This document shows positions 1-46,136 of a stretch of DNA of 46,136 nt, in pieces. The translations under genes and the position numbers were made by a program. The stretch's first letter is position 1. Each line of letters opens with the position of its first letter. Source of the DNA: Terriglobia bacterium (GTDB lineage: Bacteria > Acidobacteriota > Terriglobia > Bryobacterales > Bryobacteraceae); the NCBI GenBank assembly GCA_025350105.1, contig JANXYJ010000187.1:1-46136 (forward strand), written 5' to 3'. The notes beneath the pieces are model-generated. The model was not told the DNA's origin and ran no database searches. It saw only the letters and a list, made by a program, of their open reading frames with translations.

Positions 1-161
1 CGGCGGGCCAGTCCACGCCCTTGCGGGTGAAGTTTAGTGAGCCTTCCAAGAACTACGAACTGGTGGATTATTCGGATACAAAGCTAAATCCAGCGTTACC
101 GGAATCCGCATTCAAACAGGACGTCCCGGCGGACTACAAACGCATCAAACCACAGCAATAG
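1..161 (+). CDS. C-terminal end of a possible LolA-like protein (partial)
   Basis: This is an open frame entering from the left edge and ending at TAG 159-161, so only the last 52 or so residues are visible. They include PLRVKFSEPSKNYELVDYSD and, near the end, a short stretch with Phe-Lys-Gln-Asp-Val-Pro. That arrangement resembles the tail of LolA-like or outer-membrane lipoprotein-sorting proteins, which often end in a strand followed by 'P..AFK..VP'. The match is from memory and is weak. No start, signal peptide or catalytic feature can be judged. It points toward the pentapeptide-repeat gene, which lies on the opposite strand 14 bases away. Confidence 0.55.
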   Translation, partial: AGQSTPLRVKFSEPSKNYELVDYSDTKLNPALPESAFKQDVPADYKRIKPQQ

Positions 162-175
162 CCCCTAGCAATGGA

Positions 176-1126
176 TTACGCTTTTGCTGGTTTTTCAGCG
201 CCAGAAAAACGCATAAACGGCCCGCGGCTACCGTTCGGCAGAATGGTTGACGGATCGGTCAGGGATTGCATGAGTTGGTCCTGTGTCAACTCCCTGGCTC
301 CGCGCAAATCCGCTCCGCGAAAATCCACCGTGTGCAGTTGTGCGGCGCCAAAGCGGGCACCGTCAAAAACGGCGTGATCGAAGCTACAGCCACGCAAACG
401 GGACTCTCGAAAGTCGGCTCGGCGCAAGTCGACATCCGCAAAATTGCACTGCACAATTTCAGCGCGGGTAAATTTGGCATCGTCCAGTTGCGCCTGGGTA
501 CAATTGCAGTGGTCCAGTTTCGCGCAATTGAAGCTGGCGCCCGTGGCTGTAACGGCACGAAAGTTTACGTGCTGTAGCCGCGCGTGATAGAACTGGGCGT
601 AGCTCAGAATGCTTTCGCTCCAATCCACATCGTAGAAGCGGGACTGATGAAAGTTTGCCGACTCTCCAGAAACCTGCTGAAAATTGGAATCACGCACCGA
701 GGCGTCAAGCATCTGAATGCGATCCATCTTGGCTCGCCGAAAACTGGCCTGTATCATCTTGCATTCCGAAAGACTGGCGCTGCGCAGCCATGCGCCGGAA
801 AGCTCCGCAGAATTCAAGCTGGCCGCCGTCAGATCAGCCCCCGCCAGATTGGCCCGTTGCAAATCCGCACGATCCATGGACGCACCGGTTAAATCGGCAC
901 CCGCCAGATTGGCGTCCAGAAACGTGGCCCCGTTCAAGAAGGCCTTCGCCAGTTTCGCTTCGTGCAGATCTTCATCATTCAGAGTTCGTCCGCTGAGATC
1001 GGCCTGCCGCCCATCCCCCAACCCGGCGAGCCACTTTTCGTGCGCCCGAAGAATCCCTGCCAGCGGCACTACTGTCGTTGTCAACTTAAAGCCACCACGT
1101 AAATTTCGCCACGCTCTCTGTAACAC
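176..1126 (-). CDS. Pentapeptide-repeat protein
   Basis: A 316-residue protein built almost entirely of A(D/N)LXX-type pentapeptide repeats from about residue 40 to 290 (for example ADLTGASMDRADLQRANLAG). Such repeats fold into a right-handed quadrilateral beta-helix. Family members include DNA-gyrase-protecting proteins, effectors and scaffolds, so no function can be assigned. About 40 non-repeat residues precede the repeats. There is no signal peptide or membrane segment, so the protein is probably cytoplasmic. The start used is GTG at 1126 and lacks a convincing ribosome-binding site; a later start is possible. It follows pdxT on the same strand after an 80-base gap that holds a 15-bp tandem repeat. 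Confidence 0.85.
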   Translation of the reverse strand: MLQRAWRNLRGGFKLTTTVVPLAGILRAHEKWLAGLGDGRQADLSGRTLNDEDLHEAKLAKAFLNGATFLDANLAGADLTGASMDRADLQRANLAGADLTAASLNSAELSGAWLRSASLSECKMIQASFRRAKMDRIQMLDASVRDSNFQQVSGESANFHQSRFYDVDWSESILSYAQFYHARLQHVNFRAVTATGASFNCAKLDHCNCTQAQLDDAKFTRAEIVQCNFADVDLRRADFRESRLRGCSFDHAVFDGARFGAAQLHTVDFRGADLRGARELTQDQLMQSLTDPSTILPNGSRGPFMRFSGAEKPAKA

Positions 1127-1158
1127 TTATCGGCGCAAACGAAGGGTAACTTTACTTA

Positions 1159-1203
1159 CACAAATCGGACCGGCACAAATCGGACCGGCACAAATCGGCT
1201 ACT
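1159..1203. repeat. 15-bp tandem repeat between pdxT and the pentapeptide gene
   Basis: CACAAATCGGACCGG is present twice exactly (1159-1173, 1174-1188), followed by a partial third copy (from 1189) that runs up to the pdxT stop codon region. It lies in the spacer downstream of pdxT. It is one of several 14-18 bp arrays in this window whose unit sequences are unrelated to each other. Confidence 0.9.
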
Positions 1204-1206
1204 GAG

Positions 1207-1764
1207 TCACAAGCGGCTGAGAAAACGCTGGTGTACGCGAATATCCGCCGTCAGTTCGGGATGGAAGGTGGTGGCCATATGCGAACCCTGTTCAATCCAC
1301 ACCGGATCACCCTGATACCAGGCCAAAATGGTAACCGCCGGGCCAGTACTGCGGATAATCGGTGCGCGGATGAAGACTGCTTCCATCTCACTCTGGTCTT
1401 TGACGGTGACCCGCGAGATGCGGCTGTCGATCTGCCGGCCATAAGCATTGCGTTCGACCGAAATGTCCAGAACCCCCAGCGAAGCCTGTGCCGGGTGTGT
1501 CACCTGCTTGGCCAGCAGGATGGCGCCGGCGCAGGTTCCGTAAACAGGCTTGTCTGCGGCGAAGGCCAGAAGCGGCGCAGTCAGCCCTTCAAACGCCAGC
1601 AACTTCAGCATGGTGGTGCTTTCGCCACCGGGAATGATCAGGCCGTGACACGCCGCTAATTCCAAAGGAGTGCGCACTTGCACGGCATGCCCCCCGGCGC
1701 GTTGCACGGCCTGCGCATGCGCTTCGAAATCGCCCTGCAAGGCCAGAATTCCGCAGGTCTTCAT
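1207..1764 (-). CDS. pdxT: Pyridoxal 5'-phosphate synthase glutaminase subunit PdxT
   Basis: The 185-residue class I glutamine amidotransferase subunit of PLP synthase. It hydrolyses glutamine and channels ammonia to PdxS. The whole family signature is visible: GGEST at residues 46-50, the nucleophile Cys78 in YGTCAGAILL, and the His-Glu pair of the triad in FHPE at residues 167-170. Length is normal for the family. It starts 20 bases after the pdxS stop codon on the same strand, so the two subunits are almost certainly co-transcribed and translated in balance. This is the DXP-independent (ribose-5-phosphate) route to vitamin B6. Confidence 0.97.
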   Translation of the reverse strand: MKTCGILALQGDFEAHAQAVQRAGGHAVQVRTPLELAACHGLIIPGGESTTMLKLLAFEGLTAPLLAFAADKPVYGTCAGAILLAKQVTHPAQASLGVLDISVERNAYGRQIDSRISRVTVKDQSEMEAVFIRAPIIRSTGPAVTILAWYQGDPVWIEQGSHMATTFHPELTADIRVHQRFLSRL

Positions 1765-1784
1765 GCTTCAAAAGAGGACGCCAC

Positions 1785-2714
1785 TTACCAGCCGCGGGTC
1801 TGCATCAGTTCGCTTTCCGGCAACTTACTGATGTCCAATCCCGGCATGGCTTCACCCAGTTCCTCGCTGGCTTCCAACAGCTTGGCTGGATCGCGGAAAT
1901 GCGTGGCAGCCTTTACGATGGCTTCGGCACGTTTCTGCGGGTCTTCCGACTTGAAAATACCACTACCAACGAATACCGCTTCGGCGCCCAATTGCATCAC
2001 CAGCGCAGCGTCGGCGGGAGTGGCGATACCACCGGCCGAGAAATTCGGCACGGGCAGTTTGCCGTTGGCGGCAACCCACTCCACCAGATCGAGCGGTGCG
2101 CCCAGATTCTTGGCCTCGTGCACCAATTCTTCCTTGCCCAGTATGGTCAGGTGGCGCATCTCCTTGACGATGGTCCGGATGTGCCGCACGGCTTCCACGA
2201 TATTGCCGGAACCGGCTTCACCTTTGGTGCGAATCATGGCCGCGCCCTCGGCAATGCGCCGCAGGGCTTCGCCCAAATTGCGCGCTCCGCAGACGAACGG
2301 AATCCGGAACGTGCGTTTGTCGATGTGGTGCTCTTCATCGGCGGGCGTTAGTACTTCGCTCTCGTCGATGAAATCCACGTTCAACGCTTCCAGCACCAGG
2401 GCTTCGGTGAAGTGCCCGATGCGCGCCTTGGCCATTACAGGGATCGATACCGCGCGTTGAATTTCTTTGATGATGCGGATGTTCGCCATGCGTGCCACTC
2501 CGCCATCGCGGCGGATATCGGAAGGGACGCGCTCCAGCGCCATGACGGCGCAAGCGCCGGCCTTTTCGGCAATTTCCGCCTGCTTTACATTGGTGACGTC
2601 CATGATGACGCCGCCCTTCAACTGTTCGGCAAAGCCGACTTTCACGCGAAATTCGTCGGAAGCCCGAATTTCGTTGGAAAAACGGTAAGAGTTTGACACG
2701 TTTGACTGAGACAT
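1785..2714 (-). CDS. pdxS: Pyridoxal 5'-phosphate synthase lyase subunit PdxS
   Basis: The 309-residue synthase subunit that makes PLP from ribose 5-phosphate, glyceraldehyde 3-phosphate and ammonia in a 12+12 complex with PdxT. Residues equivalent to the known catalytic set are in place: Asp39 in GGVIMDVTN, Lys96 in [11 protein letters not shown] and Lys164 in [14 protein letters not shown]. With an offset of 15 these match Asp24, Lys81 and Lys149 of the Bacillus enzyme. The 15 extra N-terminal residues are a modest extension. ATG at 2714 follows a good ribosome-binding site (GAAGGAAAGG). It is the first gene of the pdxS-pdxT pair and is divergent from the RidA-like gene at 2795. Confidence 0.98.
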
Positions 2715-2794
2715 AGCCTTTCCTTCACAGTACCACGCAGCGCAGTCCGAATCGTGCCGGGGCCATCCGTTTCTAAATGCTAAACTGCTGATTA

Positions 2795-3853
2795 ATGTCC
2801 CGCTTCCGCCAGTTGCTGTTTCTGCTGATTCTCACGGCAACGCAGGTAATCTTCGCGCAGAAGCGTAAATCCAAAAAGCCAGAGGAGGAACCCAAACCGC
2901 AAGTTCTGGCCGTACTCCCCCAACCGCCCGAGGCGCTCACGGTGGAAACCGCCAGACTTACCTATCAGGTTTCACCACTCTCCGATAAGGGCTTGCTTTC
3001 GCAACAGGTGCGCGACGCACTGAAGGCGCTGGAACGTCAGGCGCGTGGAGGGACACTAGTGAAATTGCGCGCTTTCGTGGCGGGCTCCGGCGATCTGCGG
3101 CGCGTCAAGGAGATTGTCAGCGAGGAATTTGCCGATCGCAAGTTGGCTCTTCCGGTGGTAAGCACGATTCAGGTGGGGGCACTGCCCATGATCGGAGCAC
3201 AAGTTGTATTGGAGGGGACGGCGCTCGATCGCAAGGCGGTTAGTTTACAAGGTTTAGCATTTATCTCCGGTGTGACAACGCGCAACCCGGCGGCATCCGT
3301 GGCGCAACTGAAACAAGCCACGGACGCTGCCGGTGTAAAGGCAAATGACGTCCTGCGGATTACCTGTTTCCTGAGCTCTCTGGATCAACTGGATGCCGGC
3401 AAAAATGGAGTCACCGCCGCTTTCCCAATGGCCGCGGCGAACTTCGTACAAATGCAACGGCTGGGCATCGAGCCGCAGGTTTCCTGCGAAGCGGTGGGGC
3501 GACTGAGCGCGGCACCGGCCTCTCCGCTGGTGATCACAAAGGGTTACGCATTGGCAAACACAGGCAAACTGGTTCTCACCGAAACGCAACTGGCATTTCG
3601 CGATCAGGATTCCGACCTTCGGCTGGCGTTCCAACGTTTAATAAAAACACTGGCTGCCCAAGGGGCACTGCCCAAAGACGTTTTTTGGACCAGCACCTTC
3701 GCCCTGACGCGGCCGGTGGAGCAGAAACTGGATTCGCTGCGTGGGGAATTCCTAGATCAGTCTCACCCGCCCGCAGGGACTTCATTGCTAATCGAAGGCT
3801 TACCGTCCACCGACGCAACGGCGGCGATCGAAGTGATGGCGATTCACAATTAA
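2795..3853 (+). CDS. Exported protein with three RidA/YjgF-like modules
   Basis: A 352-residue protein with a cleavable signal peptide ([17 protein letters not shown], ending near residue 21) and a Lys/Pro-rich linker to about residue 35. Three segments of about 100 residues then follow, each resembling a RidA/YjgF fold: about 50-140 ([20 protein letters not shown]), about 150-245 ([20 protein letters not shown]) and about 250-352 ([19 protein letters not shown]). RidA proteins are normally single-domain cytoplasmic trimers that deaminate reactive enamine/imine intermediates. The Arg that binds carboxylates in true RidA is not evident here, so these modules may be binding scaffolds. An ATG at 2795 lies 8 bases after a TAAACT hexamer and has no obvious ribosome-binding site. 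Confidence 0.7.
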
Positions 3854-3920
3854 TGGGTGATGAACCTGATTTTGCGCTCGCTTACGCTCGCGGCTTAGTG
3901 CTGATTTTTAGCCTAAACCA

Positions 3921-5168
3921 CTAAGCTTCGCCGCGAATGAGATCGTGATAGGACTCGCGGTCTCGAACTACCTTCCATTCGGAGCCCTGCACCAAAACTT
4001 CGGCAGGCCGGGGCCGCGTGTTGTAGTTGGAGGCTTGGACGAAGCCGTACGCACCTGCTGTCGAAATCGCTAACAAGTCCCCCGGAAACGCTTCCTGCAT
4101 GGTGCGATCCTTGGCCAGGAAATCGCCCGTCTCACAAACCGGGCCGACGACGTCCGCTTGAATCATTGGCGCGGAGCTTTGCCGCAGCGGAAGAATATCG
4201 TGATAGGCCTGATACAGCGCCGGACGAATCAAGTCGTTCATCGCCGCGTCGACAATTACAAATTCCTTTTCGCCACTGGTTTTTCGATACAACGTTTTGG
4301 TCAGCAACACGCCTGCTCCGCCCACGATGGAACGACCCGGCTCCACCAGCACGCGCAGGTTCTGGTTTTGTACCCGGTCTTTCAACCGGGCGATGAACGC
4401 GGCGATAGATGGCGTGGCGTCCTCCGGCTTATACGCCACGCCCAAGCCCCCGCCCAAATCCGCGTGTTGGATATCGAAACCCTTCTCGCGCAGCGTAACA
4501 ATCAATTCCAAGACGCGGTCCACGGCTTCCATTACAGGGCCGGAGTCCATCAACTGGGATCCGATGTGGCAACTGACGCCCTCCAGCAGCAAGCTGGAAA
4601 ATTGCCGCGCTCGCTGGTACACGGCCAAGGCCTCGGCGATATCGATGCCAAATTTGTGCGCCAGTTTGCCAGTGGAAATGTAGTGATGCGTGTGCGCTTC
4701 CACATCAGGATTCACGCGCAGCGCAATCCGGGCTTTCAATCCGCGCCGATGCGCTAACGCATCGATCAGTGCCAATTCTGGTTCCGACTCGCAATTGAAG
4801 GCCAGAATGCCGGCTTTCAAGGCGTCGTCAATCTCTCCGGCGGTTTTACCAACGCCCGAGAAAACGATTTTGGCTGGATCGCCTCCCGCTTGCAAAACGC
4901 GAAACAATTCCCCGCCAGAAACGATATCGAAACCCGCGCCTGCCTGCGCCAGCAAGCGCAAAATCGACAGATTCGAGTTGGCCTTCACGGCGTAACACAC
5001 CGTATGCGGCAGCGCGCCAAAACCATCGTCGTAAGCGCGATAGTTGGCCAAAATTGCGCTGGCGGAATAAACATAAGTGGGCGTACCGGCTCGGGAGGCG
5101 ATGTCGGCCAGGGCTACGTTCTCACAAAATAAGGTTCGATCTTGGTAGAGGAATGGATTCGCAGACAC
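3921..5168 (-). CDS. lysA: Diaminopimelate decarboxylase
   Basis: A 415-residue PLP enzyme (fold type III, alanine-racemase-like barrel plus beta domain) that converts meso-diaminopimelate to L-lysine and CO2. The PLP Schiff-base lysine is in CYAVKANSN. HIGSQLMD, the phosphate-binding EPGRSIVGGAG and the active-site Cys in VCETGDFLA all match the family. Length is typical. The start is GTG at 5168, six bases after the stop of the upstream phosphatase gene, so the two are probably in one transcript. The gene converges on the RidA-like gene at 2795; the 67-base gap holds only a weak inverted repeat. Confidence 0.97.
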   Translation of the reverse strand: MSANPFLYQDRTLFCENVALADIASRAGTPTYVYSASAILANYRAYDDGFGALPHTVCYAVKANSNLSILRLLAQAGAGFDIVSGGELFRVLQAGGDPAKIVFSGVGKTAGEIDDALKAGILAFNCESEPELALIDALAHRRGLKARIALRVNPDVEAHTHHYISTGKLAHKFGIDIAEALAVYQRARQFSSLLLEGVSCHIGSQLMDSGPVMEAVDRVLELIVTLREKGFDIQHADLGGGLGVAYKPEDATPSIAAFIARLKDRVQNQNLRVLVEPGRSIVGGAGVLLTKTLYRKTSGEKEFVIVDAAMNDLIRPALYQAYHDILPLRQSSAPMIQADVVGPVCETGDFLAKDRTMQEAFPGDLLAISTAGAYGFVQASNYNTRPRPAEVLVQGSEWKVVRDRESYHDLIRGEA

Positions 5169-5174
5169 GTTGTA

Positions 5175-6926
5175 CTAGCCTACGACTTTCATCACCACCG
5201 CCGTTTGATCGTCGGTGAGTGCTACGCCGTCGCGGAATTCATCCAACTCCATAAACAGATGATCCACTACCGCGCGAGCCGAACTACCGCCATAGTCCTG
5301 CAGCAGACGTTTCACTCGAATCCGCGAAAATTGCTGATCGCGCTCATTCAACTGATCCTCCAACCCATCGGAGAAAAGCAAGAGAGTGTCACCTGGCTCG
5401 CAGTTGTATTCCGATTCCTCGTATTCCTGATTTTCCAGCAGTCCGATAGGGACGCCTTCGGTTTCGGTGACTTGCACGACACCCTTCCGGCAAATAAACA
5501 GCGGTTCGGCTCCAGCGTTGGAAAGCGTCAGCCGCCGCAGTCGCGGCTCCCACAGCAGAACGGTTAGCGTGGCATATTGGGCGTCCACCTTGCGCTCCAT
5601 GAGGGCTTCGTTCAAGGACTTCATCAGCATCGCCGGGCTCCGTCTGCGCGGAACCAGAATGCGCATCAGACCGCTGATCAGGGCGCCATATAACGCGGCG
5701 GCGGGACCCTTTCCGCTGACATCGCCAAAGGCAATGACGGCATAGTCGTCGCCATGCTCAAAGAATTCGTAGACATCGCCGGAAATCTCACGCGCCGCGC
5801 GGGAGCGTATCGCCACATCCAAGCCGCGAATCTCCGCGGTGCGCGGCAGCAAAACGTTTTGCAGTTGCCGTGCCGCTTTCAGATCGCTATCCATCCGTTT
5901 GCCGCGGGTGGCGAGTTCCTCATACAGCCGGGCATTTTCTACCGAACTGGCAATTTGCGGGGCCAGCAAAGTGAGCATCTGCTGACGTTCGTCGGTGAAA
6001 TACCCGATGCGTTCGCTTTCGACATTTAGAATCCCCACAACCCGATCCTGCACCATCAGTGGCACTGCGATTTCTGAAAGAATGTCCGGATGCATGGGAA
6101 TGTAACGCGAATCCTTGCGCGTATCGTTCACGCGCACGATCTGTCGTGACGTGGCGGCGGCGCCAGTGATTCCCTTCCCTAGCGGAATATTGTCGGAATC
6201 CACTCTCTGGTCGTAGCGAACACTAAAGCGGTGGCGCAGCACCGCGCGCTCGGCGTCCAATAGAAAAATACTGAAAGCGTCAAAGTGCATCAACGTGCGA
6301 ATGGAGGCGGCGATCCTTCCCAGCAATTCGGTTAGATCCAAAATCGAACTGAACTCCTGGGAAAGCTGGGTCAGCGTTTGCAGCGTCCGGTTCTGCCGAT
6401 CCACCCGGCGATACAGGCTGGCGTTTTCAATCGATGCGGCAACGCGGGAGGCAATCAGCCGCATCAACGCACGATCGTGATCACCATAAGCGCGCAGGCG
6501 GGTGGATTGAACGTCCAGCACGCCCACTAACCGGCTACGCACCATCATCGGGACGGCCAGTTCGCTGCGCACGGCGTCCAGCGCGTTCAGGTAACGCGGG
6601 TCGGTGCTGACGTCTTCGACAAGCACTGGTTGGCGGCTTTGTGCGGCGGTTCCTACCAATCCCTCGCCCAATCCCAGCACCAGGCTTCGAACCACTTCTT
6701 CGCGATGCCCAATGGAATGGCGAATCCGTAAACCGCCCGTCTTTTCGCTAAAAAGCAAAATGGCGAACAGGTCGTAGGGAATCACGTCCTTAACAATGGA
6801 GGCGACGTTGGCCAGCAACTTGTCGAGATCCAGCGTTTCGCTGGTGATGCGCGAAACCTCGAGAAGAAAATCGAGCAGTTCTGCCCGTTCGGTGAATTTT
6901 ACGGCTGCTTTACGCGGTGTGGCCAT
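5175..6926 (-). CDS. GAF-GAF-SpoIIE (PP2C-type) serine phosphatase
   Basis: A 583-residue cytoplasmic signalling protein. Residues about 20-165 and 190-345 form two GAF domains, recognised by the repeated pattern 'VPMMVRSRLVGVLDVQS' / 'VPLMVQDRVVGILNVES'. Residues about 370-583 form a SpoIIE/RsbU-type PP2C phosphatase with the metal-binding Asp residues in REISGDVYEFFE, GDVSGKGPAAALYGALISG and LLLFSDGLED. Such proteins usually dephosphorylate an anti-sigma antagonist in partner-switching pathways, with GAF domains sensing a small ligand. No kinase, antagonist or sigma factor is adjacent, so the target is unknown. It sits between deoC and lysA on the same strand. Confidence 0.93.
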   Translation of the reverse strand: MATPRKAAVKFTERAELLDFLLEVSRITSETLDLDKLLANVASIVKDVIPYDLFAILLFSEKTGGLRIRHSIGHREEVVRSLVLGLGEGLVGTAAQSRQPVLVEDVSTDPRYLNALDAVRSELAVPMMVRSRLVGVLDVQSTRLRAYGDHDRALMRLIASRVAASIENASLYRRVDRQNRTLQTLTQLSQEFSSILDLTELLGRIAASIRTLMHFDAFSIFLLDAERAVLRHRFSVRYDQRVDSDNIPLGKGITGAAATSRQIVRVNDTRKDSRYIPMHPDILSEIAVPLMVQDRVVGILNVESERIGYFTDERQQMLTLLAPQIASSVENARLYEELATRGKRMDSDLKAARQLQNVLLPRTAEIRGLDVAIRSRAAREISGDVYEFFEHGDDYAVIAFGDVSGKGPAAALYGALISGLMRILVPRRRSPAMLMKSLNEALMERKVDAQYATLTVLLWEPRLRRLTLSNAGAEPLFICRKGVVQVTETEGVPIGLLENQEYEESEYNCEPGDTLLLFSDGLEDQLNERDQQFSRIRVKRLLQDYGGSSARAVVDHLFMELDEFRDGVALTDDQTAVVMKVVG

Positions 6927-6977
6927 ACATAAATAAGGTGTTGCGATCGTGACGATGGAGACAGCGAGGAGTACGCT

Positions 6978-7727
6978 TCACCCGAGTTCGAAGGCGGCTT
7001 CCATGATTTTCACGCTGGCGCTGGCGCCCACTCGCGTGGCTCCCGAGGCCACCATTTTTTTCAGATCTTCCAGCGTCCGAATACCGCCCGACGCTTTTAC
7101 CCCCATCGCGGGACCGACGATCTTGCGCATCAGAGCCACGTCCGCCACTGTGGCGCCGCCGGGGCCGAATCCGGTGGAGGTTTTGACAAACGCCGCACCG
7201 GCCTCCTTTGAAAGCAGACAGGCGGTGGCTTTCTGCGTATCGTTGAGGAGCGCGGCCTCCAGAATCACCTTGACGATCGCTGCGTGTTGAGGAGATGCTT
7301 TAGGTACCGCGCTCCGCGCTGCTTCCACCACTCCTGCAATATCGTCTCGCACCAAGTCAAAGTGGCCGCCCCGCAGTTCGCCGACATTGATTACCATGTC
7401 GATCTCGTGCGCCCCTGCCCTGACAGCTTCGCGAGTTTCGGCAATTTTCATCGACGTGGTGGTGGCACCGAGGGGAAACCCAACCACACTGCAGGTCTTG
7501 ACTGCAGAATTGACAAGCTTCGCTGCCACCAACGGCACCCAATAAGGATTCACGCAAACGCTGGCGAAAGTGTAGCGCAGCGCCTCCGCGCATACTTTTT
7601 CGACATCCGCACTGGTGGCATCCGGTTTCAGGATGGTGTGGTCAATCAGCCCTGCGATGGTTTGGGGGTCCACGAGACCGTCATCATAACATAGCGATTT
7701 CGGTGGTTTGCCCTGAACCAACGTCAC
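6978..7727 (-). CDS. deoC: Deoxyribose-phosphate aldolase
   Basis: A class I aldolase that cleaves 2-deoxyribose 5-phosphate to glyceraldehyde 3-phosphate and acetaldehyde in nucleoside salvage. [21 protein letters not shown], the Schiff-base lysine in FVKTSTGF and the second active-site lysine in [10 protein letters not shown] are all present. The full frame gives 249 residues from a GTG at 7727. Family members usually begin a few residues before LIDHT, so a GTG at 7673 (231 residues) is an equally good or better start. It is the first gene of the deoC / phosphatase / lysA run; no other deo genes are nearby. Confidence 0.95.
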
Positions 7728-7773
7728 ATTCTGCCAGATTGTCTCATCTCCGGCGCCCAGCGGCCCAGATAAA

Positions 7774-7848
7774 CCTGTAGGACAAGCACTAGTGTCCCTG
7801 TAGGAAATTTTCCAACTTGACGGCCGTAAGGGGCGTACCCGACACTAG
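7774..7848. repeat. Short direct and inverted repeats beside the truncated Ig-like gene
   Basis: CCTGTAGGA occurs at 7774-7782 and again at 7797-7805. A perfect 8-bp inverted pair, CTAGTGTC (7789-7796) and GACACTAG (7841-7848), overlaps it. The block lies just upstream of the frame that enters the Ig-like repeats. It could be a scar of the event that removed the 5' end of that gene, but such short matches can also occur by chance. Confidence 0.5.
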
Positions 7849-9538
7849 AAACCGAGAGCTTTCATGGAATTCGGAAGGCCGCTCCCCTGCCTGGCATTCT
7901 AGCAGTCACGCGCAAGATCGTTACCGCTGCGGTAAACTGACCAGCACTTGCCTGAGGCGAGTGGCAACCCCAGAACGAACCGCCATCGACGACCCCACCA
8001 AATCCGCTACCGCGACGGTGACCATACAGCAGTCAGTAACGATCAGCGTGGGCCCCGATGGCGTGAGTCTATCGTCACTGCAAACGGCTCAATTCACAGC
8101 CACGGTCGGAAATGCCGCTAACACGGCGGTAACGTGGTCGCTGAGCAGCGCTGTGGGGAGCATTTCGGCCGGCGGCCTTTATACCGCACCCAGTTTGATC
8201 GGCAGCCAACGGACCCTCACTATCAAAGCGACCTCGGCCGCCGATACGACGAAATTCGCAAGTGTGATCATCACGCTCTTGCCGGTAAGCGTAACCGTTA
8301 GCCCTCTCACTTCTACCTTGATTGCCGGGCAAACCCAGCAATTCACAGCAACGATTCTTGGGTCCGCAAACACGGCGGTAACCTGGTCGCTCAGTAGCGC
8401 CGTTGGGACCATTTCGGCGGCTGGCCTCTACACTGCGCCTTCGCCCGCAAGTAGCGTAAAGGTTACGGTGAAAGCGACGTCCATCGCCGACCCCACCAAG
8501 TCGGCTGGTGCTACGGTTACGCTCTTGCCATTGTCTGAGGGAGTGCTCCCTGCAAAAGCGACGGTTGGAGGTGGGCAAAGTCAGCAATTCGTGGCGACGA
8601 TCACAAACTCCAGCAATCCAGCCGTCACCTGGTCGATAAGTCCGTTGACCGGTGCTATCGATGCGACCGGCCGCTACGTTGCGCCGGCCGTGATCACCGC
8701 ACAGCAAACGGTGACGGTGAAAGCGACCGCGGTTGGCGACCCCACCAAGTCCGCCACGGCTACCGTCACGTTGGTACCGCTCAGCGTCGCGATGAGTCCG
8801 GCGAAAGCGACGCTGAATATCACTCAGACCCAGCAGTTCGCAGCGACCATCGCGAACTCCGTAAATACCGCGGTAACCTGGTCGATCAGCCCCGTCGTGG
8901 GAACCTTGGATGTTACTGGCCTCTACACGGCGCCCGCCAGTATTGTTAGCCAACAGAACATAACGGTAAAAGCAACGTCGCTAGCCGATCCAACCAAGTC
9001 GGCTAGCGCCACCGTTACGCTAGTCCCCGTAGGGGTTAGCATCAGCCCCACCAAGGTAACGTTAAATATTTCGCAGACGCAGCAATTCACCGCAGCGGTG
9101 ACAAACGCACCGAACACGTCGGTTACTTGGTCGCTTACAGGCGTTGGGGCCGGAACCATCAGCAACACGGGGCTGTACACAGCGCCGGTCAGCATCGCCA
9201 GTCAGCAGACGGTGACGGTGACCGCCACCTCGCTAGCCGATCCTACAAAATCGGCCAGCGCGACGATTACGTTGGTTCCTGTGAAGGTAACGGTCACGCC
9301 GGCAACGGCGACGTTGACCAGCGCAAAGACGCAACAATTCACCGCAGCCCTCACGGGGACCAGCAACACCGCGGTGACTTGGTCGTTGAGTGGAACGGGC
9401 ACCAGCCTGGGCAGTATCAGCACCGTCGGCCTATACACGGCACCGACGGTGACGGCAAAGCAAACGATTACCGTGAAAGCCACTTCGGTGGCCGACCCGA
9501 CAAAATCTACTATGGCAACCGTCACGGTAAATCCGTAG
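7817..9538 (+). CDS. Bacterial Ig-like repeat protein, probably missing its 5' end
   Basis: The open frame is 573 residues. From about residue 73 it holds six tandem Ig-like domains of about 83 residues (DNA period about 250 bp). Each has the pattern '[29 protein letters not shown]' and ends in 'KATS.ADPTKSA.ATVTL'. Such repeats are typical of large exported adhesin or surface proteins in Acidobacteriota. Two things are odd. The first 54 residues look non-coding in composition and contain no signal peptide. Recognisable repeat sequence begins abruptly at about nt 7980, in the middle of a unit, at the [15 protein letters not shown] end. I infer a 5'-truncated remnant, so the true start and expression are uncertain. 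It stops cleanly after the last domain. Confidence 0.7.
8034..9535 (+). repeat. Six ~250-bp repeat units encoding Ig-like domains
   Basis: Units begin near 8034, 8284, 8530, 8780, 9026 and 9280. Similarity between units is clear at both protein level and DNA level (for example the GACCCCACCAAGTC core near each unit end). A seventh, partial unit is represented only by its last 45 bases or so near 7982-8026. Confidence 0.85.
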
Positions 9539-9596
9539 GCGTTCTTAGTCATCGAGTGGCTCATCCGTTGGTCATCGAGAATGCGCGGCTTTCCTC

Positions 9597-9602
9597 TATA
9601 CT
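9597..9602 (+). promoter_or_regulatory. Candidate -10 element for a leaderless argD mRNA
   Basis: TATACT lies six bases before the argD ATG (9609), and no Shine-Dalgarno sequence is present. A -10 box at this distance would place the transcription start at or next to the A of the ATG. No good -35 hexamer is seen at 16-18 bases. This is an inference from spacing alone. Confidence 0.4.
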
Positions 9603-9608
9603 GAGTAG

Positions 9609-10859
9609 ATGGAAGCCGCACTTTCTGCCCCCGTTGTGCAACCAGAGCAAGAATCGAGCGTTGCCGACCACGTCATCCGTTTAGAAGCGCAATATCTTCT
9701 GCAAAACTATGCCCGTTTACCGATCGTGCTGCATCGCGGCAAGGGCTGCTACGTTTACGACACCTCCGGCAAACGATATTTGGACCTGATCGCCGGTATT
9801 GGAGTCAACTCACTGGGTTACGCCCATCCGCGAATGACCAAGCTGATTCGCGAACAGGTTGGCCTGTTGATCCACGCCTCGAACTTGTACTATCACGAAT
9901 ACGCCGGGCCATTAGCGGAAAAGATTTCCAAGGCCAGCGGTCTGCGGCGCGTGTTCTTCTGCAACTCCGGAACTGAGGCGAACGAAGCGGCGCTGAAGAT
10001 GGCCAAAGCGCACGGCCACAGTATTTCGTCAGATAAATTTGAGATTGTGGCTCTGGATAATTCCTTCCACGGCCGAACCATGGGCGCGCTCTCGGTCACC
10101 GGGCAGGAAAGTTATCGCCGCAACTTTGAACCGCTGATTCCGGGTGTACGTTTTGTGAAACGCAACGACGTAGAAGCGTTGGAGCAAGCCGTCAACCACC
10201 GCACGGCTGGCATTATTCTCGAACTGGTGCAAGGCGAGGGCGGCGTCTATCCTATTTCAGCCGAGTACGCCAACAAGGCCCGCGAACTGGCCGATCGCCA
10301 CGACGCCATCCTAATCTTCGACGAAATTCAGTGCGGCGTCGGACGCACCGGTACGCACTTCGCTTATCAGCAAATGGATACTCCGGTGCTGCCGGATGTG
10401 ATGACCGCGGCCAAGCCCATCGCCTGCGGCTTGCCGTTGGGCTTCGTCGCAGCAAACGAAAAAGCAGCTGCCGGATTGGGCAAAGGTCAACACGGCACCA
10501 CCTACGGCGGCGGGCCCCTGGTTTGCCGCGTGGCGCTGGAGTTCCTGGAAATTCTAGACACGCTATTGCCCACCATCTCCGAAACCGGCAGCTATTTCCG
10601 CATGCGGTTGACGGAATTGGCACAAAAGCACTCCTTCATCAAGGAAGTGCGCGGCGCGGGGCTCATCATTGGCGTGGAGATGGATTTCCCTTGCAAGCAG
10701 ATGGTGTTGGACGGCATCAACGAGGGAATCCTGGTCAACTGCACGCACGATTACGTGATACGCATGTTGCCGCCCTACATTTTGACCGAGCAGGACGTCG
10801 ACCGGGCGATCAGCGTGCTAAATCGCGTGTTCAAGAAAGCCAAACCGCCAGCGGCCTAG
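9609..10859 (+). CDS. argD: Acetylornithine aminotransferase family (class III, ArgD-like)
   Basis: A 416-residue PLP-dependent class III aminotransferase, most like acetylornithine/succinylornithine aminotransferases of arginine synthesis. Visible motifs are FFCNSGTEANEAALKMA (phosphate-binding), SFHGRTMGALSVTGQ, ILELVQGEGGV, the Asp of LIFDEIQCGVGRTG and the PLP lysine in MTAAKPIACGLPLGF. No other arg genes are adjacent, so a related omega-aminotransferase role cannot be excluded, but RTG(T/K)HFAYQ and the overall length fit ArgD best. The gene faces the minus-strand manC gene, with 33 bases between their ends. Confidence 0.88.
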   Translation: MEAALSAPVVQPEQESSVADHVIRLEAQYLLQNYARLPIVLHRGKGCYVYDTSGKRYLDLIAGIGVNSLGYAHPRMTKLIREQVGLLIHASNLYYHEYAGPLAEKISKASGLRRVFFCNSGTEANEAALKMAKAHGHSISSDKFEIVALDNSFHGRTMGALSVTGQESYRRNFEPLIPGVRFVKRNDVEALEQAVNHRTAGIILELVQGEGGVYPISAEYANKARELADRHDAILIFDEIQCGVGRTGTHFAYQQMDTPVLPDVMTAAKPIACGLPLGFVAANEKAAAGLGKGQHGTTYGGGPLVCRVALEFLEILDTLLPTISETGSYFRMRLTELAQKHSFIKEVRGAGLIIGVEMDFPCKQMVLDGINEGILVNCTHDYVIRMLPPYILTEQDVDRAISVLNRVFKKAKPPAA

Positions 10860-10892
10860 GCCGTGAAGTAAGGCCGCTGTGCCGAAGGCAGT

Positions 10893-11972
10893 TTATAAAA
10901 GGTGGTGCCGGCCTTCTTTTTCCAGCCGCTTCACCAGATCGCCTACTTCCTGCGCGCGGCTGCGGCCGGCGATCAACAGCGCGTCGGGTGTATCAACGAT
11001 GATAAGATCCTTGACTCCCAGCAGCGCCACCAATTTTCCGCCCGCGTCAACGTAGTTGCCGTCGCTGTCTTCAATCAGCGTCAGGCCGCGAACATTGTTG
11101 CCGCGCGGATCGCGCTGGTGCAATTCGTGAACCGCGTTCCAACTGCCTACGTCGTTCCAACCAATGTCTCCGGCGGCCAGGCCCACCACATTCTTTGCCC
11201 GTTCCAGTACGGCGTAGTCGATGGAGATGTTTTCGCATTGCGGAAACGTCTCCTGCAGCTTGCTGCTGAATCCGCGGCTGCCGAATTTCGGCAAGCTGGC
11301 CAGCAGCCCGGCGGTTTTTGGCTGAAAAGTCCGCATGGCATCCAGTAAAACTGACGTGCGGAAAAAGAACATGCCCGCGTTCCAATAGAAATTACCGGCG
11401 GCCACAAACTTCGCAGCAGTCTTCGCATCCGGCTTTTCACGAAAACGAGTAATTGGAACCGCACCGGCCGGCGCGTTCTTGGGAAACTCGATGTAGCCAT
11501 AACCCGTCTCCGCCCAGCGCGGGGCGATGCCCAAAACCACAATGCTGCCCTGTCGCGCAGACTTGAACGCCGGACGGAGCAGCTTGCTATACTCGCGCGG
11601 CTTCCCAATCACGTGATCGGAAGGAAACACTCCCATCACGGCGTCTTTGTCCTGCGCTTGAATAATTTCCGCAGCCAACGTGATCGCCGGCGCGGTGTTG
11701 CGCTGGGCCGGTTCCGCGATGATCTGGACTTTGGGAACTTCCGGCAGCTGCTTTACAATTTCAGCTCGCAAATGATCGTTGGTCAAAACCCAAATCTGTT
11801 CCGGCGGAATCACGGCCTTCAGCCGGTCCACCGTCTGCTGAATCAGCGAACGCTCTCCAAAAAAGTTCAAGACCTGCTTGGCATTGGCGCGACGGCTGCG
11901 CGGCCAGAAACGAGTTCCCCGCCCGCCGGCGAGAATCAGGCCATATAAATGGGACCCAGAGTGTTGAGGCAT
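10893..11972 (-). CDS. manC: Mannose-1-phosphate guanylyltransferase
   Basis: A 359-residue nucleotidyltransferase that makes GDP-mannose from GTP and mannose 1-phosphate for polysaccharide, O-antigen or glycoprotein synthesis. The N-terminal signature is LILAGGRGTRFWPRSR with the lysine of KQVLNFFG. The sugar-phosphate site is RFREKPDAKTAAKFV, and YWNAGMFFFR follows. It lacks the C-terminal phosphomannose-isomerase domain of bifunctional ManC (about 470 residues), so it is the monofunctional type. It follows lepB on the same strand after 36 bases that contain a 15-bp tandem duplication. No polysaccharide cluster is attached. Confidence 0.93.
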   Translation of the reverse strand: MPQHSGSHLYGLILAGGRGTRFWPRSRRANAKQVLNFFGERSLIQQTVDRLKAVIPPEQIWVLTNDHLRAEIVKQLPEVPKVQIIAEPAQRNTAPAITLAAEIIQAQDKDAVMGVFPSDHVIGKPREYSKLLRPAFKSARQGSIVVLGIAPRWAETGYGYIEFPKNAPAGAVPITRFREKPDAKTAAKFVAAGNFYWNAGMFFFRTSVLLDAMRTFQPKTAGLLASLPKFGSRGFSSKLQETFPQCENISIDYAVLERAKNVVGLAAGDIGWNDVGSWNAVHELHQRDPRGNNVRGLTLIEDSDGNYVDAGGKLVALLGVKDLIIVDTPDALLIAGRSRAQEVGDLVKRLEKEGRHHLL

Positions 11973-11987
11973 GTTCTGTTGGTTGAC

Positions 11988-12017
11988 CGGTACTCAATTT
12001 ATCGGTAGTCACTTTAT
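11988..12017. repeat. Imperfect 15-bp tandem duplication at the lepB stop codon
   Basis: Two copies of a 15-bp unit (read on the minus strand GATAAAGTGACTACC and GATAAATTGAGTACC) lie end to end. The first copy includes the TGA stop of the signal peptidase gene. It fits the general pattern of short tandem duplications in this window. Confidence 0.6.
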
Positions 12018-12722
12018 CGGTATGCCGCGCACCAGCTTTAGGGTGCGGCTCCAGCGGGTCTTCGTAAAGAAGTGCTGCAGCAGGTCGATGTAGTGGTTGT
12101 ACGGATCGCCCGTCAACTCTTCGGTCGGCGCGTCGTAGGACCAGAAAATCACCAGCGGCTTTCCGATGATGTTTTCGCGCGGCACAAACCCCCAATAGCG
12201 GCTATCGGCGGAGTTGTCGCGGTTATCGCCCATGGCGAAGTAACTTTCGGGTGGCACCACAACTTCGCCGTTCTGAACATGATTGGCCAACATGATCAGT
12301 GCCCTCTGCTCCACGCCGCCGTAAGGCTCCGCTGGAAAATTGTCGCGATAGGGCATCGGTTCCGGGAAGATGTGCTGCGTGTAGGGTTCCACCAGCGGCT
12401 TGCCATTCAGATAGACCACCTTATCTTTCACGCGAATGTGGTCACCGGGCACCCCAATCACCCGTTTCACATAGTTCTGCCGGATGTCCACCGGATAACG
12501 AAACACAATCACGTCGCCGCGTTTGGGTTCGGTGTAGGGCAAAAGAAATTTGCTGATCGTTCCCGCGGGCGCATAGGAGAGTTTGTCCACCAAAAGGTGA
12601 TCGCCCACCATCACAGTCGTATCCATTGACGGCGTGGGTACGATAAACGACTGCACCAACGTCGTAATGCCAAACAGCAGCGTAATGATGGTGACGGTCC
12701 ATTCGTGCAACAAGGCTCGCAT
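12009..12722 (-). CDS. lepB: Signal peptidase I (copy A)
   Basis: A 237-residue type I signal peptidase that cleaves signal peptides of exported preproteins at the outer face of the membrane. One N-terminal membrane segment (about residues 9-27) is followed by box B with the nucleophile Ser32 in VPTPSMDTT and box D with the general-base Lys86 in YVKRVIGVPGD. Box E appears as FAMGDNRDNSADSRYWGFVP. All catalytic features are intact. It lies 31 bases downstream of a second, closely similar signal peptidase gene on the same strand, the two clearly arising by tandem duplication. Confidence 0.97.
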   Translation of the reverse strand: MRALLHEWTVTIITLLFGITTLVQSFIVPTPSMDTTVMVGDHLLVDKLSYAPAGTISKFLLPYTEPKRGDVIVFRYPVDIRQNYVKRVIGVPGDHIRVKDKVVYLNGKPLVEPYTQHIFPEPMPYRDNFPAEPYGGVEQRALIMLANHVQNGEVVVPPESYFAMGDNRDNSADSRYWGFVPRENIIGKPLVIFWSYDAPTEELTGDPYNHYIDLLQHFFTKTRWSRTLKLVRGIPIK

Positions 12723-12753
12723 GCGGTTATTTCACCCTACTCAAGTTCAACGC

Positions 12754-13662
12754 CTACTTAATCTCGTACGGATGGACCAGCATGAAAGTTCGCCGCCAGC
12801 GGGTTTTGGGAATGAAGTTAAAAACGACGTCTTTAATGTGCCCGATGCCAATCGAAGGATTCTGCAAATCGTCGGAAGGCGCGTCGTAGGACCAGTAGAT
12901 CACCAACGGCTTGCCGATGATATTCTCCCTCGGCACAAAACCCCAATAGCGGCTATCGAGCGAGTTATCCCGATTGTCGCCCATGGCAAAGATCGAATTC
13001 GCCGGCACGACCACCTCGCCGTTGATGGTGTGGTTCTGCAGCATGTCCAGGGCGCGCGGGTCCAACATCACATCCGGTTCACCGGGAAAATTATCACGAT
13101 AAGCGGAAGTGTAATCGCTTTTGTGAATTTTGTACGGCTCGTCGAGTTTCACGCCGTTCAAATAGAGCTGCTTGTTGACCACGCGGATACGATCTCCAGG
13201 CACTCCGATCGCCCGTTTCACAAACGTCTGGCGAATGTCCACCGGATAGCGAAAAACAATAATGTCGCCGCGTTTGACGTCGCGGTACGGCAGAATATAT
13301 TTGCTGACTGGCCCAGTAGGGGCGTAGGCCAGCTTATCCACCAGAAGATGATCGCCAATCAGCAGGGTATCTTCCATGGAACCAGTGGGAATCACGTACG
13401 CCTGTACCAGTGTTGTGGTTAGGAACAAAAGCAGCAGGATGGTGATGGCCCATTCTGCGATAGCTCCGCGCATGGGTTCCGGGGGGGGATCGCTTGGCGC
13501 AGCCTGCGGCACTTCTTCGACGCTTGAAGCCACAGGCGCTGCAAACTCCGCCGCCTGCAGACCAGTTGTGCCACCAACTGAATCAACCGGCGTGTTGTCG
13601 ACGCGACCAGGATGCGATTCCGTACTATTTAGGGGATCCACTCCACTCCATTTTACGCGCAT
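12754..13662 (-). CDS. lepB: Signal peptidase I (copy B, with long N-terminal extension)
   Basis: A 302-residue paralogue of the neighbouring signal peptidase. The membrane segment (ITILLLLFLTTTLVQAYV), Ser in PTGSMEDT, Lys in FVKRAIGVPGD and FAMGDNRDNSLDSRYWGF are all intact. It differs from copy A by a 63-residue cytosolic N-terminal extension rich in Pro, Ala and acidic residues, and by PTGSM instead of PTPSM at the nucleophile, which may alter substrate choice. An internal ATG at 13473 would remove the extension and give a protein the size of copy A, so the start is uncertain. It is downstream of fhs but separated from it by a strong hairpin. Confidence 0.95.
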   Translation of the reverse strand: MRVKWSGVDPLNSTESHPGRVDNTPVDSVGGTTGLQAAEFAAPVASSVEEVPQAAPSDPPPEPMRGAIAEWAITILLLLFLTTTLVQAYVIPTGSMEDTLLIGDHLLVDKLAYAPTGPVSKYILPYRDVKRGDIIVFRYPVDIRQTFVKRAIGVPGDRIRVVNKQLYLNGVKLDEPYKIHKSDYTSAYRDNFPGEPDVMLDPRALDMLQNHTINGEVVVPANSIFAMGDNRDNSLDSRYWGFVPRENIIGKPLVIYWSYDAPSDDLQNPSIGIGHIKDVVFNFIPKTRWRRTFMLVHPYEIK

Positions 13663-13699
13663 TCTGCTTTCGCGCGGGAACTACCTTTAAAAACACAAA

Positions 13700-13757
13700 C
13701 GGGCGGGATTGTTCCCGCGACCAACGGTAACAAAACGGGCGGGAACAATCCCACCCG
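13700..13757 (-). terminator. Large inverted repeat, probable terminator after fhs
   Basis: Arms of 19 bases (13700-13718 and 13739-13757) are complementary except for one pair, with a 20-base loop. On the minus strand the hairpin ends in a T-rich tail, so it can terminate fhs before lepB. Each arm is also close to a hairpin on its own: GCGGGATTGTTCCCGC at 13703-13718 folds with a 4-base loop. The unit may therefore be a REP/BIME-like extragenic element as well. Confidence 0.7.
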
Positions 13758-13774
13758 CTGGAAACCAGATTCGC

Positions 13775-15388
13775 TTATGCCAGTCCTGTGATGTTGCCAT
13801 CCGCGTCGACGTCAATATCGAAGCCGCGTTGCACCTTGCCCAGGCAGGGCATCAACATCATCGCGCCGGAGATCACCACCATGAAACCCGCACCGGCGGA
13901 AAGATTCACATCGCTCACCTTCATGGTCCAACCCGTCGGCACGCCCATCAGTTCAGGATTGTCGCTAAAAGAGTATTGGGTTTTGGCCATGCAAATCGGC
14001 AGCGCGCCGTAGCCCAACTCAGTAAAGCGCTTCAGCTTTTCCTGCGCCAGATCGGAATAGGCCACGTCGGCGGCACCGTAAATGGTGGTCGCGATGGTCT
14101 TGATCTTCTCTTGCAACGGCGCTTCCAGATTGTAGATCGGTTTCACCTTGCTGGTGTCGCTGGCCCCCGCGGCGGCAATCACCAACTTGGCCAAGTCCTC
14201 TGCGCCAGCCCCGCCGCGGGAGAAAGCTTCCACCAGCGCCATGGGAACACCGATCTTGCTGCAATACTCTTCGACGATTCGCAAATCCGCCTCGGCATCA
14301 TCCGGAAAGTGATTGATACCCACAACCACGGAAACCCCAAAGCCTTGCAGATTTTTCGCGTGCTTGGCCAAGTGTGGCAGACCGGGAACCAATTCGCCGT
14401 TGCCCTGCAATTTCAAGCTGCGGACGGAGGTCACCAACACCACCGCGGAGGGCGTCAAACCGGAGGTGCGCATGACCAGATCAAAATATTTTTCCGCACC
14501 CAGATCCGAACCAAAGCCGCATTCGTTGACCACGTAGTCCGCCAACTGCAAGCCCATCGCCTGCGAAATAATGCTGCTGGTGCCGTGTGCAATGTTCCCA
14601 AACGGCCCAATATGTACGGTTGCGGGCGTGCCTTCAGTGGTTTGCACCAAATTCGGCATCAAGGCTTCGTTCAGCAACGCCATCATGCTGCCGGTGGCGT
14701 GAAACTCCGCAGCACGGACCAAATTGCCCGAACGATTGAACCCGACCACAATATTGTCAATGCGCTGGCGCAGATCGTCGCGATCCTTCGCCAAGCCCAT
14801 GATGGCCATGATCTCCGAAGCAGCGGTAATCACAAACCCTGTCTTGCGTTCCGGCCCGGTGGACTTGGTTCCACCAATGGTAATGCGGCGCAGCGCGCGG
14901 TCGTTCATATCCATCGTGCGGGGCCAGCTGATGCGCTCTGGATCCAGGTCCAGCTCATTCCCATGGAAAATATGCGCGTCAATGACCGCGGAGAGCAAAT
15001 TGTGTGCCGACGTAACGGCATGAAAATCGCCGTGAAAATGCAGATTGATCTTTTCCGCCGGTTCTACTCTTGCCAAACCGCCTCCGGCCCCTCCGCCCTT
15101 CATTCCAAACACCGGACCTAAGGACGGCTCCCGCGAGGTTACTACAACCTTCTTTCCTAGGCGCTCCAGTCCTTGCCCCAAACCAATGGATGTAACCGTC
15201 TTGCCTTCTCCAGCCTTGGTCGGACACGTCGCCGTGACCAGCACCAACTTCCCGCGACGGGGTAAGTCTGGATCCGTCAACAAACTCAGCTTCAGCTTTA
15301 CGCCGTATGAACTGCAGCGCTCCACGTGTTTTTCGGGCACTTGCAGCTTGCGCACAATCTCTTCAATCGGTAACAGTTTTTGAGCCAC
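13775..15388 (-). CDS. fhs: Formate-tetrahydrofolate ligase
   Basis: Makes 10-formyl-THF from formate, THF and ATP for one-carbon metabolism. The ATP site is in TKAGEGKTVTSIGLGQGLE. REPSLGPVFGMKGGGAGGG, NLHFHGDFHAVTSAHNLL and HGNELDLDP are diagnostic family blocks. I chose GTG at 15388 (537 residues) because it is preceded by TAAGGA at good spacing and puts PIEEI near the N terminus as in relatives. The frame stays open to an ATG at 15484, which would add 32 residues that look unlike the family. It is followed by a strong hairpin (13700-13757). No other folate gene is adjacent. Confidence 0.95.
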   Translation of the reverse strand: MAQKLLPIEEIVRKLQVPEKHVERCSSYGVKLKLSLLTDPDLPRRGKLVLVTATCPTKAGEGKTVTSIGLGQGLERLGKKVVVTSREPSLGPVFGMKGGGAGGGLARVEPAEKINLHFHGDFHAVTSAHNLLSAVIDAHIFHGNELDLDPERISWPRTMDMNDRALRRITIGGTKSTGPERKTGFVITAASEIMAIMGLAKDRDDLRQRIDNIVVGFNRSGNLVRAAEFHATGSMMALLNEALMPNLVQTTEGTPATVHIGPFGNIAHGTSSIISQAMGLQLADYVVNECGFGSDLGAEKYFDLVMRTSGLTPSAVVLVTSVRSLKLQGNGELVPGLPHLAKHAKNLQGFGVSVVVGINHFPDDAEADLRIVEEYCSKIGVPMALVEAFSRGGAGAEDLAKLVIAAAGASDTSKVKPIYNLEAPLQEKIKTIATTIYGAADVAYSDLAQEKLKRFTELGYGALPICMAKTQYSFSDNPELMGVPTGWTMKVSDVNLSAGAGFMVVISGAMMLMPCLGKVQRGFDIDVDADGNITGLA

Positions 15389-15621
15389 GAATAGTTGATC
15401 CTTAAGATGAAGTTGTTCTGGAAACCAGGGCACAACACGCCCTAAATGCCGTGAAATCAAGGCGGAGTAAGCACACTTGCACACCGTGTGCCATCCAAAA
15501 CCGTCAGATCCGATTGTACCCGATTACTTGTGATGCAAGCTTTCCAAGCGAATATCGCAGGGAATGCGAAAATCTTCGGCGGGACGCAGACGCCATCGGA
15601 TTTAGAAGTACGGGGGCTTTG

Positions 15622-15698
<77 letters not shown>

Positions 15699-15867
15699 AA
15701 GTGTTGAGTGTAACACTCCGGCAACCAGTTCCGCCGAAAAAACTGACCTGGCAGGCTGATTTTCCGGATGTAACTTCGCGCCAAACTTCCTCCACTCGCA
15801 ACCGATAAGCATTTTGTCCACCCTGAAATCCCCAAAAAAATAGGACCCACAGAAACCAAACTCACCT

Positions 15868-16740
15868 ATGTTTGCCTTAATCGGAATCGTCGTCGTCATT
15901 GGAGCCGTCCTCGGCGGCTATTTGATGGAAAAAGGTCCGCTGGCCGTGCTGGTTCAGCCGGCGGAGCTTGTCATTATTGGCGGTGCCGCGCTGGGAACAC
16001 TGCTGATTGCCAACCCTCTCCCGGTGATCATCAAGGTTTTCACTGGCCTTATCGCCGTACTGAAGGGCAGCCCCTATAGCAAGGCCTACTACCTGGAAAC
16101 CTTGAAAATGCTGAACGACCTCTTTATGCTTGCCCGCAAAGCTGGCATGGTGAAGCTCGAAGAGGACGTCGAAAATCCGGATAAGAGCCAAGTCTTTTCG
16201 AAATACCCGAAGTTCCTGCACAACCATCACGCGGTGCATTTCGTTTGCGACACCCTGCGAATGGCCATCAGCGGCGGCGTGCAGCCCTTCGATCTGGACC
16301 AGATGATGGAGATGGACATGGACGGCCATCACCACGAAGCTGGCATTCCGGTGGCCGCTCTAACCACTGTGGCCGATGCGCTTCCCGGTTTAGGAATCGT
16401 GGCGGCGGTGCTGGGCGTGGTCATCACCATGGGCGCGCTCGGTGGTCCCCCAGAGGAAATCGGCCACAAAGTCGCCGCGGCGTTGGTGGGCACCTTCCTG
16501 GGAATATTGATGTGCTACGGATTCCTGGGCCCATTGGGCGGCAACATGACCAAAATCAACGATAGCGAAATGGACTACCTGCGCTGCTTGCGCCAAGGAG
16601 TCATCTCCTTCGTGAAAGGGTCCGCCCCGGCGCTGGCGGTTGAATTCGCCCGGCGCAGTATTCCCCACGATGTTCGCCCATCCTTTAAAGAAACAGAAGC
16701 TGCCTGCAAGGGGGGTGCCGCTGGGGGAGGGGGCGCCTAG
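15868..16740 (+). CDS. motA: Flagellar motor stator protein MotA
   Basis: A 290-residue inner-membrane protein with four membrane segments (about residues 3-21, 31-50, 170-192 and 202-222). With MotB it forms the ion channel that drives the flagellar motor. The conserved proline block ADALPGLGIVAAVLGVVITMG and the charged cytoplasmic loop between segments 2 and 3 are present. The C terminus ends in a Gly/Ala tail. It is followed 86 bases later by motB on the same strand, the usual stator pair. No Shine-Dalgarno is evident before the ATG. No flagellar structural genes are in the window. Confidence 0.96.
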   Translation: MFALIGIVVVIGAVLGGYLMEKGPLAVLVQPAELVIIGGAALGTLLIANPLPVIIKVFTGLIAVLKGSPYSKAYYLETLKMLNDLFMLARKAGMVKLEEDVENPDKSQVFSKYPKFLHNHHAVHFVCDTLRMAISGGVQPFDLDQMMEMDMDGHHHEAGIPVAALTTVADALPGLGIVAAVLGVVITMGALGGPPEEIGHKVAAALVGTFLGILMCYGFLGPLGGNMTKINDSEMDYLRCLRQGVISFVKGSAPALAVEFARRSIPHDVRPSFKETEAACKGGAAGGGGA

Positions 16741-16826
16741 TGCTGTTCTTGTGTTTGGGGTCCTTCAGTTATGCGGCCCGATGAACGAAACCCCGACGAA
16801 CGAAACAAGGGTCTAAGGACTAACCG

Positions 16827-17975
16827 ATGAGCCAAGAACTTCCTCCCATTATCATCATCAAGAAAAAGGGCAGCCACGGTGGCCACCATGGCGGAGCGTG
16901 GAAAGTTGCCTACGCCGATTTCGTCACGGCCATGATGGCCCTGTTCATCGTTCTCTGGCTTCTGAATAGCAGTGTCCAGGTGCGCAAAGCCGTCAGCGCG
17001 TATTTCACTGATCCCTCCGGCAGTGGCAAGCTCTCGGGCAGCGCAGCCGCCGGGACAGGCGAGGCGGTCTCCATAAGTAAAGACGACATGGCTGATCTCA
17101 AAGACAAACTGGAACAGGCCATCAAGAAGAGTCCCGATCTGGCCAAGCTAAAAGACTATGTTCAGATGAGCGTCACCGGCGACGGTCTGCGCATCGAAAT
17201 GCTGGAGAGCGATAAGGGAATGTTCTTCAAATCCGGTAGCGCTTTGCCCAGCGAAGTGGGTGATGAACTTCTGGTCGCGCTTAGCGCCGAACTCTCCAAA
17301 CTCCCCAATAACATCATGATTGAAGGCCACACGGACGCCCGCCCCTTCAATAGCCGCAAAGACTACTCCAACTGGGAGCTGTCCACGGATCGCGCCAATT
17401 CGGCTCGCCGCTTAATGGAAGCAAGCGGCCTTCCGCCCGGCAAGGTCATTCAAGTCCGCGGCTTTGCCGACCAAAATCTCCGCGACCCTGAACATCCCGA
17501 CGACGCCAAGAACCGCCGCGTCTCCGTCATCGTCCGCTACCAGGACCTCCAATCCTCCGATGAGGAGGGGGGAAAAGCCGGCGCTGAAGGTGGTGAGAAG
17601 AAGGAGGGGGATAAGAAGGAAGGCGAAAAACAGGAAGACCAGAAGGGCGAAAAAAAAGAAGGCGGAGACAAGAAATCAGAGGAAAAGAAAGAACCTGCCG
17701 CTACCGCAAAAACGGCTGTAGGCAAGCACGAGGCCAAACCGGAACACCAGGCCCAACCGGAACACGAAGCCCAACGGGAACACGAAGCCAAGTCCGAACC
17801 GAAGCACGAGGCGAAATCAACCGGGAAGGACCCGGCTCCGGCAAAAGCTAAAGGCCATGACCAGCAACCCACTTCCGAGGAAGCCCCTAAAGCGGAGACC
17901 CACAAAGCTGCACCAAAAGCCGCGCCTCACGCTGCTAAGCCCGCCGTTGCCGCCAAAGAAACGGGGAAGGAGTAG
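16827..17975 (+). CDS. motB: Flagellar motor stator protein MotB with repeat-rich tail
   Basis: A 382-residue stator protein. It has a short cytoplasmic N terminus (with GSHGGHHGGAWK) and one membrane helix carrying the proton-binding Asp31 in AYADFVTAMMALFIVLW. The periplasmic OmpA-like peptidoglycan-binding domain is at about residues 115-238 (IEGHTDARPF, DRANSARRLM, KNRRVSVIVRY). A roughly 140-residue tail follows that is not part of the family: first a Glu/Lys/Gly-rich stretch, then six-residue repeats of the HEA(K/Q) type, then an Ala/Lys/Pro-rich end. This tail is low-complexity and probably disordered. ATG at 16827 is accepted because the helix and Asp fit. Confidence 0.95.
   Translation: MSQELPPIIIIKKKGSHGGHHGGAWKVAYADFVTAMMALFIVLWLLNSSVQVRKAVSAYFTDPSGSGKLSGSAAAGTGEAVSISKDDMADLKDKLEQAIKKSPDLAKLKDYVQMSVTGDGLRIEMLESDKGMFFKSGSALPSEVGDELLVALSAELSKLPNNIMIEGHTDARPFNSRKDYSNWELSTDRANSARRLMEASGLPPGKVIQVRGFADQNLRDPEHPDDAKNRRVSVIVRYQDLQSSDEEGGKAGAEGGEKKEGDKKEGEKQEDQKGEKKEGGDKKSEEKKEPAATAKTAVGKHEAKPEHQAQPEHEAQREHEAKSEPKHEAKSTGKDPAPAKAKGHDQQPTSEEAPKAETHKAAPKAAPHAAKPAVAAKETGKE
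17724..17819 (+). repeat. 18-bp tandem repeats in the motB tail
   Basis: In-frame 18-bp units (17724-17741, 17742-17759, 17760-17777 and 17778-17795, then a 6-base interruption and a fifth unit 17802-17819) encode KHEAKP, EHQAQP, EHEAQR, EHEAKS and KHEAKS. They lie outside the conserved MotB domains. Confidence 0.85.
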
Positions 17976-18034
17976 AAACACTTTACGGGCCGCATACTCA
18001 GGCCCTGCAATTCCTGCTTTAATGGAAATTGCTT

Positions 18035-18445
18035 ATGGCCAACCATATAAAAGTTGAACTCCGGCAGACGGGCAACGCAACTTCAGAAGCGTCCATCCGC
18101 CATCACAAGGTATTGATTGATCGACCCACTGCCAAGGGTGGCGACGACCAGGGCCCCATGGGTGGCGAACTGTTTCTGGCCGCCATTGGCGGCTGTTTCA
18201 TGAGCAATCTGCTGGCGGCAATCAAAACCCGCGAAGCAAACGTCAGTGCCGTTCACACTGAAGTCACCGGGACACTAGTCGACGCCCCAACACGCTTTGA
18301 GTGCGTGGAAGTTTCGGTCTCGGCGGAATATTCCGACCCGGATTTGTTCGCAAAACTGGTGGAAATCGCTGAGCGTGGCTGCATTATGGTAAATACTCTG
18401 CGCGGCAAATTGGACTTGACGGTCCGGATTGTCACCCCCGTTTAG
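18035..18445 (+). CDS. OsmC/Ohr family protein
   Basis: A 136-residue protein of the OsmC/Ohr superfamily, cytoplasmic enzymes that mostly reduce organic hydroperoxides with two cysteines. The expected Cys positions are seen in AAIGGCFMSNLLAA and ERGCIMVNTL, together with the central helix. It is shorter than typical Ohr (about 140) and could belong to the YhfA/OsmC-like branch, whose substrate is unknown. ATG at 18035 follows GGAAA at good spacing; a TTG two codons earlier is less likely. It lies downstream of motB in the same direction but is probably functionally unrelated. Confidence 0.85.
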   Translation: MANHIKVELRQTGNATSEASIRHHKVLIDRPTAKGGDDQGPMGGELFLAAIGGCFMSNLLAAIKTREANVSAVHTEVTGTLVDAPTRFECVEVSVSAEYSDPDLFAKLVEIAERGCIMVNTLRGKLDLTVRIVTPV

Positions 18446-18616
18446 CTAAGCGCTTCATCTAATCAGCCAATTAGCAAGGCCCCAAGGATTTATCTCTCGC
18501 CCGAACCGATTCATGCGCGATAATGGAGGTCAGGCAACCCCAGCGGTACTCCTCAGAAAAAACCTGCGGAGACTTGTCCTAACAAGGCATACTGAAGTGG
18601 CTGGCTTCTCTCACTC

Positions 18617-21049
18617 GTGAAATTTCTTCACCAACTTGCGGCACAACTGGAGCCCTTATTGGCGTCCAATCCAAAGTTTAGGACGGCGCTCGGCAGCGTT
18701 GGGCGCCTGGCGAGAAATCGGCGATTCCAGTATGGTTGCGTGGCGGTGCTGGCCGTCGGTTTCTGCGCCTATACAGTTCGCGTGTGGATGCAGGTGAGCC
18801 GCACCTTGAAGCAAGGCGTATTCGCCAGCTCATCCAATTTGTACGCCGCGCCACGGATGGTGGTGCAAGGCGACGCACTTAACCCCGATCAACTGATCAC
18901 GGAATTAAGGGAGAGCGGTTACAGTGAAGCGCCACAAAATCCGCTGGGCTATTTCAAAGCCGGGGACGGTGCCATCGAAATTCACCCGGGGGAGCAATCG
19001 TATTTTCGCCCCGAAGCGGCATTGCTGAAATTTTCCGGCACCAAACTCGCCCGAATCAAAATGCTGGACAACGGCGAGAACGTGAATGAATATTTTCTGG
19101 AGCCGCATTTAATCACCAGCGTCGATGGAGGCTCACGCGAAAAACGCCGCCTGGTCACCTACAACAAAATTCCACAGGTCCTGGTAAATGCAGTGCTTTC
19201 GGCTGAGGACAAACGTTTCTTCAGCCACTGGGGTTTCGACCCGCTGCGCATTGCCAAGGCTCTTTATGTAGACGTACGCTCCGGACGGAAGGAACAGGGC
19301 GGATCCACCTTGACCATGCAGTTGTCGCGCATGTTGTGGCTGGATCAAAACAAAAATTGGGCCCGCAAGGCGACGGAATTTTTGATCACCCTGATTCTGG
19401 AGGTGCGGCTTTCGAAGCAGGAGATTTTCGAACACTACGCCAACGAGATCTACCTGGGCGAACACAGCACCTATGCCATTCATGGGTTCGGACAAGCTGC
19501 ATCGGTCTATTTTCACAAAGAGATTGAGAACCTGACGCTGCCCGAAGCCGCCTTGCTGGCCGGACTCATCCAACGGCCCAGCTATCTGCAGCCGTTTCAG
19601 CATCCCGAGCGCGCCATCTCCAGACGCAATCTGATTTTGGGCATGATGCGGCAAAACGGTTTTATCGGCGACGTTCAACTGGAAGCGGCGTTGCAGGATA
19701 AGTTGACCCTGAATCCGGTCCCGGCCGATTATGGCGACGCGCCCTATTTTGTGGCGTTGGCGCTGGATGAACTGAACGCCCGCATCCCGCCGCCAGCCGA
19801 AAATCAGCCGCCCGTGCCCCGGCGTATTTATACAACCATGGACGCTGACCTGCAACGGATCGCCGTCGAAGCGGTGCAGGAACAAATGCCCAACGTGGAC
19901 CAGCAGTTGATTGCGAAGTACGGCAAGGAAGCCAGGAACTGGGGTCCACCACAGGTGGCGTTGCTGGCGCTGGATCCAAAAACGGGAGAGGTAAAGGCCG
20001 CGGTGGGTGGACGCAACTATGTCACCAGCCAGTTGAACCACTTGCTTTCCAAACGCCAACCAGGATCGGTATTTAAGCCATTTGTATACGCCGCGGCCCT
20101 GCACAACCGGGTTTACCGGCGCGAAGGACCCATCACGCAAGCCAGCACCTTGCAGGACGAACCGCACAAGTTCTGGTTCCATCACGAATCCTATGAACCC
20201 ACCAATTTCGGCGACAACTACTTCGGTGAAGTGACGCTGCGACGCGCGCTGGCACATTCGTTGAACGTAGCCACGGTGGAACTGGCCGAAGAGGTTGGCT
20301 ACAACAAAGTGGCGGACTTGGCGTGGAACGCGGGCCTGAATAAGGAAATTCAACCCACGCCGTCCATGGCCCTGGGCTCCTACGAGACCACGCCAATCGA
20401 AATAGGCGGCGCTTACACCGTTTTTGCGAACCGTGGAATCTATACGAAGCCCAGATTCATCAGTTCCATCCGGGAGATGCAAACGGGTAAGCAAGTGGTC
20501 CGAGACGCGCCGGAACAACACAGAGTACTTGATGAACGCGTGAATTACCTGATGGTGGATATGCTGCAGGAAGTAGTCAACAGCGGGACCGCCGCTGGTG
20601 TACGTGGCATGGGTTTCTACGCGCCGGCTGCTGGCAAGACCGGCACTTCACGCGACGGTTGGTTTGCCGGATTTACCAGCGAATTACTGGTGGTGGTTTG
20701 GGTTGGTTTTGACGACAATCGCGAGCTGAATCTGGAAGGGGCACGCTCGGCCCTTCCCATTTGGACCGCATTCATGCGCAAGGCAGCCGAACGTTCGCGT
20801 TACGTGCCGCACGAATTGTCGTCCCGGCCGGACGGGTTGGTGCAAGTGGAAATCGACGCGGAAACCGGCAAGTTAGCTGGGCCCGCCTGCACAGTAAAGG
20901 CATGGGCGTATTTCTTGCAAGGGCAGGAACCAAAGGAAGAATGTCCGGGACACGAAACCGATCCTGCGACGGGTGAACCGGTGAGTGAACTCGCCCAGCC
21001 CTTGGCGTTGCCGATAACAAAGGAGATTGTCTCCCATGCCACGCATTAG
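18617..21049 (+). CDS. Bifunctional penicillin-binding protein, PBP1b-like
   Basis: An 810-residue class A PBP that polymerises and cross-links peptidoglycan. Order: cytoplasmic N terminus, one membrane segment (about 38-58), a UB2H-like region (about 75-160) as in PBP1b, and a GT51 glycosyltransferase domain (about 165-345) with the catalytic Glu near 197 in SAEDKRFFSHWG and GGSTLTMQLSRMLW. The transpeptidase domain (about 410-760) has the Ser nucleophile in GSVFKPF, SLN in AHSLNVATV and KTGTS near 675. The tail contains two Cys residues. The start is GTG at 18617, an ATG being absent nearby. Its last codons overlap the RlpA-like gene. Confidence 0.95.
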   Translation: MKFLHQLAAQLEPLLASNPKFRTALGSVGRLARNRRFQYGCVAVLAVGFCAYTVRVWMQVSRTLKQGVFASSSNLYAAPRMVVQGDALNPDQLITELRESGYSEAPQNPLGYFKAGDGAIEIHPGEQSYFRPEAALLKFSGTKLARIKMLDNGENVNEYFLEPHLITSVDGGSREKRRLVTYNKIPQVLVNAVLSAEDKRFFSHWGFDPLRIAKALYVDVRSGRKEQGGSTLTMQLSRMLWLDQNKNWARKATEFLITLILEVRLSKQEIFEHYANEIYLGEHSTYAIHGFGQAASVYFHKEIENLTLPEAALLAGLIQRPSYLQPFQHPERAISRRNLILGMMRQNGFIGDVQLEAALQDKLTLNPVPADYGDAPYFVALALDELNARIPPPAENQPPVPRRIYTTMDADLQRIAVEAVQEQMPNVDQQLIAKYGKEARNWGPPQVALLALDPKTGEVKAAVGGRNYVTSQLNHLLSKRQPGSVFKPFVYAAALHNRVYRREGPITQASTLQDEPHKFWFHHESYEPTNFGDNYFGEVTLRRALAHSLNVATVELAEEVGYNKVADLAWNAGLNKEIQPTPSMALGSYETTPIEIGGAYTVFANRGIYTKPRFISSIREMQTGKQVVRDAPEQHRVLDERVNYLMVDMLQEVVNSGTAAGVRGMGFYAPAAGKTGTSRDGWFAGFTSELLVVVWVGFDDNRELNLEGARSALPIWTAFMRKAAERSRYVPHELSSRPDGLVQVEIDAETGKLAGPACTVKAWAYFLQGQEPKEECPGHETDPATGEPVSELAQPLALPITKEIVSHATH

Positions 21050-21572
21050 CCGGCTTTTGCTGTTGGCGGCGAGCACCTTCGCTCAGGAACAGACCGCCAA
21101 CAAACCCTCACCGGCTCCATCACGCGAGCGAAAACAAATGCGCGCACGCGCATTGGATCAAACTCGCGCATTGGATCAAAGTGGATCCGCGGAAAATCAA
21201 ATGGCCCCGGTATGGGCCGCATCGTCCGACACGCGTTCTTACTCCAGTGGTCCGGCCGAGCCGGTACGCTGGGATGGCCCGCAAACGGGCACGTCGGTCT
21301 ATTTTTCCAAGAACGTAATTGGCAAGCGTTCGGCAAGCGGAGAGTCGCTTGATCCGGAGGAGCTCACCGCCGCGCACGCATCGTTGCCATTCGGCACCCT
21401 GCTGAAAGTCACGAACACGAAAAATGGCAAGGAAGTAACCGTGCGGATCGTGGATCGCATTTCTGGTGGCTCTACGCACATTATAAGCGTGAGCGAACGG
21501 GCGGCCAGAGAACTCGATTTCCGGCGTGCCGGAATCGGATCGGTCCGCATCATGCCAATAGAAAAACCTTAA
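21036..21572 (+). CDS. rlpA: RlpA-like double-psi beta-barrel protein
   Basis: A 178-residue exported protein with a short signal peptide (RLLLLAASTFA) and a C-terminal double-psi beta-barrel (about residues 85-178) as in RlpA, which in some bacteria cleaves denuded glycan strands at the septum. AAHASLPFGTLLKVTN and VRIVDRISGG keep the His and Asp expected in the site, but the usual IDLS motif reads IISVS. There is no SPOR domain. ATG at 21036 is preceded by AGGAG inside the PBP gene and overlaps it by 14 bases, implying translational coupling. A 6-residue duplication (RALDQT/RALDQS) lies in the linker. Function as a lytic transglycosylase is unproven. Confidence 0.83.
   Translation: MPRISRLLLLAASTFAQEQTANKPSPAPSRERKQMRARALDQTRALDQSGSAENQMAPVWAASSDTRSYSSGPAEPVRWDGPQTGTSVYFSKNVIGKRSASGESLDPEELTAAHASLPFGTLLKVTNTKNGKEVTVRIVDRISGGSTHIISVSERAARELDFRRAGIGSVRIMPIEKP
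21147..21182 (+). repeat. 18-bp tandem duplication in the rlpA linker
   Basis: CGCGCATTGGATCAAACT (21147-21164) is followed directly by a copy differing at one base (21165-21182). It is in frame and encodes RALDQT-RALDQS in the region between the signal peptide and the barrel domain. Confidence 0.9.
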
Positions 21573-21606
21573 AGCATTGAATTCCCTGGAAAACTCATCA
21601 GACCTC

Positions 21607-22866
21607 ATGTCGGCACTGCACACATTAACGTCTCAAACAAAGTGGTTGATCCTTACCGCCGGATTGTTTCTGGCTCTTACGCCGGGCTGCTCTCGCCTAG
21701 CCAAAAACACGGAGGGAGCCACTGCGCAATCCGCGCCGCCGCCCGTGGAAACGGCCATCGATCCGCAGCTTTTAAATGATGCCGCGCGTTTCATTGCCGG
21801 ACTGCCGGGGCGCCCGCAAGGTGCCTATCGTGAACTGGAAGCGACAGCAGCCTGGCATGACTACGCCGGCGCCTTCGATAAGACTTGGTCCACCGCAGAG
21901 ATCCAACAATTCGCGCCCGTGCGCGCCTTTGAGGAGCGCGAACTGAAGCCGGCCAGCACTGGAAATTCTTTTCTGTTCTACCCTTTCAGCGGGCCCGACG
22001 TTTTATACGCCACGCAATTTTTCCCGCGCAGCACGCTGTATGTGATGGCGGGCTTAGAGCCAGTGGGTAGTCTCCCTATGCCCAATGCATTTCAGAGCAA
22101 CGACCTGGCGAACGGTTTGCGCGGATTGCGCACGGCTGCAGCGTCCATTTTCCGGCGTAGTTTTTTTATCACCAATGAAATGAAAGTGCAGTTTGCCGGA
22201 GAGGATACCGACGGCTTGCTACCAGTGATTGTGATGCTGTTGGCGCGCTCCGGCTATATGTTCGACGGCATGCGCCTGGGCGATATTACGGAGCAAGGCA
22301 CCTTCGCGGCGCTGGCAGGTGACGCCTCCAAGCCGGCACTACCCAAACATACGGCAGTCGAATTGGTTTTTCATACAGGTTCACCGGAGGCACCACAAAA
22401 GAACGGGCCCCGCAAAACCTTGTACTACGTTTCGACGGACTTGGCTGGCCGTTACGACCCCACCAAAGGTTTCGGCCGGTTTATCGCCTCCAAAGGCCAG
22501 CACGATACACTGATCAAGTCGGCGTCGTACCTGCTGCACCTGGCTCCGTTTACCGCGCTTCGCAAGCACGTTCTTGAATCAAGCAGCCTAATTTTACAGG
22601 ATGACACGGGTATTCCCTATCGCACTCTGCACAACGATTCTTGGCACTTACAGTTGCTCGGCCACTACAGCGCGCCCGGCCCTCCGTTCAAGAATAAATT
22701 ACAGAAAGACCTGGCGGCAGCATTCGAGCAACCCGGCGCCACTCACGAACTGAATTTTCGAATCGGGTATGGATATGGGCAACGGGCATCCAGCTTGATT
22801 CTGGCTACCCGTAAGAGCGATGCTTTGCACGCGGCCACTCCCGCACCAACACAAAACTCAAACTAG
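21607..22866 (+). CDS. Unrecognised lipoprotein
   Basis: From ATG 21607 the protein is 419 residues (an upstream TTG at 21577 would add ten). A hydrophobic segment (WLILTAGLFLALTPGC) ends in a lipobox-like TPGC, so it is probably lipid-anchored at about residue 28. The rest is a soluble, well-formed globular sequence with coding-like composition (YPFSGPDVLYATQFFPR, VIVMLLARSGYMFDG, TLYYVSTDLAGRYD). I do not recognise a family. It follows the PBP/RlpA pair at 34 bases in the same direction, so a cell-envelope role is plausible by context only. The stop at 22866 is followed by 349 bases without a gene. Confidence 0.75.
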   Translation: MSALHTLTSQTKWLILTAGLFLALTPGCSRLAKNTEGATAQSAPPPVETAIDPQLLNDAARFIAGLPGRPQGAYRELEATAAWHDYAGAFDKTWSTAEIQQFAPVRAFEERELKPASTGNSFLFYPFSGPDVLYATQFFPRSTLYVMAGLEPVGSLPMPNAFQSNDLANGLRGLRTAAASIFRRSFFITNEMKVQFAGEDTDGLLPVIVMLLARSGYMFDGMRLGDITEQGTFAALAGDASKPALPKHTAVELVFHTGSPEAPQKNGPRKTLYYVSTDLAGRYDPTKGFGRFIASKGQHDTLIKSASYLLHLAPFTALRKHVLESSSLILQDDTGIPYRTLHNDSWHLQLLGHYSAPGPPFKNKLQKDLAAAFEQPGATHELNFRIGYGYGQRASSLILATRKSDALHAATPAPTQNSN

Positions 22867-23215
22867 CGGCGAGCCGGTTCCGAACGCCCGATTGGTAAGA
22901 GCATTTTCTCATCCAAGAATGAGCCTGAAGGAGTGACGATCAGGCGGGTGAGGTGCTGGGCTCCTTTCTTGGTTTTTGGGATAGGAAGAGGGATCGCGCT
23001 GCAAAATCTGTTGCGTCGCCGGCCCGGCCCTTCAAACTGGCTCGCCTCACTGGCCTGCAGCAAACCTCAGTTTTCCTCCAGGCTCTGCGCTCTCCCCTGC
23101 TTGCATGCGGATGATCAATCCCCAGCATCCGCTCCCCCTCCTCCTTCATGCTTATGCTGCATTCGACAAGACTGGATCAGGCGCGAAAGCAGTAGGCGTG
23201 CTACACTCTAATTTC
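22867..23215. other. Non-coding stretch before the his leader
   Basis: About 350 bases with no convincing gene. A 66-codon frame on the minus strand (22863-23063) has no ribosome-binding site and no recognisable family. The right-hand end carries a possible -10 box for the his leader. No terminator for the lipoprotein gene stands out. Confidence 0.6.
23202..23207 (+). promoter_or_regulatory. Candidate -10 element of the his operon
   Basis: TACACT lies 8 bases before the ATG of the His-rich leader peptide. No Shine-Dalgarno precedes that ATG, so transcription may begin at or within about two bases of it. A matching -35 box was not found. Position and consensus are the only evidence. Confidence 0.4.
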
Positions 23216-23293
23216 ATGTTCGCCGCGAAACGCCATTATCACGTCAGCCATCCGCACCACGCGCATTCCCATTTGCGGCGGGCTCACTCTTAA
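23216..23293 (+). CDS. hisL: His operon leader peptide
   Basis: A 25-codon frame, ATG 23216 to TAA 23291-23293, with eight histidine codons (positions 7, 9, 12, 14, 15, 17, 19 and 24). It lies about 110 bases before hisI, the first gene of a nine-gene his operon. The density of His codons (32 %) far exceeds chance. Together with the alternative RNA pairings and the terminator hairpin that follow, this is the arrangement of a transcription attenuator, in which ribosome stalling at His codons reports on charged tRNA-His. No Shine-Dalgarno is visible. The peptide itself is expected to have no other function. It is below the size most gene callers report. Confidence 0.88.
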   Translation: MFAAKRHYHVSHPHHAHSHLRRAHS

Positions 23294-23368
23294 TCGCTTC
23301 CTCTTTCCACAAAGACGATTTTGCAGTTTTCCGAAGAACCCGCCGGTTTAAAGACCTGGCGGGATTTT
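23221..23368 (+). promoter_or_regulatory. Histidine operon attenuator (alternative RNA pairings)
   Basis: Four segments fit the classical model. Segment 1, 23221-23229 (CGCCGCGAA, codons 2-5), pairs over 9 bp, including one G-U, with segment 2, 23272-23280. Segment 2/3: CGGCGGG at 23276-23282 pairs over 7 bp with CCCGCCG at 23339-23345, forming an antiterminator. Segment 3/4: CCCGCC at 23339-23344 pairs with GGCGGG at 23358-23363, forming the terminator. Seven of the eight His codons lie between segments 1 and 2. A ribosome stalled there masks segment 1 and frees segment 2 to pair with 3. A ribosome reaching the stop codon masks segment 2 and lets the terminator form. Pairings were read by eye; no energies were calculated. 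Confidence 0.82.
23339..23368 (+). terminator. Attenuator terminator upstream of hisI
   Basis: The stem CCCGCC/GGCGGG is extended by GGT/ACC with one bulged T and a 6-base loop (TTAAAG), then ATTTT. The U tract is short (four), so termination may be partial. The hairpin sits 34 bases before the hisI ATG. Confidence 0.8.
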
Positions 23369-23401
23369 GCGTGAATACGGACTAGAAAAAGGACACTGAC
23401 C

Positions 23402-23779
23402 ATGCAACTGGACTTCAAAAAATTGGACGGACTTCTTCCCGCAATCATCCAGGATCATCAAAGCGGCCGCGTTCTAATGCTGGGCTTCATGAACGAGGAA
23501 GCGTTCCAAAAGACCGTGGAAACGGGCTTCGCCACATTTTATAGCCGTAGCCGCAACAAACTCTGGTTGAAGGGCGAAAGCTCCGGTCACAAATTGGTGG
23601 TCAAAGAAATCAGCACCGATTGCGATGTCGACACGGTGCTGGTGAAAGTGGAAGCGCTGGGCCCTGGCGTCTGCCACGAAGGTTACCAAAGTTGTTTTTA
23701 TCGCCGTTTGGAAAAAGACGGCGAATGGAAAGTGACAGAAGAACGCTCCTACGATCCAGCCAAAGTATACGATAGCTAA
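23402..23779 (+). CDS. hisI: Phosphoribosyl-AMP cyclohydrolase
   Basis: A 125-residue metalloenzyme that opens the purine ring of phosphoribosyl-AMP, the third step of histidine synthesis. [34 protein letters not shown] and the zinc cysteines in [13 protein letters not shown] and [14 protein letters not shown] are all present. The protein is the single-function form: there is no fused HisE pyrophosphatase domain. ATG at 23402 follows AAAGGA at 8 bases. It is the first structural gene after the attenuator, and its stop is separated from hisG by one base. Confidence 0.97.
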
Positions 23780-23780
23780 C

Positions 23781-24650
23781 ATGAAACTCAAATTAGGAAT
23801 TCCCAAGGGCAGTCTGGAAACCGCGACGGTGGATTTGTTTCGCCGCGCCGGTTTTCAAATCACCATCAATAGCCGCTCCTACTTTCCGGCGATTGACGAT
23901 CCGGAAATTGAGTGCATGCTGATTCGCGCGCAAGAGATGGCCCGCTATGTGCAGGACGGCGTGCTGGACGCTGGCTTGACGGGCCGCGACTGGGTGGAGG
24001 AGAACGAAGCTGATGTGGAACGCGTGGCCGATCTGGTTTACGCCAAACAGAGCTTTGGCAAAGTACGATGGGTGCTGGCCGTTCCCGAATCTTCGCCTTT
24101 TCAATCGGTGAAAGATTTGAACGGGAAAGTGATCGCCACGGAATTAGTCGCCGCCACGAAGCGCTACCTGGAACGCAACGGCGTGACGGCGAAAGTGGAA
24201 TTCAGTTGGGGTGCGACGGAAGTGAAGCCACCGACTTTGGCCGACGCCATTGTGGAGGTGACCGAAACCGGCTCATCGCTGCGCGCCAATAAGCTGCGCA
24301 TTATTGAAACCGTGATGGAGTCGAACACGCAGCTGATCGCTAATACAAATTCCTGGAAGGACCCTGTTAAGAGACAAAAACTGGAAGACATCAAAATGCT
24401 GCTGGAAGGAGCCATCAACGCTTTAGGGAAAGTGGGCTTGCTTTTGAACGTAGCGCAGAAGGACCTGAAAACGGTGGTGGAAATTCTGGGCGGACTGAAA
24501 GGCCCAACCATTTCGCCGCTGAGTGAAGACGGCTGGCTGGCGCTCAATACGATTCTGGAAGAATCTAAAGTGCGCAGCATTATTCCGCGCCTGAAGGCAG
24601 CGGGCGCGCAGGGAATTGTGGAATATCCACTGAACAAAATCATCATGTAG
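23781..24650 (+). CDS. hisG: ATP phosphoribosyltransferase, long form
   Basis: A 289-residue enzyme for the first, committed step (ATP + PRPP). [21 protein letters not shown] and the catalytic domain with [10 protein letters not shown] and [17 protein letters not shown] mark the family. Residues about 215-289 form the C-terminal regulatory domain of the long form, which binds histidine for feedback inhibition, so no HisZ partner is needed. The operon is therefore likely controlled both by attenuation and by enzyme inhibition. It starts one base after hisI. Confidence 0.97.
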
Positions 24651-24665
24651 CGGACTTAGAGAATA

Positions 24666-25895
24666 ATGATTCGGATTTTAGATCACAAGGATGCGGGCTT
24701 TCTGGTCCAACGCAAAACCGCTCGACTGGAAGAAGCGGAGCGTGCGGTTGCGCCGATTCTCGCCGCCATTCGCGAGCGTGGCGATGAAGCTTTGCTGGAA
24801 TACGCGCGCAAGTTTGACGGCTTCGCTGGCACAAGCGTCAAGATCGACATTCGGGGAGCACTCTCCAGTTCATTCGAGAAAGCTGTCGCGGCGGCCGCAA
24901 AGAACATTCGCAGCTACGCAGAAGCGCAATTGCCGCGCGAATGGTTTGTGAATGAAGCCGATGGTCGGCGCTTAGGACAAATCATCCGTCCGCTGGATGC
25001 GATGGGTGCGTACGTTCCAGCTGGCCGCTATCCCCTGCCCTCGACAATGTTGATGACCGTGATTCCCGCGCAAGTGGCAGGCGTGGCGACAACCTGTGTC
25101 GCCTGTCCCAATCCAAGCCCCGAAATCATGGGCATTGCCGAGTGGCTGGGCGTGACGCATATGTTTAAAATGGGCGGCGCGCAAGCCATCGCGGCACTGG
25201 CGTACGGAACCGAAACTGTTCCGAAGGTGGATCGGATTGTCGGGCCCGGCAACATTTACGTAGCCGCCGCGAAGAAATTGATCGCGGGGGAAACCGGAAT
25301 CGATTTTGTCGCCGGACCAACCGAAATCGTGATCATCGCCGTCGACGGAAATCCCAAATGGATTGCGGCGGACTTACTGGCGCAAGCCGAGCACGACGTA
25401 GATGCGTCGGCCATTCTCCTGACCACATCGCGCACCCTTGCTCAGCATGTTGCCGATGAAGTGGATCTGCAATTGTCGACACTGCCCACGGCCGGGGTGG
25501 CTCGACCGTCGATCAACAATAACGGAGCGATTGTGATTGTCGACTCGCTGGATCAGGCAGTGGAGCTATCCAATCAACTTGCGCCGGAACATTTGGCACT
25601 GCATGATGGTTCGCTGTTAGACAAAATCCGCCACGCAGGCGCGGTCTTCATTGGACCTACCAGCACAGAGGCCGCAGGCGATTACGCATCTGGTCCCAAT
25701 CACGTTTTGCCAACTTCCGGTGCGGCGCGTTTGCGAGGAGGATTGTCAGCAGCGGATTTCGTCAAGGTGATTGCGGTGCAGGAACTCTCCGCTGAAGGCT
25801 TGACACTTTTGACTCCGACCATCACGGCACTGGCACGCGCCGAGGGGCTTGAGGCACACGCCAGGTCAGCAGAAGTGAGAAACAGCCATGGCTGA
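24666..25895 (+). CDS. hisD: Histidinol dehydrogenase
   Basis: A 409-residue Zn- and NAD-dependent enzyme that oxidises histidinol to histidine in two steps, the end of the pathway. RIVGPGNIYVAAAKKL, DFVAGPTEIVIIA, LLAQAEHDVDASAIL (Zn ligands) and LAPEHLALHD are diagnostic. Length is slightly below the usual 430, by a shorter N terminus. It lies 15 bases after hisG and overlaps hisC by 8 bases. Confidence 0.97.
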   Translation: MIRILDHKDAGFLVQRKTARLEEAERAVAPILAAIRERGDEALLEYARKFDGFAGTSVKIDIRGALSSSFEKAVAAAAKNIRSYAEAQLPREWFVNEADGRRLGQIIRPLDAMGAYVPAGRYPLPSTMLMTVIPAQVAGVATTCVACPNPSPEIMGIAEWLGVTHMFKMGGAQAIAALAYGTETVPKVDRIVGPGNIYVAAAKKLIAGETGIDFVAGPTEIVIIAVDGNPKWIAADLLAQAEHDVDASAILLTTSRTLAQHVADEVDLQLSTLPTAGVARPSINNNGAIVIVDSLDQAVELSNQLAPEHLALHDGSLLDKIRHAGAVFIGPTSTEAAGDYASGPNHVLPTSGAARLRGGLSAADFVKVIAVQELSAEGLTLLTPTITALARAEGLEAHARSAEVRNSHG

Positions 25896-26949
25896 GTTTC
25901 TGACGCCGCGCCCGGCAGTGCGCGAAATGGCGCCGTATTCTCCGCCCACCGGCGGGCGCTCCGACAAGTTGCGCTTGGACTTCAACGAGAACACCGTTGG
26001 CTGTTCGCCAAAAGTGATTTCGTTTTTGAAGGACAAACTCACGGCGAGTGCGCTTACCATTTATCCCGAATACGTGGAGGCGAGGCAGGAGCTTGCCGCC
26101 TACTTCGGGGTGGAGCCCGCTGAGTTAATAATGACCAACGGCACTGACGAAGCAATTCAAGTGTTGGTGAATACGTTCGTCGACGACGGTGATGAAGTGC
26201 TGTTGCTGAAGCCGTCCTATGCGATGTATCGTTTTTATTCCGAACTTGCGGGAGCGAAAGTTCGCGAGGTGGAATATGACCAGAAAGACTTGGCGTTTCC
26301 GCTGCAGGCCGTGCTGTCTGCCATCACACCGGAAACCAGGGCGATCTTCGTCGCCAATCCCAATAATCCTACGGGCACGGGCATGGACCTGCGTGGCGTG
26401 AAAATGATACTGGACGCCGCGCCGCACGCTGCGGTGTTGATCGACGAAGCGTATTTCGAATTTTGCGGCATCACCGCGCTACCGTTCCTGCGACAATTCC
26501 CGAATTTGTTTGTGAGCAGGACTTTTTCCAAAGTCTTTGGTATGGCCGCCATGCGCTGCGGTGTGTTGCTTTCCTGCGCGGAAAACATTCGCTGGATGCA
26601 CAAAGCGCAATCACCGTATAGCGTAAACATGCTGGCGGCATTGGCCGCCCGCGCGGCCATTCAAGATCGCGAATACGTCAGCGAGTATGTAAAAGAAGTG
26701 CTGACCGCGCGCGAACTGGTTTATCAGGGCCTCAGCCGCCTGGGCATTCCGTTCTATCAAAGCCAGGCGAATTTTGTATTATTCCGCGTCGGCAGCCGCG
26801 CGGTTCCGTTGCGCGACGGACTGCGTACGCGCGGGGTTCTGGTCCGCGACCGCAGCTACGAAATCCCGGGATGCGTGCGCGTCACCATCGGCAGTTGCGA
26901 ACAGATCCAACGCTTTCTAGCGGAGTTGGAGGATTTGTGGATCCACTAG
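25888..26949 (+). CDS. hisC: Histidinol-phosphate aminotransferase
   Basis: A 353-residue class I/II PLP aminotransferase that converts imidazole-acetol phosphate to histidinol phosphate. RLDFNENTVGCSPKV, MTNGTDEAIQVLV, ANPNNPTGT, LIDEAYFEF and the PLP lysine in SRTFSKVFGMAAMRCGVLL fit HisC. Its start overlaps hisD by 8 bases and its end overlaps the HAD gene by 13, consistent with tight translational coupling. Confidence 0.96.
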   Translation: MAEFLTPRPAVREMAPYSPPTGGRSDKLRLDFNENTVGCSPKVISFLKDKLTASALTIYPEYVEARQELAAYFGVEPAELIMTNGTDEAIQVLVNTFVDDGDEVLLLKPSYAMYRFYSELAGAKVREVEYDQKDLAFPLQAVLSAITPETRAIFVANPNNPTGTGMDLRGVKMILDAAPHAAVLIDEAYFEFCGITALPFLRQFPNLFVSRTFSKVFGMAAMRCGVLLSCAENIRWMHKAQSPYSVNMLAALAARAAIQDREYVSEYVKEVLTARELVYQGLSRLGIPFYQSQANFVLFRVGSRAVPLRDGLRTRGVLVRDRSYEIPGCVRVTIGSCEQIQRFLAELEDLWIH

Positions 26950-27659
26950 CATCCCCCAAGACCTCATCCCTCATCATCTTTGACATGGACGGCGTGCTGG
27001 CGGAAGTAACCGAATCCTATCGCGAATCGATTGTCCAGACGGTAAAACATTTCACCGGCAAAACGATTGATCGCGATCTGATTCAGGACTACAAAAATCA
27101 GGGCGGCTGGAACAACGATTGGGCGCTATCGCAAAAGATTGCGGCGGACCTGGGCGTCACGGTGGACTATCAGTCAGTGGTGGATCAGTTTAACGTGTTC
27201 TTCCTGGGCACAGACGGCACCTATCGGGACGGACTGATTCAGCGCGAAAGGTGGTTCCCTCAGCCAAGACTGCTGGACCGCCTGGCCGCGGGTCATCGCC
27301 TCGCTATTTACACTGGCCGTCTGCGTTATGAGGCCGAGATCACGCTGAAGCGCTTTGCACCCGGCATGACCTTCGATCCTCTGATATGCGCTGATGATGT
27401 GCGCGTAGGCAAACCGGATCCGGAAGGCCTAATTACGATTTTGAAAGCCACATCCACTCTGAAAACGACATCGGCGCGAAAAGTTTGGTACGTGGGAGAT
27501 ACGGTGGATGATGCACGCTGCGCGCGAGCGGCCGGGGTACCGTTCATCGGAATCGCCGCCGCGGGCCACACCAAGCGTGACGAATTGATTCAGCTTTTCA
27601 AAAACGAATACGCCATTGCAGTGCTGGAGAACATCAACGAGATTGAGGGGGCGCTGTGA
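26937..27659 (+). CDS. HAD-family phosphatase in the his operon, candidate histidinol-phosphatase
   Basis: A 240-residue HAD superfamily hydrolase. Motif I is [15 protein letters not shown] (Asp nucleophile and Asp+2), motif [11 protein letters not shown], motif III the Lys of VGKPDPEG, and motif [22 protein letters not shown] helical cap lies between I and II, so it is a subfamily IA-type enzyme, not the HisB-N type. The start is GTG at 26937, with GGAGG five bases upstream inside hisC. Its end overlaps hisB by 4 bases. No histidinol-phosphatase (HisN, HisB-N or PHP-type HisK) is otherwise encoded here, so I infer this enzyme may supply that step. It could instead be a phosphoglycolate-type house-cleaning enzyme. 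Confidence 0.85.
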
Positions 27660-28255
27660 GAAGACACATTCGGAAAGCCAGCATTGAGCGCCTGACCACG
27701 GAAACCCAGATCAGCGGCAACCTGACGATTGAGGGCAGCGGCAAATACAACGTTTCGACTGGAATCCGTTTTTTTGATCACATGCTGGAATTGTTCACCA
27801 AGCATGGCGGATTCGATCTGACGCTGAAGGCCAACGGAGATTTGGACGTGGACCAACACCACACCGTGGAAGATGTGGGTATTGCGTTGGGGCAGTTATT
27901 CGCTAAGGCGCTCGGCGATCGCAAGGGCATCAACCGCGCTGGCTATTTTGTGTTGCCGATGGATGAAACGCTCGCGGTAGTGGCGGTGGATCTGGGCGGG
28001 CGGCCTGCTTTGGTTTACAAAGACCTGGTGAAGGTGCGGCTGGTGGGTGATTTGCAAACCGAGTTGGTGGAGGATTTCTTCGGCGGCTTTGTCAATCACG
28101 CCGGGGCGAACTTGCACGCGAAGATTCTCTACGGACGGTCGAATCATCATAAGATTGAGGCCATTTTCAAGTGTTTCGCGCGAGCGATGCGTTATGCCAG
28201 CTCGCATGATGAACGGTTGAAGAATTTGCTCCCGTCGACCAAGGGCCTCTTATGA
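27656..28255 (+). CDS. hisB: Imidazoleglycerol-phosphate dehydratase
   Basis: A 199-residue Mn-dependent dehydratase (single-function form, without a phosphatase domain). The two metal-binding repeats are seen as [16 protein letters not shown] and [18 protein letters not shown], and [16 protein letters not shown] is typical. It starts at GTG 27656, overlapping the HAD stop by 4 bases (GTGA), and overlaps hisH by 4 bases (ATGA). Confidence 0.97.
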
Positions 28256-28845
28256 TTTCGATCTTTGACTACGGCGCCGGTAATCTGCGGTCGGTGGAAA
28301 ATACGCTGGGGGCGATTGGCGCCCCTTATATGCTCATCCGCAAGCCTGAGGAACTTCGCGCAGCCACGAAGCTGATTCTACCCGGGGTGTGGCACTTCGG
28401 GCAGATGATGCGCGCACTGAATGAAATGAAGGTGCGGCAGGCGCTGAGCGAAACGATTCAGAGGGGGGTTCCGTTTTTGGGCATCTGCCTGGGATTACAG
28501 GCTTTGTTCACCGGCAGCGAAGAAGCTCCCGAAGAAAAGGGGCTGGGACTATTTCAGGGAACGGTCCGGCGGTTTCAAGGAGACATGCGGATACCGCACA
28601 TGGGCTGGAATCAACTGGAACGGCGGCGCGAATCGAGGCTCCTGAACGGCACCGGCGATCAACCGTATCTGTACTTCGCACACAGCTACTATGCGCCGGT
28701 GGTGGACGCGACCTCGGCAGTGTGTGAGTACTCACTGGCTTACACCGCCGTGCTGGAGCACAACAATATGAGTGGTGTACAATTTCACCCCGAAAAATCG
28801 GGTGATTTGGGATTGCGCATCGTCCGCAATTTTGTGGAGAGCTGA
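28252..28845 (+). CDS. hisH: Imidazole glycerol phosphate synthase, glutaminase subunit HisH
   Basis: A 197-residue class I glutamine amidotransferase that supplies ammonia to HisF. The nucleophile Cys is in [12 protein letters not shown], and the His-Glu pair is in [26 protein letters not shown] opens the protein. The family's LPGVGAFG loop reads LPGVWHFG, a Gly-to-Trp change at a normally conserved position near the oxyanion region. ATG 28252 overlaps hisB by 4 bases. hisF starts 7 bases after its stop. Confidence 0.96.
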
Positions 28846-28852
28846 TCATCCC

Positions 28853-29647
28853 ATGCTGGCCAAACGCATCATTCCTTGCCTGGACGTAACCGGCGGCCGT
28901 GTCGTGAAAGGCGTCAACTTCGTGAACCTGCGTGACGCGGGCGATCCGGTGGAGTTGGCCGCGCGCTATAACGAACAGGGTGCCGACGAACTGGTCTTTC
29001 TGGACATCACTGCATCCAGCGACAATCGCGACACCATGGTGGATGTGGTGGCGCGTACCGCACGTCAGGTGTTTATTCCGCTGACCGTAGGCGGAGGGGT
29101 CCGCACGGTGGATGACGCGCGTAAAATTCTACACGCCGGTGCCGACAAGGTGAGCGTGAACACAGCGGCAGTACGGAGGCCAGAGTTGATCACTGAGTTG
29201 TCGAACGAGTTTGGCGCACAGGCGGTGGTTTTGGCCATCGATGCCCGTAGAAACATCGATGCTCGTAGAAACATCGATGCTCGAAGAGAGTCACCGGGGA
29301 CGTGGAACGTCTTTACCAAAGGCGGCCGTCACGATGAAGGGATGGATGCGGTGGAATGGGCGGCGCATGGCGAGCAACTGGGCGCGGGGGAAATTCTGTT
29401 GACGTCCATGGATACCGACGGCGTTCAGACCGGTTTCGATTGCCCTCTTACTGACGCCGTGAGATCGGCCACACGCATTCCGGTGATTGCTTCCGGCGGC
29501 GCGGGCAAGCCGGAAGACTTCTTCGAAGTTTTGCAAAACGCCGGTGCCGATGCCGCGCTGGCTGCCTCCATCTTTCACTACGGAACATATTCGGTAGGCG
29601 ACCTCAAAACATTTCTGGCCCAACGGAAAGTAGTGGTGCGCTGGTGA
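28853..29647 (+). CDS. hisF: Imidazole glycerol phosphate synthase, cyclase subunit HisF, with internal triplication
   Basis: A 264-residue TIM-barrel cyclase that closes the imidazole ring with ammonia from HisH. Asp11 in [16 protein letters not shown] is one catalytic residue. The second, Asp130 (in [10 protein letters not shown]), is at exactly the position known in the Thermotoga enzyme. Here the six residues NIDARR are repeated in tandem, so that IDARR occurs three times and Asp130, Asp136 and Asp142 are all candidates. The rest ([39 protein letters not shown]) is normal. The start is ATG 28853, judged by alignment of [12 protein letters not shown]. It overlaps hisA by 4 bases. Confidence 0.96.
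29237..29290 (+). repeat. 18-bp x 3 tandem repeat inside hisF
   Basis: Three 18-bp units at 29237-29254, 29255-29272 and 29273-29290. Units 1 and 2 differ at one base (ATCGATGCCCGTAGAAAC versus ATCGATGCTCGTAGAAAC) and unit 3 diverges only in its last bases. The array is in frame, adds 12 residues to HisF and covers the codon for the catalytic Asp. Confidence 0.95.
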
Positions 29648-30336
29648 TTATCCCTTGTATTGATTTGATGGAAGGCAAAGTAGTGCAACTGGTGCAGGGC
29701 CGCGATAAGGCGCTGGAGGGCGACTTACCCGCTGAAATGCTGAAGAAGTTTTCGGCGTTCCCGGAGATTCAGGTGATCGATCTGGATGCGGCCATGGGTA
29801 CCGACGAGAACTCCGCGCTGGTGGAATTTCTCGCAAGCAAAGCCCGGTGCCGAGTGGGTGGAGGAGTGCGCACACCGGAGCGCGCGCGCAAGCTGATCGA
29901 GCAAGGCGCGCATCGTGTGATCGTCGGTACGGCTGCGTTTACGCCGGTGATCCATGACATTGCCGCCGCGGTTGGTACCGAGAGAGTAGTGATTGCGCTC
30001 GATTCCAAACACGGGAAGATTGTGGTGAAAGGCTGGCAGGAATCGACCGACCTGACGGCTGAGGAAGTGATTGGCCGGCTGGAACCGCTGTGCGGCGGCT
30101 TTCTGTGCACCTATGTGGACAAAGAAGGCATGATGCAGGGCACGGATCTAGACTGGTTCCGCCGCTTGCGCGCCGCGACGAAACACGAAATCACGGCGGC
30201 CGGCGGAATCACGACCACAGACGACATTCGCCAACTGACCGCGATGAATATCAACTCAGCCTTAGGCATGGCCATCTACACCGGACGGTTGGATTTGGCG
30301 GAACTGGCGCAGATGAATCGATCTTCGAAGACCTAA
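29644..30336 (+). CDS. hisA: ProFAR isomerase HisA
   Basis: A 230-residue (beta/alpha)8 isomerase of the fourth pathway step. [18 protein letters not shown] carries the catalytic Asp near residue 7, [20 protein letters not shown] and [16 protein letters not shown] are the phosphate-binding loops, and the second catalytic Asp would lie in [14 protein letters not shown]. The start is GTG 29644, overlapping hisF by 4 bases. It is the last gene of the operon and is followed by a hairpin shared with ftsH. Confidence 0.93.
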
Positions 30337-30341
30337 AAGCA

Positions 30342-30372
30342 AAACGCGCACCGGAAAACCCGATGCGCGTTT
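30342..30372. terminator. Terminator between hisA and ftsH (bidirectional)
   Basis: The 9-bp stem AAACGCGCA (30342-30350) / TGCGCGTTT (30364-30372) has a 13-base loop. On the minus strand it is followed by a T-rich run (TTTTGCTTTT), making it stronger for ftsH. On the plus strand only three T's follow. The two operons converge here. Confidence 0.75.
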
Positions 30373-30413
30373 CAAATAAAACAGTGGCGGTTTGCTTTAA
30401 GGCCGTGCTTGCT

Positions 30414-32324
30414 TTATGCCGGCTGGGGGCCGTCCAGCATCCCGGGCACCCTGCGAGGCGGTTCAGGCTTGATCACCTGCTGGGTGTCACCATCGCCAGA
30501 TCCCTGCGGAGGTGGGGGTTGCACGGCGGCCAAGGTTTCGCCCTGGATCAACTGCATCACTTCGGCGCCGTCCAGAACTTCACGTTCCAGAAGGGCCTTG
30601 GCGATTCGTTCCATGGCGTCAGCCCGGCCAACGATGATTTCCTTGGCGCGATCGTAGCCCGCTTGCACCAGTTTCTTTACTTGCTCGTCGATGCGAATGG
30701 CGGTCTCTTCGCTGTAGTCACGATGTTGCGCGATTTCGCGGCCCAGGAAGATTTGCTCTTCGCGTTTGCCGAAGCTCAACGGACCCAACTCGCTCATGCC
30801 CCATTCGCAAACCATCTTGCGCGCGATGTCGGTGGCACGTTCAATATCGTTACTGGCGCCGGTGGTCATGTGGTGCAGGAAATGTTCCTCGGCAATCCGT
30901 CCACCCATGAAGATAGCCAAGCTCGCTTCCAGATACTCCTTCTTATAGGTATGGTTGTCGTCGAGCGGCAACTGCATGGTCAAGCCCAGCGCCATACCGC
31001 GCGGAATGATGGTGACCTTGTGGAGCGGGTCGGCGAAGGGCGTCAGCGCGGCGACGATGGCGTGGCCCGCTTCGTGATACGCCGTCACCTTCTTCTGTTC
31101 GTCGGTGATGATCATGCTCTTGCGTTCCACGCCCATCATCACCTTGTCTTTGGCCAGCTCGAAATCGAACTGGGTAACCACTTTGCGATTCTGGCGAGCG
31201 GCCACCAGCGCGGCTTCGTTCACCAAGTTGGCTAAATCGGCACCGGCGAAACCCGGTGTTCCGCGGGCAATTTTGTTCAGCTCGACATCATCGGCCAACG
31301 GTACTTTTTTAGTGTGAACCTTGAGGATCTGCTCGCGGCCCTTGACGTCAGGACGGCCAACCACCACGCGGCGGTCGAAACGGCCCGGACGCAGCAGCGC
31401 CGGATCCAGCACGTCGGGGCGGTTGGTGGCGGCCACCAAAATCACACCCTCATTGGACTCAAAGCCATCCATTTCCACCAGCAATTGGTTAAGCGTCTGT
31501 TCACGTTCGTCGTGTCCGCCACCCAAACCGGCTCCGCGATGGCGGCCGACAGCGTCAATTTCGTCGATAAAGATGATGCAGGGTGCGTTCTTCTTGCCCT
31601 GTTCAAACAGATCGCGAACGCGGCTGGCGCCAACGCCCACGAACATTTCCACGAAATCCGAACCGGAAATGGAGAAGAAAGGCACGTTGGCTTCGCCGGC
31701 AATCGCGCGGGCCAGCAAAGTCTTACCGGTTCCCGGGGAGCCCACCAGCAGTACGCCCTTCGGAATGCGGCCGCCTAGTTTCTGAAACTTCTGCGGTTCG
31801 CGCAGGAAATCGATGATCTCCTGCAGTTCTTCTTTGGCTTCTTCCACGCCAGCCACATCTTTAAAGGTGACCTTCTTCTGTTGCGAGGAGTGCAAACGGG
31901 CGCGCGACTTGCCAAAGCTGAGGGCTTTGTTGCCACCGCTTTGCATCTGTCGCATCATGAAAATCCAGAAGCCCAGCAGCAGCAGAATCGGCAGAGCTTG
32001 CGCCGCGAAGGAGACCCAGCCGCCGCCGCCGTCCTTTTCCACCGTTACTACCACTCCCTTATCGATAAGAAGAGTAGTGAAATCGTTGTAGCGCTGCGGA
32101 ACCGTCGAGTGAAATTCGTCGCCGTTCTTGTATTTGCCGTGAACATCGCCGGTGATGCTGTTCATCGTCAGCTTGTCCACCTTGCCGTCTCGGACGTCTT
32201 TCACCAGAGCCGAAAAATCGGGCTGTTGCCCCGCTGGTTTATTGTTATGGAAGGCCAGATACACTAGGCCAACCAAAATCAAAATCACCACCCAAAGTAC
32301 TGCGTTCCTGACACTTGAGTTCAT
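30414..32324 (-). CDS. ftsH: ATP-dependent zinc metalloprotease FtsH
   Basis: A 636-residue membrane-anchored AAA+ protease that degrades misfolded membrane proteins and regulatory targets. Two membrane segments flank a small periplasmic domain ([30 protein letters not shown]). The AAA domain has [16 protein letters not shown] (Walker A), [16 protein letters not shown] (Walker B) and the SRH arginines in [12 protein letters not shown]. The protease site is [13 protein letters not shown], with the third zinc ligand further on. ATG at 32324 follows GGGAG at 5 bases; the frame is open 16 codons further. It lies just downstream of tilS, the common tilS-ftsH neighbourhood. Confidence 0.98.
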
Positions 32325-32406
32325 GAAATCTCCCAAGCCGGCCGCCGATTCCCGGATCGACGTGACGGCCACTGCCTATAATGACGAGAGCAGAGGCGCA
32401 AAAGAT

Positions 32407-34005
32407 TCATCTGAGTTTATTGCCGCCCTCTGCTGCCTTGCGTTCGTTGCCCCAAATCCGAAAAAACCCTACCGAATCTTTGCTGTCGCCAAGCTGCCGA
32501 TTGAAAATCAACGGTCCCGCGAAATCCTCAGCAAACCCCTGGGCGAACCCAGCAGCTGGACCGAACTGCTTCGCCCAAACGATCACATCCCCATAAGTTA
32601 CAATCGGCCAAAAAGGCCGACGCCATGAGGGGACACGGACCCGTTGGAACATTTCCTTCATCTTTTGTTCCGTTGCGCGCCCCTCCGGCCGGTAGCGATC
32701 CCCGGCCCGCCAACCGCGCAGTTGTAAGGAGCATCCTCTAAACTGGCTCCCAATCTGATTCCGCGCCGTTCTTTCCTGAATCGGCTCCCCACTGCCAGAC
32801 AAAGCAGTTCCAGCTAAACTAACTCCCACTAAACTGCCGCCCATTCGGTCGACCGGCCTTAGCCAAAGCGCGGCTGACTTTAGCGTAGCACCGTTTGCCT
32901 GCTGATGAGGCGACAAGCCCGCAGCGGTGTCGGGCTGCTCATCATGGCAGTCAGTTATGAATACCAGCGAACCATCCGGGGCCGGGTAAGTGCCTGGGCT
33001 GGAAAGGTGAGTAACCGGCGGCGCGTTGAGTTCAACTCCTGCCTTACGCAGCCACAACAGGCCGCAGGACCGGGTGATCCAAATACCCGGCAAATGGACG
33101 CTGCGTTCTTCGCCCTGTTCGGCAGCCAGTTCCAGTACGCATTCGACGTGGCCGAAATCGACGTTCTGTAGATCGCTTTTCACTTGGGAAACCAACGCGC
33201 GAATAAATCGCCGTGCGACTGCTTTCGGCAATTCCGTCACCGACTTGGCCGACACTTCGGCGCCCCCGCCAAACGGTTGACACAGATTGGAGAGCAGCGC
33301 CTCCATCTCGCTGTGCCACCATCGCTCTTCTTCGAAAGCCAAATCGGCCAACTGAGCAAGTGCGGAGGTGAGTTGCGGATTCCAATCGCGTTGTAGTTCG
33401 GGAAGGAGAGAGTGGCGAATCCGGTTGCGGGCAAAACGGGCGTCCTGATTGCTTTGGTCTTCGCGCCAGTCTTGGCCATGGGAGCCAAGAAACTCGACCA
33501 CTTCGGCGTGAGTAGTGTCCAATAGCGGCCGGATCAGTCCGCCATTATTCACAGGGTGAACGCCGGAGATGCCCGCGGAGCCTGACCCGCGCAAGATGCG
33601 AAATAGGACGGTTTCGGCCTGATCGTCACGGGTGTGGCCCACGGCAACGCGATCGGCCAGATTGCTTTCGATCAGCCCGCGAAAGAAAGCGTAGCGGGCG
33701 TTGCGGGCGGTTTGTTCGAGATTGCCGTCCGCAAGCCTGGGCCTGCCCTCCGCGCATTGAAACGGCAATTCCAATCGTGCGGCAAGTTGCTCTACGAATT
33801 CCTGGTCCTCGTCGGAGGCTTTGCCGCGCAGCTTGTGATTCAGGTGCGCGACACGCAATGTAACGCCATATTCCGGGGCCAGTTGCACCAACGTCAGCAG
33901 CAGACACACCGAGTCCGGCCCGCCCGAAACCGCCACTGCCACGCGGCAACCCATGGGCAACATGTTATAACGAGTAATGGTTTTTCGAATCCGTTCAAGC
34001 AGCAC
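32407..34005 (-). CDS. tilS: tRNA(Ile)-lysidine synthetase
   Basis: A 532-residue N-type ATP-pyrophosphatase that converts C34 of tRNA-Ile(CAU) to lysidine. The PP-loop is VAVSGGPDSVCLLL (residues 27-32 are SGGPDS). HLNHKLRG, GHTRDDQAETVLFRILRGSG and RPLL..TTHAEV are characteristic of TilS. At 532 residues it is about 100 longer than the E. coli protein; the C-terminal part is long and contains a degenerate 5-residue repeat (SLVGV/SLAGT/ALSGS). The C-terminal WRAGDRYRP motif is present. ftsH follows 82 bases downstream on the same strand. Confidence 0.95.
   Translation of the reverse strand: MLLERIRKTITRYNMLPMGCRVAVAVSGGPDSVCLLLTLVQLAPEYGVTLRVAHLNHKLRGKASDEDQEFVEQLAARLELPFQCAEGRPRLADGNLEQTARNARYAFFRGLIESNLADRVAVGHTRDDQAETVLFRILRGSGSAGISGVHPVNNGGLIRPLLDTTHAEVVEFLGSHGQDWREDQSNQDARFARNRIRHSLLPELQRDWNPQLTSALAQLADLAFEEERWWHSEMEALLSNLCQPFGGGAEVSAKSVTELPKAVARRFIRALVSQVKSDLQNVDFGHVECVLELAAEQGEERSVHLPGIWITRSCGLLWLRKAGVELNAPPVTHLSSPGTYPAPDGSLVFITDCHDEQPDTAAGLSPHQQANGATLKSAALWLRPVDRMGGSLVGVSLAGTALSGSGEPIQERTARNQIGSQFRGCSLQLRGWRAGDRYRPEGRATEQKMKEMFQRVRVPSWRRPFWPIVTYGDVIVWAKQFGPAAGFAQGFAEDFAGPLIFNRQLGDSKDSVGFFRIWGNERKAAEGGNKLR
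32796..32840. repeat. Degenerate 15-bp repeats in tilS
   Basis: Three 15-bp units at 32796-32810, 32811-32825 and 32826-32840, sharing a core like CTAAACT, encode the 5-residue units SLVGV, SLAGT and ALSGS on the minus strand. Weaker similarity continues to the left. They fall in the C-terminal domain, outside the PP-loop region. Confidence 0.65.
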
Positions 34006-34048
34006 TGGTGTCTTTATTCTAATTTGTCTGGAAAGTGGTTCTTAGGCC

Positions 34049-34603
34049 ATGGGTGCCGATCCGATGGCCGCGGAACTGCAGCAACGTGCACAACGCATCC
34101 AGCTATTTTTGATGGATGTGGACGGCGTGCTCACCGACGGCAAGTTGTTTTACTTTCCGGGACCGGACGGCAAGATCGCCGAGACCAAGGGTTTTAACGC
34201 ACAGGACGGCATTTCGCTGCAATGGCTGGCGTGGAATCATATCCAGACCGGCGTGATCAGCGGCCGTGTGTCTCCGGCAACCGAGGAGCGCGCCAGGCAG
34301 GTTGGCATGACCTATGTCTATCAAGGCCACATCGAAAAGATCCCGATTCTCGATGAAATCATTGCGAAAAGCGGCATTCCGGCCGCAAATATTGCATACG
34401 CTGGTGACGACCTGACCGACGTACCCATCTTCCGCCGCGTGGGTTTGGCCCTGGCACCAGCCAACGCGCGCGCGGAAGTGAAAGCGGCCGCACATTACGT
34501 CGTGGCCGCTGTTGGTGGAAACGGCGCCGTGCGCGACATGGTGGAAATTCTGTTGCGCGCCCAAGGTAACTGGGATTCGATTCTGAAAAAATATCAGGCC
34601 TAA
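34049..34603 (+). CDS. kdsC: KdsC-like HAD phosphatase
   Basis: A 184-residue C0-type HAD phosphatase without a cap domain, as in KdsC, which removes phosphate from KDO 8-phosphate in lipopolysaccharide synthesis. LFLMDVDGVLTDGKLFYFP (motif I), TGVISGR (II), the Lys of IEKIPILDEI and YAGDDLTDVPIFRRVGLAL (IV) are present. ATG at 34049 or 34064 are both possible. No other KDO gene is adjacent; the following ACT protein begins 9 bases later. An alternative is the related NeuA/CMP-sialate-linked phosphatase. Confidence 0.9.
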   Translation: MGADPMAAELQQRAQRIQLFLMDVDGVLTDGKLFYFPGPDGKIAETKGFNAQDGISLQWLAWNHIQTGVISGRVSPATEERARQVGMTYVYQGHIEKIPILDEIIAKSGIPAANIAYAGDDLTDVPIFRRVGLALAPANARAEVKAAAHYVVAAVGGNGAVRDMVEILLRAQGNWDSILKKYQA

Positions 34604-34612
34604 ACAAATCTC

Positions 34613-35254
34613 ATGGAAAGAATTGGCATTGAAGTAGAAGCAACGGCGGGGCCTGGAGTGCTGCACGAACTTACCGGCGTGATCGCTAAGCATTCCGGAA
34701 ACATCACCAGCGTGGAGATTGTCGAGGCCTCGCGAACCTACTTCGAAATTGAAACGCCGGGCGCGCCGGACGCCATGCTGGAGGGCCTGCGCCAGTTGCC
34801 GATCGTCAAAGGCCTTAGCTCGGTCGACACAATGGAGAAGATTTACGGCAAGCGCATCATCATCGTGGGAGGTGGCGCGCAAGTAGGGCAAGTGGCCATC
34901 GGAGCCATCACCGAAGCGGACCGCCACAACATCCGCGGCGAACATATTTCGGTTGACACCATACCACTGGTAGGTGAGCTTCCGTTGGCCGCCGCGGTGC
35001 GCGCCACAGCCCGCCTGCCGCGCGTAAAGGCGATTGTTCTTGCTGGTTCACTGATGGGCGGCGAGATCGAAAAAGCCGTGCGCGAAGTGCGCGCGAAAGG
35101 GTTGCTCGTCGTCAGTTTGAATATGGCAGGCAGCGTTCCCGACGCGGCGGATTTGGTGGTCACCGACCCCGTGCAAGCCGGCGTGATGACTGTGATGGCG
35201 GTGGCGCACACGGCGAAATTTTCGATTGAACGGTTGAGTAAGCGGGTGTTCTAG
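34613..35254 (+). CDS. ACT-domain protein of unknown function (DUF5612-like)
   Basis: A 213-residue protein. Residues 1-75 are an ACT domain, a small-ligand (often amino-acid) sensor: IGIEVEATAGPGVLHELTGV followed by GNITSVEIVE. Residues about 80-213 are a second conserved-looking domain beginning KRIIIVGGGAQVGQVAIGAI, with a glycine-rich nucleotide-binding look, and containing VVSLNMAGSVPDAADLVVTDP. From memory this resembles the DUF5612 domain known mainly from methanogens; I could not check. It is probably cytoplasmic and co-transcribed with kdsC (9-base gap). Function is unknown. Confidence 0.75.
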   Translation: MERIGIEVEATAGPGVLHELTGVIAKHSGNITSVEIVEASRTYFEIETPGAPDAMLEGLRQLPIVKGLSSVDTMEKIYGKRIIIVGGGAQVGQVAIGAITEADRHNIRGEHISVDTIPLVGELPLAAAVRATARLPRVKAIVLAGSLMGGEIEKAVREVRAKGLLVVSLNMAGSVPDAADLVVTDPVQAGVMTVMAVAHTAKFSIERLSKRVF

Positions 35255-35256
35255 GT

Positions 35257-36963
35257 TTACGCCGCGTTCACGGCCAGGTGTTTCTCAATGGTCGAGATCA
35301 AGTGCGCGGGCTGCACCGGCTTTGAAATATACGAATTCATGCCCGCCTGCATGCAGCGTTCCTGGTCTCCGTTCATGGCGTGCGCCGTCATGGCGATGAT
35401 GGGCAGTCGATCCCAGCGCGTGTTGCGGCGGATGGAGCGAGTGGTCTCAATGCCGTCCATCACCGGCATCTGCACGTCCATCAGGATCACTTGATAGTCG
35501 TCTGGATTGGCTTCCAGACGGGCCAGGGCTTCGCGCCCATCATTGGCAATATCAATCTTATAGCCCTTCTTGCGCAGCATGGCGAGAACAACTTTTTGAT
35601 TCACCAGGTTGTCTTCTACCAGCAGCAGCCGCGCCGCATTCGGTATGGGAACAGCGGGGGCAGCCACGGTGTCCGTTGTAGTCTCGCGCTGGGGCGCAAT
35701 CACCGCTTCGCAGGGCAGCGTCACCGTGAAGGTGCTTCCCTTCCCTAACGTGCTTTGCACTCTTACACTGCCGTTCTGCATCTCCACCAAACGTTTGGTG
35801 ATGGCCAACCCCAGCCCGGTGCCGCCAAATTGCCGGCTGATACTGCCATCCGCCTGCGTAAATTTTTCAAAGATGGTGCCGAGTTTCTTTTCGTCAATTC
35901 CCAGGCCCGTATCCTGCACTTGGATCGAGATTTGCTGACCATCGGTCCTACCCTGCATTTCCAAACCCTGCATATCCAAACCCTGCATATCTAAACTTAG
36001 ATGCACCCAACCCTGATTGGTAAACTTCACGGCGTTGGAAAGCAAGTTGGCCACAATCTGCCGGATACGCAGCGGATCTCCCAGAATGCGCTGCGGTACC
36101 GATGGGGAAAAATCACAACGCAACTGCACGCCTTTTTGCGCGGATTTCGCGGCCGAGGTTTTCACGCAATCCTCCAGCACCGAGCGGATTTCAAAGGGAA
36201 CTTTTTCGATCATCATTTTGCCGGCTTCAATCTTGGACAAATCCAGAATGTCGTTCAGCAGAGCCAGCAGTGAATACGAACAGCGCTGGGCGATTTCCAA
36301 TTGCTCCCGCTGCTCGTGATCCAGTTTGCTGTCCAGCACCACGTCCAGCATGCCCAACAGTCCATTCATCGGAGTGCGTAACTCGTGTGACATATTAGCC
36401 AAAAATTCGCTTTTCGATTGGCTGGCCGCCAAGGCGCTCTGCGTGGCGCGCTGCAGTTCCTCCGTGCGCTTGCGAATGCGATCTTCCAGCAATTCCTGAT
36501 GTTGGCGGATCTCTTCGCGGGAGGCCACCAGTTCATCGATCATGCGGTTAAAGCTGTCGCCTAAGTATTCGATTTCGTCATTGGTCCGGCTGACTTGAAT
36601 GCGCTCAAACTGGCCCCTGCGCACCGCGGTCATGGCCTGCTGCAGCATGTGCAGCGGACGCGCCATCACACGGATGGTGAAACGCGAAATCAGGCCCGCC
36701 GTCAACACGACGATGGCACACAGAACCACGCCCTTCACGGCATCGAAGGTGTGCCGCCGCAAATCCCAAAGCGAGTTCACGGCCACCACCCACATCAACA
36801 GGATTCCCGTGAAAATAGAGAACTTAGAGGAAAGCGACCGGAAATTGTCCGGTTTGCGGTTGTCTTTGCTTTGATCCGGCATTCTATCCGGGCCGTGACC
36901 TCTCTGGTTGTCTGTGTGGTGATCCACGTATCCATGCTCCGATCTTTTGTGCCTACCGGCCAT
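35257..36963 (-). CDS. Hybrid sensor histidine kinase/response regulator
   Basis: A 568-residue membrane kinase. Two membrane segments (about 45-65 and 78-98) are followed by a HAMP domain (about 98-150), a coiled coil and HisKA with the phospho-accepting His in [15 protein letters not shown]. The HATPase domain has [11 protein letters not shown] (N box), VQDTGLGID (G1) and [10 protein letters not shown] (G2). A C-terminal REC domain (about 445-568) has [12 protein letters not shown], the phospho-Asp in [13 protein letters not shown] and the Lys of [11 protein letters not shown]. The periplasmic part is almost absent, so it likely senses through the membrane. A 5-residue triplication sits in the HATPase domain. 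ATG at 36963 has AAGGTG upstream; 36882 is an alternative. Confidence 0.95.
35951..35995. repeat. 15-bp x 3 tandem repeat in the histidine kinase gene
   Basis: Units at 35951-35965, 35966-35980 and 35981-35995 (CCCTGCATWTCCAAA-like) differ from each other by one base. They are in frame and encode [15 protein letters not shown] between the N box and G1 box of the ATP-binding domain. Confidence 0.95.
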
Positions 36964-37047
36964 CGGGTGGACACCTTAGTACCGAGGCCCGATCTGCTTG
37001 TTGACTCCCCCCATTTGCCCTAGCCCCAGTAGGAACGGAATGTCGGA

Positions 37048-38025
37048 ATGCTACCCGCCGTGTCCGGCGCAACTGCTATTCTGTGCAAAGTGTCGCCCGC
37101 GCACGAAAGCTCCCGCCTCTCCACCACGCTCTGCGGTATCCCGTTGAAAACTCCCGTGCTGGCGTCGGCGGGCACCTATGGTTACGGAGTGGAGCTGGCC
37201 GATCTGGTGGATCTCTCCTCCATCGGAGGCCTGGTCACCAAGGGCCTTTCCAAAGAACCAATGGCTGGGAATGCGGCACCGCGTTTGTATGAGACCAGTT
37301 CCGGAATGCTGAATTCCGTGGGGCTGCAAAACATCGGCGTACGCGCCTTCATTCAAGACAAACTCCCCGCGTTGCGACAATTGCCCACAGCGGTTTTCGC
37401 CAATGTTTTCGCCTACTCAGTGGAAGATTACGTCGCCGTGGTGAAAGAACTGGAAGACGCCGAGGGCTTGGCCGGTTATGAGCTAAACGTATCCTGTCCT
37501 AACACTACGGGCATGATTTTCGCGCATGATGTGGCGCTTCTCTGCGAAGTGGTAGCGGCGGTGAAGCGAGCCATCAAAACCAAGCGGCCGCTGCTCGTCA
37601 AGCTTTCACCAAACGTCACGCGCATTCAACCTTTGGCAATGGCAGCGGCGGACTCCGGCGCTGACGCGCTCTCGGTGATGAACACGCTGGTGGGCCTGGC
37701 GATTGATGCGCAATCCCGCCGGCCGAGAGTGGCCAAAGGCTTCGCTGGGCTTTCGGGGCCAGCCATCAAACCTCTGGCGCTGCGTCTGGTTTATGAGGTG
37801 GCACAGGTGGTGAAAATTCCAGTGGTGGGAGTGGGCGGCATCGCCAACGGCATCGACGCCGCGGAGTTTATGATTGCCGGCGCAAGCGCCGTGCAGGTAG
37901 GTACCGCGAATTTCTGGGACCCGCAATCCCCAGCCCGTATCGCGCGCGAGTTAGACGGCTTCTTGCGGGAACAGAACCTTCCCAACGCATCTCATCTGAC
38001 CGGTACACTGGAGTTTCCCAAATGA
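37048..38025 (+). CDS. pyrD: Dihydroorotate dehydrogenase (class 1)
   Basis: A 325-residue FMN barrel enzyme of pyrimidine synthesis. [30 protein letters not shown], the substrate site [12 protein letters not shown], the catalytic Cys in [11 protein letters not shown] and [20 protein letters not shown] show a class 1 (probably 1B) enzyme, which is cytosolic and uses Cys as base. A PyrK partner is not encoded next to it. The start is ATG 37048, with AGGAACGG upstream; a GTG at 37090 would fit relatives' length better. It overlaps ridA by 4 bases. Confidence 0.95.
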
Positions 38026-38411
38026 AGAATATTGTCGTTACTGTCATCTCAACGGATAGGGCCCCGCAGGCCATCGGGCCCTATTCGCAAGCAGTGGTTT
38101 CCCAGGGCTTCGCGTTTTTAAGCGGGCAGATTCCCCTAGATCCGGCTACGGGACAGGTTGTGGAGGGAGATATCGTGGTGCAAACCACACGTGTTTTCGA
38201 AAACCTGAAGGGCTTGTTGGAGGCATCGGGCTCGTCCTTAGGTAAGGTGATTAAAACCACAGTGTTCCTAAAGGACATGAACGATTTCGCCCGGATGAAT
38301 GAGGTCTACGCGGGATACTTTACGGCGGATCCGCCGGCGCGTTCTACGGTGGAAGTCTCCCGCTTGCCGCGCGATGTGCGGATTGAGATTGAGTGCATCG
38401 CGGCGGTTTAG
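38022..38411 (+). CDS. ridA: Reactive intermediate/imine deaminase RidA
   Basis: A 129-residue classical RidA protein that hydrolyses reactive 2-aminoacrylate-type enamines to keto acids. [25 protein letters not shown], and the carboxylate-binding Arg in [13 protein letters not shown] with Glu in IEIECIAAV are all present, unlike the exported RidA-like modules at 2795. It is translationally coupled to pyrD (ATGA overlap) and ends by overlapping the convergent pnuC gene by 4 bases. Confidence 0.96.
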
Positions 38412-39025
38412 CTGATCGCACCACCCAATTCCCGCTCCCACTGGCGCAAGCCCATCACGCACAAAGCCAGAAAGACAACGTAGAGCAGCGAAGTCCGCCA
38501 CAAGTCTTTCGCGTAGTACAGCGGAATGTAGATCAGGTCCACCAGAATCCACAACCACCAGGTTTCCAGTAACTTCTTGATCTGAAGATAGGTGGCGGCG
38601 AGTGAAAGCGCCGTGGTCAAGCCGTCCCAACCGGGAACGGTGGAGTTGGTGAAGCGCGCCAGGAACCAGCGTAATCCGAGTGCGGAAAAGATGGTTACGG
38701 GCAACAACCAGGCCCAGGTCATTCGCGGTGTCGTTTGGACGCATAAGGCAATGCGGACATCTGTTTGTGCTGGGACTCTTTGTGTTGGTACTTTTGCCGA
38801 TTGCCGCCAGTTCCACCAACCAGTGATCCCCAAAACAATGAACACCAATTGCAGGCCCGCATCACCGTAGAGTCCCGAGGCCAGGAACACCGCCACGTAA
38901 AGCGCGTTGTTGGCCAAACCTACCGGCCAATTCCAGATGTTCTGACGAGCCAGCAGCCAGACGTTGACAATGCCGGTGATTACGCCGAAGGTTTCGATGA
39001 GATCGGATGGCCGCACTTGTTTCAT
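38408..39025 (-). CDS. pnuC: Nicotinamide riboside transporter PnuC family
   Basis: A 205-residue integral membrane protein with about seven helices. [20 protein letters not shown], the following [20 protein letters not shown] and the C-terminal [20 protein letters not shown] match PnuC, which imports nicotinamide riboside (or, in relatives, other vitamins such as thiamine) by facilitated diffusion. The substrate cannot be fixed without context; no NAD gene is adjacent. ATG at 39025 is preferred because alignment begins at [12 protein letters not shown]. The 42 bases upstream are a 14-bp tandem repeat that occupies the ribosome-binding region. Confidence 0.92.
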
Positions 39026-39026
39026 C

Positions 39027-39068
39027 AGGATCGCACGGGTAGGATCGCACGGGCAGGATCGCACGGCT
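39027..39068. repeat. 14-bp x 3 tandem repeat at the pnuC start
   Basis: AGGATCGCACGGGT (39027-39040) is repeated at 39041-39054 and 39055-39068 with one or two changes. It ends one base from the pnuC start codon. The unit length is not a multiple of three, so changes in copy number would shift any upstream reading frame and alter the leader. Confidence 0.92.
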
Positions 39069-39078
39069 GCACAAACGA

Positions 39079-39387
39079 CTAGTGGAATCCGAACAGCCGA
39101 AACACCACGCCTTCCATCGCCGCGATCAGCGTGCAGATCAAGATGTGCGCCAGCATGCCGTAGTGAATCCAGCGGCGTGTATAGCGGAACATTAAAGAGA
39201 TGTCGCCGTAGCCTAAGGCAGCGGAATCGGTATTATTTGAATCGACACTTGAGTGAGGGCGCGCCGGACTGAAGTCCAACGCTGGCAACTCCGTCGGTGG
39301 CGCCGCAAATGCATCCGGTTCCAGCGTAAGAGCCGGTTCAAAAAGCTGCGGGAGTAGCGCAAGTTGGTTGGTGTGTTCCAAGCACAC
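39079..39387 (-). CDS. Small membrane protein, hypothetical
   Basis: A 102-codon frame on the same strand as pnuC and upstream of it. The first 60 residues are Pro/Ala/Leu-rich with no pattern I know. The last 30 contain a hydrophobic helix (YGMLAHILICTLIAAMEGVV) after FRYTRRWIHYG. A shorter protein starting at the internal Met of MFRYTRRWIHYG is possible. No family is recognised and the ribosome-binding site is weak. Confidence 0.4.
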   Translation of the reverse strand: MCLEHTNQLALLPQLFEPALTLEPDAFAAPPTELPALDFSPARPHSSVDSNNTDSAALGYGDISLMFRYTRRWIHYGMLAHILICTLIAAMEGVVFRLFGFH

Positions 39388-39930
39388 CTAGTGTGCCGGA
39401 CACACCGCTTATGGAACCAATAGTCCAAACAAGGCTGATGGCAAGTTTTTGGGCTTGATAGTTGTAGGACTTCCTGGAGGTACGGGGCCTAGAAGTAGCC
39501 AGGAAGTACAGGAATAAACAAGACGGGACAGAGGCGGGCGAGGTCGTAAGTTGAATCTGAAAAAACCCCCCTGATGCAACTTGCCCAAACGAAAGAAGGA
39601 GCGGTGAAACTTCTTCAAGAACCGACTCCCGCAAGCACGCTAAAACTAGCCGCTCGATTCACCCGTTCGCGCCCGTTGCAGCAGAGGGCAGGTTTTAAAG
39701 ATTCACTTCATCAATTCGCTTCATAGAGTAGCACGTGCAGGACCATCGGTGTTACCTGCGTGTCTCCCCGTGTAATCATCGACTTACGCAACTAGTCCTA
39801 GCGGACCCATGGGGCCAGTTGCCCCAGTCACTGTGGCGAGGTGACACACATTCCCGGGCACGCTTTTTACCCTGGGAACACTGCCAGTGTGCCACAATGT
39901 TTGCAGGCGGTTTCCAGGTCAGGTTACCAG
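39388..39930. other. Long intergenic region before the heparinase-like gene
   Basis: About 540 bases without a supported gene; candidate frames here lack ribosome-binding sites and coding-like composition. It contains a small hairpin GCACACCTAGTGTGC near 39383-39398. It also contains a 9-bp inverted repeat ACTTCCTGG (39469-39477) / CCAGGAAGT (39499-39507) with a 21-base loop. I see no match to a known riboswitch core. Confidence 0.55.
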
Positions 39931-41277
39931 GTGAAAATTATCGCAAGACTGAACTGCTGGGCTTTGATTGGGTTGACTTTGGGGTTCAGCGTGGCCACCC
40001 CGCTGTGGGCCCAAAGCACTGAATTTAAGGTGTACACGGACCCTCCGCATCTGCTGCTGACGCCGCAGCGTCTGCGTCTATTGAAGCGCGAGCGCGAGCG
40101 CCAGTCCATGCGCTGGCAACAATTTGATGGGCTGGTAACGGCTGGCGCGGTGATGCCTGAACCCGGCTTCGCCTACGCGCTGCATTATCAGGTTTCCGGT
40201 CAAGCTGCTATTGGCAAGCAGGCCGTGGATTGGGCCCTTTCGGAAAAGGGCACGGATTTACGGCAGTTGGCGTTGGTGTTCGATTGGTGTAGCACCACGA
40301 TGACCATGCCGCAAGCGGACCGGCTGGCGGGTAAAATCGCGGCTGCGATGAGCAAAAACTCCCTAGACCTGCGTCAACAAACTGCGCGTGCGCTTGCGGC
40401 GATTGCGCTGGCCGACCGCACTTCCGATCATGGCGAGGCGATTCTGAAGCCCCTGATCGAACAATGGTGGCGGGGCGCGGTGGTAAAGAAAAATAGCGCG
40501 GCCATTCCGCGGGAGCAGGTGTATGCGCTGCTGGAGCTACTCCACGTGGTGCGCGACAACCTGAAGATGGATTTGCGTGAGGATGCGCCGGGCTACTTCA
40601 AGGCGTTGCCCACCGACCATCTGGTCAGCCACTATCCGGCTCCGGTGGCAACGCGCGATAACGAATTCCGTATTCCGGTTTATGTTCGTGACGGGGAGCC
40701 GGATCTGAGCGACGCCATTTCCTCCCGTGCAGCCGAATTGGCAATGGTAGCCTACGACACCAATGCGGCGGAGAATCAGTTTCTGCAGGGCTGGCTGATG
40801 CAGGATCGTTTTGTGATGCGCAATGAACTGGGTTCACCCTATGAATTTTTGTGGGCCAATCCGTATCAGCCGGGCCTTAGCTATTTCCAGGTACCGCTGG
40901 TGTATCACGACAGCGAGAGCGGCCATATTTTCGCGCGCACCAGCTGGGACGAAGATGCCCAGTGGCTAGGATATTTCGATGGCCACCTGCAGATGTTTCG
41001 CGATGGGCAGGTGCAAACGTTGAAGGCCGGCGCGGCCATCGAACCTGTGCACCTGGGCGATGCCGTGGTTCTTTCGGCTCGCGATACGAAGGCGTTCCAG
41101 TTTCAGGCCGATGCCGAAGCGGTGTTTGTGGTGAATCTAACACCGAGGGCAGTGTACGAAATCGAAGTGGACAACCAGGAACTCACCGAAGATGAGACGG
41201 ACATCGGAGGAACGCTGGTACTGGCTTTGCCCGAAGGCCTGAGTACGCCCGTGCGGATTAAAAAGCGAGCGAATTGA
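39931..41277 (+). CDS. Exported protein, weak resemblance to heparinase II/III family
   Basis: A 448-residue protein from GTG 39931 (AGGT upstream; the frame is open to 39841). The signal peptide (WALIGLTLGFSVATPLWAQ) is followed by PPHLLLTPQRLRLLKRER, then a helical domain (about 80-270) and a beta-rich C-terminal part with GHIFARTSWDEDAQWLGYF. The order of a helical toroid followed by a beta-sandwich with '(F/Y).R(S/T)SW' is that of heparinase II/III-like polysaccharide lyases. The His residues usually following this motif for catalysis are replaced by DGHLQMF, so activity is doubtful. No carbohydrate genes adjoin. Confidence 0.6.
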   Translation: MKIIARLNCWALIGLTLGFSVATPLWAQSTEFKVYTDPPHLLLTPQRLRLLKRERERQSMRWQQFDGLVTAGAVMPEPGFAYALHYQVSGQAAIGKQAVDWALSEKGTDLRQLALVFDWCSTTMTMPQADRLAGKIAAAMSKNSLDLRQQTARALAAIALADRTSDHGEAILKPLIEQWWRGAVVKKNSAAIPREQVYALLELLHVVRDNLKMDLREDAPGYFKALPTDHLVSHYPAPVATRDNEFRIPVYVRDGEPDLSDAISSRAAELAMVAYDTNAAENQFLQGWLMQDRFVMRNELGSPYEFLWANPYQPGLSYFQVPLVYHDSESGHIFARTSWDEDAQWLGYFDGHLQMFRDGQVQTLKAGAAIEPVHLGDAVVLSARDTKAFQFQADAEAVFVVNLTPRAVYEIEVDNQELTEDETDIGGTLVLALPEGLSTPVRIKKRAN

Positions 41278-41279
41278 GC

Positions 41280-41876
41280 TTAAAGCCCGGCGCTGTGGCC
41301 CTTGGCTTTTTCCTGCGGAACTACCGCACTTGCATCGACTGCACTGGCGTCAAGCGGCGCATCATTTAAGAGCAGCAATTCCTGTATGCCAACACTGTTG
41401 CCGGCGCGGCCCGCTTGGGCAAGTTCCTTTTCCAGCGCGATCCGGCCTTGCTCCATGCCCCAGCGGTGATTGGTTTTAATGGCAGACTTGCGCAATCCCA
41501 GGAAGTCCTTTAGGAACGTTTTTTCAGCGGTGACATTCCATTCGAAGATGACGTCGGTGTAGATTCCATCTTCTTCCAGCAGCCACTGGGCGTCGCCCAA
41601 GAAATCGCCGGAAATACGCAGGTCGATTCTACGGCCAGCAACCACCGCCAAAGTCCGATAACCCCAAACCAGTTCTTTGCCAACGAGGCTCTTGGTGCGG
41701 AACCGAATCAGGCGATCGATCCCCTGCTCATCCCCTTTTTCGAGGGTTTCCGCCCGCAGGAAGAAGGCGCCCCACCAGTCAGGAAAAGCCAAAGGATGAT
41801 TCAAAAACGCGAATAGGGCATCGGCGGAAGCCTGAAAGCGCCATCGCGTGCCAAGGTTAAGTTGGTTACTCTGCAT
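41280..41876 (-). CDS. SRPBCC/START-like domain protein
   Basis: A 198-residue protein. Residues about 5-160 resemble a SRPBCC (polyketide cyclase/START-like) ligand-binding fold: WRFQASADALFAFLNHPLAF opens it, and a long C-terminal helix (GMEQGRIALEKELAQAG) closes it. The C-terminal 35 residues are a variable tail with the duplicated unit DASAVDASAV. Function is unknown. It converges tightly on the upstream plus-strand gene (2 bases between stop codons). About 140 bases without a gene separate it from nth. Confidence 0.65.
   Translation of the reverse strand: MQSNQLNLGTRWRFQASADALFAFLNHPLAFPDWWGAFFLRAETLEKGDEQGIDRLIRFRTKSLVGKELVWGYRTLAVVAGRRIDLRISGDFLGDAQWLLEEDGIYTDVIFEWNVTAEKTFLKDFLGLRKSAIKTNHRWGMEQGRIALEKELAQAGRAGNSVGIQELLLLNDAPLDASAVDASAVVPQEKAKGHSAGL
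41324..41353. repeat. Imperfect 15-bp duplication in the SRPBCC gene tail
   Basis: Two adjacent 15-bp units around 41324-41338 and 41339-41353 encode the repeated pentapeptide DASAV in the C-terminal tail. Coordinates are approximate because the units have diverged. Confidence 0.55.
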
Positions 41877-42013
41877 GCGGCCAACCCTCCGGAGTCGGCT
41901 AAAGCGTGGCTCAAAGCCACTCCTAAGACGGTACCACAGTCAACAACTCCCATGTTTTCCGTCGGGTACCATGCCTACTAGCAGGAGGAAAACCAGCAGG
42001 CTAGCTAGGCCGA

Positions 42014-42769
42014 TCAGCTAGTTCGGTCAGACGAGTAACAAACGTCTTGGAGGCCGCACTCCGCGCACTTGGGATTTCGAGCGGCGCAGACCGCACGGCC
42101 GTGCAGAATGAGTTGGTGCGAAAACAGGATCCAGCGTTCCTTCGGAATGATCTTCACCAAGTCCTGTTCAATTTTGACGGGATCGGATTCCCTGGTCAGA
42201 TCCAATCGATTGGACAGGCGCTGCACGTGGGTGTCGACCACGATGCCGGAGGCAATACCAAACGCCGTGCCCAGAACCACATTGGCGGTTTTGCGCGCGG
42301 CGCCCGGCACAGTGAGTAAAGAATCGATGTCACATGGAATTTCGCCGCCGAAATCACTGATAATTTTGCGCGCCGCGCCAATCACCGACTTCGCTTTGTT
42401 GTTGAAAAAACCGGTGGAGCGAATATCGCCGGCCAATTCTTCCTGAGGCACGTTGGCGAATGCCCGCATCGTTGGATACTTGCGGAACAGTCCGGGGGTG
42501 ACTTGGTTCACCCGCTTGTCGGTGCATTGCGCAGAGAGAATGGTGGCCACCAGCAACTCCCACGGGTTTGAATGATACAGAGCGCAGGTTGCATCGGGAT
42601 AACCGGCGTCCAGAGCGGCAAGTATTTTCTGCAAACGCTGGTGCCGTTCGGCGGCGGTTTTAGGCCGGGCGGGTTTAGCCGCGGGGACAACCTGAATTGA
42701 CCCGTTCAGCTTTCCACTCGGCTTTTGGGGCTTCTTCATGATCGGTACGGCGCTGGCTCCTTTATACAT
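42014..42769 (-). CDS. nth: Endonuclease III (DNA glycosylase/AP lyase)
   Basis: A 251-residue base-excision repair enzyme for oxidised pyrimidines. NPWELLVATILSAQCTDKRV, the helix-hairpin-helix with the catalytic Lys in VPGAARKTANVVLG, the catalytic Asp in IVVDTHVQRLSNR and the [4Fe-4S] cluster cysteines in CAARNPKCAECGLQDVC are present. The hairpin normally reads PGVGRKTA; here it is PGAARKTA, losing a conserved Gly. The first 40 or so residues are a basic, Pro-rich extension. ATG 42769 starts one base after the upstream gene's stop; 42739 is a possible later start. Confidence 0.96.
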   Translation of the reverse strand: MYKGASAVPIMKKPQKPSGKLNGSIQVVPAAKPARPKTAAERHQRLQKILAALDAGYPDATCALYHSNPWELLVATILSAQCTDKRVNQVTPGLFRKYPTMRAFANVPQEELAGDIRSTGFFNNKAKSVIGAARKIISDFGGEIPCDIDSLLTVPGAARKTANVVLGTAFGIASGIVVDTHVQRLSNRLDLTRESDPVKIEQDLVKIIPKERWILFSHQLILHGRAVCAARNPKCAECGLQDVCYSSDRTS

Positions 42770-42770
42770 G

Positions 42771-43079
42771 TCAATCAATATCGATGTCGCGTTGGGGGGG
42801 TGGCGCGTTGGGATTCTCTTTGGCCAGTTTCAGCATTTCGTCGAACTTGCGGTTCAGAACCTGCTGGTGGCTCTTGTGGTCCTGTACCGATTTTTGAAAC
42901 ACTTCTTCGCGGCGGCCTACATCCCCCTTCATCTTCTGGACGGCGGCTTCCAGATCAGAAAAGGTGGCCGGCTTCACATGCTCTTCAAAACGGATCACGG
43001 CGCGGGTTTCCGGGTCTATGTGCAGCGTGGCTTCGCAACAGGGACACGTCACGGTAATCAGGGGTGCGGTTTTAGCCAT
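42771..43079 (-). CDS. Small protein with a Cys-pair (zinc-ribbon-like) N terminus
   Basis: A 102-residue protein. ITVTCPCCEATLHIDPETRA looks like half of a zinc ribbon (one CPCC cluster; a second pair is not seen, so metal would need dimerisation). The rest (residues 40-90) is a charged, probably coiled-coil helix, ending in a Pro/Asp tail. It directly precedes nth with no spacer to speak of, so the two are likely co-transcribed. I cannot name a function. Confidence 0.7.
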   Translation of the reverse strand: MAKTAPLITVTCPCCEATLHIDPETRAVIRFEEHVKPATFSDLEAAVQKMKGDVGRREEVFQKSVQDHKSHQQVLNRKFDEMLKLAKENPNAPPPQRDIDID

Positions 43080-43182
43080 ACAGGCTTCATGGTACCAAGC
43101 GCATTGGCAGTACGGTATAGTATACTCTCCCCACGCTCAGGATTCGAATAGGGCGTAAACTTCTCGATGGAGGCTAAATAAG

Positions 43183-43563
43183 ATGGCAGGTTTCAAAGAT
43201 TTTCTTTTACGGGGAAACGTAGTGGATTTGGCGGTGGGCGTAATCATCGGTGCGGCATTCGGCGGCATCGTGGATTCGGTAACCAAAGATATCATCACGC
43301 CAATCATCGGCATGATGGGAGGGCAGCCGGATTTCGCGGCCTATAAAATCGGTGCCCTTGGCGTGGGCGCTTTGGTGAACGCCATCATTTCATTCGTGAT
43401 TAAAGCTTTGGTGGTGTACTTCGTGATTGTGAAGCCGTTCAGCGCGATGATGGAACGGATGAATCCTCCGGCTGCGCCTGGCGAACCACCCGTTTCAGCG
43501 GAAGTGAAATTGTTAACGGAAATCCGCGACAACTTAACCAAATCGCGCGCGGCGGGAGTGTAA
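43183..43563 (+). CDS. mscL: Large-conductance mechanosensitive channel
   Basis: A 126-residue two-helix membrane channel that releases solutes on hypo-osmotic shock. GFKDFLLRGNVVDLAVGVII carries the N-terminal amphipathic helix and the start of the pore helix, FGGIVDSVTKDIITPIIG ends TM1, and VNAIISFVIKALVVYFVI is TM2. The C-terminal helix (LLTEIRDNLTK) is present. ATG 43183 follows GGAGG at 9 bases. It is monocistronic, ending at a strong hairpin. Confidence 0.98.
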   Translation: MAGFKDFLLRGNVVDLAVGVIIGAAFGGIVDSVTKDIITPIIGMMGGQPDFAAYKIGALGVGALVNAIISFVIKALVVYFVIVKPFSAMMERMNPPAAPGEPPVSAEVKLLTEIRDNLTKSRAAGV

Positions 43564-43607
43564 AGCGACGCTCAAAAACAAGTCGATTTTGTCGTTCAAA
43601 AAACAAG

Positions 43608-43639
43608 AAGCCCGCAGTTTTCAAGACTGCGGGCTTTTT
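43608..43639. terminator. Terminator between mscL and the M48 gene (bidirectional)
   Basis: The 11-bp stem AAGCCCGCAGT (43608-43618) / ACTGCGGGCTT (43626-43636) has a 7-base loop and TTTTT on the plus strand. On the minus strand a T-rich run (TTCTTGTTTTTT) follows, so it can stop both converging genes. Confidence 0.92.
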
Positions 43640-43664
43640 CATGCTTGGCGCTGATGGCTGAGGA

Positions 43665-44846
43665 TTAGGGTTGATCGGGCCGGCGCTTCAGTGTCGGGCG
43701 ATCGTCATCACTGGCGCCGTCCTTATCTTTATCTTTGCCGTTGCTGGTACCGGCACCGGGCGCTTTTTTGAGCGTTGGGCGGTTCAGGTCCTGGCTGTCC
43801 ACCTTGCGGCGGGCATGGAGCGAAGCCAAGCGGGCCTTCACGTCGTTGAACTCGGAAGTGGTGACTACGTACTCCGGCCGTTCCTTCAGCAACTCCTGCA
43901 CATTCCGTTGCGCCGTCTCTACGCGATCAGCCGTCATGGGATGATCCGCAAATACCTTGGCCAAGCTGCCGGGTTTCTTCTTTTCCAGCGATTGCAGCTT
44001 TTCGAAGAAGTCCACAAAAGCCCCCGGATCATAGCCGGTCTTGTACATGTATTGCAAGCCCAGCATATCTGCGTCTGCCTCAAAGCCACGCGAAAAAGAA
44101 AGGAAACCGATGGGCAGCGCCACACTCACCGCCTGGCGAATCCCATAGCCGGTCCAGCCGCCGACGAAAATTAAAGGAATGGTGGCCAGATTTGCGATTT
44201 CGCCACGGGTCATCTGGCGGGTAGCGTGGCGAGCCGCCACGTGTGCAATTTCGTGCGCCATCACACCGGCCAGTTCCGCCTCAGAATCCGCTTTCAGAAT
44301 CAAACCGGAGTTGACGTAGAAGAAACCGCCCGGCAGCGCCATGGCGTTCACTTCCTCGGTATCGATGACTTTGATGGTGAAAGGGACCTTGGCGTCAGAG
44401 TTGCGGACCAGATTCTGGCCAACCCGATTCACGTATTCGGCGATCATCGGATCGTCGACAATCTTGACCTCATGCTCCAGTTGCTGGGCATAGCCTTTTC
44501 CCATGGCGATTTCCTTCTCGATGGAGAAGAAGTTCACCCCTTTGCCAACGTCACGGTTGCCAATTTCGTCCGGGTCCTTTTTGGCGGCAACTTTCTTGGT
44601 GCCTTTTTCTTTGGTGGCGTCCTTGGCTTTGGCATCAGGGGCTTTGGCGTCAGGGGCCTTGGCGTTGGTGGCTTTGGCCTCGGGTGTTTTGGCAGGTGCA
44701 GCAGCCTTGCTGTCGGCTGAATTGGCTTCAGTCGAATCGGCCGATGGATCGCCGCCAGTTTTGGGCACCGTGGATTTGGGCGCGGCCGTGTCTGCGGCCC
44801 AAAGGGCCAAACTTGTCGCCAAAATACTCGCTAAGAGTCTACGCAT
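43665..44846 (-). CDS. M48-family metalloprotease, exported
   Basis: A 393-residue protein with a signal peptide (LLASILATSLALWA) and an Ala/Lys/Asp/Pro-rich linker (about 20-95) containing 5-residue repeats of the AKAPD type. A zinc protease domain (about 110-330) carries the HExxH motif in GVMAHEIAHVAARHA, preceded by NAMALPGGFFYVNSGL, with the third ligand Glu in GFEADADMLGLQYM. This is the BepA/LoiP-like group of periplasmic M48 proteases, which take part in envelope quality control. The C-terminal tail (PTLKKAPG...PTLKRRPD) is basic and low-complexity. ATG 44846 follows AAAGGAG at 6 bases. Confidence 0.93.
   Translation of the reverse strand: MRRLLASILATSLALWAADTAAPKSTVPKTGGDPSADSTEANSADSKAAAPAKTPEAKATNAKAPDAKAPDAKAKDATKEKGTKKVAAKKDPDEIGNRDVGKGVNFFSIEKEIAMGKGYAQQLEHEVKIVDDPMIAEYVNRVGQNLVRNSDAKVPFTIKVIDTEEVNAMALPGGFFYVNSGLILKADSEAELAGVMAHEIAHVAARHATRQMTRGEIANLATIPLIFVGGWTGYGIRQAVSVALPIGFLSFSRGFEADADMLGLQYMYKTGYDPGAFVDFFEKLQSLEKKKPGSLAKVFADHPMTADRVETAQRNVQELLKERPEYVVTTSEFNDVKARLASLHARRKVDSQDLNRPTLKKAPGAGTSNGKDKDKDGASDDDRPTLKRRPDQP
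44618..44695. repeat. 15-bp repeats in the M48 protease linker
   Basis: About five degenerate 15-bp units (like GGCGTCAGGGGCTTT) encode AKAPD, AKAPD, AKAKD, AKATN and related pentapeptides on the minus strand. They lie in the linker between signal peptide and protease domain, in frame. Confidence 0.75.
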
Positions 44847-44997
44847 TCGGACTCCTTTCGTTACCTCTAAGTATACGCCCACTGCATACACCCTGACGGC
44901 GCATACTCCAGTGGCTGGTCAGTTAGACGCAAATCGGCGGGGAAAAATTACCACAAAAACGTCCACTGCTGCTCTAGAACACGTTTACCCTAAGAGA

Positions 44998-46095
44998 ATG
45001 TACCGGCAATTCTTCCCTGTGACCAAGCATCTGATCTACCTGAACCACGCAGCGGTGGCTCCTTTGAGTTTGCCGGCGGCGGAGGCCATGCAGTGGTTGG
45101 CTCAGGATGCGCTGGAGTATGGCTCGCAACACTATGCCAAGTGGCTGGATACCTATGAAGGCGTGCGAATCTGCACGGCGCAGTTGATCAACTCCTCACC
45201 GAGAGAGATTGCGTTGGTGAAGAATACGTCGGAAGGAATTGCCACCGTGGCTATGGGGTTGGATTGGAAGGCGGGCGATAAAATTGTCGTCTTCAAAGAA
45301 GAATTTCCGGCGAATCAGTACCCGTGGCAGAGGCTGGAAAGCCGAGGGGTGAAGCTGGAATGGCTTTCGGTGACCGACCCGCTGGACAAGATCGACGCCG
45401 CGGCGAAAGGCGCACGGCTACTGAGCATCAGCTTCGTGCAGTTTCTGACCGGCCACCGCGTGAACCTGGAACAAATCGGGGCCATCTGCCAACAGCACGG
45501 CGTGATTTTTTTCGTGGACGCGATTCAGGGAATGGGCGCGTTTCCCATCGACGTGCGCGCGGCGCACATCGATGCGCTGGCGGCGGACGGACATAAATGG
45601 CTACTGGGCCCGGAGGGGTGCGGCATCCTTTATATATCCCAGGCTCTACAGGAACGGGTGGAACCGGTGGAGTTTGGCTGGACCAATGTGGCCGGATACA
45701 ACGATTATGGGAGCCGCGACATGAAGCTGCGGGGTGATGCTGGCCGGTATGAATGCGGAACGTTAAATACCATTGGTTGTTATGGATTACACGCTTCTAT
45801 TAAGCTATTACTTGAGATCGGAATTGCCAATATTTCACCGGTGGTACAAGCGCTGGGAGATCAGATCTACGACGGAGTAAAACGCAGAGGCTACGAAACG
45901 CTGAGCGAACGAACGGCCGACAACGGAGCGGGTATCGTAAGCTTCCGTCAGAAAGCTTTAGACACGACCATGGTTGTCGCGAAACTAAGGCACGCGGGAA
46001 TTGTCGCGGCCAATCGGGCAGGGTGGATACGGACGGCTCCGCACTTTTACATTCTGCCGGAGGAGATCGAAAAGATGCTTGAGGTGCTGCCCTAG
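44998..46095 (+). CDS. Class V aminotransferase (cysteine desulfurase-like fold)
   Basis: A 365-residue PLP enzyme of the aminotransferase class V family. YLNHAAVAPLSLPAAEAM opens it, VKNTSEGIATVAMGL binds the phosphate group, VDAIQGMGAFPIDV carries the Asp that holds the PLP ring, and ADGHKWLLGPEGCGILYIS carries the PLP lysine. The Cys loop of NifS/SufS desulfurases is not evident, so a desulfurase role is doubtful. Relatives include isopenicillin-N epimerase-like and selenocysteine-lyase-like proteins, and the substrate cannot be told. ATG 44998 is chosen by alignment. The stop is followed directly by a (TTGGG)n array. Confidence 0.88.
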   Translation: MYRQFFPVTKHLIYLNHAAVAPLSLPAAEAMQWLAQDALEYGSQHYAKWLDTYEGVRICTAQLINSSPREIALVKNTSEGIATVAMGLDWKAGDKIVVFKEEFPANQYPWQRLESRGVKLEWLSVTDPLDKIDAAAKGARLLSISFVQFLTGHRVNLEQIGAICQQHGVIFFVDAIQGMGAFPIDVRAAHIDALAADGHKWLLGPEGCGILYISQALQERVEPVEFGWTNVAGYNDYGSRDMKLRGDAGRYECGTLNTIGCYGLHASIKLLLEIGIANISPVVQALGDQIYDGVKRRGYETLSERTADNGAGIVSFRQKALDTTMVVAKLRHAGIVAANRAGWIRTAPHFYILPEEIEKMLEVLP

Positions 46096-46136
46096 TTGGG
46101 TTGGGTTGGGTTGGGTTGGGTTGGGTTGGGTTGGGT
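46096..46136 (+). repeat. (TTGGG)n pentanucleotide array at the window edge
   Basis: Eight perfect TTGGG copies plus one base, starting immediately after the TAG stop and running off the window. Repeated GGG runs spaced by TT can form G-quadruplexes on the plus strand. The full length is unknown. Confidence 0.95.

Follow-up and report, generated by a model that had tools for sequence, protein, structure and literature searches.

We conclude with high confidence that the histidine biosynthesis genes in a 46,136-nt stretch of DNA from a Terriglobia bacterium (Acidobacteriota), hereafter the window, are controlled by a transcription attenuator in which the position of a ribosome reports the supply of charged tRNA-His. 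Under this model the his genes would very probably be switched on when histidine runs short. As expected of an attenuator, a short frame rich in codons for the amino acid made by the pathway, i.e. histidine, precedes the biosynthetic operon. The frame, the alternative pairings of its transcript, their conservation and the promoter spacing were all observed in silico. The mechanism is known; the lineage and the probable leaderless start are new as far as could be seen.

The leader region of the his operon

Translation of the frame upstream of hisI gave MFAAKRHYHVSHPHHAHSHLRRAHS followed by a stop codon, bearing out an initial annotation of this DNA that had placed a 25-codon leader with eight His codons before hisI. 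The first structural gene begins 108 nt after the end of the frame and heads a row of nine genes in the order hisI-hisG-hisD-hisC-HAD phosphatase-hisB-hisH-hisF-hisA; their spacing suggests that they are co-transcribed. The HAD-type hydrolase gene between hisC and hisB (26964–27656) scored 137.7 bits with TIGR01548, for which the cut-off is 140.2, and perhaps encodes histidinol-phosphate phosphatase. Within hisF, a short tandem repeat (29237–29287, residues 129–145 of the protein) is apparently an in-frame repeat insertion. The same genome carries a second hisD-like gene elsewhere (G000:C22:43875-45122, 37% identity).

Table 1. Features of the his leader and operon in the window
Feature	Position	Strand	Remarks
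Extended -10 promoter element, TGC-TACACT	23199–23207	+	8 nt before leader ATG; from sequence
Leader peptide frame, stop TAA	23216–23293	+	25 codons, 8 His; probable leaderless start
Segment 1, within first five codons of leader	23218–23229	+	RNAfold, 12 bp with 23272–23283
Segment 2, close to leader stop	23272–23283	+	Partner is segment 1, or segment 3 via 23276–23282
Segment 3, 5' arm of terminator hairpin	23339–23348	+	Hairpin fold, duplex energies
Segment 4, 3' arm of terminator hairpin, one bulged base	23353–23363	+	Hairpin fold
Short U tract, ATTTT	23364–23368	+	Weak in window, longer in most relatives
hisI, phosphoribosyl-AMP cyclohydrolase, first structural gene	23402–23779	+	NF000768, 155.5 bits (cut-off 126)
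hisG, hisD, hisC, HAD-type phosphatase, hisB, hisH, hisF, hisA	23781–30336	+	Remainder of operon

Three pairings had been claimed for this leader. That between segments 1 and 2, first given as 9 bp, is real and longer, extending over 12 bp in RNAfold. The 7-bp pairing between segments 2 and 3 is an exact complement, CGGCGGG (23276–23282) with CCCGCCG (23339–23345), and the best 2:3 duplex has an energy of -16.5 kcal/mol. The claimed 3:4 terminator (23339–23363) folds as a hairpin at -15.7 kcal/mol. It is directly followed by ATTTTG, with only four U in a row; because of this short run, the hairpin was not listed by a simple terminator scan of 23000–23500, which requires at least five T in eight. 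The fold of the window alone was not significant when compared with shuffled sequences (z -1.48), as 15 of 200 shuffles were equally good. Since the fold was no better than many shuffles and the U tract was short, comparison with relatives had to decide.

We infer leader translation, termination and the histidine response to proceed in the following way. Judged from the promoter, the transcription start would coincide with the leader AUG or lie no more than about 3 nt away, and a 70S ribosome would begin the leader at the very 5' end of the RNA. When histidine is ample, the ribosome would reach the stop codon and cover segment 2, so that segments 3 and 4 would pair and RNA polymerase would terminate short of hisI. 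A shortage of His-tRNA would hold the ribosome on the early His codons, where it would cover segment 1; segment 2 would then be free to capture segment 3, no terminator would form and the operon would be transcribed. With no ribosome on the leader, the 1:2 pairing would form in the window, permitting the terminator.

His-rich frames and the leader start among relatives

A search of 61 genomes located hisI in 57. A further 80 hisI loci were taken as the best 80 of 429, titled mostly Bryobacterales, Bryobacteraceae or Acidobacteria MAGs, and the best named hisI relatives were MAGs of Bryobacterales or Bryobacteraceae, in agreement with the acidobacterial lineage proposed initially. Removal of 19 duplicates from the total of 138 hisI loci left 119 distinct upstream regions. 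Frames of 10–45 codons with at least three His were accepted, and the choice among alternative starts was made partly by promoter score. By this measure, 101 of the 119 regions carried a His-rich short frame upstream of hisI. In the window's genus, hisI was located in 19 genomes, the window's own among them, and every one of these had the frame. Stricter criteria that made no use of promoter score retained the frame in 96 of the 119 regions; at this threshold, the controls gave one positive among 595 shuffled regions and one among 119 regions on the opposite strand. The same strict test applied to twelve further residues (all except His and A, G, L, P, R, S and V) gave 0–2 of 119. Although the fold energy of the window is unremarkable, the excess of the frame over shuffles indicates that the observation is more than chance.

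The frame was missing from 18 regions. Thirteen of these belong to family f3, in which six other regions do carry the frame, and they include all 11 genomes of genus g17 (e.g. L026–L028, L030–L032 and L038), a genus of the same order in which no leader precedes hisI. L016, also without the frame, has an incomplete upstream region, and the short frame of L078 has two His, below our criterion. L013 and L115 likewise show no frame upstream of hisI. In L025 (G023:C67) the -10 box and the terminator upstream of hisI are kept with no leader frame between them, and this operon, as drawn, would always face the terminator. Locus L111 (CALQCC020000041.1), titled as a Bordetella parapertussis MAG, has a Bryobacterales-like hisI locus and probably comes from a mislabelled MAG.

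Within 50 nt of the 101 leader starts we found 89 hexamers having T1, A2 and T6 and matching TATACT in at least five of six positions. The hexamer ended 8–9 nt before the ATG in 77 of the 89 cases, the start having been chosen without promoter information. A count based on the best hexamer (86 of 101 at a gap of 8–9) was set aside: its ties had been broken towards gap 8. When 88 leaders were aligned on the -10 element, an upstream TG that had not been selected for was conserved at 84% and 95%, respectively, and no conserved -35 was apparent in this alignment. A simple promoter scan of 23000–23500, which requires a -35 hexamer, reported no promoter. In the non-redundant set of 94 leaders, a Shine-Dalgarno core preceded a single leader start. 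Such cores arose at a rate of 9% when the local sequence was shuffled, and 19 of the 94 hisI starts had one. The position of the -10 box 8–9 nt before the leader ATG, together with the near absence of Shine-Dalgarno cores, suggests that the mRNA is probably leaderless, with translation of the leader beginning at its 5' end. The initial annotation did not note this putative start, and its reading is to be corrected on this point.

The accessible text of a survey of leaderless genes (PMC3160421) predicts such genes in all three acidobacterial genomes included, at an average of 13.3%, and reads TANNNT around 12 bp (about 10–12 bp) upstream of a start as the sign of a leaderless, TA-led gene. By sequence, the leader falls into this TA-led class as there described, with TANNNT upstream and no Shine-Dalgarno. 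Of 24 further loci, drawn from family f11 and from other families beyond the class, 20 had TANNNT at a gap of 7–10 nt to the ATG (shuffles, 4%). Three of the four box-less loci belong to family f17 (L310, L312 and L316, upstream of hisD) and have a Shine-Dalgarno core instead. Addition of six ATG-start loci from families f34 and f38 brought the TANNNT box to 22 of 30; both f38 loci were positive, and four f34 leaders had neither box nor Shine-Dalgarno core.

Alternatively, the same attenuator could have an ordinary 5' UTR with a ribosome-binding site of non-canonical type, in which case the box upstream of the ATG would not be the promoter. We consider this rather unlikely. Exact TATACT-N7-10-ATG is not enriched in the window's own genome (25 sites, compared with 29 in a reversed-pattern control), which speaks for this alternative and is the reason why leaderlessness is argued here from the his locus and not from the genome; the three f17 leaders with Shine-Dalgarno-like sequence and the four f34 leaders lacking both signals also favor it. 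A normal 5' UTR is nevertheless difficult to reconcile with the unselected TG, which makes the -10 an extended one, with the narrow spacing of the boxes, with the single Shine-Dalgarno core among 94 leaders and with the recurrence of the box in the additional loci.

Competing stems and ribosome position

All 101 leaders (window included) contain a hairpin of -8 kcal/mol or better followed by at least four T in the next eight nucleotides; this threshold is loose because 94 of 303 shuffles reach it. At -14 kcal/mol with the same T-rich tail, the count was 99 of 101 leaders compared with 16 of 303 shuffles, and at least five T in the eight nucleotides after the hairpin were found in 90 of the 101 leaders (window included). 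An intrinsic terminator before hisI is accordingly predicted. The hairpin might instead act by translational attenuation, hiding the hisI ribosome-binding site. Such a role would suit the weak U tract of the window and the 6 of 101 leaders in which the hairpin ends no more than 8 nt before hisI, but 88 of the 101 hairpins end at least 15 nt before hisI (38 nt in the window) and at least five T follow in 90 of the 101. We therefore regard translational attenuation as highly improbable and retain transcription termination as the preferred reading.

The core of segment 2, CGGGC, was present near the frame end in 59 of the 94 leaders; in windows of equal size taken from these loci its frequency was 10%. 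It is read in all three frames (44, 6 and 9 leaders), indicating selection at the RNA level, i.e. RNA rather than peptide is kept. Over the 101 leaders, segment 1 starts a median of 5 nt after the frame start, the first His codon lies at a median of nt 21 and segment 2 ends a median of 7 nt before the frame end. The best 2:3 duplexes have a median energy of -18.8 kcal/mol. Compared with codon shuffles the best-duplex z values are modest, with medians of -1.0 for 2:3 and -1.6 for 1:2.

Fifty of the 94 leaders were aligned, and the 3:4 pairs were kept in 40–50 of the 50. The 2:3 pairs hold in 43–50 of 50 at seven positions and in 27 of 33 at one, while at one further position only 12 of 50 are paired, mostly A-C. 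Pair-by-pair covariation of 1:2 on this mixed alignment was weak (23–43 of 45–50 per pair) because segment 1 lies at genus-specific distances from the ATG; for this pairing we relied instead on energies and on a stalled-ribosome model with controls. A check proposed in the initial annotation was that relatives should show His-rich frames with covarying stems. The frames (101/119) and the stems that differ in concert point that way; the 1:2 pair counts do not.

Segments that differ in concert were seen between lineages. In the genus-mates L039 and L041, a U-A pair replaces a C-G pair of the 3:4 stem (GCCCGCTGG..CCAGCGGGC). In family f11, of the same class and likewise before hisI, terminators like CCCGCTGACGCG face leader ends like GCGTGTCGGCGG. 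The f17 terminator GCCCTCCGG..CGGAGGGC goes with leader end CCGGAGGGC in L310 or CCGGAGGGT in L312 and L316, the 2:3 p-values of this family being 0.01, 0.13 and 0.14. The f17 segments CCGGAGGG/CCCTCCGG differ from those of Bryobacterales. As the f17 leader sits elsewhere, before hisD, the design may have arisen there separately, and its divergent stems need not be due to compensatory change. Over 36 loci of our own choosing (L231, L281, L317 and same-genome repeats were left out), the median z of the 2:3 pairing against codon shuffles was -2.0; in this test L309 had no comparable 2:3 pairing, and several f34 and f38 loci did not rise above the shuffles. A purine tract, GGAAAGGAC, lies directly 5' of segment 3 in many Bryobacteraceae loci (e.g. 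L075, L091 and L134) and can lengthen the terminator stem by pairing with the U tract.

For the stalled-ribosome model, the nascent RNA was folded as it stands before segment 4 is made, with the ribosome footprint held unpaired; the size of this footprint was assumed, and the folding is treated by thermodynamics and not by kinetics. In the window, pairing of segment 3 with the leader was 0.02 without a ribosome and 0.03 with the ribosome at the stop codon. It rose to 0.68 and 0.64 with the ribosome on His codons 1 and 2, was about 0.01 at His codons 3–5, 0.65 at the sixth, and 0.14 and 0.03 at the last two. By this model only some of the His codons of the window would act as a switch, i.e. the first, second and sixth and not the third to fifth.

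Across the 94 leaders, mean pairing of segment 3 with the leader was 0.83 at the first His codon, 0.49 at the stop codon and 0.65 without a ribosome; the corresponding values for codon-shuffled leaders were 0.59, 0.54 and 0.65. The difference between first His codon and stop codon exceeded the control in 84 of the 94 leaders (Wilcoxon p 2.5e-13, a value that overstates independence because the leaders are related). Relatives without a ribosome often keep the 2:3 pairing, their mean of 0.65 being equal to that of the shuffles, which indicates that the 1:2 protector is weaker there than in the window. Folding with a stalled ribosome had been suggested as a check at the outset, and in the model a stall at the first His codon does free segment 2 to capture segment 3, beyond what codon shuffles give. 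Conservation, concerted differences among the segments and the stall model with its control all support the three-state logic read initially from complementarity. Terminator and antiterminator pairings are predicted to be mutually exclusive and tied to the position of the ribosome.

These results also bear on the idea that the frame encodes a functional His-rich, metal-binding peptide and that the hairpin is an ordinary terminator. The His-rich peptide is conserved and its ends partly so (e.g. RRAHS in the genus), but the peptide ends vary between families, the segment 2 motif occurs in three reading frames, the frame sits before his genes and the stall model beats shuffles of the same codon composition. 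We consider a peptide function extremely unlikely and the attenuator reading is kept.

Known systems and distribution in the phylum

No Rfam family reached its cut-off in the leader region or in 17 relatives of this locus. The covariance model of His_leader (RF00514) had no match at its gathering score in the window and none at E ≤ 10 for 23180–23410; neither this model nor that of the T-box (RF00230) matched any of the 17 relatives, and the T-box was likewise not matched in the leader region. The likeness to the enterobacterial his attenuator drawn in the initial annotation consequently holds for the three-state logic and fails for the Rfam His_leader model. The gammaproteobacterial his operon does not begin with hisI as here, but with hisG, and compared with the layout of the E. 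coli his attenuator the four segments here have a trp-like arrangement. Control by a His T-box or another known riboswitch can be dismissed almost entirely: his genes are described under T-boxes in Firmicutes and Actinobacteria in the accessible text of PMC9413887, but no Rfam family reached its cut-off in this region or in the related loci.

As described in the text available from PMC3896937 and PMC9413887, the gammaproteobacterial attenuator (hisL of E. coli and Salmonella) shares with the present one a short His-rich leader frame, competing hairpins and a terminator before the his operon; it differs in that the leader here probably has a leaderless start and matches no Rfam model. A predicted His leader peptide with terminator and antiterminator hairpins is shared with the Firmicutes attenuators of the B. 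cereus group, some Eubacteriales and Erysipelotrichales (PMC9413887, accessible text), and a predicted His leader peptide with a terminator is shared with that before hisS/hisZ in bacilli (PMC2965389, likewise). The Firmicutes attenuators belong to another phylum and, in the same text of PMC9413887, to 17 genomes, compared with many families here; they are set apart by description, not by sequence. The leaderless polycysteine frames of mycobacteria (Canestrari et al. 2020, as cited in the accessible text of PMC9031893) have in common a leaderless short frame in which translation speed senses one amino acid, and differ in amino acid (cysteine, not histidine), genes and phylum.

In the portions of PMC9413887, PMC3896937 and PMC2965389 at hand, published His attenuators come from Gammaproteobacteria or other Proteobacteria and a few Firmicutes groups. 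A study of Actinobacteria, as far as its available text goes, described no RNA structure as conserved upstream of histidine operons (PMC1262725). A 2010 survey (PMC2965389), in its available text, stated that to its authors' knowledge leader-peptide systems were unshown outside Proteobacteria and Actinobacteria, added the His case in bacilli, and gave an associated function for almost none of its predicted acidobacterial attenuators. We found no earlier report of a His attenuator in Acidobacteria in the accessible text of the literature searched.

At E ≤ 0.001, a covariance model built from 50 leaders had matches in 128 of 250 genomes when the class was searched and in 38 of 247 when the phylum was searched, genomes that had contributed to the model being among them; many weaker matches were partial. 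hisI adjoins the match in all of the 30 best class-search loci (L139–L168, some of them model members). The phylum search yielded 28 new loci (L169–L196), with his genes nearby in 15. The 13 loci without a nearby his gene were set aside; 12 were partial matches to the hairpin end and one (L177) was full-length. A phylum sample of 149 genomes yielded hisI in 88. Besides the window's own locus, the best 30 loci of this sample include 24 that begin with hisI. A His-rich frame is present in 22 of the 24, with only three His in the case of L231; the two f33 loci have none. Outside the class, the frame is present in families f28, f37, f46, f57, f59 and f71. Among 52 regions upstream of hisD in other his gene orders, 11 carry a His-rich frame (six in f34, three in f17 and two in f38), and hisD was read as the next gene for f17. 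As frames occur in many families and are missing in others, the device is widespread in the phylum and not universal.

Its presence in many acidobacterial families speaks against a narrow origin of the device, and an origin independent of the enterobacterial his attenuator is plausible. Tentatively, at somewhat less than even confidence, we suggest that the leaderless His attenuator is an old and widespread control element of Acidobacteriota, independent of the enterobacterial one, in which a 70S ribosome would engage the first nucleotides of the nascent RNA, and of which f17 would have a Shine-Dalgarno-led version before hisD with different segments. A leaderless start raises the question of how a ribosome that begins on a bare 5'-AUG can follow RNA polymerase closely enough along a leader of some 150 nt.

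Other amino acid operons of the relatives were searched for similar leaders. No leaderless leaders were found before ilvB (22 loci) or trpE-like genes (23 loci), in a search to which Shine-Dalgarno-led ILV leaders would be undetectable. The leuA-like genes (23 loci) gave three isolated ILV matches, none of them convincing. WW frames were seen far upstream in 4 of the 23 trpE-like loci, in a comparison made without a promoter test.
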